Origin: Methylacidimicrobium tartarophylax
GTDB taxonomy: Bacteria; Verrucomicrobiota; Verrucomicrobiia; Methylacidiphilales; Methylacidiphilaceae
Direction of reading: 5' to 3'
Length of the DNA stretch: 35,212 nucleotides
NCBI RefSeq assembly: GCF_902143375.2
Contig: NZ_CABFVA020000016.1
Span: 1-35,212 of the forward strand
The notes under the pieces were generated by a model that was not told the origin of the DNA, ran no database searches, and saw only the letters and a list, made by a program, of their open reading frames with translations. Shown here piece by piece: positions 1-35,212 of the stretch. Position numbers and translations under genes: made by a program. Positions within the stretch are counted from its first letter, which is position 1. Each line of letters starts with the position of its first letter.

Positions 1-10
1 GGTATCGACC

Positions 11-37
11 GGCCCGGAAGGCTTCTCCATCCGGGCC
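11..37 (-). terminator. Hairpin downstream of rplL (possible attenuator)
   Basis: A perfect 8-bp inverted repeat (11-18 with 30-37) with an 11-nt loop lies just downstream of rplL on the minus strand. No T-run follows in the visible bases, so it is not a canonical intrinsic terminator. The rplL-rpoB gap carries a partial terminator or processing site in many bacteria, and this hairpin sits where that would be. The assignment is inference from position. Confidence 0.35.
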
Positions 38-71
38 CAGCCGCTCTGTTTTCCGATTGCGCTCGGAGCGT

Positions 72-458
72 TTACTGAATCTCGACCTGCGCGCCCGCTG
101 CTTCGATCTTTTTCTTCATGGCTTCCGCTTCTTCCTTGGTTACTCCCTCCTTTACCGGCTTGGGAGCGCTCTCCACCAAGGCCTTTGCTTCGGCCAAACC
201 GAGACCCGAGACCGAGGCCCGAACTTCCTTGATCACCGCGATCTTGTTGCCGCCCACCGCTTTCAAAATCACGTTGAAAGAGGTCTTCTCCTCTGCTGCC
301 GCCTTCTGGGCCTCAGCTCCGCCCGCAGGCGCCGCCGCCACCGCCACAGGCGCTGCAGCACTGACTCCCCACTTTTCTTCGAGTTGCTTGACCAGCTCCG
401 CCACTTCGAGAACTGTGAGATTGCTCAACTGCTCTACCACTCCACTCAAGTCTGCCAT
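72..458 (-). CDS. rplL: 50S ribosomal protein bL12 (L7/L12)
   Basis: 128 aa, full length for bL12. The N-terminal dimerisation helix (about 1-35) is followed by an Ala/Pro/Gly-rich hinge (about 36-55) and the conserved C-terminal factor-binding domain with KTSFNVIL, the IAVIKEVR region and [12 protein letters not shown]. It forms the mobile ribosomal stalk with L10 and recruits elongation factors such as EF-Tu, whose gene lies nearby. A good ribosome-binding site (GGAAAGGATATC before ATG) fixes the start. It is the last gene of the visible rplK-rplA-rplJ-rplL series; rpoB would be expected next, outside the window. Confidence 0.97.
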
Positions 459-570
459 GATATCCTTTCCGATCCCGTAGCGCCACGCACCCGCGTCAGC
501 GATTCTCCCCGGAGGGCTCCGAGGCTAGCAGGATCCTACTCCCTTCCCTGCGGGCAATTTTCATCGCCCC

Positions 571-590
571 CTTCGGTCCATCTTCCGAAG
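571..590 (-). other. Hairpin in the rplJ-rplL gap
   Basis: The 168-bp gap between rplJ and rplL holds no ORF. It contains a perfect 6-bp stem (571-576 with 585-590, 8-nt loop). Only 24 bp separate rplA from rplJ, which is too short for a classical L10-binding leader ahead of rplJ. Autoregulatory or processing structure could instead lie in this unusually long rplJ-rplL gap. This is inference; no known RNA family was recognised. Confidence 0.25.
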
Positions 591-626
591 CTTGCTTTGC
601 GTAAAACGTACTCCGCCGCTCCTCGG

Positions 627-1151
627 CTACTCCACCGCAGTGCCCGCCCGCTGCTTTTCATACGCCGCGAGCGTTCGCACCAGGGCTCTGGAAGGCTCTG
701 CCAGCACGCAGAGCAGTCGGGTTGCCGGAGCCTGTAGAAGCCCGAGCATCTTCGCCAACAGCTCCTCCCGTCCCGGCAGCTCAGCGATCGCCGTCGCCTC
801 CTCGGCGCTCAGCGGACGCTCATCAAGCAGACCGCCCACCAGCTTCGGCCGAGTGAATTCTGCCGTGAAATTCTTGAGAGTTTTCGAGGCCGCGATCATA
901 TCCCCGTGGGCAATCGCAGCGAGCTGTCCCTTCAGCGCCCATTCCTCCGGCAACTCCCGAGCCTGCCGCAGCACGCGCGTCAATGCCTGATTCTTCGCCA
1001 CCCGACAGCGCGCCCCCACGGAAGCCAGGCGCTGCCGCAATTCGCGGAACTCTTCCGCACGAAGGCCCGTATAAGCCACGAAAAGGACGTAAGCAGAACC
1101 TTCGAGCCAGTCCCGGATCTCCGTCGTGAGAGCTTCTTTTTCCGGCTTCAT
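627..1151 (-). CDS. rplJ: 50S ribosomal protein uL10
   Basis: 174 aa, typical for uL10. The N-terminal rRNA-binding domain shows VLFVAYTGLRAEEFRELRQRL and VAKNQALTRVL, and LLAKMLGLLQAPATRL leads into the C-terminal helix that carries L7/L12 dimers. It anchors the stalk to 23S rRNA. The start has an AAGGAG Shine-Dalgarno 6 nt upstream. It follows rplA by 24 bp and is separated from rplL by a longer 168-bp gap. Order and strand match the conserved rplKAJL cluster. Confidence 0.97.
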   Translation of the reverse strand: MKPEKEALTTEIRDWLEGSAYVLFVAYTGLRAEEFRELRQRLASVGARCRVAKNQALTRVLRQARELPEEWALKGQLAAIAHGDMIAASKTLKNFTAEFTRPKLVGGLLDERPLSAEEATAIAELPGREELLAKMLGLLQAPATRLLCVLAEPSRALVRTLAAYEKQRAGTAVE

Positions 1152-1175
1152 GATTTGACTCCTTTCCCTTCCCTT

Positions 1176-1877
1176 CTACTTGCGCTGAAACGTGCTCGCG
1201 TCCAAAGGAATGCTAGGGCTGACGGTCGCGGAAAGAGAGAGCGACTCCACATAGCGCCCCTTCGCCGCCGCCGGCTTCGCCTTTTGAACGGCCTCCATCG
1301 CTTGCACGGCGTTGTCCTGCAAAGCCTCCGCTGAGAAAGAGCGCTTTCCGATCAAGATGTGCACGTTCGCGCTCTTGTCCATCTTGAACTCGACTCGCCC
1401 CGCCTGGCACTCTGCCACCGCGGCAGCCACATCTTCGGTAACCGTCCCGGTACGGGGATTGGGCATCAAGCCCCGCGGACCAAGGACTCTGCCCAGTTTG
1501 CGCACTTCCTGCATGGCATCGGGTGTTGCAATGGCAACGTCAAAGCCTGTGAAACCCTCGGAAACCCTCTTCAACAAATCCTCAAAACCGACGAACTGGG
1601 CACCAGCGGCTTTTGCCGCCTCTGCCGCCGATCCCCGGGCAAAGACAGCAATTCGAACATTCTTTCCGGAACCGTGCGGAAGCCGCAGGCTGCCACGGAC
1701 CATCTGCTCGCCTTGTTTTGGATCCACTCCTAAATGCATCGATAGTTCCACCGACTCGTCAAAGCGGGCCTTCGGCATCTTCGCCAAGACCTCGACTGCT
1801 TCGGTGATCCGATAACACTTTCCAGACTCGAGATGCTTCACCGCCTCTCGGTAGCGCTTGCTTTGCCTAGAATTCAC
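1176..1877 (-). CDS. rplA: 50S ribosomal protein uL1
   Basis: 233 aa, the usual uL1 length. Conserved segments include RFDESVELSMHLGVDPK, GLMPNPRTGTVTEDVA and the FKMDKSANVHILIGK region near the C-terminus. It binds 23S rRNA at the L1 stalk and, in many bacteria, its own operon mRNA as a repressor. The start is a GTG with a strong purine-rich Shine-Dalgarno (GGAAGGAAGGGAG). It lies between rplK and rplJ; the gap to rplK is 63 bp. Confidence 0.97.
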   Translation of the reverse strand: MNSRQSKRYREAVKHLESGKCYRITEAVEVLAKMPKARFDESVELSMHLGVDPKQGEQMVRGSLRLPHGSGKNVRIAVFARGSAAEAAKAAGAQFVGFEDLLKRVSEGFTGFDVAIATPDAMQEVRKLGRVLGPRGLMPNPRTGTVTEDVAAAVAECQAGRVEFKMDKSANVHILIGKRSFSAEALQDNAVQAMEAVQKAKPAAAKGRYVESLSLSATVSPSIPLDASTFQRK

Positions 1878-1940
1878 GTCTCACTCCCTTCCTTCCAAAC
1901 GATCTCTTGGACAACAAATCCCCTCGGATCACTCCTCGAT

Positions 1941-2366
1941 CTACGCTTCGATGTCGATCCCCATGCTGCGCGCCGTGCCGGCAATGGTACGGAAGGCGGC
2001 TTCCTCGGAAGTCGCATTCAGATCCTTCTTCTTCTGCCGGACGATTTCCATGACCTGCGCCCGCCCTACCTTTGCCACCTTGACCCGATTCGGCTCCTTG
2101 GAGGCGGTAGCGATGTTGGCTGCTTTCTTCAGCAGCACAGCCGCCGGGGGAGACTTCGTCACGAAAGTGAAGGATTTGTCCTTGAAAATCGTAAGAACGA
2201 CCGGAAGCAACATCCCAGCCTCCTTCTGCGTCCTCGCGTTGAACTCCTTACAGAAGCCCATGATATTCACGCCGTGCTGCCCGAGAGCCGGACCAACGGG
2301 CGGGGCTGGGTTCGCTTGCCCGGCCGGTATCTGGAGCTTAACGATCGCATGCACTTCCTTCGCCAT
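1941..2366 (-). CDS. rplK: 50S ribosomal protein uL11
   Basis: 141 aa, full length. The N-terminal domain contains the proline-rich [20 protein letters not shown] segment and the C-terminal RNA-binding domain ends with [12 protein letters not shown]. uL11 binds the GTPase-associated region of 23S rRNA next to the L10-L12 stalk. The ATG is preceded by AGAGGGAGAAG. The 104-bp gap to nusG is long enough for a promoter, but I could not point to a convincing one. Confidence 0.97.
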
Positions 2367-2470
2367 TTTCTTCTCCCTCTTTCAACCGCTGATGAGAATT
2401 GGACGTAAGCCACCCATTAAACTCATGCCCATACGCAACTCTTCTACGTCCTTCTTCTGTGCGGTCCTTC

Positions 2471-3097
2471 TCACGTCGCTTTTTCTACTTGCCAGAATTC
2501 CAGCTCTACGGGTGTTGAGCGGCCAAACATGTTGACGGAAATCCAGAGCTTCCCGCGCTCCAAGTCCACCTCTTCCACAACCCCTTCCGAATTCAAAAAC
2601 GGACCGTCGCCCACCTTGACCCGATCCCCGACAGCAAAGGAAGTTTTCGGAGAGGGTCGCTCCTTCCCTTCCTTCATCTGGCGCAGAATATCCACCACCT
2701 GCTCACGAGGCATCGGCAGGGGATTTTCCCCACCCGCAAACCCGATGACGCCCGGAGTTTCCCGAATGAAGTACCAACTCCGCTCGACGAGCTTGTCTTG
2801 AGAGTCGCGAAGCTGCATCCGAACGAAGACGTACCCGGGGTAGATTTTCCGGTCCATTTGGACGCGCTTTCCCCTCCGGATCTCGGAAACGCGCTCGACC
2901 GGGATCACCACTTGTCCGATCAGGCCTCCCATCTCCTCGGTTTGAATGCGCCTTTCGATACTTTTCTTGACCCGTCCTTCGTGAGCCGATAGCACGTGCA
3001 GAACGTACCATTGCCCCTGCTCTTCGGGCGTTGCTTGCTCTTCGCCGCCCTGCTCCTCGGTCAATCCGGCTTCGCGCACTTCTTCCAGCGGTTTCAT
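2471..3097 (-). CDS. nusG: Transcription termination/antitermination protein NusG
   Basis: 208 aa. After an acidic extension of about 27 residues (rich in Glu and Gln), the NGN domain begins at QWYVLHVLSAHEGRVKKSIE and includes IYPGYVFVRM and WYFIRETPGVIGF. The KOW domain (about 155-208) shows FAVGDRVKVGDGPFLNSEG. NusG travels with RNA polymerase, suppresses pausing, and couples to Rho or to the ribosome. The start has an AGGA site, 19 bp after secE. The acidic N-terminal tail is longer than in E. coli NusG (181 aa). Confidence 0.96.
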   Translation of the reverse strand: MKPLEEVREAGLTEEQGGEEQATPEEQGQWYVLHVLSAHEGRVKKSIERRIQTEEMGGLIGQVVIPVERVSEIRRGKRVQMDRKIYPGYVFVRMQLRDSQDKLVERSWYFIRETPGVIGFAGGENPLPMPREQVVDILRQMKEGKERPSPKTSFAVGDRVKVGDGPFLNSEGVVEEVDLERGKLWISVNMFGRSTPVELEFWQVEKAT

Positions 3098-3116
3098 TGG
3101 TATCCTACAAGCGCAT

Positions 3117-3422
3117 CTACAAGTGGAGCCTTGTGACGAAGCCGACCACCCGAACGAGCAAAAAGTCGGCTAACGTCACGATCGCGGCCAGCATCACCGA
3201 GGAGATGGCGACCACCACGGTCGAGTCGATCAGCTCCCGGTACCGGCGCGCTCCTTTTTCTTGCGGCTCCCACGGCCATGCACATTTTTTCAGCTCACCT
3301 AAAACCTCAACCAGAAAGGCCTCCACCCGCTTTCGGTGTCTCATCCAGGCCCATCCGAGCGCGACAGCACCCGCGATGCCGAGCGCCATCGCAACCCAAG
3401 TTGATAATGAAATGCTTCGCAT
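3117..3422 (-). CDS. secE: Preprotein translocase subunit SecE
   Basis: 101 aa. A first hydrophobic segment (about 8-26) precedes the conserved amphipathic region ELKKCAWP (about 43-50) and the essential C-terminal membrane helix (about 68-93). SecE clamps SecY in the SecYEG channel. The ATG lies only 5 nt from the 3' end of the tRNA-Trp gene, so any Shine-Dalgarno would fall inside the tRNA, and none is visible. An internal ATG at 3389 has no better site. The tRNA-Trp-secE-nusG order is common in bacteria. Confidence 0.92.
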   Translation of the reverse strand: MRSISLSTWVAMALGIAGAVALGWAWMRHRKRVEAFLVEVLGELKKCAWPWEPQEKGARRYRELIDSTVVVAISSVMLAAIVTLADFLLVRVVGFVTRLHL

Positions 3423-3427
3423 AGCCG

Positions 3428-3500
3428 CAGGGCAGGAGGGACTCGAACCCCCAACCGACGGTTTTGGAGACCGCTACTCTACCAATTGAGCTACTGCCCT
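3428..3500 (-). tRNA. tRNA-Trp (anticodon CCA)
   Basis: 73 nt read on the minus strand. A perfect 7-bp acceptor stem pairs AGGGCAG (3494-3500) with its complement at 3429-3435. The D-arm (AGCTCAATTGGTAGAGT), anticodon loop CTCCAAA with anticodon CCA, and the TTCGAGTCC T-loop are all in place. The discriminator is G, as expected for Trp, and 3'-CCA is not encoded. It lies between tuf and secE. Confidence 0.97.
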
Positions 3501-3555
3501 GTTACCGGGATTCTTTTTTAGTTAAGCAGATTCGCTACCGGATTCAACTCCTTCG

Positions 3556-4740
3556 CTAGGTCAGGATCTCTACCACCCTGCCAGCACCAACGGTCCTGCC
3601 GCCTTCCCGAATGGCAAACCGCATTGCTTTTTCCATCGCGATCGGAGTGATCAACTCGACCTCCACCTCGACATTATCGCCGGGCATCACCATCTCGACC
3701 CCTTCCTTCAGCTTCACATTCCCGGTGACGTCGGTCGTTCGGAAATAAAATTGGGGCCGGTATCCCGAGAAAAAGGGCGTATGACGGCCCCCTTCCTCCT
3801 TGCCGAGCACGTAGACTTGAGCTTTGAACTTCGTATGCGGAGTAATGCTCCCCGGTTTTGCAACGACTTGTCCTCGCTCGACATCCTCTTTCTTGGTGCC
3901 ACGGAGCAAAACCCCGACATTGTCTCCGGCCTCTGCCGACTCGAGGAGTTTCCGGAACATTTCAATATCCGTCACCACGGTCTTGGCGGTCGGACGGATG
4001 CCTACGATCTCCACCTCTTCCATCCGCTTGAGCACCCCTCGCTCCACACGACCCGTCACCACCGTTCCTCGACCTTCAATATTGAAGACGTCCTCGACCG
4101 GCATGAGAAAAGGCAGATCCTTCGGACGTTCCGGGATCGGAATATACTCGTCCATCGCCGCGATCAACGCCATGATGTTCTTTTCCTGCTCAGGATCCCC
4201 TTCGAGGGCCTTGAGCGCGCTTCCCCGGACAATCGGGATTTTCTCCCCCGGAAATTCATACTTGCTCAGCAGCTCGCGCACTTCGAGCTCCACCAGATCG
4301 ATCAACTCCTGGTCATCGACCATGTCGACCTTGTTCAGGAAAACCACGATCGCGGGAACCCCCACTTGGCGAGCCAGAAGAATATGCTCCCGGGTCTGCG
4401 GCATAGGACCGTCCGGGGCGCTCACGACAAGAATGGCTCCGTCCATCTGAGCAGCACCGGTGATCATGTTCTTGATGTAGTCCGCATGTCCCGGACAGTC
4501 GACGTGCGCGTAGTGACGCTTGTCGGACTCATACTCGACGTGGGTCGTGCTGATCGTGATACCGCGCTCCCGCTCTTCCGGAGCATTGTCGATCTGATCG
4601 TAACCCCTCTTCTCCGCTAAACCCTTCTTGGCAAGGACAGAGGTTATAGCCGCCGTCAGCGTGGTTTTCCCATGATCCACATGCCCGATGGTGCCTACAT
4701 TCACATGCGGCTTCGAACGTACGAAACTCTCTTTCGCCAT
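3556..4740 (-). CDS. tuf: Elongation factor Tu
   Basis: 394 aa, full length. The GTPase domain has the P-loop GHVDHGKT (about 19-26), DCPGHADYI (G3) and NKVDM (G4). Domains 2 and 3 follow, with [13 protein letters not shown], the [10 protein letters not shown] segment and the C-terminal [10 protein letters not shown] motif. EF-Tu delivers aminoacyl-tRNA to the ribosome as a GTP complex. A GAGGAG site precedes the ATG. It is flanked by tRNA-Thr and tRNA-Trp, the familiar tufB-type context. Confidence 0.99.
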
Positions 4741-4804
4741 GAATACTCCTCGCTTCTATCCTTCTTAATCTTTCCGGTTCCCTAAGCCCTCTTCCTTGCG
4801 GCCG

Positions 4805-4877
<73 letters not shown>

Positions 4878-4928
4878 ATTCGTCGCTTTCTCTACTTGGG
4901 ACAAAACCCCGTCCTTGAGCGAAGGACA

Positions 4929-4957
4929 AACATCGCCAAGTTCATCACCGATGTCAA
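4929..4957 (-). promoter_or_regulatory. Candidate sigma-70 promoter for tRNA-Thr-tuf
   Basis: On the minus strand a perfect TTGACA (-35, 4952-4957) is followed after exactly 17 bp by GATGTT (-10, 4929-4934, 3 of 6 consensus bases). Transcription would start about 45 nt before tRNA-Thr. It lies in the 110-bp gap after xseA, where a promoter for the tRNA-tuf block is expected. The weak -10 box limits confidence. Confidence 0.5.
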
Positions 4958-4987
4958 GCCCGCCTTCGACTCGGTAGAGAAATATTC

Positions 4988-6388
4988 TCAGTCGCATTTC
5001 GGCTCCACCAGGGGAGCCGACTCCGGTCCCGCCTGAAGTTCCTTCGCGACGAGGCGGAGCACGCACGCATCGAGACAACCGGAAGCGAGTCGAAGCCGAA
5101 CTTCTTTACCGATCAGATCGGATTGGGCTATTCGCAGAATACGACCTTGCTCGTCAAAAACAATCGCGTATCCGCGCTGCAATGTCGACTCCGGGCTCAA
5201 AGCAGCCAGCCGGGCAGCCCACTGGCCGATCCGCTCGGACAGGCGCCGAATCTGCTCCTCGCACCGCAGCGCCTTCCAGTGGCGCACGAGATATTCCCAG
5301 CGTTCCCTCTTGATCGATAATGCCCGCCGCAGAGAACGGCCAAGCGCCTCTTCTTCCTCATCCACCAGCTGCTGCCAGCGCAAAATCATGCGGGAGGGCT
5401 CGCAAAAAAACGGGTGGCCCGCCTCGCGCGCCAGCCTTTCGCGGCTTAGCTCCAACACTCTGGCGGCCGCGCGTTCGGCTCTCCGCCTCAACTGCACCAC
5501 CTCCCGGCGCCAGTCGCTCCAATCCCGAGCGATCAACTCCGCTGCGGCAGAGGGCGTCGGAGCTCTCAGATCCGCGGCCAAATCGGCAATCGTAAAATCA
5601 GTTTCGTGGCCGACTCCCGAAACCGTGGGCAGGCGACAGTCCGCGAGAGCACGAGCAACGACCTCCTCATTGAACGGCCACAAATCTTCCAGACTGCCCC
5701 CGCCGCGGGCAATCACCAGAACGTCGACGGACGGAGGGCCGTTAAAGGCCCGGATCGCTGCGGCGATCGCCCTGGCTGCTTGAACTCCCTGCACCGGCAC
5801 ATCCCGAACGAAGATCTCCAACCCCGGCGCGCGCCGCTGCAGAATCCGCAGAAAATCCTGGATCACGGCACCCTTAAGGGAGGTGACCAAGCCGACTTTT
5901 TCCGGAAACACCGGGAGTCTTCGCTTCCGAGAAGAGTCGAAAAGCCCTTCGGCCGCGAGCTTCCTTTTGAGCGCCTCCAGTCGCTCGAGTAGCGCACCCT
6001 CGCCCCGGGCTTGAACGTCGGTAGCAACAATCTGGTATTGACCCCGCGCCTCGAAGATCGTCAGCCGCCCTCGGACGACGACCGCAGCACCCTCGCGCAG
6101 ACGGTTCGGCAGGCGGGCTGCGTCGGAGCGAAAGAGGACGATCTGGATGACCGCCTGTTCATCCTTGAGGGTGAAATAGACATGACCCGAACTCGGACTC
6201 CGAAGGTTCGAGATTTCTCCCTCGACCGATACTCGGGAAAAGCCCGCCTCGAGAAGCGCACGAATCCTCCGCGTCAATTCGCTGACCGAAAGAGGCTTTT
6301 CCGCGCCTTCCCCGGGAGTTGTCGTCTGGCTCCTCGACTTTCCCCAGAAGTCGAGCTCCTGCTCTTCTACGAAGGGATCCCCTGCCAT
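4988..6388 (-). CDS. xseA: Exodeoxyribonuclease VII large subunit
   Basis: 466 aa from the chosen ATG; E. coli XseA is 456 aa. The N-terminal OB-fold (about 35-130) starts at LSVSELTRRIRALLE and contains VSVEGEISNLRSPSSGHVYFTLKD. The catalytic domain shows VGLVTSLKGAVIQDFLRIL, VLIARGGGSLEDLWPFNEE and SGVGHETDFTIADLAADLRAPTPSAAA. A long helical region and RGYAIV near the C-terminus follow. With the small subunit XseB it degrades single-stranded DNA; no xseB is visible here. The frame is open 56 codons further upstream, but that stretch lies in purN and is not family-like. The start overlaps the purN end by 22 bp, suggesting coupled translation. Confidence 0.94.
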   Translation of the reverse strand: MAGDPFVEEQELDFWGKSRSQTTTPGEGAEKPLSVSELTRRIRALLEAGFSRVSVEGEISNLRSPSSGHVYFTLKDEQAVIQIVLFRSDAARLPNRLREGAAVVVRGRLTIFEARGQYQIVATDVQARGEGALLERLEALKRKLAAEGLFDSSRKRRLPVFPEKVGLVTSLKGAVIQDFLRILQRRAPGLEIFVRDVPVQGVQAARAIAAAIRAFNGPPSVDVLVIARGGGSLEDLWPFNEEVVARALADCRLPTVSGVGHETDFTIADLAADLRAPTPSAAAELIARDWSDWRREVVQLRRRAERAAARVLELSRERLAREAGHPFFCEPSRMILRWQQLVDEEEEALGRSLRRALSIKRERWEYLVRHWKALRCEEQIRRLSERIGQWAARLAALSPESTLQRGYAIVFDEQGRILRIAQSDLIGKEVRLRLASGCLDACVLRLVAKELQAGPESAPLVEPKCD

Positions 6389-6978
6389 AGTTTCCGTTCG
6401 ATGACGCGCTGGATCACCTCCGAATAGAGAAGATGCTCCGCTTCTTGGATTCGGGCGTGGAGGCTTTCGGGAGTGTCGCCGTGCAGAATCGGCACCTTCT
6501 TTTGCCCAAGGATCGGGCCGCTGTCCACCTCGAGATCCACCCAATGGACCGTGCAACCCGTCTCGACTGCTCCCGCCGCCAAGGCTTGTTTCCAGGCTTC
6601 CTTCCCTTTGAAGGCGGGGAGGAGCGACGGATGAATATTGAGGACTCTCCCCGGATAAGCGGCCAGAAACGGCCCCTTGAGGACCCGCAGAAAGCCGGCA
6701 AGAACCACCAGGTCGACCCGGAACTGCCGAAGGGACTGGGCAAGCTCCTCCTCGATCTCCGGCTCAAGCCAGGTCCGGAACCTCCCCTTGCGCAAGACGA
6801 CTGTCGGGATTTTCGCTTCTCGAGCCAGCTCCAGGATCCCCGCATCCTCCCGGTCGCTGATCACCACGGAAATAGAGGCGGCCAGTCGTCCTGAGGCGAT
6901 CGAGGCCAGGATTGCGGCGAAGTTGCTGCCGCGCCCCGATCCAAGCACCCCTAATGAAACTCGCTTCGGTGAACTCAT
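6367..6978 (-). CDS. purN: Phosphoribosylglycinamide formyltransferase
   Basis: 203 aa. GART motifs are clear: VLGSGRGSN (about 11-19, phosphate binding), VLAGFLRVL, NIHPSLLPAFKG with the catalytic Asn/His, and GCTVHWVDLEVDSGPI with the conserved Asp. It transfers formyl from 10-formyl-THF to GAR in purine synthesis. The ATG at 6978 overlaps the rfaE2 stop as ATGA, which fixes the start over an in-frame codon 7 residues upstream. It overlaps xseA at its 3' end. Confidence 0.95.
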   Translation of the reverse strand: MSSPKRVSLGVLGSGRGSNFAAILASIASGRLAASISVVISDREDAGILELAREAKIPTVVLRKGRFRTWLEPEIEEELAQSLRQFRVDLVVLAGFLRVLKGPFLAAYPGRVLNIHPSLLPAFKGKEAWKQALAAGAVETGCTVHWVDLEVDSGPILGQKKVPILHGDTPESLHARIQEAEHLLYSEVIQRVIERKLWQGIPS

Positions 6979-7511
6979 CGCTTTTGCAGCGCCTCCCAAG
7001 CCGCCGTGGTCGATCTCCCCTCCACCAGAGGAAAAAATCGGATTTCCACACCCATCCTTTCCAGCGCTTGCCGCTCTTCGGCGTCGAGCGTCTCTCGCCG
7101 GTAGTCACCGCCCTTGACGTAGACCGTCGGCTGCACCGCTTGGAGAAACGCAGTGGCCCGCCTGCCGGAAAAGACCGTCACGAGATCGACCGGCCGCAAA
7201 CCGGCAAGGAGCTCCGCTCTTTCCGCCTCCGCGTGAATGGGCCGATTCTCCCCTTTTTGGGATCGCACCGATCGATCGTCATTGATTCCCACCCAGAGCA
7301 GGTCCCCGAGCGATCGAGCAAAATCGAGGCAGCGAAGATGGCCGACGTGAAGCAGATCGAAGCACCCATTGGTCACGACGATCCTTTTCCCCTCGAGTTC
7401 CGCTCGCACGCCGGGAACTTCCCCCATCGCAACGAGCCGGCCCCTCTCACCCACCTTCCCCTCCGACGGCCCATGCAAACCCTCCCTCTTGTCTCTTGCC
7501 TGGTTTTCCAT
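6975..7511 (-). CDS. rfaE2: D-glycero-beta-D-manno-heptose 1-phosphate adenylyltransferase (RfaE2/HldE C-terminal type)
   Basis: 178 aa. The nucleotidyltransferase signature TNGCFDLLHVGH (HxGH type) is followed by LLWVGINDDRSVR, RAELLAGLRPVDLV, VYVKGGDY and a C-terminal EGRSTT. This matches the stand-alone adenylyltransferase domain that makes ADP-heptose for LPS inner core. The kinase half (RfaE1) is not in the window. The ATG at 7511 has an AGAGGT-type site upstream; further in-frame codons up to 7583 would run into fumC and lack a site. The gene follows fumC by 59 bp and overlaps purN by 4 bp. Confidence 0.9.
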   Translation of the reverse strand: MENQARDKREGLHGPSEGKVGERGRLVAMGEVPGVRAELEGKRIVVTNGCFDLLHVGHLRCLDFARSLGDLLWVGINDDRSVRSQKGENRPIHAEAERAELLAGLRPVDLVTVFSGRRATAFLQAVQPTVYVKGGDYRRETLDAEERQALERMGVEIRFFPLVEGRSTTAAWEALQKR

Positions 7512-7570
7512 CCGTGCTGCACCTCTACCTCTCATCGTACTCAAGGAAAAGATCGGATCATCGCCTCTCA

Positions 7571-9016
7571 TCATCCCTGCCATCCGTCTCCCACCATCTC
7601 TTCCGGCCGGACCAACGCGTCAAACTCCTGCGCAGAGAGATGACCATCGCTCACGCAAACTTCGCGAATGGTCTTATGCTCGCGATACGCTTGCTGAGCA
7701 ATCTTCGCCGATCGATCGTACCCAAGGCGGGGCGTCAGAGCCGTGACGAGCATCAAGGATCGCTCCACCTCGCTGCGAAGCACCTCCAGGTTCGGACGCA
7801 GCCCTTCGAGGCAGTAGGTCCGGAAAAAGCGGCACGAGTCGCCCAGGAGCCGGATTGAGTTCAGAACATTGAACACGATCATCGGCTTGAACACGTTGAG
7901 CTCGAAATTTCCTTGCGAGCCCGCAAACCCGACCGCTGCATCCGCACCCATGACCTGAATGCAGACCATCGCCAACGCCTCCGACTGTGTAGGATTGACC
8001 TTCCCGGGCATAATAGAAGAGCCGGGCTCGTTTTCCGGTAGAAGCAGCTCGGCTAACCCGCAGCGCGGACCCGAGCCCATCCAACGGATATCGTTGGCCA
8101 GCTTGAGAAGAGAAGCCGCCAGGTTGCGCAGGGAAGAGCTGACGGAGAGAAGCGGCTCATGGGAAGCGAGTGCGGCAAACTTGTTGGGAGCGGAAAAGAA
8201 GGGCAATCCCGTCCACTCCGCCAGTTTCGCAGAGACCCTTTCACCAAAGCCGGCGGGCGCATTGAGCCCAGTGCCTACCGCCGTCCCTCCGATCGCCAGT
8301 CCGAGGAGAGGCGCCATCCGATCGCGGAGATCGGCTAACGTCAGTTCGAGTTGTCCCACATAGCCCCCGAATTCCTGTCCAAGCGTCAGGGGCACGGCAT
8401 CCATCAGGTGCGTTCGGCCGATCTTGATGATGCCCGCGAACTCCTGGCTGCGCCGCCGCAGGCAGTCGACCATCTTATCCAATTCCGGATGGAACTTCTG
8501 ATGAAGCGCAAGCGCTACGGCCAGATGCATGGCGGAGGGGAAAGCGTCATTCGAAGACTGGGATCGATTGACATCGTCGTTGGGATGGATCGGCACTTTT
8601 CCTCCGCGTTCCCTTCCCGCCAGTTCGTTGGCCCGTCCCGCGATGACCTCGTTGCAATTCATGTTGGATTGCGTGCCACTCCCGGTCTGCCAGACCCGCA
8701 GAGGAAACTCATGATCAAACCTTCCTGCCAGGATCTCGTCGGCGGCTGCAGCGATCCATCCGGCTTTCTCTCCAGAAAGAACTCCTAGCTCCCGGTTGAC
8801 CAGAGCCGCTGCTTTCTTGAGCAGAGCAAGAGCGCGAATCACTTCGAGCGGCATCCGTTCCGAACCGATCGAAAAATGAATCAGCGAGCGTGCGGTCTGC
8901 GCCCCATAATAGCAGTCGGCCGGGATCGAGATCGATCCCATGCTATCCGTCTCCTGCCGCGTCACCGTTTCGTGACCCACAAGACCTTCCGCCGGGTTCT
9001 CAATGCCTGAGTTCAT
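7571..9016 (-). CDS. fumC: Class II fumarate hydratase
   Basis: 481 aa, slightly longer than the usual 460-470. The early SMGSISIPADCYYGAQTARSL, WQTGSGTQSNMNCNEV, NDDVNRSQSSNDAFPSAMH, the active-site region GRTHLMDAVPLTLGQEF and the superfamily signature GSSIMPGKVNPTQSEA are all present. It catalyses reversible hydration of fumarate to malate in the TCA cycle and needs no iron-sulfur cluster. The ATG at 9016 gives an extra 20 or so residues before the conserved start; the exact start is not certain. It is preceded by glgP with a 115-bp gap. Confidence 0.95.
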   Translation of the reverse strand: MNSGIENPAEGLVGHETVTRQETDSMGSISIPADCYYGAQTARSLIHFSIGSERMPLEVIRALALLKKAAALVNRELGVLSGEKAGWIAAAADEILAGRFDHEFPLRVWQTGSGTQSNMNCNEVIAGRANELAGRERGGKVPIHPNDDVNRSQSSNDAFPSAMHLAVALALHQKFHPELDKMVDCLRRRSQEFAGIIKIGRTHLMDAVPLTLGQEFGGYVGQLELTLADLRDRMAPLLGLAIGGTAVGTGLNAPAGFGERVSAKLAEWTGLPFFSAPNKFAALASHEPLLSVSSSLRNLAASLLKLANDIRWMGSGPRCGLAELLLPENEPGSSIMPGKVNPTQSEALAMVCIQVMGADAAVGFAGSQGNFELNVFKPMIVFNVLNSIRLLGDSCRFFRTYCLEGLRPNLEVLRSEVERSLMLVTALTPRLGYDRSAKIAQQAYREHKTIREVCVSDGHLSAQEFDALVRPEEMVGDGWQG

Positions 9017-9131
9017 GCCGCATCCACGTCCGGCGCTTCCTACTCGTGCCCGAACTCCCGTTCTTGGCAGTCCGCCAAGGAGCGCTCATGGGAGAGAAGC
9101 GCCTGCCCTCCGCCTGTGCGATCATCCTTTC

Positions 9132-10886
9132 CTAAGCAAAATAGGCTTTCAGGACGTACTGCTGCAACATCCGCTGAGCATTGAAGAAGGAGCCGTTGAG
9201 CGCGATCGCTTGACGCATGACGCGCGTGTATCCCTCGGAATCTCCGTAGAACAAGGGAACGATTACGTCCTCGAGCTTGTCATAGAGATCGCGGGCATCC
9301 CTCTGAACATCGGACCCTTCTTTCCGCTGATAATGGTCTGGACCGATCGACCAACCGGTCACTCCCTCAATACATCCTTCGATCCACCAGCCGTCGAGGA
9401 CCGAAAAATTGGGGACCCCGTTAATGGCTGCCTTCATGCCGCTTGTTCCGGAGGCCTCCAGCGGAGGTTGCGGCGTATTGAGCCAGAGATCCACCCCGGC
9501 GACCAAGAGCCGCGCCAGGGCCAGATCATATTCCGCGAGATAGATCATCCGGACTTCCGGCAGCAGGCGGATCCGGGACTGCATGATTCGTTGAATCGCC
9601 CGCTTCCCCTCTTCGTCTTGCGGATGGGCCTTGCCGGCGAAAATGAGTTGAAGCGGCCCTTTCACACCAGAAATTCGCTTGAGCCGCTCGATGTCGGTCA
9701 GGATTAATTCCGGCCTCTTGTACGCGGTTGCTCGTCGAGCGAACCCGATGGTCAGAACATCCGGGTTCATCCCCGCGTTGGTCTCTCGATTGACGTACTG
9801 AATGAGCTGCGCCTTACTCTGCTCGTGCGCCTGCTGAACTTCCTCGAGAGGAGCCGCAATCGCATAGCGAACGCTAAACGCGTCGGCGCGCCAACCAGGA
9901 ATATGACGGTCGAAGAGATCCTGCATCGGCCGGCTCGCCCAATAGGGCAGATGGATACCGTTGGTGATTGAATCGATCGTCGCGGGATAAAAGAGCACCC
10001 GAGAGACTTCCGAGTGCCGCTTGGCGACGCCGTTGATGTAATGGCTAAACTCAAAGGCGAGATGGGTCAAATTGATTTCCCCATCGCAACAAAATCGGCC
10101 TTTGTATGCGCCGTCGGCAATCGCAGGCAATCGGATGACCTTCTTCACCATATCCAGAGGGAAACGGTCGTGCCCTGCCGAAACGGGGGTGTGGGTGGTG
10201 AAGGCGCACATGCGCCGCACCGCTTCGATGTCTTCGCTAGTGGGCTCGGTTCGGCCGGCGCGCTTGGCCTCCTCTTCGAGGAGCTCCAGAGTGAGCAGGC
10301 TGGAATGCCCTTCGTTCATATGAAAGAGTTCGAGCCGCTCAAAACCGAGCTTGCGCAGCATCCGGACCCCGCCGATGCCCAAGATCACCTCCTGGCAGAG
10401 TCGATAGCGATTATCCCCTCCATAGAGAAACTCGGAAAGGGCACGGTCCCACTCGGAATTCTCGGGGAGACCGGTGTCGAGAAAAAGGATCGGAACCCTT
10501 CCCTCGCCCGCGTCGCGAATCCAAAAAAGCCATGCACGCACCTGCACGGTCCGCCCCTCGAGAACTACGGAAACCCTCTCTGAAAGCTCACATAAGACAT
10601 TTTCCGGAGACCAGGCCACCGCTTCCTCCCGCTGCCATCCCTGGGCGTCGAAGCGTTGAAAGAAATAGCCCCGCCGATAAAGCAGGGTTACGCCGACCAT
10701 CGGGAGCAGCGATCCGGCGGCAGCACGGAGCGTATCGGCCGCCAAGACGCCCAGCCCACCGCTGTAGGTAGGAATCTCCTCGTCGACCGCCATTTCCATC
10801 GAGAAGTAGGCAACCTTGGCGGAGAGCTTTTCGCGAAGCGGGTCGGCGATCGGTGCCGGAGGCTTGTCCGGGTTAGGAGGCATCAT
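9132..10886 (-). CDS. glgP: Alpha-glucan phosphorylase (GT35, short form)
   Basis: 584 aa. VAYFSMEMAVDEEIPTYSGG at the N-terminus, LFHMNEGHSS, FTTHTPVSAGHDRF, TNGIHLPYW and FARRATAYKRPELI mark the family. EASGTSGMKAAINGVPNFS carries the Lys expected to bind pyridoxal phosphate, followed by LDGWWIEG. It releases glucose-1-phosphate from glycogen or maltodextrin. It is the shorter type, lacking the additional N-terminal sequence of classical glycogen phosphorylases (about 800 aa). Two ATG codons lie in tandem at the start and no strong Shine-Dalgarno is visible. It is divergent from namZ. Confidence 0.92.
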   Translation of the reverse strand: MMPPNPDKPPAPIADPLREKLSAKVAYFSMEMAVDEEIPTYSGGLGVLAADTLRAAAGSLLPMVGVTLLYRRGYFFQRFDAQGWQREEAVAWSPENVLCELSERVSVVLEGRTVQVRAWLFWIRDAGEGRVPILFLDTGLPENSEWDRALSEFLYGGDNRYRLCQEVILGIGGVRMLRKLGFERLELFHMNEGHSSLLTLELLEEEAKRAGRTEPTSEDIEAVRRMCAFTTHTPVSAGHDRFPLDMVKKVIRLPAIADGAYKGRFCCDGEINLTHLAFEFSHYINGVAKRHSEVSRVLFYPATIDSITNGIHLPYWASRPMQDLFDRHIPGWRADAFSVRYAIAAPLEEVQQAHEQSKAQLIQYVNRETNAGMNPDVLTIGFARRATAYKRPELILTDIERLKRISGVKGPLQLIFAGKAHPQDEEGKRAIQRIMQSRIRLLPEVRMIYLAEYDLALARLLVAGVDLWLNTPQPPLEASGTSGMKAAINGVPNFSVLDGWWIEGCIEGVTGWSIGPDHYQRKEGSDVQRDARDLYDKLEDVIVPLFYGDSEGYTRVMRQAIALNGSFFNAQRMLQQYVLKAYFA

Positions 10887-11146
10887 GGCAGTGGTGGGAT
10901 GAGATTCCCGGCCTTACGGTCTATGGTCACCAAACCAACCGAACCTATCCAATCCACTCCCGGCCAGCGAGCTGGCTTCCCATCTCCAACGCACGCCGGC
11001 AAGTTCGGGCGTGGGAAAGATCGAAGTTGTGCTGGCTCACACCAGCCTTACGCGGTAAAAGGGTATTGCCTGCTTACGCGACTCAATAAGCAACGAAGCC
11101 GGCCTTTTCGTTCTTTTCCCTTCCTCGTCTACGGCGCATCGAACTC
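10887..11146. other. Divergent intergenic region glgP/namZ
   Basis: This 260-bp region between two divergently read genes must contain both promoters, but no clear -35/-10 pair stands out. It holds two small inverted repeats: 10963-10968 with 10971-10976 (6-bp arms), and 11031-11035 with 11042-11046 (5-bp arms). No known riboswitch was recognised. Confidence 0.4.
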
Positions 11147-12541
11147 ATGGACCTTTCCATAATGAGGCGAATTCCGAGGAGCGATCCTTCGCCGCACTTC
11201 CTACCCGCCGAGACGGGCAAACCCTATCGCTTCCCGTCTGCCCCTGTCAAGAAGCTGGGCCTGCTTCTCGTCCTTCTCCTCTCCTGGTCGCTTCTCCTGC
11301 GAGCGGAGGCGGCCTCCGTTTTATTGGGGATCGACGTTCTCGAACGCATGCGATTCGCCCCTTTGACAGGGAAGCGGGTCGGCCTGATCACCAATCAGGC
11401 CAGCGTGGATTCGGCGGGGCGCCCCACCCGCCTGGCCCTTAAGCACGCGCCCGGAGTCCGACTCGTCGCTCTCTTTGCCCCGGAGCATGGCATCTCGGGC
11501 GACATTCGCGCCGGACGACACGTCTCCTTCCACCGCGATCCGCTGACCGGACTTCCCGTGTATCCTCTCTACGGAGATACGCGCCGCCCGACCGCTGCCA
11601 TGCTGGCGGGCCTCGATGCCCTGGTCTTCGAGCTGCAGGATATCGGTTGCCGCAGCTATACATATATCAGCACCATGATCGAAGCTATGGATGCGGCCGG
11701 GGAGTTCGGCATTCCCTTTTTCGTGCTCGACCGGCCCAACCCGCTGGGGGGCCGCCGGATCGAAGGACCTCTCGTCCATCCTCCCTGGGAGTCGTTCGTG
11801 GGGCGGATCCCGGTGCCCTACGTCCATGGAATGACCGCCGGAGAGATCGCCCGGATGGCGAACCAGAGGGGCTGGGTTTCCCATCCCTGCACCCTTCGGG
11901 TCATTCCCATGGAGGGATGGCGGCGCGACATGGTCTGGGAAGACACCGATCTGCCCTGGATACGAACCTCTCCCAATATCCCTTGGGCCACCTCACCGCT
12001 CTACTATGTGGTGACAGGATTCCTGGGAGATCTCGGCGCCGATTCTGGAGTCGGCTGGACTACCGCTCCGTTCCAATATGTAGCCGGCCGAGACCTGGAT
12101 GCTTTTTCGCTCGCCCAGGAAATCAACCGGATCGGCTACACCGGAGTTCAGGCTCTCCCGGTAGGAGGAGAACACGGCGGGGCGGCGGTGCGCCTGGAGA
12201 TCAGCCCGAGGACCAGCGTCAATCTAACCGCCTTGGGCATCTATCTGGCCTCCCGAGCGAATCAGGCCTCGCATCCCTCGCTTTTGCGTACGGCGTCGGC
12301 GAACGGCAAGGAGATGCTCTGCAAGCTCTACGGGAATTCTTCCATCTTAACCATCTTGACCCGCCATCAGAGTGTAGGAGCAATTGCCGCGCAATGGCAC
12401 GCTTCTGAACAGGCTTTTGCTCAAGCTCGGAGGCCCTATCTCCTCTACGGAGAGGCGCAAGCGATCCCAAGGGAGATTCACTACCCGCGCGCGAGGCCGG
12501 TTTACCCGCGCGCGAGGCCGGTATCCCAGGAAGACCAGTAG
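11147..12541 (+). CDS. namZ: Secreted exo-beta-N-acetylmuramidase NamZ-like (DUF1343, GH171)
   Basis: 464 aa. A basic N-terminus leads into a hydrophobic signal segment (about 37-55, LGLLLVLLLSWSLLLRAEAA), so the protein is likely exported. The DUF1343 core shows GIDVLERMRF, LTGKRVGLITNQASVD, LFAPEHGISGDIRAG, LVFELQDIGCRSYTYIS, DRPNPLGG and HGMTAGEIARMAN. Characterised members remove terminal MurNAc from peptidoglycan fragments. An ATG at 11162 is an alternative start; neither has a clear Shine-Dalgarno. The C-terminus carries a 7-residue tandem repeat. It ends 39 bp from the convergent CHAD gene. Confidence 0.9.
   Translation: MDLSIMRRIPRSDPSPHFLPAETGKPYRFPSAPVKKLGLLLVLLLSWSLLLRAEAASVLLGIDVLERMRFAPLTGKRVGLITNQASVDSAGRPTRLALKHAPGVRLVALFAPEHGISGDIRAGRHVSFHRDPLTGLPVYPLYGDTRRPTAAMLAGLDALVFELQDIGCRSYTYISTMIEAMDAAGEFGIPFFVLDRPNPLGGRRIEGPLVHPPWESFVGRIPVPYVHGMTAGEIARMANQRGWVSHPCTLRVIPMEGWRRDMVWEDTDLPWIRTSPNIPWATSPLYYVVTGFLGDLGADSGVGWTTAPFQYVAGRDLDAFSLAQEINRIGYTGVQALPVGGEHGGAAVRLEISPRTSVNLTALGIYLASRANQASHPSLLRTASANGKEMLCKLYGNSSILTILTRHQSVGAIAAQWHASEQAFAQARRPYLLYGEAQAIPREIHYPRARPVYPRARPVSQEDQ
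12482..12523 (+). repeat. 21-bp tandem duplication at the end of namZ
   Basis: Two adjacent 21-bp copies (12482-12502 and 12503-12523) differ only at the last base and encode YPRARPV twice. The repeat is in frame, lies after the conserved domain and contains a CGCGCGCG tract. It looks like recent slippage. Confidence 0.9.
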
Positions 12542-12580
12542 CCGAGCGTACGGAAAGCCTCCCGGGCGAAATCAGGCCGA

Positions 12581-13462
12581 CTACTGGAGAAGGGAGAGAA
12601 ACTTCCCTTTGCTTATCCGAAAACAGCGTCTCCCCTTCCGTATCGCTTTCTTCTGGTACCGGGCAGTCCAGTCGTCCACGAGGGAAACAAGCTTCCGTTC
12701 CGTCGGGACCGCTCGCCTCTCGATCCGGGCTTTCAAAACGTGCAGATCGTGCAGCCGCCCCAGAAGACTACCGAGCCGGAGGAACTTCGTTTCCAAGCGG
12801 GCAAGCGTCCTTCGGGAAGAAGGGCAAAACATCGCCGTCTGGTAGCCAAGCCGCTTGACCCGCTTCCTCCACTGGTGGAAGGCTTCCGGGCTCCCTTCGC
12901 GAAGCGCTTCGCGCAATCCTCGGCGACTTTTCCCGTACTCCTTTTTCAGCAACTCCTCCAGCTTTCCCTCTTGCGCCGGATGCTCGTCAAGCAGCGCAAA
13001 AAGCCGCAGCCGCCGGGCCTCGATGCCCTTTCTTGCCTGCACCAGCTTCCGCCGATCCAAAGCCCCGGCCGCTGGTTCCGGGCAATGAACCAGCGCTGCC
13101 CTCACCCTCTTCCGCCAGATCTCCTTGTCTCCCTTTGCCGCTAACCACTGAAGGATCTGGCGGCAAATTTCCTCGTCTCGGGCCCTGCCGAGATTCCCCG
13201 CGATACGCTTGATCCGCTTCTCCTCGAGCGGAACGAGTTTTCCCGGAACGCTTCCCCGCAGGAGCCGGAGATAGGCGCGCAGCTTCTTGGCGAGCACGCG
13301 AATCTGATGGACCTCCTCCGCCAAACTCAGGCTCTTCTCCGACCTCGTCTGCCTTCGTATCGCAACCTTCCACCGAGCAGCGGACCCGCTACCTTTCGTC
13401 ACTCCTCTTCCTCTGGGCCTGCTGGTCGGCTTTCTCATGCTTCCGTCGAAGGGCATTGACAC
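12581..13462 (-). CDS. CHAD domain protein
   Basis: 293 aa, very rich in Arg and Lys. The CHAD hallmarks are visible: HQIRVLAKKLRAYLRLLR (about 52-69) and, in the second half, HQWRKRVKRLGYQTAMF, each a conserved His followed by basic helices. CHAD domains bind inorganic polyphosphate and are often linked to polyphosphate granules. There is no CYTH domain in this protein or beside it. The frame opens with GTG at 13462; ATGs at 13456 and 13438 are alternatives, with an AGGAG 12 nt before the GTG. It is divergent from rpmG, and its 5' end overlaps the rpmG promoter. Confidence 0.88.
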   Translation of the reverse strand: MSMPFDGSMRKPTSRPRGRGVTKGSGSAARWKVAIRRQTRSEKSLSLAEEVHQIRVLAKKLRAYLRLLRGSVPGKLVPLEEKRIKRIAGNLGRARDEEICRQILQWLAAKGDKEIWRKRVRAALVHCPEPAAGALDRRKLVQARKGIEARRLRLFALLDEHPAQEGKLEELLKKEYGKSRRGLREALREGSPEAFHQWRKRVKRLGYQTAMFCPSSRRTLARLETKFLRLGSLLGRLHDLHVLKARIERRAVPTERKLVSLVDDWTARYQKKAIRKGRRCFRISKGKFLSLLQ

Positions 13463-13484
13463 GAACCGATTCCGCTCCTAATCT
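13456..13484 (+). promoter_or_regulatory. Sigma-70 promoter for rpmG
   Basis: TTGACA (13456-13461) and TAATCT (13479-13484) are separated by exactly 17 bp. The expected start of transcription is about 13491, only about 3 nt before the rpmG ATG. The mRNA would be nearly leaderless, and there is no Shine-Dalgarno in the interval. Confidence 0.75.
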
Positions 13485-13493
13485 TTTCTCACG

Positions 13494-13661
13494 ATGCCCA
13501 GGGAACAAGTTATTTTGGAGTGCACGGAGGCCAAGGCGGAAAAAAAGCCGGCGTCACGATACTTCGGCACCAGGAATAAGAAACTCAAGCCAGGCCGCGT
13601 AGAGCTTCGCAAGTATAACCCCTACTTGCGTCGGCATACCCTCCATCGGGAGATCAAATAG
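13494..13661 (+). CDS. rpmG: 50S ribosomal protein bL33
   Basis: 55 aa (begins [14 protein letters not shown], ends [11 protein letters not shown]). [10 protein letters not shown] and [12 protein letters not shown] match the bL33 core. Only one cysteine remains (Cys10) and the other zinc-ligand positions are replaced, so this is the zinc-independent (C-minus) form. It is a component of the 50S subunit near the E site. The ATG lies about 10 nt after the -10 box of a good promoter, implying leaderless translation. The gene is short and easily missed. It is followed by a 20-bp palindrome and the convergent ispD. Confidence 0.93.
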
Positions 13662-13670
13662 TTCTCCGTC

Positions 13671-13690
13671 CGATGCGGATATCCGCATCG
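13671..13690. terminator. 20-bp perfect palindrome between convergent rpmG and ispD
   Basis: The sequence CGATGCGGAT followed directly by its reverse complement is perfectly self-complementary over 20 bp. Folded as RNA it gives an 8-bp stem with a 4-nt ATAT loop. It fills the 43-bp gap between two convergent genes, suggesting a bidirectional terminator. There is no T-run on either side, so it could instead be a protein-binding site. Confidence 0.5.
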
Positions 13691-13704
13691 CGCCTGGTGA
13701 AGAA

Positions 13705-14439
13705 TTAGAGCGCTCGTTTCCCCAACAACAGTTGGCGAGCCAGTTCCCAGTCCTCGGGGCGGGTCATCTTCCCGTTAAAGCCGCTATAGGAGACCAAGCG
13801 GACTGGATGTCCGATGGCTTCCACCGCGGCTGCGTCATCCGTGACGCTCTTTCCTTTTTCTCGCAAGTTCCGGTAAGCTTCCAGCAGAAGCTCCCGACGG
13901 AAAATCTGAGGTGTCTGTACATTCCAGACCTTCCGGCGGTCGAGCGTCGCCACCACATTCCCTTGCTCATCCACCTCCTTCACGGTGTCTGCACTCGGGT
14001 TCCCGCAAGCCGCCGCCCCCTCCCGCTGAGCAACCTGGAAGATGGCTTCTATCAGTTCTCCTGTCACGAAGGGCCGAGCCGCGTCATGAACCAGAGCGAA
14101 ATGCGATCGCGGATCCGCGACTCGCAGCCCGGATTCGACCGAGTCCTGCCGTTCGGCTCCTCCTTCGACAACCTCCACCGGCACGGGAAGCGCAAGCGGA
14201 GCAATCAGTCGGGCAGCTTCTTCCCGCCTCTCCCGGGCCACCACGACCACGATTTCGAAGATGCGCGGGAATGCGGAAAGCCTTTCCAAGCAGAGCTCGA
14301 GCGCGCTTCGCGTCGTCAAGGGACGAAAGATCTTGTCGAAGCCCATCCTTCGGCTCTGTCCCGCTGCGACAAGAATCGCACCGATGACTCTCCGTTCCCT
14401 TCCGATCGACTCAGACTCCGGCGTATGCTTCACCTGCAT
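13705..14439 (-). CDS. ispD: 2-C-methyl-D-erythritol 4-phosphate cytidylyltransferase
   Basis: 244 aa, typical. Motifs: AILVAAGQSRRMGFDKIF (CTP-binding Gly-rich loop with Arg and Lys), GGAERQDSVESGL, VHDAARPFV, WNVQTPQIFRRELL, and VTDDAAAVE. The last segment GKMTRPEDWELA matches the usual ITTPEDL-type end. It makes CDP-methylerythritol in the MEP isoprenoid pathway. GGAGG lies 10 nt before the ATG. It follows mlaD by 41 bp and is probably the last gene of the mla transcript, which is not its usual neighbourhood (ispF). Confidence 0.95.
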   Translation of the reverse strand: MQVKHTPESESIGRERRVIGAILVAAGQSRRMGFDKIFRPLTTRSALELCLERLSAFPRIFEIVVVVARERREEAARLIAPLALPVPVEVVEGGAERQDSVESGLRVADPRSHFALVHDAARPFVTGELIEAIFQVAQREGAAACGNPSADTVKEVDEQGNVVATLDRRKVWNVQTPQIFRRELLLEAYRNLREKGKSVTDDAAAVEAIGHPVRLVSYSGFNGKMTRPEDWELARQLLLGKRAL

Positions 14440-14480
14440 GTCTCACAAGCCTCCGGTACGAACTTTGTGACATAGGCAGG

Positions 14481-15296
14481 TCACGGGTGCTTCGGAGGAG
14501 CGGCCGCTCTCTGCAACGTTCGTTCCGCACTGACCGGACGTGCCTGCTGAGTCGTCAATGGCTTTCCGTCCTCCTGCCGAGCCGCCACATCCGAGTAAAA
14601 GAGAACCCCTTTCCGCCGCAAATTATAGATAAAGTCTCGAAGATCGCTTGCCAGCGCCGGATCATTCAAGAGGCGGGAAATCGGTCCCCGGCCGTATTGC
14701 GCTTCCTCGAGAATGCGATCCGTTCGCGCCAGCACGCTTTGGAGATCCTTGATCGTCGCCCGAATCTCGGCCGCCACGTCCGCCGTAAGAACCTCCTCAT
14801 TCACCCGTCCGACCAAGGTACCGACTTCGTCGGCCACCTTACCCGCCGACTCCGCCACGGGCCGGAACTCTCCGGCCAGGTCAACGATCGTCTGCTGACG
14901 GGTTCCACGGACATGATCGCCCTCTTTGAGGAAAGGCGCCGACGACCCCCTCGGCGTGATCTCGATCGTCTTGTCGCCGAGCATGCCGACATCGACGATC
15001 TGAAAGAGAGCGTCTTTCCGGATCTTCGCATCCGCGTACAGCTTAAGCTGCACTTCCACCGCCCTCCCCTCCCGAATCGGATACGGGCTTCCGGCCACCC
15101 GGCCAACGGGGGCGCCCGCAAATTGAACGGGCGCGCCCCTCACGATCCCATAGGCATTCGGGAACTCCACGCTGATCTCATAAGTCGGCCGAAATTTTTC
15201 GCCATACCGTCCAAGCAGGACAACGAGAGCACCGAGCACGGCCAAGCCCGTGAGAAGAAAAACGCCCACCTGAAACTCCGCATGTTTCGTCGCCAT
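14481..15296 (-). CDS. mlaD: MCE-domain lipid transport protein (MlaD-like)
   Basis: 271 aa. One N-terminal membrane helix (about 10-28) anchors it in the inner membrane. The MCE domain (about 38-118) includes the GIVRGAPVQFAGAPVGRV segment and VDVGMLGDKTIEITP. A helical C-terminal tail follows. It is the periplasmic substrate-binding subunit of a phospholipid ABC transporter and works with the next two genes upstream, MlaF and MlaE. Only 3 bp separate it from mlaF. No MlaB (STAS) or MlaC gene is visible beside it. Confidence 0.92.
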   Translation of the reverse strand: MATKHAEFQVGVFLLTGLAVLGALVVLLGRYGEKFRPTYEISVEFPNAYGIVRGAPVQFAGAPVGRVAGSPYPIREGRAVEVQLKLYADAKIRKDALFQIVDVGMLGDKTIEITPRGSSAPFLKEGDHVRGTRQQTIVDLAGEFRPVAESAGKVADEVGTLVGRVNEEVLTADVAAEIRATIKDLQSVLARTDRILEEAQYGRGPISRLLNDPALASDLRDFIYNLRRKGVLFYSDVAARQEDGKPLTTQQARPVSAERTLQRAAAPPKHP

Positions 15297-15299
15297 AGC

Positions 15300-16049
15300 T
15301 CAACCCGCTCCAACGGTCGGTTCCTCGATCAACCCATGAACAAACGCCTTCACCACGGGATCTTCCGACGAGAGGAACTCCTCCGCGCAGCCCGCGTGAT
15401 AAATCCGCCCCGCGTGGAGGAAAGCGACCTGCTGCGCAATCTGCTCCACGCTGCGCATGTCGTGCGTCACCACGATGGTCGTCGCCCCAAATTCCTCGTT
15501 CAAGCATCGAATCAGATCCGTGATCTCCGTAGAGCCGATCGGATCCAGTCCCGCAGTCGGCTCATCGTAGAAAATCAGCTTCGGCCGAGAAATGATCGCG
15601 CGCGCGAGCGCCACCCTCTTCCGCATCCCTCCGCTGAGTTCCGCAGGCATCTTCTTCTCATGTCCTTTGAGAAAGAGCCGCTCCAGAATGCGCGAAACTT
15701 TCTCACGGATCTCGCTTTCGGGCCTTCGCCTCTCCCGCAGCGCGAAGGCCACATTATCCTCGACGTTCATGAAGTCGAACAGGGCACCGTTCTGGAAAAC
15801 CATTCCCATCTCGCGCCGAAGCGGCGCAAGCTCCCGGTCCCGCAAGGGGACCAGATTGGTCTCTCCATACCAAATTTCCCCCGAATCCGGCTTGATTAGA
15901 CCCAGAATCAATCGGAGAAGGACACTCTTCCCGGCTCCGCTGCGCCCCACGACGCAAAGACGTTCCTTTGGCGCGACTTCCAGGTTTACCCCTTCCAACA
16001 CCTGCTGCGTCCCGAGGGTTTTGGTCACTTCCACGAGTCGGAGCACCAT
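15300..16049 (-). CDS. mlaF: ABC transporter ATP-binding protein (MlaF-like)
   Basis: 249 aa from the ATG. Walker A GRSGAGKS (about 35-42), Q-loop FQNGALFDFMNVEDNV, signature LSGGMRKRVALARA (about 138-151), Walker B LIFYDEPTAGLD and a switch His (VVTHDM) are intact. It is the energising subunit of the MCE lipid transporter. Its ATG overlaps the mlaE stop (TGATG); a GTG three bases upstream is an alternative. Confidence 0.95.
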   Translation of the reverse strand: MVLRLVEVTKTLGTQQVLEGVNLEVAPKERLCVVGRSGAGKSVLLRLILGLIKPDSGEIWYGETNLVPLRDRELAPLRREMGMVFQNGALFDFMNVEDNVAFALRERRRPESEIREKVSRILERLFLKGHEKKMPAELSGGMRKRVALARAIISRPKLIFYDEPTAGLDPIGSTEITDLIRCLNEEFGATTIVVTHDMRSVEQIAQQVAFLHAGRIYHAGCAEEFLSSEDPVVKAFVHGLIEEPTVGAG

Positions 16050-16831
16050 CACGACGCCAAAATGAGGTTCATGAGGAAACTAAAAAAGAAGTTGGAAATC
16101 AACACGGTGATCGAAGAAAAGACCATCGCCTCCGTTGCCGCGATACCGACTCCCTCCGCGCTCAGGCGACAGCGAAGGCCTCGGTGGCAGCTGATCAGCA
16201 CGATAATCGCGGCGAAAAATAGGGCTTTGATTTCACCCATCCAGATATCTTTCGCTCCCGTGAACTTCACTGTATTGTCCCAATAGAAGGTCGGGTCCAC
16301 GCCCAGCAGCAGAGTGGAAACGAGGTAGCCCAACAAGATGCCCGTTCCGCTCGTCAATGCGACCAGGAAGGGCATGGAGACCAACAGGCCCAGGAACCGC
16401 GGCACGATCAAATATTGGGTTGGGTCGACCGCGAGGGCGCGCAGTGCGTCGATCTGCTCGGTGACCCGCATCGTGGAGAGTTCGGCCGCCATCGCGGAGC
16501 CCACCCGGCCGGAAATCATGAGGGCACAAAGCACTGGCCCCAACTCCCGAAGCATGGAAATCGCAACAACCGGGCCCGTGGCCGAGGACATCCCGAACTT
16601 TCCGAATCGGAACTGCGTCTGAGCCGCGAAGACCGCTCCGGTAAAGGCTCCAGTGATCAGAACGACTCCCTGGGAGCGCATTCCAATTCGAATAATCTGA
16701 TCTAAAAAAAGTTCCCAACGGAGTCGGTAGCGGAAGATGCTGTAGACGACATCCGCAAATAAAAAGTAGATGGCGCCGGCGGCTTCCAGCAGCCCGCTCC
16801 ATCCGCTTACGAAATGCCGAAGCAACTTCAC
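16049..16831 (-). CDS. mlaE: MCE/Mla transporter permease (MlaE-like)
   Basis: 260 aa, the usual length. It has the family motif MRVTEQIDALRALAVDPTQYL (about 120-140), GPVVAISMLRELGPVLCALMISGRVGSAMAAEL before it, and several hydrophobic segments. It is the membrane permease of the lipid transporter and the first gene of mlaE-mlaF-mlaD-ispD. The start is GTG with a weak ribosome site. It is divergent from murB. Confidence 0.93.
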   Translation of the reverse strand: MKLLRHFVSGWSGLLEAAGAIYFLFADVVYSIFRYRLRWELFLDQIIRIGMRSQGVVLITGAFTGAVFAAQTQFRFGKFGMSSATGPVVAISMLRELGPVLCALMISGRVGSAMAAELSTMRVTEQIDALRALAVDPTQYLIVPRFLGLLVSMPFLVALTSGTGILLGYLVSTLLLGVDPTFYWDNTVKFTGAKDIWMGEIKALFFAAIIVLISCHRGLRCRLSAEGVGIAATEAMVFSSITVLISNFFFSFLMNLILAS

Positions 16832-17017
16832 GCCGATCTGATTTTAGAGGCACAGGGAGAATCCACGACGCCCGGAGCCGACAGCCCTCATAAAAACCAA
16901 TGGCTCCGCCAACAAGCAAACCTTTTCAGCAATGGGGCCCCCTCCGCCAATCCCGCAGCGGCCATCCGTCGGATGCAGTCGATTTTCACCAGGCTCTCCC
17001 CCCAAAAGAATACGGAT

Positions 17018-17034
17018 GCCGCCGGGCGGCTTTT
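17018..17034 (+). other. Terminator-like hairpin just before murB
   Basis: GCCGC (17018-17022) and GCGGC (17026-17030) form a 5-bp GC stem with a 3-nt loop, followed directly by TTTTCT. It ends about 10 nt before the murB ATG. Placed in the leader it could act as an attenuator or mask the start, but it may be chance in GC-rich DNA. Confidence 0.3.
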
Positions 17035-17043
17035 CTGCTATCG

Positions 17044-18111
17044 ATGCATGATCCCATGCGGATTCAGAAGAATGTTCCGCTCGCTCCGTTGACGACACTC
17101 GGCGTCGGAGGGGATGCCCGTTACTTTGTGGAGGCCAGAACGGAAGCGGAAACGCACGAGGCGCTCTGCTGGGCTTTGGAGCGCAACCTCCCTCTCTTCG
17201 TCCTTGGAGGCGGAAGCAACGTCGTGATCGCGGATCGGGGATTTCCCGGTCTTGTCCTCCGGATGGCGATCGGCGGCGCGGCAGGCGGACGGGAGAACGG
17301 AAATCGCCTCTTTTGGGTAGGCGCGGGCGAGCCGTGGGACCCCTTCGTCTTGCGAACCGTCGCCGAGGGCATGGCCGACCTGGTGCTCTTAAGCGGAATC
17401 CCCGGAACGGTCGGAGGCACCCCGATCCAAAACGTCGGAGCCTATGGAGCGGAAGTGGCGACCTCCATCCGGACGGTCCGCGTCCTGGATCGGCGCGACG
17501 GCCGTGTCGTGGAGCTTCCCGCCGCAGCCTGTTCTTTCGGCTACCGCAGGAGCATTTTCAATACAGAGGAGAAAGGGCGCTATCTGGTTCTAGCCGTCTG
17601 CTATTCCCTTTTGGAAGAGGGGAACCCCGAGTTCCGCCACCCCGATCTCCGCTCCTTCTTTTCCAAGAAAGATGCTCCGCCTTCTCTCAAGGAGATTCGC
17701 GAGGCGGTTTTGCAGATTCGCCGATCGAAGGCGATGGTCATGGCCGCAGACGAGGAGGACGCCCGGAGCGTCGGTTCCTTCTTCAAAAACCCCATTCTCG
17801 AATCCGCTGCTTTTGCGGAGTTGCAGAGTCGGGCGGAAAAGCGGGGACTAACCCCTCCCTCCTATCCCACAAGCGATGGGAAGCAAAAAGTCCCGGCAGC
17901 CTGGCTCGTGGAAAACGCGGGATTTCCAAAAGGCTTTCATCGAGCAGCCGTCGGCATCTCAAGGCGGCATGCGCTGGCGATCGTCAACCGAGGAGGAGCG
18001 ACGGCGGCGGACGTCATCGCCTTCATGGGAGAAATCCAGGATGCCGTCGAGACGCTCTTTGCCGTCCGAATCGAGCCGGAACCCGTTTTCGTCGGCTTCG
18101 AAAGCGGATAG
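17044..18111 (+). CDS. murB: UDP-N-acetylenolpyruvoylglucosamine reductase
   Basis: 355 aa from 17044; the ATG at 17056 is a close alternative. FAD-binding features are LGVGGDARYFVEA and LFVLGGGSNVVIADRGF. IPGTVGGTPIQNVGAYGAEV, FGYRRSIFN, VGSFFKNP with the catalytic Ser, and the C-terminal IEPEPVFVG with the catalytic Glu are present. It reduces enolpyruvyl-UDP-GlcNAc to UDP-MurNAc in peptidoglycan synthesis. The frame is open upstream to 16900, but that part is not family-like. It is the larger type I form. No Shine-Dalgarno is evident at either candidate start. Confidence 0.95.
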   Translation: MHDPMRIQKNVPLAPLTTLGVGGDARYFVEARTEAETHEALCWALERNLPLFVLGGGSNVVIADRGFPGLVLRMAIGGAAGGRENGNRLFWVGAGEPWDPFVLRTVAEGMADLVLLSGIPGTVGGTPIQNVGAYGAEVATSIRTVRVLDRRDGRVVELPAAACSFGYRRSIFNTEEKGRYLVLAVCYSLLEEGNPEFRHPDLRSFFSKKDAPPSLKEIREAVLQIRRSKAMVMAADEEDARSVGSFFKNPILESAAFAELQSRAEKRGLTPPSYPTSDGKQKVPAAWLVENAGFPKGFHRAAVGISRRHALAIVNRGGATAADVIAFMGEIQDAVETLFAVRIEPEPVFVGFESG

Positions 18112-18131
18112 CCTGCATATCTCACAAGGTT

Positions 18132-18153
18132 GCCGCGGATCCAGCGGCTTTTT
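18132..18153 (+). terminator. Intrinsic terminator after murB
   Basis: GCCGC (18132-18136) pairs with GCGGC (18144-18148) around a 7-nt loop and is followed by five T. It lies 21 bp after the murB stop. The second arm and T-run also form a block shared with the minus-strand hairpin near 21579 (see the inverted repeat). Confidence 0.65.
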
Positions 18154-18207
18154 CGATGCAAAAGCCTCGCTAGGACAGCATTTCCATTCAGGAACCAGCG
18201 GGATAAG

Positions 18208-18243
18208 AGATTGCGGCCTGCGAGCTTCGTTTGCCAGTTCTCT
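18208..18243 (+). repeat. 36-bp inverted repeat, left copy
   Basis: This 36-bp intergenic sequence (beginning AGATTGCGGCCTGCGAGC) recurs on the minus strand at 21478-21513 with a single mismatch. The two copies point inward and flank the oxidase cluster. In both, a cagcggcttttt block begins exactly 66 nt before the repeat, while the bases between are dissimilar. Confidence 0.9.
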
Positions 18244-18261
18244 CGCAGAAATCCAATAGAT

Positions 18262-18624
18262 TCATCTTCCGTCTTCTCCAGCCCTCTTTCCGTGCCCTGG
18301 GATGATTCGTATTGCCCTATCGATATCGCGCTTCTCGGCGGCATCGACTTTTTCTTCATCCGCCTCTTCGAGGAACTCCGCGTAGGCCGGCGGGGGCTTC
18401 CGAGACCGCCGATAGAGCGTCCCGATCAGCAGCGCCACTCCTCCCAGCGGAATCAACGCGGTCGCCACCAGCGTCCAAGCTGCAGCGTCTCCGGGCTCAT
18501 GCCCAAGCGCAGGGACATTCAGCGCCGACCAATAGAAGGCATGCCCAATCGCGAGGAACCCAAGCACCCCGAGGAAGAGGAGACCTCCGCCCACGGACAG
18601 GAGCTTGTTGATTCGCGATTTCAT
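18262..18624 (-). CDS. Small membrane protein of the oxidase cluster (unknown)
   Basis: 120 aa from the ATG at 18624, which overlaps the preceding stop as ATGA; an upstream extension in the open frame is not needed. Two hydrophobic segments (about 9-28 and 50-70) flank a short loop, and a charged C-terminal tail (about 72-120, with EFLEEADEEKVDAAEKRDIDRA) follows. I do not recognise a family. Its position as last gene of the ctaD cluster suggests an accessory or assembly protein of cytochrome oxidase, by context only. Confidence 0.7.
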   Translation of the reverse strand: MKSRINKLLSVGGGLLFLGVLGFLAIGHAFYWSALNVPALGHEPGDAAAWTLVATALIPLGGVALLIGTLYRRSRKPPPAYAEFLEEADEEKVDAAEKRDIDRAIRIIPGHGKRAGEDGR

Positions 18625-18833
18625 TCGATGAGTCCCAATCGGCGAGTCTTTCGCAGGAACCAAGCCCCGTAAACGATTACCAAGAGCGCGGCCGCAAAAG
18701 AGCCCCCGCCCAACCAGAAAAGCAATCCCCCTTGATGATCGTAGTAACCTTTCAGCAACCAACCTCCCAGCCCGAGAAAAAGACAGGTAACGACGGTCAC
18801 GAAGACGAGATGAAACTGTCGCAACGACATCAT
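18621..18833 (-). CDS. Small two-helix membrane protein (unknown)
   Basis: 70 aa from the ATG at 18833; a second ATG follows at 18830 with AGG 6 nt upstream. It has two hydrophobic segments (about 8-27 and 37-60) and a basic end (FLRKTRRLGLIE). It starts a few bases after the subunit IV remnant and overlaps the next gene by 4 bp. No family was recognised; context suggests a minor oxidase subunit. Confidence 0.7.
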   Translation of the reverse strand: MMSLRQFHLVFVTVVTCLFLGLGGWLLKGYYDHQGGLLFWLGGGSFAAALLVIVYGAWFLRKTRRLGLIE

Positions 18834-18837
18834 CAAC

Positions 18838-19032
18838 CTACTTTACGGAGCTGAGTTGATCCATATAGCACCAGAGGAACGCCACAAGTAACACCACCAT
18901 CGAATCAAGCGCAATGCCCACGAGGTAATGGACGGTCTTCTTTTCCGAAAAAAAGTACATCAGGATTCCCAAGGCCACGATCGCCTGCGTTCCGGCGACG
19001 AGTAGCCCGATCCCGATGTTTCCTCCGTCAAA
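18838..19032 (-). pseudogene. Cytochrome c oxidase subunit IV remnant (5' end missing)
   Basis: About 64 codons resemble the C-terminal half of bacterial COX4/CyoD-type proteins: GIGLLVAGTQAIVALGILMYFFSEKKTVHYLVG and one further helix. The N-terminal part with the first helix is absent. The frame stays open upstream to 19149, but those codons overlap the subunit III remnant in another frame and are not family-like. No start codon lies close to the homologous part, although GGAGGA does. It is probably untranslated or non-functional, unless it starts within the upstream open frame. Confidence 0.6.
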
Positions 19033-19282
19033 AGCGGCCCGAGAGATCCATGCGATTGGCCAGATGCTCCGCGTTGGTTCGGTAGAGCTTGGCACCCAGC
19101 CTCCAGAAGAAGCCGAGCACCAACGATCCTTCCAGGATATGGAGGCCATGAAGCCCCGTCATCGTAAAATAGGTCGCGAGGTAGATGCTGTACCGCGGCG
19201 TGAAATTCGACCACCATTGGATATCCCTCTTTGGGATTTCTAGCACCTTTTCCTCGCCCGCAACTGGGCAGAGGAAAACCAT
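19028..19282 (-). pseudogene. Cytochrome c oxidase subunit III remnant (both ends missing)
   Basis: 84 codons from an ATG 17 bp after ctaD. TPRYSIYLATYFTMTGLHGLHILEG is the hallmark helix of subunit III, followed by NRMDLSGRF, where the family continues with Trp-His and a last helix. Here a TGA follows at once. The first helices (roughly 100 residues) are also absent: ctaD ends just upstream and no other frame carries them. A normal subunit III is about 200 aa or more. It runs directly into the subunit IV remnant in a different frame. Confidence 0.65.
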
Positions 19283-19299
19283 CTCTTGATCGTTTTCCC

Positions 19300-21183
19300 T
19301 TATGCAGAGGACAGTTTTGGTTCCGCGACTCTGCTTTCCTCCCGCTCCCACTGCGGCAGAAAATCACGAGAGGCTCCAGGAACGCTATATTCGTAGGCAT
19401 CACGATAGACCTCCACGGGATGGAGGAAGTTCCCGTGTCCCGGAGGAGTGGGGGTGGCCCACTCAAGAGTAGTCGCTTGCCACGGATTATCCGATTCGAC
19501 CTTCTTGCCTCGCCATATGCTCCAAAAGAAATTGATGATAAATGGAATCTGTCCAATCGCAAGAATCCAGGCCGAGATGGACATCACATGGTTGAGCCAG
19601 AGCACGGGCTGCGCCATCTGCCAACCGGCTCCTCCATCGAACCAGCGACGATGCACTCCGGTGTACCCTTGGATGAGCATGGGGAAGAAGATCCCGTTGA
19701 AGAAGATGATCGTCATCCAGAAATGCACCTTTCCCCAAAACTCGTTCAGCATCCGCCCGGTTGCCTTGGGGAACCAGTAGTACATCCCGGCAAAAAGCCC
19801 CATGAGCGCGGCTGGGGCCATCATGTAGTGGAAGTGGCCGATCACATAGTAGGTGTCATGGAGCACCATGTCCGAAGCGGTATACCCGAGTGGCAGGCCG
19901 GTCAGGCCGCCGATTCCGAACATCGGCAGCCAGGCAAGGGCGAAGAGCATGGGAACCGAAAAGCGGATCGATCCCCCCCACAAAGAAAGAAGGAGTACCG
20001 TTCCCAGAATAATCGACGGAATCGAAATCATTATGGTGAAAACCTGAAAGAAGATGCTGACGCTCTGTCCCATGCCGGTCATGTACATGTGATGGGCCCA
20101 GACAAGCAGCGAAATGAAGCCGATCGCGAGCATCGAGTAGACGAACGTCTTGTAGCTCCACAAGGGCTTCCGCGTGTTGTTCGCGAACACCTCACCCACG
20201 ATCCCCATGGACGGCAGAATCGTCACATAGACCTCGGGATGACCGAGAAACCAGAAAAGATGCTGCCAGAGTAGGGCCGAGCCGCCTCCGCTCGCCGGCC
20301 AGGGGCGGCCTCCGACGACAAGACCGTCAGGCGAGAAGAAACTGGTTCCGAAAAGCCGGTCCATCAGCTGCATGATCGCGGCCGATTCGAGCGGCGGAAA
20401 GGCTAGGAGCAAGAGAAAAGCCGTGACCAGCTCCGCCCAGACAAAGACGGGCAGTCGCATCCACCCTAGGCCGGGGGCACGAAGCTGAATGATCGTGGCA
20501 ATGATATTGATCGAGCCGAGAAGTGATCCGGTAATGTTGAAGACCATGCCGATCAGCCAAAGAGTCTGCCCGTTGAGAATCGGTTCGAAGCCCATTCCCG
20601 TGTCGGCGATATCGGCCAGGGGAGGATAGGAGGTCCAACCCGACTTCGCCGCTCCGCCGGGAACCAGGAAGCCCACGAGCATGATCACCACACCCACGAA
20701 GAAGCTCCAAAAGCTCGCCATGTTGAGGCGGGGAAAGGCCATGTCCGGCGCGCCAAGCTGCAAGGGGACGATGAAGTTGCCGAAGCCGGCGAAGAGCGCG
20801 GGAACGACCGCCATGAAGATCATCATCGTTCCATGCATGGCGCCGAAGGAGTTGTAGAGATTCGGGGTCATCACGCCACCGGGAGCCATGTTGGCGCCGA
20901 AGACCGCGGTCAAGAGCGGACCAATCACCGGCACGGGCTTCCCAGGGTAGGAGAGCTGCCAGCGCATCACCACCATCAGACCAAAGGCGAAGAGGGTGAC
21001 GAACAAGGCGGTGATCATATACTGGATGCCGATCACCTTGTGATCGGTGGAAAACACATATCGCCTCCACCACGAAAGTTCGATCTGGTGCTCGTGATGG
21101 CCAGACTCCCGCGTGGTGACCGTGCTTCCGACGCCTTGCGACCCTCCCATCGGATTTCCGTGCTCGTTCTTTTCCTGCGGCAT
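19300..21183 (-). CDS. ctaD: Cytochrome c oxidase subunit I (aa3/caa3 type)
   Basis: 627 aa, apparently intact. Ligands visible: His117 (heme a, GAMHGT), HPEVY (about 315-319, CuB His315, Glu317 and cross-linked Tyr319), His364-His365 (WAHHMY) and GHFHY (His450, His452 for hemes a3 and a). Asp147 (GAPDMAF) is at the D-channel entrance and Lys345 fits the K-channel, as in A-type oxidases. The C-terminus has the usual NPWQATTLEWATPTPPGHGNF. It is the catalytic subunit reducing O2 to water in the inner membrane. AAGAAAGGAG precedes the ATG. No subunit II (CuA) gene is adjacent, and subunits III and IV look broken. Confidence 0.96.
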   Translation of the reverse strand: MPQEKNEHGNPMGGSQGVGSTVTTRESGHHEHQIELSWWRRYVFSTDHKVIGIQYMITALFVTLFAFGLMVVMRWQLSYPGKPVPVIGPLLTAVFGANMAPGGVMTPNLYNSFGAMHGTMMIFMAVVPALFAGFGNFIVPLQLGAPDMAFPRLNMASFWSFFVGVVIMLVGFLVPGGAAKSGWTSYPPLADIADTGMGFEPILNGQTLWLIGMVFNITGSLLGSINIIATIIQLRAPGLGWMRLPVFVWAELVTAFLLLLAFPPLESAAIMQLMDRLFGTSFFSPDGLVVGGRPWPASGGGSALLWQHLFWFLGHPEVYVTILPSMGIVGEVFANNTRKPLWSYKTFVYSMLAIGFISLLVWAHHMYMTGMGQSVSIFFQVFTIMISIPSIILGTVLLLSLWGGSIRFSVPMLFALAWLPMFGIGGLTGLPLGYTASDMVLHDTYYVIGHFHYMMAPAALMGLFAGMYYWFPKATGRMLNEFWGKVHFWMTIIFFNGIFFPMLIQGYTGVHRRWFDGGAGWQMAQPVLWLNHVMSISAWILAIGQIPFIINFFWSIWRGKKVESDNPWQATTLEWATPTPPGHGNFLHPVEVYRDAYEYSVPGASRDFLPQWEREESRVAEPKLSSA

Positions 21184-21477
21184 CTCGGCTCCTTTCTTAA
21201 GGGTGTTTAGTGTTTAGACCGCTACATCCTCCCCTTCCCACCTTACGGAACAATCAACCCCATCTCTTATGAACGCAAGCAGGGCGAAAGGTAAAAAGGC
21301 CGCAAAAGCGCACAGCAAAGAGCGCCTTTCCCTGGTATAAGCGAGCTAACAAGACGCAATCTGCCCTTTGGGGGTAAGCAGCAAAAAGCAGCGACTTTGT
21401 ACGATCAACTTGAGCCGCTCCACCCGCTGTACGGCGCTCCATCTAATCCCACTGGTCCCGATCGTTGAGCGCGTTCA

Positions 21478-21513
21478 AGAGAACTGGCAATCGAAGCTCG
21501 CAGGCCGCAATCT
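21478..21513 (-). repeat. 36-bp inverted repeat, right copy
   Basis: Minus-strand copy of the sequence at 18208-18243, 35 of 36 bases identical. It is in the leader region of ctaD, 66 nt after a matching hairpin/T-run block (minus strand from 21579). Confidence 0.9.
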
Positions 21514-21565
21514 TCGTGTCTAGCCATTCTTTCCCTCCCTGACGCAGAATCGCTTATCCGTTCAT

Positions 21566-21593
21566 AAAAAAAGCCGCTGACCGTGAATCAGCG
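21566..21593 (-). terminator. Intrinsic terminator (minus strand)
   Basis: CGCTGA and TCAGCG form a perfect 6-bp stem around a 7-nt loop, followed by GC and seven T when read on the minus strand. No minus-strand gene ends here: the OsmC gene lies upstream on the other strand. It would stop antisense transcription coming from the fmdB-like gene, or act as a leader terminator before ctaD. Confidence 0.7.
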
Positions 21594-21645
21594 AGGCAAC
21601 GGATCCAGCTTGTAATCGTCACAGGGATGAGGTAGTCGGTTTCTC

Positions 21646-22095
21646 ATGCACCCTCTTCCCCACCGCTACGACGTGGTCGCGCGGGGAGGCCCTACCGGCA
21701 ATCTGTCGGTCGAGGCGGCGAATCTTCCGTCCTTGGCTGTGACAGCTCCGGCTCAGTTCGGCGGACCCGGCAACGTCTGGTCTCCTGAGGATCTGCTGGT
21801 AGCTTCAGTGGCGAGCTGCTTCATCCTCACTTTTGACACTCTTGCCGAACTCTCTCACTTGCCGTGGATCGAGATCGTCTGCCCGACCGAAGCCACCCTC
21901 GAAATGGCCGATGGGAAGCGACGCTTTACGCGCTTCTTTTTGCGCCCTACCCTGAAGCTGCCCAAAGGAGCCAACCCCCAAAAGGCCGAGCATCTCTTGC
22001 ATCAAGCGGAGGAGCGGTGCCTGATCACCGCATCGCTCTCGAGCAGCGTCAACCTCTCCGCTTCCATCGAATTTGCAGACGGGCCGACCCGCTAA
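21646..22095 (+). CDS. OsmC-family peroxiredoxin-like protein
   Basis: 149 aa. The two family cysteines are in context: SPEDLLVASVASCFILTF (about Cys58) and AEERCLITASL (about Cys125). The rest fits the OsmC/Ohr fold. Members reduce organic or fatty-acid hydroperoxides with a thiol pair. The sequence is closer to the general OsmC group than to classical Ohr, and the exact substrate cannot be assigned. GAGGT lies about 13 nt before the ATG. It is convergent with the fmdB-like gene, with an 17-bp gap. Confidence 0.85.
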   Translation: MHPLPHRYDVVARGGPTGNLSVEAANLPSLAVTAPAQFGGPGNVWSPEDLLVASVASCFILTFDTLAELSHLPWIEIVCPTEATLEMADGKRRFTRFFLRPTLKLPKGANPQKAEHLLHQAEERCLITASLSSSVNLSASIEFADGPTR

Positions 22096-22112
22096 AAGCG
22101 GGCCGACGTCCC

Positions 22113-22346
22113 TCATCCGTGGCAGCCGCAGCCGCCATGTCCGCAACCACACGAGCTGGGCGGAGGGGCTGAAACTCCCTTTCGAGCCGTCTGAATCCCG
22201 ACGCCTGCCGAGATGATGCGGCGCAGCGGCTCTCCATTTTCGGGATGATGGGTGAGAGCCGGTGCCCCCATCGGCTGCCGGATCTCGTAGACCTTCGGCT
22301 CATCGCCCTTTTCAGTAGGAACTGTTTCGTAAAGATAGGTAATCAT
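22113..22346 (-). CDS. FmdB-like small zinc-ribbon/Cys-rich protein
   Basis: 77 aa from ATG 22346, which has GGAG 9 nt upstream; the open frame extends further but is not family-like. It begins MITYLYETVPTEKGDEPKVYE, resembling FmdB-type regulators, but without the usual N-terminal CxxC pairs. The middle has LTHHPENGEPLRRIISAG. The C-terminus is Cys/Gly/His-rich (SSCGCGHGGCGCHG) and could bind metal. Function is unknown. It is divergent from the PII-like gene. Confidence 0.7.
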   Translation of the reverse strand: MITYLYETVPTEKGDEPKVYEIRQPMGAPALTHHPENGEPLRRIISAGVGIQTARKGVSAPPPSSCGCGHGGCGCHG

Positions 22347-22470
22347 ACAGACCAACTCCAATGCCAATAGTCTGCCGCAAAACGGTCGGCGCCGCAAGTC
22401 GACGATCCGGCCAAGCCGGCTCTTTTTCGATCCTCGAAGGTGGCACACAAGCTGCTTGTTTGAAGGAAGC

Positions 22471-22911
22471 ATGCGGGATCAGCTTGCGGCACCGGACCCG
22501 GTCCTTTCCTTCGGACTTTTCCAGAAAGTCGAAGCGGTCATTCCGCGTTTTTGTCTCGGCGACCTCCGTGAAGCGCTGGCCAGCCGCGGCATACACCATG
22601 CCCTGATCAGCCGCGTGAAGGGATTGGAAAAGGCGACGGCGGGGGCGGAACGCTATTTCGGTAATGACTATCTCCCGGAGTTCTTGCCTCGAACGAAGAT
22701 CGAACTGATCCTCCCGGTCGAGATCGTGCCCGCAGCAGTAAAAACGATTCTCCGGAAAGCGCGCATCCACGAGGCACAGGACCGGATTTTGCTGAGTCCC
22801 ATCCTGCGTGTGATTTCGATCAACCCGCCCCACGAAGCGTTGAGAGAGAAGGCGGCTTCCTCCGAGGAACAGGCTGGGAAACGCGCGAAGACCGCACAAG
22901 CCCTAGCCTGA
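22471..22911 (+). CDS. PII-family signal protein (GlnB/GlnK-like, divergent)
   Basis: 146 aa from ATG 22471 (AAGGA close upstream); TTG at 22456 is an alternative. PII homology starts near residue 19 with KVEAVIPRFCLGDLREALASRGI. The T-loop region GLEKATAGAERYFGNDYLPEFLPRTKIE keeps the Tyr at the uridylylation position (Tyr67) but not the usual GRQKGHTE stretch. The B-loop and C-terminal parts are loosely kept. The N-terminal extension (about 18) and C-terminal Ala/Lys tail are unusual. PII proteins sense 2-oxoglutarate and ATP/ADP. The amt gene is 6 kb away, not adjacent. Confidence 0.72.
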   Translation: MRDQLAAPDPVLSFGLFQKVEAVIPRFCLGDLREALASRGIHHALISRVKGLEKATAGAERYFGNDYLPEFLPRTKIELILPVEIVPAAVKTILRKARIHEAQDRILLSPILRVISINPPHEALREKAASSEEQAGKRAKTAQALA

Positions 22912-22925
22912 ACGTCTGAGACACG

Positions 22926-23459
22926 CTAAGATAAAGGAGGAAGCAGTTGATCCAAGATCGGCTCCGCCGCTTCCGCCCCTAGTTCGCAAGCCGCCGCTTC
23001 CACGGTCGTTACCACGATGCGGTCTTGCCGCATCTCCTCTAAAGCGACTTCATGATCGACGGCGTTGCGGGAGCCAACGGCGTCGGCCAACAGATAAACC
23101 GCACGCCCCCTCTCCCGAAGATCATAGACCGTCTGCCGAACGGCTGCATGGGTCTCCATTCCCGCGATGAGCAGATACTGTGGCAGTTCTTTGGGCAACA
23201 CCGCTCCCGCCGAGAGGGAATTTCGGGCATACCGTCCCGCCTCATCTCCGGCACTACGGAGAAGCGATGAAGAAATGGGTCCAAGTTTCTGCGGAGCCAG
23301 TTCTGTGAAATGAACCGGAAGCGAAAAGAGTCTTCCGATTTCCAGAAGACGGTCGATCTTCGAAAGAATCGCCCCGGCACCGGCCACGGCTGCGGCCAGC
23401 CGTTCTTGAACGTCCACAACAACAATAGCGGCCTTTCGGCCATCGATCCGCCAACTCAT
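22926..23459 (-). CDS. Isochorismatase-like protein, predicted catalytically inactive
   Basis: 177 aa. The fold is clear: AAIVVVDVQERL with the catalytic Asp16, LLIAGMETHAAVRQT, and VYLLADAVGSRNAVDHEVALEEMRQD. The nucleophile position (family GxExHxCV) is Ala106, encoded by GCC, and Arg79 stands where a Lys is usual. Enzymes of this cysteine-hydrolase family need the Asp-Lys-Cys triad, so this copy is probably not a hydrolase. The start overlaps the lysA stop as ATGA, and the gene is the last of nrdA-nrdB-lysA. It may bind a ligand or a partner; that is inference. Confidence 0.85.
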   Translation of the reverse strand: MSWRIDGRKAAIVVVDVQERLAAAVAGAGAILSKIDRLLEIGRLFSLPVHFTELAPQKLGPISSSLLRSAGDEAGRYARNSLSAGAVLPKELPQYLLIAGMETHAAVRQTVYDLRERGRAVYLLADAVGSRNAVDHEVALEEMRQDRIVVTTVEAAACELGAEAAEPILDQLLPPLS

Positions 23460-24844
23460 GGCTTCTCCTTCCGACCCGCTTGGTCTCGTGTTAAACTCTC
23501 GTTCTCTCCCGCTTGGCCGCTCGCTCCGTCGGCTCTTCCCGAGAGCCCGGGAGCAATTTCTCCTTCGTCGATCCCTTCTCCCCGCACCAGATCCTCATAG
23601 CTCTCCCGAAGGCGGATGAGGCGGTGATTCGCCCCGTCGACCAGGACCTCGGCAGGTCTCGGTCGTGAGTTATACTGAGAGGCCATCGAGAAGCCATAGG
23701 CGCCGGTACTGAAAATCGCCAGCAAATCTCCCGATTCTACCGGAGCCATCCGCCGCGAGGCGGCGAAGCAGTCGCCCGACTCACAGACGGGACCGACGAC
23801 GTCCGCTTCCACCCATTCCCCGCTTCGGCGGGCAACAGGCACGATTTGATGAAACGATCCATAAAGGGCCGGCCGGACGAGATCGTTCATCCCCGCGTCG
23901 ACGATCACAAATTTCTTCTGCGGTCGATTCTTCCGATAGAGGACCCTTGTAAGAAGAATTCCCGCATTTCCGACGAGCAGCCGTCCCGGCTCCACGATAA
24001 TGCGAAGCTTGAGCGGCCCGAGCAAGGGAAGCAGCCGCTCTGCATAGTGCGCTGGCGTCGCCCATTGAGCCTTGCTCTCCCACCAGCCGGGGTCACCGCT
24101 CTGTAAAGCCTCTTCATAGGCGATCCCCAGCCCACCTCCAATGTCGAAGAACTCTGCGCCGAACCGATCGCGCGCGATCTCGACCAAAGGAATCACTCGA
24201 CGGACGGCTTCTTCGAAGGGCTCCACGTCACGAATCTGCGAGCCGATATGGAACTGAATGCCACGCAGGGACACGTGCGAGAAGTGCGGAAGCTGCCGAT
24301 AAAGACCTTCGATCTCCTCCGGAGAGATGCCGAACTTGCTCTCCGCCACGCCCGTCTTCACCTTGGCGTGGGTTCTCGCGCCGACATCGGGATTTACGCG
24401 AAGAGCCACCGGCGCTCGTTTCCCCAAGCGAGCAGCCACGCGGTCGATGACCTCCAACTCCTCCCGGCTTTCCACCACGAAGCTGTAAATGCCGGCTTCC
24501 AAGGCTTCCTTGATCTCCTGGGCCGTCTTGCCCACACCGGCGAACGTCGATCGGGCAGGATCGCCGCCCGCACGGAGAATTCGATAGAGCTCCCCGCCGC
24601 TCACCAGATCGAAGCCGGAGCCACGGGAGGCAAGCAGGCGAAGCAGAGCCAAGTTGGAATTTGCTTTTACCGCATAGCAGATCAGCGGGTTCAACGCTCG
24701 AAGAGAGGAGAGCAGCCGTTCGTAATGATCGACGATCGTGCCGGCCGAATAGACATACAACGGGGTTCCATACCTTTCGGCCAAGCCGGCGGCATCGGTC
24801 TCTTCGACAAAAAGGGCCTCCCCTTGGTAGCGAAAGCGGTGCAT
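23456..24844 (-). CDS. lysA: Diaminopimelate decarboxylase
   Basis: 462 aa. PLP-binding Lys is in YAVKANSN (about 58-65). HIGSQI, FDIGGGLGIAYE, EPGRLLVGNAG, DAGMNDLVRPALYGSFH and GPVCESGD are present, the last with the Cys-Glu of the dimer active site, and TGAYGFSMASQYNSRPRP follows. It makes L-lysine from meso-DAP, a peptidoglycan precursor. About 40 extra residues at the C-terminus (Glu/Gly-rich) are not part of the fold. It starts 4 nt after nrdB, so it is probably cotranscribed with the RNR genes. Confidence 0.95.
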   Translation of the reverse strand: MHRFRYQGEALFVEETDAAGLAERYGTPLYVYSAGTIVDHYERLLSSLRALNPLICYAVKANSNLALLRLLASRGSGFDLVSGGELYRILRAGGDPARSTFAGVGKTAQEIKEALEAGIYSFVVESREELEVIDRVAARLGKRAPVALRVNPDVGARTHAKVKTGVAESKFGISPEEIEGLYRQLPHFSHVSLRGIQFHIGSQIRDVEPFEEAVRRVIPLVEIARDRFGAEFFDIGGGLGIAYEEALQSGDPGWWESKAQWATPAHYAERLLPLLGPLKLRIIVEPGRLLVGNAGILLTRVLYRKNRPQKKFVIVDAGMNDLVRPALYGSFHQIVPVARRSGEWVEADVVGPVCESGDCFAASRRMAPVESGDLLAIFSTGAYGFSMASQYNSRPRPAEVLVDGANHRLIRLRESYEDLVRGEGIDEGEIAPGLSGRADGASGQAGENESLTRDQAGRKEKP

Positions 24845-24848
24845 TAGC

Positions 24849-25910
24849 CTACCACTGAAGAAGCGCCCCGTGCTGGTATTCGGTCACGCGCGTCTCGAAG
24901 AAGTTCTTCTCCTTCAGGAGATCCATGGTTTCGCTCATCCAAGGAAAAGGATTGCGCGATCCGTACCGCGCTTTCAAGCCGATCCGCTCCAATCTCCGAT
25001 CGCCCACGTACTGAACGTAATCCCGAAAAACATCTGCGTTCAATCCGAGAATTCCCTTCGGCAAGCAGTCCTGCGCATAGAGGAATTCCATCTCCACGGC
25101 CTCTGCGATCATTGCGCTGATCTCCTCTTGAAACGCCGGTGTCCAAGCGCCGGGGTTCTCCTCCTTGATGCCGTTGATCAGGTCGATGCCAAAGTTCAAA
25201 TGGATCGTCTCGTCCCGAAGAATGTACTGAAACTGCTCGCCGATTCCGGTCATCCGATTCTGTCGGTGGAACGAGAGGATCATAACGAAACCGCTGTAGA
25301 AGAAGATCCCCTCCATGATGACATAGAAGCCGACCAGATTTTTGAGAAACTGTTGAATGCCGGCCTCTGTCTCCGTCGTGAATCCTTCTCGAAGAATATC
25401 CGCAGTCAAGGTCATCTCAAAGGCATCCTTGCTCCGGATCGAGTTGACCTCATGATACATGTTGAATACTTCACGCTCATCAAGACCCAAGCTCTCGACG
25501 ATGTACAAAAAGGCATGCGTATGCACCGCTTCCTCGAAAGCCTGGCGCAAGAGGTATTGTCGAGCCTCGGGATTCGTGATGTGCTTAAAGATCGCAAGCA
25601 CGATATTGTTGCCAACAAGACTCTCCCCGGTGGCAAAGAATCCGAGATTCCTCAGAATGACCCGGCGCTCTCCGGGGCTCAGGGTGTCGGATTTCCAAAG
25701 CTCGATATCTCTTTGCATCGGAACTTCGGAGGGAAGCCAGTTGTTCGCGCACCCGTTGAGGTAATGTTCCCATGCCCACTTATACTTCAAGGGCATAAGC
25801 TGATTCACGTCCACGGTCCGGCAGTTGATCAGCCGCTTGTCTTCCGCGTTGATCCTCTTGGTGAGGTCGTGGCGTTGGAATCCGGTCTCCGAGCTGTTAC
25901 AACAAGACAT
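24849..25910 (-). CDS. nrdB: Ribonucleotide reductase small subunit, class Ic-like (Mn/Fe)
   Basis: 353 aa. Metal ligands are visible as Glu96 (GESLVGNN), Glu127 and His130 ([10 protein letters not shown]), Glu199 (IMEGIFF), Glu233 and His236 (RDETIHL). The residue at the radical-tyrosine position, 7 after Glu127, is Phe134. This is the hallmark of the Chlamydia trachomatis-type class Ic enzyme, which uses a Mn(IV)/Fe(III) cofactor instead of a tyrosyl radical. The protein closely resembles that enzyme from the [19 protein letters not shown] stretch to the C-terminal [11 protein letters not shown]. With NrdA it makes dNTPs. AAGGAGAGACC precedes the ATG. Confidence 0.95.
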
Positions 25911-26053
25911 GGTCTCTCCTTTGCTCTGTTTTTCTCTGTGGATTTAGCCTGCGTTTCTCACAAGCGTTCTCCTGCAGCTTACAAATCGACGAGGAGTCCC
26001 GTTGCGCGTTCCCTCGACTTGACGCTGCCGCCCGCGCCCGCTTTGCTCGCCGG

Positions 26054-28909
26054 TCACTGGCAGCTCTCGCATTCCGGGTTGTCCAGAGAGCAGCTCCGTC
26101 CATTCTGCTCCTCCGGCCGATCGACGTGCACACGGGAGGAGGGACTGACGCTTTTCATCCAGCGTGGCTGCAGGCCTCTCGCGTTGATATCCAAGGTCGA
26201 TTTCTCGACGGAAGTTGCCGCCACGGCTCGCAAGTAGTAGGTCGTTTTGAGCCCCTTCCGCCAAGCCAAGAAATACATATCGGAGAGCTTCTTCCCATTC
26301 GGTTCCGCAAGATAGAGATTGAGCGATTGCGCCATGTCGATCCACTTCTGTCTTCGACTCGCAGACTCGATCAGCCACCTCGGATCGACCTCGAAAGCGC
26401 TGAGGTATCGCTCCCTGATCTCCTGAGGAATCCGTTCAATGGAAAAAACCGAGCCGTCGTAGAACTTGAGATCGTCCACCATCTCCTGATCCCAGAGGCC
26501 GGCCTGCCTCAAATCCTCTACCAGGTAGCTGTTGATCGTCGTAAAGTCGCCCGACAGATTCGATTTTACGAACAGATTTTTGTAGGTCGGTTCGATCGAT
26601 GGGGAGACCCCGCTGATGTTCGAGATCGTGGCGGTAGGGGCAATGGCCAGCAGATTGCTGTTCCGGAGTCCGTGCTTCCGAATCGCCTTTCGAACCTCCT
26701 CCCAGTCTTTCCGGATCGTTCGGTCCACATCGAGATTCCCGCCGCGCTCCTCCTCCAGCAAGGAGAGCGTGTCGATCGGTAAGAGACCTCGATCCCATTT
26801 GGAACCGGGGAAGGTAGAGTAGGCGCCTCGCTCTCTTGCCAGGTCGGCCGAGGCAAGAAGCGCATGGTAGGCGATGATCTCCATCGTCCGGTCCGCAAAT
26901 TCCACCGCCTCCGCGCTTGCGTAGGATATCTTCAAACGGTAGAGCGCGTCTTGGAAGCCCATCAGCCCGAGGCCGACCGGACGATGGCGCAGATTGGCGT
27001 TTTTTGCCGCCGGCGTCGGGTAGAAATTAATATCAATCACGTTGTCCAGCATGCGGACAGCGACCCGGATCGTCTCCGCCAGCTCTTCCTCATCGATTGC
27101 TCCGTCCTTCACGTGGGCGGCAAGATTAATGGAGCCCAAGTTACAGACCGCAGTCTCGTCGGAAGACGTATTTAACGTGATTTCGGTGCAGAGGTTGGAG
27201 TTGTGAATGACGCCGACATGATCTTGAGGAGACCGGAGATTGGATGGATCCTTGAAGGTAATCCAGGGATGGCCGGTCTCGAAAAGCATCGTCAGCATCT
27301 TTCGCCAAAGGGTCGATGCTGCCACGCGCCGGAAATTCCGAATCTCCCCCCGGTCCGCCTTCTCCTCGTATTCGCAATAACGTCGCTCGAACGCCTTACC
27401 GTAAAGATCGTGGAGATCCGGCACGTCGCTCGGGCTGAAAAGTGTCCAATTTCCTCCTTCCATGACCCGCTTCATAAACAGGTCGGGAATCCAGTTGGCC
27501 GTATTCATGTCGGGAGTCCGCCGCCGCTCGTCTCCCGTGTTTCTGCGGAGTTCCAGGAAATCCTCGATGTCGAGGTGCCAAGTCTCCAGGTAGGCGCAGA
27601 CGGCTCCTTTCCGCTTCCCCCCTTGGTTGACGGCAACGGCGGTGTCATTCGCCACTTTCAAAAAGGGGATGACCCCTTGACTCCGACCGTTCGTCCCCCG
27701 GATCAAAGAGCCGGTAGCCCGGACGCTGGTCCAGTCGTTTCCCAAGCCGCCGGCCCACTTGGAAAGCCGAGCGTTGTCGGAGATCACCTGGAAGATTCCG
27801 TCAAGATCATCTGAAACGGTGAGCAGATAGCAGGAGGAGAGCTGAGGATGCAGGGTTCCCGAATTAAAAAGAGTCGGTGTCGAGGAGAGAAACGAAAAGG
27901 ACGAGAGCCGTTCATAAAACTCGATCGCATGAGCCTCGCGGTTCTCTCTCTCCGCCAGCGCTAATCCCATCGCCACACGCATCCAAAAATATTGAGGCGT
28001 TTCGATTCTTCTCTCCTCGTGATGAAGCAGATAACGATCGTAGACGGTCTGAAGCCCCATGTACGTGAAGTCGCGATCCCTCTCCATTCGGAGGGATCCT
28101 GCCAATCTTTCGAGATCGTAGCTCAGCAGCTCGGGCGAGAGCCGGCCGACATCCACCCCGTGTCGAATGGAAATCGGGAAGAAGTTCCGATGTACAGCCT
28201 GGAGCTCCTCTCGACCACGCATCTCGGGCAGTGTCTCCCGATAGAGCTTTGCCAGAAGAATCCGCGCTGCGACATAGGTGTATGCGGGCTCCTCCTCCAC
28301 CCGCGAACGGGCGGCGAGAATCATCGCCTGGTCGATTTCATCCTCGCTGACCCCATCATAGAGGCTCCGCAGGGTCTCTTCAGCCAATCGCTTCCATGAG
28401 CACCTCTCCTCGAGACCCCGGCAGGCCTCCTCGAGTTCCCGCCCAAGCCCTTCCGGATCCAAAGGAACCCGCTCCCCGCATCGAAGGACGAAAGACAACG
28501 GGGATGCTACCGATTGCGTCGCTGCCCGCAAAGTCCGAGCCCGGCGTCGCTCCGCCCGGTAAAGGATGTAGCGGCGGGCCACCGAGTGGTATCCCTCTTC
28601 CATGAGAGCGGTTTCCACCCAGTCTTGAATCCGCTCGACTTCGAGTGCCTCTCCGGCAACTGCTGCGTTGACAGCGCGCCCCACCACTGCCCGCGTGACC
28701 TCCACGACCGCCGACTTCAGTTCTTCCGCAACGGCCTGTTCCGGAGGCACCCCGTGCTCAGCTCGAAAGGCACGTTCCACCGCCCAGGAGATCCGCTTCG
28801 GTTCGAACGCAGCAACCATCCCATTCCGCTTCTGAACCGTAAATGTCCTGGCAGACAGCGGCTCTATGCCGGCCAACTCCAACTGTCGAGCATCTTCCAG
28901 CGAAATCAT
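26054..28909 (-). CDS. nrdA: Ribonucleoside-diphosphate reductase alpha subunit
   Basis: 951 aa, longer than E. coli NrdA (761). An ATP-cone (about 22-115) starts at [19 protein letters not shown] second cone-like region (about 135-230) follows and may be degenerate. The catalytic barrel shows SSCYLL (redox Cys), NSNLCTEI (thiyl Cys with Asn and Glu), [10 protein letters not shown] (second redox Cys) and TTYYLR (radical-transfer Tyr pair). The C-terminal CESCQ is the swinging thiol pair. It reduces NDPs and is allosterically controlled by ATP/dATP through the cones. It is the first gene of the operon; AGGAGAG precedes the ATG. Confidence 0.97.
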
Positions 28910-28923
28910 GGCCCTCTCCTGTG

Positions 28924-28939
28924 GTTCTAGATATTGTGC
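28924..28939. promoter_or_regulatory. Candidate NrdR box, proximal
   Basis: The 16-bp site GTTCTAGATATTGTGC matches the NrdR consensus (acaCwATATAtwGtgt) at about 11 of 16 positions. It lies 15 bp upstream of the nrdA start. On its own it is weak; the pairing with a second site makes it credible. NrdR represses RNR genes when dATP is plentiful. Confidence 0.5.
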
Positions 28940-28954
28940 GCGTGGTCAGACCAA

Positions 28955-28970
28955 CCACAATTTATTGTAC
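28955..28970. promoter_or_regulatory. Candidate NrdR box, distal
   Basis: CCACAATTTATTGTAC matches the NrdR consensus at about 12 of 16 positions. It starts exactly 31 bp from the proximal site, i.e. three helical turns, the spacing typical of tandem NrdR boxes. It overlaps a TACAAT that could be a minus-strand -10 box. Confidence 0.55.
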
Positions 28971-29109
28971 AATTGAGCCGACTCCCCCCCGATCCCGTCA
29001 ATCTCTTTCGCAACGATTCCACGCGCTTCAGGGTTGAAAATATATACGCCTGTATTACGCTAAAGGCCTTCCTTCGACAAGTTCGATCTTATGGCCGGCG
29101 TACACAAAG

Positions 29110-29143
29110 GGAAAGGCCGCCGGGTTCGACCAGCGGCCTTTCC
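29110..29143 (-). terminator. Intrinsic terminator of amt
   Basis: A perfect 11-bp stem (29110-29120 with 29133-29143, 12-nt loop) lies 25 bp after the amt stop. On the minus strand the second arm ends in CCTTTCC and is followed by CTTTG, a modest T-rich tail. The position between amt and nrdA fits. Confidence 0.75.
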
Positions 29144-29167
29144 TCCGACATGCTCTGGCGAATTGGG

Positions 29168-30700
29168 CTACACGGCGTAGCCTTCTTCTCCATGCTGAGC
29201 CGTGTCCAGCCCCTGAGTTTCCACCTCGGCCGGCACGCGTAAGGTGACGAAGAGGCGGACCAGCGAGGCCAAGACCACGGTCATGCCGACCGCCAGCCCG
29301 ATCGTGATGGCGATGGCCTCGAGCTGCGCCCAGTAGAGCGTATGGTGGCTCACCAGGGCGGCCAGCCCGTTCTTTCCTGCCACCGCCTCGTTGCTCAGAT
29401 TTCCGTTGACCTTCGCCGTGGCGAATACACCTGTCAGCAGCGCTCCCAGCGTCCCCCCCACCCCGTGCACGCCAAAGGCGTCGAGTGCATCATCATACCC
29501 CAAGGTCTTCTTCAGCTTGGAGCATGCCCAGTAGGGGACAACCGCCGCCAAGACCCCAATGAGAACGGCTCCCGTCGAATCGACGAATCCACAAGCTGGC
29601 GTAATGCAGACCAAGCCTGCAACGGCACCCGTGCTATACCCCAGCACACTTGGCTTTCCTTTCAGGGCGTATTCGAGCATCCCCCAGACAAAGGAGGCGA
29701 CGGCGGTCGCCAGTGTCGTCGTGGTAAACGCATTGGCCGCGATTCCATCTGCCGCCCCAGCGCTTCCCGCGTTGAAACCGTACCAACCGATCCAGAGCAT
29801 TGCCGCCCCGACCATGCAAAGGACCATGCTATGCGGCAGGATCGGCTCCTTGCCGTACCCGATCCTTCTACCGAGCAAAAGACAGAGGATCAAGCCCGAC
29901 CAGCCGGACGACATATGAACTACGGTCCCTCCCGCAAAATCGATCGCCGGGATTCGAGCCGCTGGGTTAAAGACCCCGTTCATGAGCCCCGTAGCCCCCC
30001 AGACCATGTGCGCGAGTGGAAAATAGACACAGAGCATCCAGAGGCCGATGAAGAGCAGCAGGGCACCGTAATTCATCCTTTCCGCAATCGCGCCGAGAAT
30101 CAGAGCCGGAGTGATGATGGCAAACATGAGCTGGAACATGCAGTAGACGCTCTGCGAAACCCAAAATGCGTAGGATGTGTTCGGAGCAGCGTCCACTCCC
30201 TTGAGGAAAAAGAAGTCGGTGCCACCCAAAAACGGCCCCAGAGGCCCTGTGCCGAAATTCGTGCCGAACACGAGGCTGTAACCTACGGCCCACCAGAGAA
30301 TCGTAACGAGCCCGGCGATGCCAAGGCACTGGGCGAGAACCGAGAGGACGTTGCGCGAGCGCACAAGGCCGCCGTAGAAGAGTGCAAGACCGGGAAGGGT
30401 CATGAAAAGCACCAACGCCGAGGAGGTCATTAACCAGGCGTTGTGGCCCGGTCCCGCGACACCGCTCACTTTGCTTCCGGAAGGATCCCCGTTCAGGATA
30501 TAGGCTTCCAGCCCGGCAACCCGCTTGTCGACACTGGGTTCGTCCGCTGCCAAAAAGAGCGTCCCCCCCAAGCACTGCAGACCGAGCGCATTGCATTCTC
30601 TGGTGACCATCGTTGCTTTTGCTTCGGACTGGAGAAAAGCGCCCGCAGCCAGACAGACAACGAGCATGCGCAACCAACGTTCCAATCGATTTACAACCAT
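29168..30700 (-). CDS. amt: Ammonium transporter with N-terminal extension
   Basis: 510 aa from ATG 30700, chosen for its AAGGAG 7-8 nt upstream; 73 further in-frame codons upstream are unlikely. Residues 1-27 form a signal-peptide-like segment (LERWLRMLVVCLAAGAFLQSEA), then a periplasmic stretch precedes the first channel helix near residue 85. Amt/Rh motifs: MTLPGLALFYGGLVRSRNVLS, MFAIITPALILGAIAERMNY, DFAGGTVVHMSSGWSGL with a channel His, and DAFGVHGVGGTLGALLTGVFA. It moves ammonium across the inner membrane. Such transporters are usually regulated by PII; the PII-like gene is 6 kb away. Confidence 0.94.
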   Translation of the reverse strand: MVVNRLERWLRMLVVCLAAGAFLQSEAKATMVTRECNALGLQCLGGTLFLAADEPSVDKRVAGLEAYILNGDPSGSKVSGVAGPGHNAWLMTSSALVLFMTLPGLALFYGGLVRSRNVLSVLAQCLGIAGLVTILWWAVGYSLVFGTNFGTGPLGPFLGGTDFFFLKGVDAAPNTSYAFWVSQSVYCMFQLMFAIITPALILGAIAERMNYGALLLFIGLWMLCVYFPLAHMVWGATGLMNGVFNPAARIPAIDFAGGTVVHMSSGWSGLILCLLLGRRIGYGKEPILPHSMVLCMVGAAMLWIGWYGFNAGSAGAADGIAANAFTTTTLATAVASFVWGMLEYALKGKPSVLGYSTGAVAGLVCITPACGFVDSTGAVLIGVLAAVVPYWACSKLKKTLGYDDALDAFGVHGVGGTLGALLTGVFATAKVNGNLSNEAVAGKNGLAALVSHHTLYWAQLEAIAITIGLAVGMTVVLASLVRLFVTLRVPAEVETQGLDTAQHGEEGYAV

Positions 30701-31179
30701 TCTGATTCTCCTTTGCTTGTGGCAGCTACGCTTTGGCCAACGTGATCTCGGTCCCCGGACCGCACCCGCATTCGCTGGTCTGATTTCACGGATGGGGGGA
30801 AGTTCGGAAGCGAATCCACGGAATGACCGGCTCTCGCCCGATGAGAGAGATGGCTTCCCCTGCGCCACGGCAAAGGTATGTTTTCCTCCTTTCCATCCTC
30901 CCCACCCCGAATCGATCATCCGCTTTCCTCCTGCGGATCAATTGAAAGCAATCAGCGTGCCAGAAGAGATGCGATTTTCGACGGGATCGCGCGGGAAAGA
31001 ACCAGCCGGCCGAGACGCCCGATTGAACAGGAAGGAAGAGCCTCCCTTGCCCTTGGGCGTGTTTTGAACAAAGCGCTTGCTAGGCAAGGGCGAAGTAACC
31101 TATGCTCAACCGTCGAACCCCCTTGTCAAGGGGGTAAAGACAAACCTTGTCAGAGGACTAAGCCGGAGGACTGAAAAGT
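30701..31179. other. 479-bp gene-free region upstream of amt
   Basis: It lies between divergent amt and the DUF4242 gene. Several short overlapping frames exist but none looks coding. A sigma-54 (TGGCAC-TTGC) site for amt was sought and not found. The visible features are the inverted repeat at 31118-31134 and a small hairpin CTTGC-TAG-GCAAG ending near 31088. I see no known RNA. Confidence 0.4.
31118..31134. repeat. Inverted repeat upstream of DUF4242 gene
   Basis: CCCCCTTG and CAAGGGGG form perfect 8-bp arms separated by one base, 46 bp before the ATG. With a 1-nt spacer it is more likely a protein-binding operator than a terminator. It is the only strong palindrome in the amt/DUF4242 gap. 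Confidence 0.5.
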
Positions 31180-31458
31180 ATGCCACGCTATCTCATCGAA
31201 CGAGAGATTCCTGGAGCCGGTAAGCTCACCCCTCGGGAACTCGCCGGAATTTCGGCAAAGTCTTGCTCGATTTTGGATGCGATGGGACCCCAAATCCAGT
31301 GGCTGCACAGCTACGTCACCGACGATAAAATCTATTGCGTCTACCTTGCTCCCAACGAACAGGCGGTTCGCGAGCATGCCCAGAAAGGCGGCTTTCCCGC
31401 CAATCGCATCTCGGAGATTCGGGATCTGATCAGCCCTTATTCCGCGCGCTCGGCTTAG
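31180..31458 (+). CDS. DUF4242 family protein
   Basis: 92 aa, one compact domain. MPRYLIEREIPGAGKLTPREL, IQWLHSYVTDDKIYCVYLAPNEQAVREHA and the GFPANRISEI segment are typical of DUF4242, small ferredoxin-like-fold proteins. One characterised member (Streptomyces SCO4226) binds nickel; the function here is unknown. GGAGG lies 10 nt before the ATG. Its 3' end overlaps the convergent small secreted protein by 29 bp. Confidence 0.8.
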   Translation: MPRYLIEREIPGAGKLTPRELAGISAKSCSILDAMGPQIQWLHSYVTDDKIYCVYLAPNEQAVREHAQKGGFPANRISEIRDLISPYSARSA

Positions 31459-31720
31459 GTGACTTGTGCCGAACCGAGGTCTGCCGCGTCTTGGTGTCCT
31501 TCGCGCCATGCGCGATTTGACGTGAAGGCGTGGCCTTGTTGACCGCCACCGGCGAAACCCGCACCTTGCCCTTCGGAATCGGCTCTTCTTCCCGCTTGGC
31601 CCCCATCACGGGCAGAATCGTAAGCCGAACTCCCTTCGTGGTATTCATCACGTGCGCCGAGGCAAAAGACGCCGGGATAACGATCAGGAAGGCAAGTGCC
31701 GCTGCTGCCAACTTTCTCAT
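31430..31720 (-). CDS. Small secreted basic protein A (unknown)
   Basis: 96 aa. A signal peptide (MRKLAAAALAFLIVIPASFASA) is followed by HVMNTTKGVRLTILPV, a PKGKVRVSPVAV segment and a Lys/Arg/Ser-rich tail. It shares order and wording with the next gene (protein B), so the two are paralogues. GAGGGAG precedes the ATG. Its role is unknown; the mature protein is very basic and likely periplasmic. Confidence 0.65.
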   Translation of the reverse strand: MRKLAAAALAFLIVIPASFASAHVMNTTKGVRLTILPVMGAKREEEPIPKGKVRVSPVAVNKATPSRQIAHGAKDTKTRQTSVRHKSPKPSARNKG

Positions 31721-31872
31721 CTGCTCCCTCTAGGGCATTGTGCGCGGGGGCCGGGAAGAAGGCAAACGGGAATTACGACAAAGATCGCGCTAGCGATTTT
31801 GAGTCAAATCCCGCTCTAGAAACAGCCGCGACGGGATCGAAGTCGGCCGTTTGGATAAGGACTTGAAGAGAA

Positions 31873-32184
31873 TTACTTGCGAGAGGTTACGGAATCGGTC
31901 TCGGTTTGGCGCCGATCGCCTTTTTTCCATCGGCTCCCTGCCACGGATCGAACCTTTACCCTCCCCTTCGGGGCAGCCACTTTGGCTATGTCCGCGGGTT
32001 TGTGTTTATCCTTCCCTCCATCGCGGGCCAGGGCCTGATCGGCGGACGCCGTTTTGGGGCCATCCGATGGGGACTGGTGGAGGATCGAAAGCCGCAGCCC
32101 TTTCGAGGTCTGGAGGACCCCCGCTAAAAGAGCAGGAGAGCAGGCAAGACTCAGGAGAAGAACTGCTATGGCAGCGGACCGCAT
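31873..32184 (-). CDS. Small secreted basic protein B (unknown)
   Basis: 103 aa. A signal peptide (MRSAAIAVLLLSLACSPALLAG) precedes VLQTSKGLRLSILHQ, a Lys/Ala-rich linker and the PKGRVKVRSVAG segment. Compare TTKGVRLTIL and PKGKVRVSPVA in protein A, in the same order. AAGGAA lies 4 nt before the ATG. No family is recognised. It lies 152 bp upstream of protein A on the same strand. Confidence 0.65.
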   Translation of the reverse strand: MRSAAIAVLLLSLACSPALLAGVLQTSKGLRLSILHQSPSDGPKTASADQALARDGGKDKHKPADIAKVAAPKGRVKVRSVAGSRWKKGDRRQTETDSVTSRK

Positions 32185-32333
32185 CTGGTTCCTTCGGCCG
32201 AAGGATGGCAGACTATCTTACCGGATGGGAGGAGCGCAAGAATCAATCTGCTGCTTCTCCGCCGAGGACGGATTCTCGTTCGCATGGTCGCCCATTGCCT
32301 TCCCGATCCTTTTGCTTCAAGATTGCTCGCGCG

Positions 32334-32843
32334 ATGTCCTCTCGGCGCCTCATCGCCCTCTCTTCACTGCTCTGTTTCGCTCCGTTCTGTACCTCCGCCA
32401 TGAAAATCCTCTCTCCTTCCTTTTCCAATGGCCAGCCCTTGCCTCGCGAGTGCGGTTATCACTACGCCAACCGGAATCCGGAGCTTCTCTTCTCCGAAGT
32501 GCCTGCCCGTGCGCGCTCGCTGGCCCTGATCATGGATGATCCTGACGCCCCTAGTGGCACCTTCGTTCACTGGGTTGTCTGGAATCTTCCGCCGGCTACC
32601 GCAAAGCTCCTTCCCGGCAAGTTGCCGCCGGAAGCCTGCAAGGGCCGCAACCAGTTCGGAGATGACGGCTACGACGGGCCGGCACCCCCCAGTGGGGTCC
32701 ACCGCTACTTCTTTCGACTGTTTGCCCTGGACACTCTGCTCACCTTGCCCACCGGCACAGGCCGTAAGGAGTTGGAAAAGGCAATGGCAGGACATGTGGT
32801 TGACGAGGCTGCGTTAATGGGCACCTACTCGTCGCACCGATGA
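32334..32843 (+). CDS. Secreted PEBP/YbhB-family protein
   Basis: 169 aa from ATG 32334. A signal peptide (SSRRLIALSSLLCFAPFCTSA) precedes MKILSPSFSNGQPLP, then PEBP motifs: LALIMDDPDAPSGTFVHWVVWNLP and GRNQFGDDGYDGPAPPSGVHRYFFRLFALD. Bacterial YbhB-type proteins bind small ligands; the substrate is unknown. The open frame continues upstream but that part has no family resemblance. Its stop overlaps an ATG (32840) of the next frame. Confidence 0.85.
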   Translation: MSSRRLIALSSLLCFAPFCTSAMKILSPSFSNGQPLPRECGYHYANRNPELLFSEVPARARSLALIMDDPDAPSGTFVHWVVWNLPPATAKLLPGKLPPEACKGRNQFGDDGYDGPAPPSGVHRYFFRLFALDTLLTLPTGTGRKELEKAMAGHVVDEAALMGTYSSHR

Positions 32844-32884
32844 GACTGGGCCGCCCGCTCCCCTCCCGGAGAATCGATCTCGTG

Positions 32885-34174
32885 ATGAAGAGGCGTTTTC
32901 ACTCCTGGAGTACGGCGTCCCGCTTCATCCTGGCCGCTTGGCTTGCGACGGGAGCGTTCCTCCGCACCTGGGCCGGACAAATCTTTTCGGAGCCTTTCAC
33001 GCCGACGCCGATTGCGATTCACCTCACCGATCTTCCCAAGCCCTTCGCCACGCCGAGCGTCAGCTACGAGCCCCCGGTCGTTCCTCCTCCTGGGCGCCCT
33101 TCTCTCCGCCTGCCTGCGGGCTTCCAGATATCCGTATTTGCGCGCGATCTGGAGGAGCCGAGATGGCTGGCACTCACTCCCGAAGGAGGGATCCTCGTCG
33201 TCGAGTCCTCCGCCGGCCGGATCCGCTTGTTCGAAGGGCTGCGAGAGGATGGCAGCGCGGAACGCGGCTCGGTTTTCGCTACCCCGGAAAATGGACTCCA
33301 TCTCCCTTTTGGCATGGTCTTTTCCGAAGGTCGCTTTTTCGTTGCGAACACCGATTCGATCCTCAGCTTTTCCTATCAGCGGGGTCAGCGCCGCCTCGGA
33401 GGCAAAGGCGAGCGGATCGCTTCGTTGCCGGGCGGAGGACATTGGACCCGCACCCTGGCGCTCTCTCCGGACGCTCGCTGGCTCTACGTTACCATCGGCT
33501 CTCGCAGCAATGCCGACGAGGAGCCCGCCCCGCGGGCTTCCATCGTGCGAATTCCTCTGTCAAAAGGGAAAGCCGAATCCTTCGCATCCGGTCTCCGCAA
33601 CCCGGTAGGTCTGGCCTTCGAGCCCAAGACCGGCGTCCTCTACACCGTCGTCAACGAACGAGACCGGCTCGGCGACGACCTCGTGCCCGACTACTTCACG
33701 CATGTCCGGCAAGGTGCGTTCTATGGTTGGCCCTACGCCTACCTCTCCCCTCACTTCTTCGATCCGAGACTTCTCATCCACCACCACGTTCAAAAGCCCA
33801 ATCTCGTCGACACCACTCGCACCCCGGACGTGCTCTTCCAATCGCACTCGGCACCGCTCGGGTTGGCCTTTCCCTCGGGCAAGCCTCTCTTCCCGGAGCG
33901 TTATCTTCACGGCGCGTTCGTCGCTTTTCATGGCTCTTGGAATCGGAGCGAACCGACCGGCTACAAGATCGTCTTTGTCCCCTTTGGCGACGACCAGCGC
34001 CCACAAGGTTTCTATGAAGACTTCCTGACCGGCTTCCTCAGCGAGAGGGAGCATCCCACGACGTGGGGTCGCCCCGTCGGCCTTCTCTTCCTGCCGGATG
34101 GCAGCCTGCTTTTTGCCGATGACGCCAACGGAATTCTCTACCGCGTGACCTACGAAGAAGATTCCGACGGCTGA
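32885..34174 (+). CDS. Secreted PQQ-type sugar dehydrogenase (sorbosone/glucose dehydrogenase family)
   Basis: 429 aa from ATG 32885, chosen because it gives a normal signal peptide (KRRFHSWSTASRFILAAWLATGAFLRTWAG); ATG 32840 overlapping the previous stop is an alternative. The beta-propeller shows RLPAGFQISVFARDLEEPRWLAL, HWTRTLALSPDARWLYVTIGSRSNADEE, GLRNPVGLAFEP, VNERDRLGDDLVPDYFTHV and FHGSWNRSEPTGYKIVFVPF. Members oxidise sugars in the periplasm with PQQ. The PEBP gene is probably cotranscribed. No PQQ biosynthesis genes are visible. Confidence 0.87.
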   Translation: MKRRFHSWSTASRFILAAWLATGAFLRTWAGQIFSEPFTPTPIAIHLTDLPKPFATPSVSYEPPVVPPPGRPSLRLPAGFQISVFARDLEEPRWLALTPEGGILVVESSAGRIRLFEGLREDGSAERGSVFATPENGLHLPFGMVFSEGRFFVANTDSILSFSYQRGQRRLGGKGERIASLPGGGHWTRTLALSPDARWLYVTIGSRSNADEEPAPRASIVRIPLSKGKAESFASGLRNPVGLAFEPKTGVLYTVVNERDRLGDDLVPDYFTHVRQGAFYGWPYAYLSPHFFDPRLLIHHHVQKPNLVDTTRTPDVLFQSHSAPLGLAFPSGKPLFPERYLHGAFVAFHGSWNRSEPTGYKIVFVPFGDDQRPQGFYEDFLTGFLSEREHPTTWGRPVGLLFLPDGSLLFADDANGILYRVTYEEDSDG

Positions 34175-34327
34175 CGGAGGCAAGCTTCGGACGTCTCCCG
34201 ATTGCTTTTCTTGGAGTCGCTGGCTACCCGGAGGAGAGATCCGCAGGGAGCAACAAAGAGAACCAAGATCGCGCGAACGCGCCTCGAACCCTGGTCGGTC
34301 GCCTTGCCGGCTTATCTCGCAGGCAGG

Positions 34328-35212
34328 CTAAAAATTGAAACGCAACCCCGCGATCGCAATATTGTAATACTCGGGATACTTGATCAGCATCGTGTTGCCG
34401 CTTGTCATCAAGTAGGAAAACTGCGTCTCCTTAATATAAAGGATCTTGTACTCGGCAAAGAGGCTCCAGTGCTCGCTGAGATTGTATTGAAGCCCGACCA
34501 GCCCCTGGCCCGCAAAGGCTCCCTGGGCATAGCTGCCGGTGGCGAGCAGATCCGCGCCGCTGGGACCAACGAAGCTCGTTCCGGACGAGGCCAGATAGGC
34601 ACCGCCGATTCCGCCGCCGATGTAGGGGACAAGCCCGATCGGAGTCACAAATTTCGCCACCCCGTCGACGAGGAACAGCCCCATGTTGAGATTCGATCCG
34701 AACTGGTTGGTAGAAATGCCGGGCTTTCCTGCCACCCCTCCTGTCAGACTCCCGCTCTCCGTCGCTTGTCCCAGGTAGAACGCCTCGAACTGGGCCGCGG
34801 GCTGCAACCAGTAACTCTTGGCAGAGTCGAGCGCGATGCTCCGAAAGTTATAGCCGACCTGGATGCCCCCGACCGCTGCCGTCCCGACCGCCGCGCGTCC
34901 CCCGGCAGAGAAGAGCGGGGGCGAATCGAGCGCGCCGACTCCATTACTCATGCCGAAGGCGGCACCTCCAAAGATTCCGAAGTAGAGCCCGGTCTTGGGC
35001 CCGAGCGCTTCCTTCGCCGACGGAGCCAGAGCCTCCTTCACTCCCTGTTCCCCGGCGGGCTCGTTGCTCCCCGTCGGGGCCGAAGCTTCCGGCGCGGAGG
35101 TTACCGCGGCCGGAGCAGCATTCGCTGGCGCTTCCGCAGCGGCGGGCTCCGCCGTGCCGGCGGGAGCGGCCTGCTCGGAAGGAGGCGGGGCGCTTTCGGC
35201 GGCATCGGCGGC
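34328..35212 (-). CDS. Outer-membrane beta-barrel protein, 5' end outside the window
   Basis: The frame is open to the right edge, so the start is missing; 294 codons are visible. The first 57 plus a few are an Ala/Pro/Glu-rich low-complexity linker (AADAAESAPPPSEQAAPAG and similar). From about residue 73 on (GLYFGIFGGAAFGMSNG) there are alternating hydrophobic strands, IGLVPYIGGGIGGAYL and WSLFAEYKILYIKE, ending in the aromatic AGLRFNF that BAM recognises. It resembles small OmpA-like/porin-type barrels (8 strands or so). The GTG at 35041 is not the start. Confidence 0.82.
   Translation of the reverse strand, partial: AADAAESAPPPSEQAAPAGTAEPAAAEAPANAAPAAVTSAPEASAPTGSNEPAGEQGVKEALAPSAKEALGPKTGLYFGIFGGAAFGMSNGVGALDSPPLFSAGGRAAVGTAAVGGIQVGYNFRSIALDSAKSYWLQPAAQFEAFYLGQATESGSLTGGVAGKPGISTNQFGSNLNMGLFLVDGVAKFVTPIGLVPYIGGGIGGAYLASSGTSFVGPSGADLLATGSYAQGAFAGQGLVGLQYNLSEHWSLFAEYKILYIKETQFSYLMTSGNTMLIKYPEYYNIAIAGLRFNF

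Follow-up and report, generated by a model that had tools for sequence, protein, structure and literature searches.

Nearly all isolates of verrucomicrobial methanotrophs encode three terminal oxidases, of the cbb3, aa3, and ba3 types, with a second ba3-type enzyme in two strains (PMC8498564). The genome considered here, that of Methylacidimicrobium tartarophylax, is an incomplete assembly of 2.33 Mb in 137 contigs, and the window, i.e. the whole stretch of 35,212 nucleotides that was analysed, is one of these contigs (C16). Another contig of the same genome (C65) carries an intact aa3-type operon with the full set of ctaC, ctaD, ctaE, and ctaF, in which genes that look like those of Alternative Complex III (ACIII) and cytochrome c genes are followed by ctaD, ctaE (266 amino acids), ctaF (103 amino acids), orf71, orf108, one more short open reading frame (ORF), and then ctaC, which encodes the CuA domain. 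Five further species in the genus share the arrangement from ctaD through orf108; the second genus shows the order ctaD-ctaE-ctaF-orf71, with ctaC again downstream in the one locus that was read far enough. COX2 (PF00116) domains occur in this genome only at C65 and at a ba3-type locus (C50). Besides the aa3 operon, all 12 genomes searched, from two genera, carry another ctaD at a locus of its own (split over two contigs in one draft genome), and no ctaC, ctaE, or ctaF was found beside this lone gene in the loci read. In the present genome, the lone ctaD lies at positions 15695-17518 of contig C34 (L011:7696-9519), and its counterparts are in loci L163-L167 and L182-L186; within the genus, the gene after it encodes a small membrane protein that shares the PPPAYAEFL motif of orf108.

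The cluster in the window is a diverged copy of the middle of the C65 operon, at 87% nucleotide identity. The homologous stretch (18259..21210, minus strand) starts just before ctaD and ends just past orf108, and it aligns with C65 in three blocks of 87%, 88%, and 82% DNA identity, separated by gaps that are exactly the missing parts. It therefore shares with the A-type (aa3/caa3) operon beside the ACIII-like genes the order ctaD-ctaE-ctaF-orf71-orf108, with 87% DNA identity in ctaD, but differs from it in having destroyed ctaE and ctaF genes and in lacking ctaC as well as the upstream part of the native operon, with its ACIII-like and cytochrome c genes. The cluster has no ctaC (CuA subunit II) because its homology to the operon ends at 18259, before that gene is reached. 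An earlier reading of the window, made from its sequence only, had pointed to a missing subunit II upstream; the gene is indeed missing from the cluster, but its absence from the upstream side is normal and carries no information because ctaC is located downstream in the intact operon. As a complete aa3-type cytochrome c oxidase locus, the cluster thus falls short in the CuA subunit II gene and in a full-length subunit III. The two small membrane-protein genes of the operon are both open on the minus strand, orf71 at 18621..18830 and orf108, with its PPPAYAEFL motif, at 18262..18624, the 3' end of the latter being unlike that of the C65 copy.

The ctaD copy (19300..21183, minus strand) is an open frame of 627 codons whose product is 88% identical in amino acids to that of C65 ctaD and matches COX1 (PF00115) over its full length (E=4e-130, 435 bits, profile positions 2-433 of 436). 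The ligand motifs HGT, GHPEVY, HHMY, and HDTYYVIGHFHY are present and line up with those of the Paracoccus enzyme (1ar1_A; HGT/HGV, GHPEVY, HHMY, HDTYYV..HFHY), so that the haem- and CuB-binding histidines as well as the His-Tyr pair of an A-type subunit I are all in place, in line with the intact subunit I that the sequence-only reading had described. The dN/dS of the window ctaD branch is 0.19 (0.13-0.28), against 0.06-0.11 for functional copies, i.e. elevated but far from the value near 1 that, like a broken frame, would mark a pseudogene. Replacements affect 35 of its 533 invariant sites (6.6%). At sites where every other operon or lone copy has the same residue, the gene carries 18 replacements, mostly conservative and none in a ligand motif. 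These data show that the gene is under weakened purifying selection and yet constrained, although this constraint could predate its arrival at the site or predate the deletions described below. In a simple two-phase model, about 12% of the ctaD branch passed without constraint, compared with 43% for the ctaE and 69% for the ctaF remnant, the intervals being wide.

The ctaE (COX3) pseudogene (19028..19282, minus strand) consists of 84 codons that align with codons 166-248 of the intact gene. Relative to the paralogue, 492 bp have been lost, joining the start codon in frame to codon 166, and a TGA follows codon 248, where relatives have Trp-His. The ctaF (COX4-like) remnant (18838..19026, minus strand) has no start, lies in a different frame from the ctaE remnant, and aligns from 19026 to 18844 with ctaF codons 39-99. 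At the junction between the two, TGAC stands in place of 198 bp of C65, a net loss of 194 bp that both creates the ctaE stop and takes away the ctaF start. The alignment shows both breaks to be real deletions. A central fragment of subunit III ending before Trp-His, a C-terminal part of subunit IV in another frame, and deletions in 5' cox3 and across the cox3/cox4 boundary had all been recognised beforehand, and comparison with the paralogue bears each of them out. A frameshift or recoding event linking ctaE to ctaF was considered and ruled out, since the intervening 198 nucleotides, which belong to both genes, have been lost.

Loss of constraint accompanies the truncation of both genes. In Pfam, the ctaE remnant scores just under the cut-off (23.4 versus 23.8 bits; 21.0 bits in another search). 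Invariant sites are replaced at 16 of 79 positions (20%) in ctaE (14 of 75 without the first six codons) and at 11 of 51 (22%) in ctaF, both above the ctaD rate (Fisher p = 0.0002 and 0.001, respectively), and the same contrast was sought in other lineages and found in none. The branch dN/dS values of the remnants, 0.44 (0.18-2.8) for ctaE and 0.72 (0.26-2.7) for ctaF, have wide intervals owing to the short sequences but compare with 0.02 and 0.09, respectively, between functional copies. The two genes are thus truncated and have lost the constraint seen in their functional orthologues, from which we infer that the short ORFs are non-functional; relatives carrying the same short ORFs, which would have spoken against decay, were looked for, and no relative has them. 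The proposal that the locus is in decay while another, complete oxidase is encoded elsewhere is supported by both the pseudogene-like replacement in the remnants and the intact ctaD-ctaE-ctaF...ctaC operon on C65. The alternative proposal of an odd minimal enzyme finds no support as far as the short ORFs are concerned; with ctaD still constrained, however, the cluster may supply an orphan subunit I.

The surroundings of the cluster point to mobile-element activity. Six further species of the genus have murB about 90 bp from an OsmC-like gene, whereas here the distance is about 3.5 kb, and the island is found in this one species only. The best empty site is that of the nearest relative (G004), which can be aligned up to window position 18133 on one side and from 21599 on the other, delimiting an insertion of 18134..21598 with a 10-bp repeat, CGGATCCAGC, at both borders; that the cluster is an insertion could not be seen in the sequence-only reading. 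At the left border lies a relic corresponding to the 5' portion of a DruA-family (PF14236) gene (18143..18257, plus strand; 76-77% identity to G004:C138:2086-2200 and G004:C15:83-197), and at the right border a relic of the same gene in the opposite orientation (21361..21579, minus strand). The assignment comes from the copy in the nearest relative, which matches DruA PF14236 (E=4e-14); a Pfam search with the short frames of the relics themselves gave no match. Next to the right relic is an insertion sequence (IS) end (21275..21356), full copies of which encode a DDE_Tnp_1_4 transposase and are multi-copy in the genus. The two relics have in common a 36-nucleotide inverted repeat (18208-18243 and 21478-21513). 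This repeat was considered as a multicopy element of its own and set aside, as a search of 40 genomes with up to 3 mismatches allowed found it nowhere but at this site; more diverged copies of the repeat unit are present in the nearest relative. The inverted relics of one mobile gene flanking the island, the IS end, the short border repeat, and the empty site in relatives are scars like those of a composite transposon, but the island contains no intact transposase and no defined element ends. For this reason, whereas the placement of the cluster between murB and the OsmC-like gene is directly seen, the agency of a mobile element is something we infer from the scars. In the nearest relative, a broken copy of this DruA-family gene directly adjoins an IS1595-type transposase gene (G004:C138, L160:1748-3282). 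A literature search on DruA genes as mobile elements returned nothing useful.

Taken together, our analyses make it very probable that the cluster is a transposon-scarred partial copy of the operon, in which ctaE and ctaF have been deleted to pseudogenes and ctaD is still constrained. A partial caa3/aa3 operon copy (ctaD-ctaE-ctaF-orf71-orf108) lies between murB and the OsmC-like gene, where mobile-element activity would have put it, with the IS end and the DruA-family gene relics still flanking the island; two deletions destroyed ctaE and ctaF, leaving the short ORFs, and ctaD stayed open under weakened purifying selection. The suggestion of a collapsed or chimeric contig is very improbable: an assembly in 137 contigs leaves room for such an artefact, but the copy differs in 12-18% of its DNA from C65, the only similar copy in the genome, and both borders adjoin conserved genes, murB and the OsmC-like gene, in the order and orientation usual in the six relatives, and we reject it on these grounds. 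How the copy was acquired is a separate matter, and horizontal acquisition from a related species outside the sample, possibly of a fragment that was by then damaged in part, competes with duplication rather than with decay. In the tree, the window copy branches beside the C65 gene and that of the nearest relative; its synonymous distance to C65 (0.435) exceeds that of the species split between C65 and the nearest relative (0.238), which speaks for an unsampled donor, as do the mobile-element borders and the empty site in the nearest relative. Against it, the assembly of that relative is only 83% complete, the GC content of the copy does not stand out, and, while a placement of the copy outside G005 is rejected (AU p = 0.002), the tests leave standing two placements within the C65/G004 pair (AU p = 0.34 and 0.21). 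Horizontal acquisition thus comes somewhat short of an even chance, and both a transfer from an unsampled relative and an older duplicate that was later moved are possible origins.

Decay of ctaE and ctaF is also compatible with a reduced working unit, in which ctaD, orf71, and orf108 are kept, ctaE and ctaF are dispensable, and the partners come from C65. The dN/dS interval of ctaD, which excludes 1, argues for such a unit, as do the replacement rates of orf71 and orf108, which are no different from that of ctaD, whereas those of ctaE and ctaF differ. The lone ctaD also gives a precedent for an orphan subunit I: like the window cluster, its loci pair a subunit I gene that lacks its ctaC, ctaE, and ctaF partners with one for a small PPPAYAEFL membrane protein, but they are kept across species, are strongly constrained (dN/dS 0.04-0.08 in the genus), and form a separate clade (75% amino acid identity), whereas the window copy is a species-specific insertion. 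This single-species occurrence, a ctaD dN/dS about twice that of functional copies, the 18 replacements at otherwise invariant sites, and the absence of the native operon's upstream portion weigh against a reduced unit, which we consider conceivable but rather doubtful. That the island is shrinking to ctaD, orf71, and orf108 with borrowed partners, independently repeating the older lone-ctaD arrangement of the members sampled in both methanotroph genera, appears unlikely. Within the preferred reading of a partial copy in decay, a ctaD merely released recently and a subunit I using the CuA subunit II and subunit III in trans from C65 are about equally plausible, and continued function of the gene would accordingly stand at about even odds.

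These results remove a candidate minimal oxidase: the cluster is an ordinary decaying duplicate, a mobile-element-associated fragment whose main subunit alone still seems preserved. Since the lone ctaD is conserved in both methanotroph genera searched, this subunit I may nonetheless be an orphan that borrows its partners in trans, a possible but unproven role. A conserved subunit I gene without partners also implies that counts of terminal oxidases based on ctaD alone are too high. Decay of ctaD occurs a second, separate time in the genus, in the extra ctaD of another species (G001:C108, L117:342-2159), which contains a single in-frame TAG and lacks a recognisable ctaE downstream. In a wider contig search, all matches listed were at or below 68% identity. 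The canonical K-channel lysine is absent from the window COX1, which has SIPSIILGTVLLLSLWGG where Paracoccus has AVPTGIKVFSWIATMWGG; this is a feature of the clade and not of decay, because the lysine is also lacking from the copies on C65 and C34 and from many relatives. The region (window 19900-20100, about residues 386-404) reads SIPSVxILTxLxxSLWGG instead, and the lysine is likewise missing in many relatives labelled Verrucomicrobia, Acidobacteria, Omnitrophota, and Neomarinimicrobiota (loci L020-L060).
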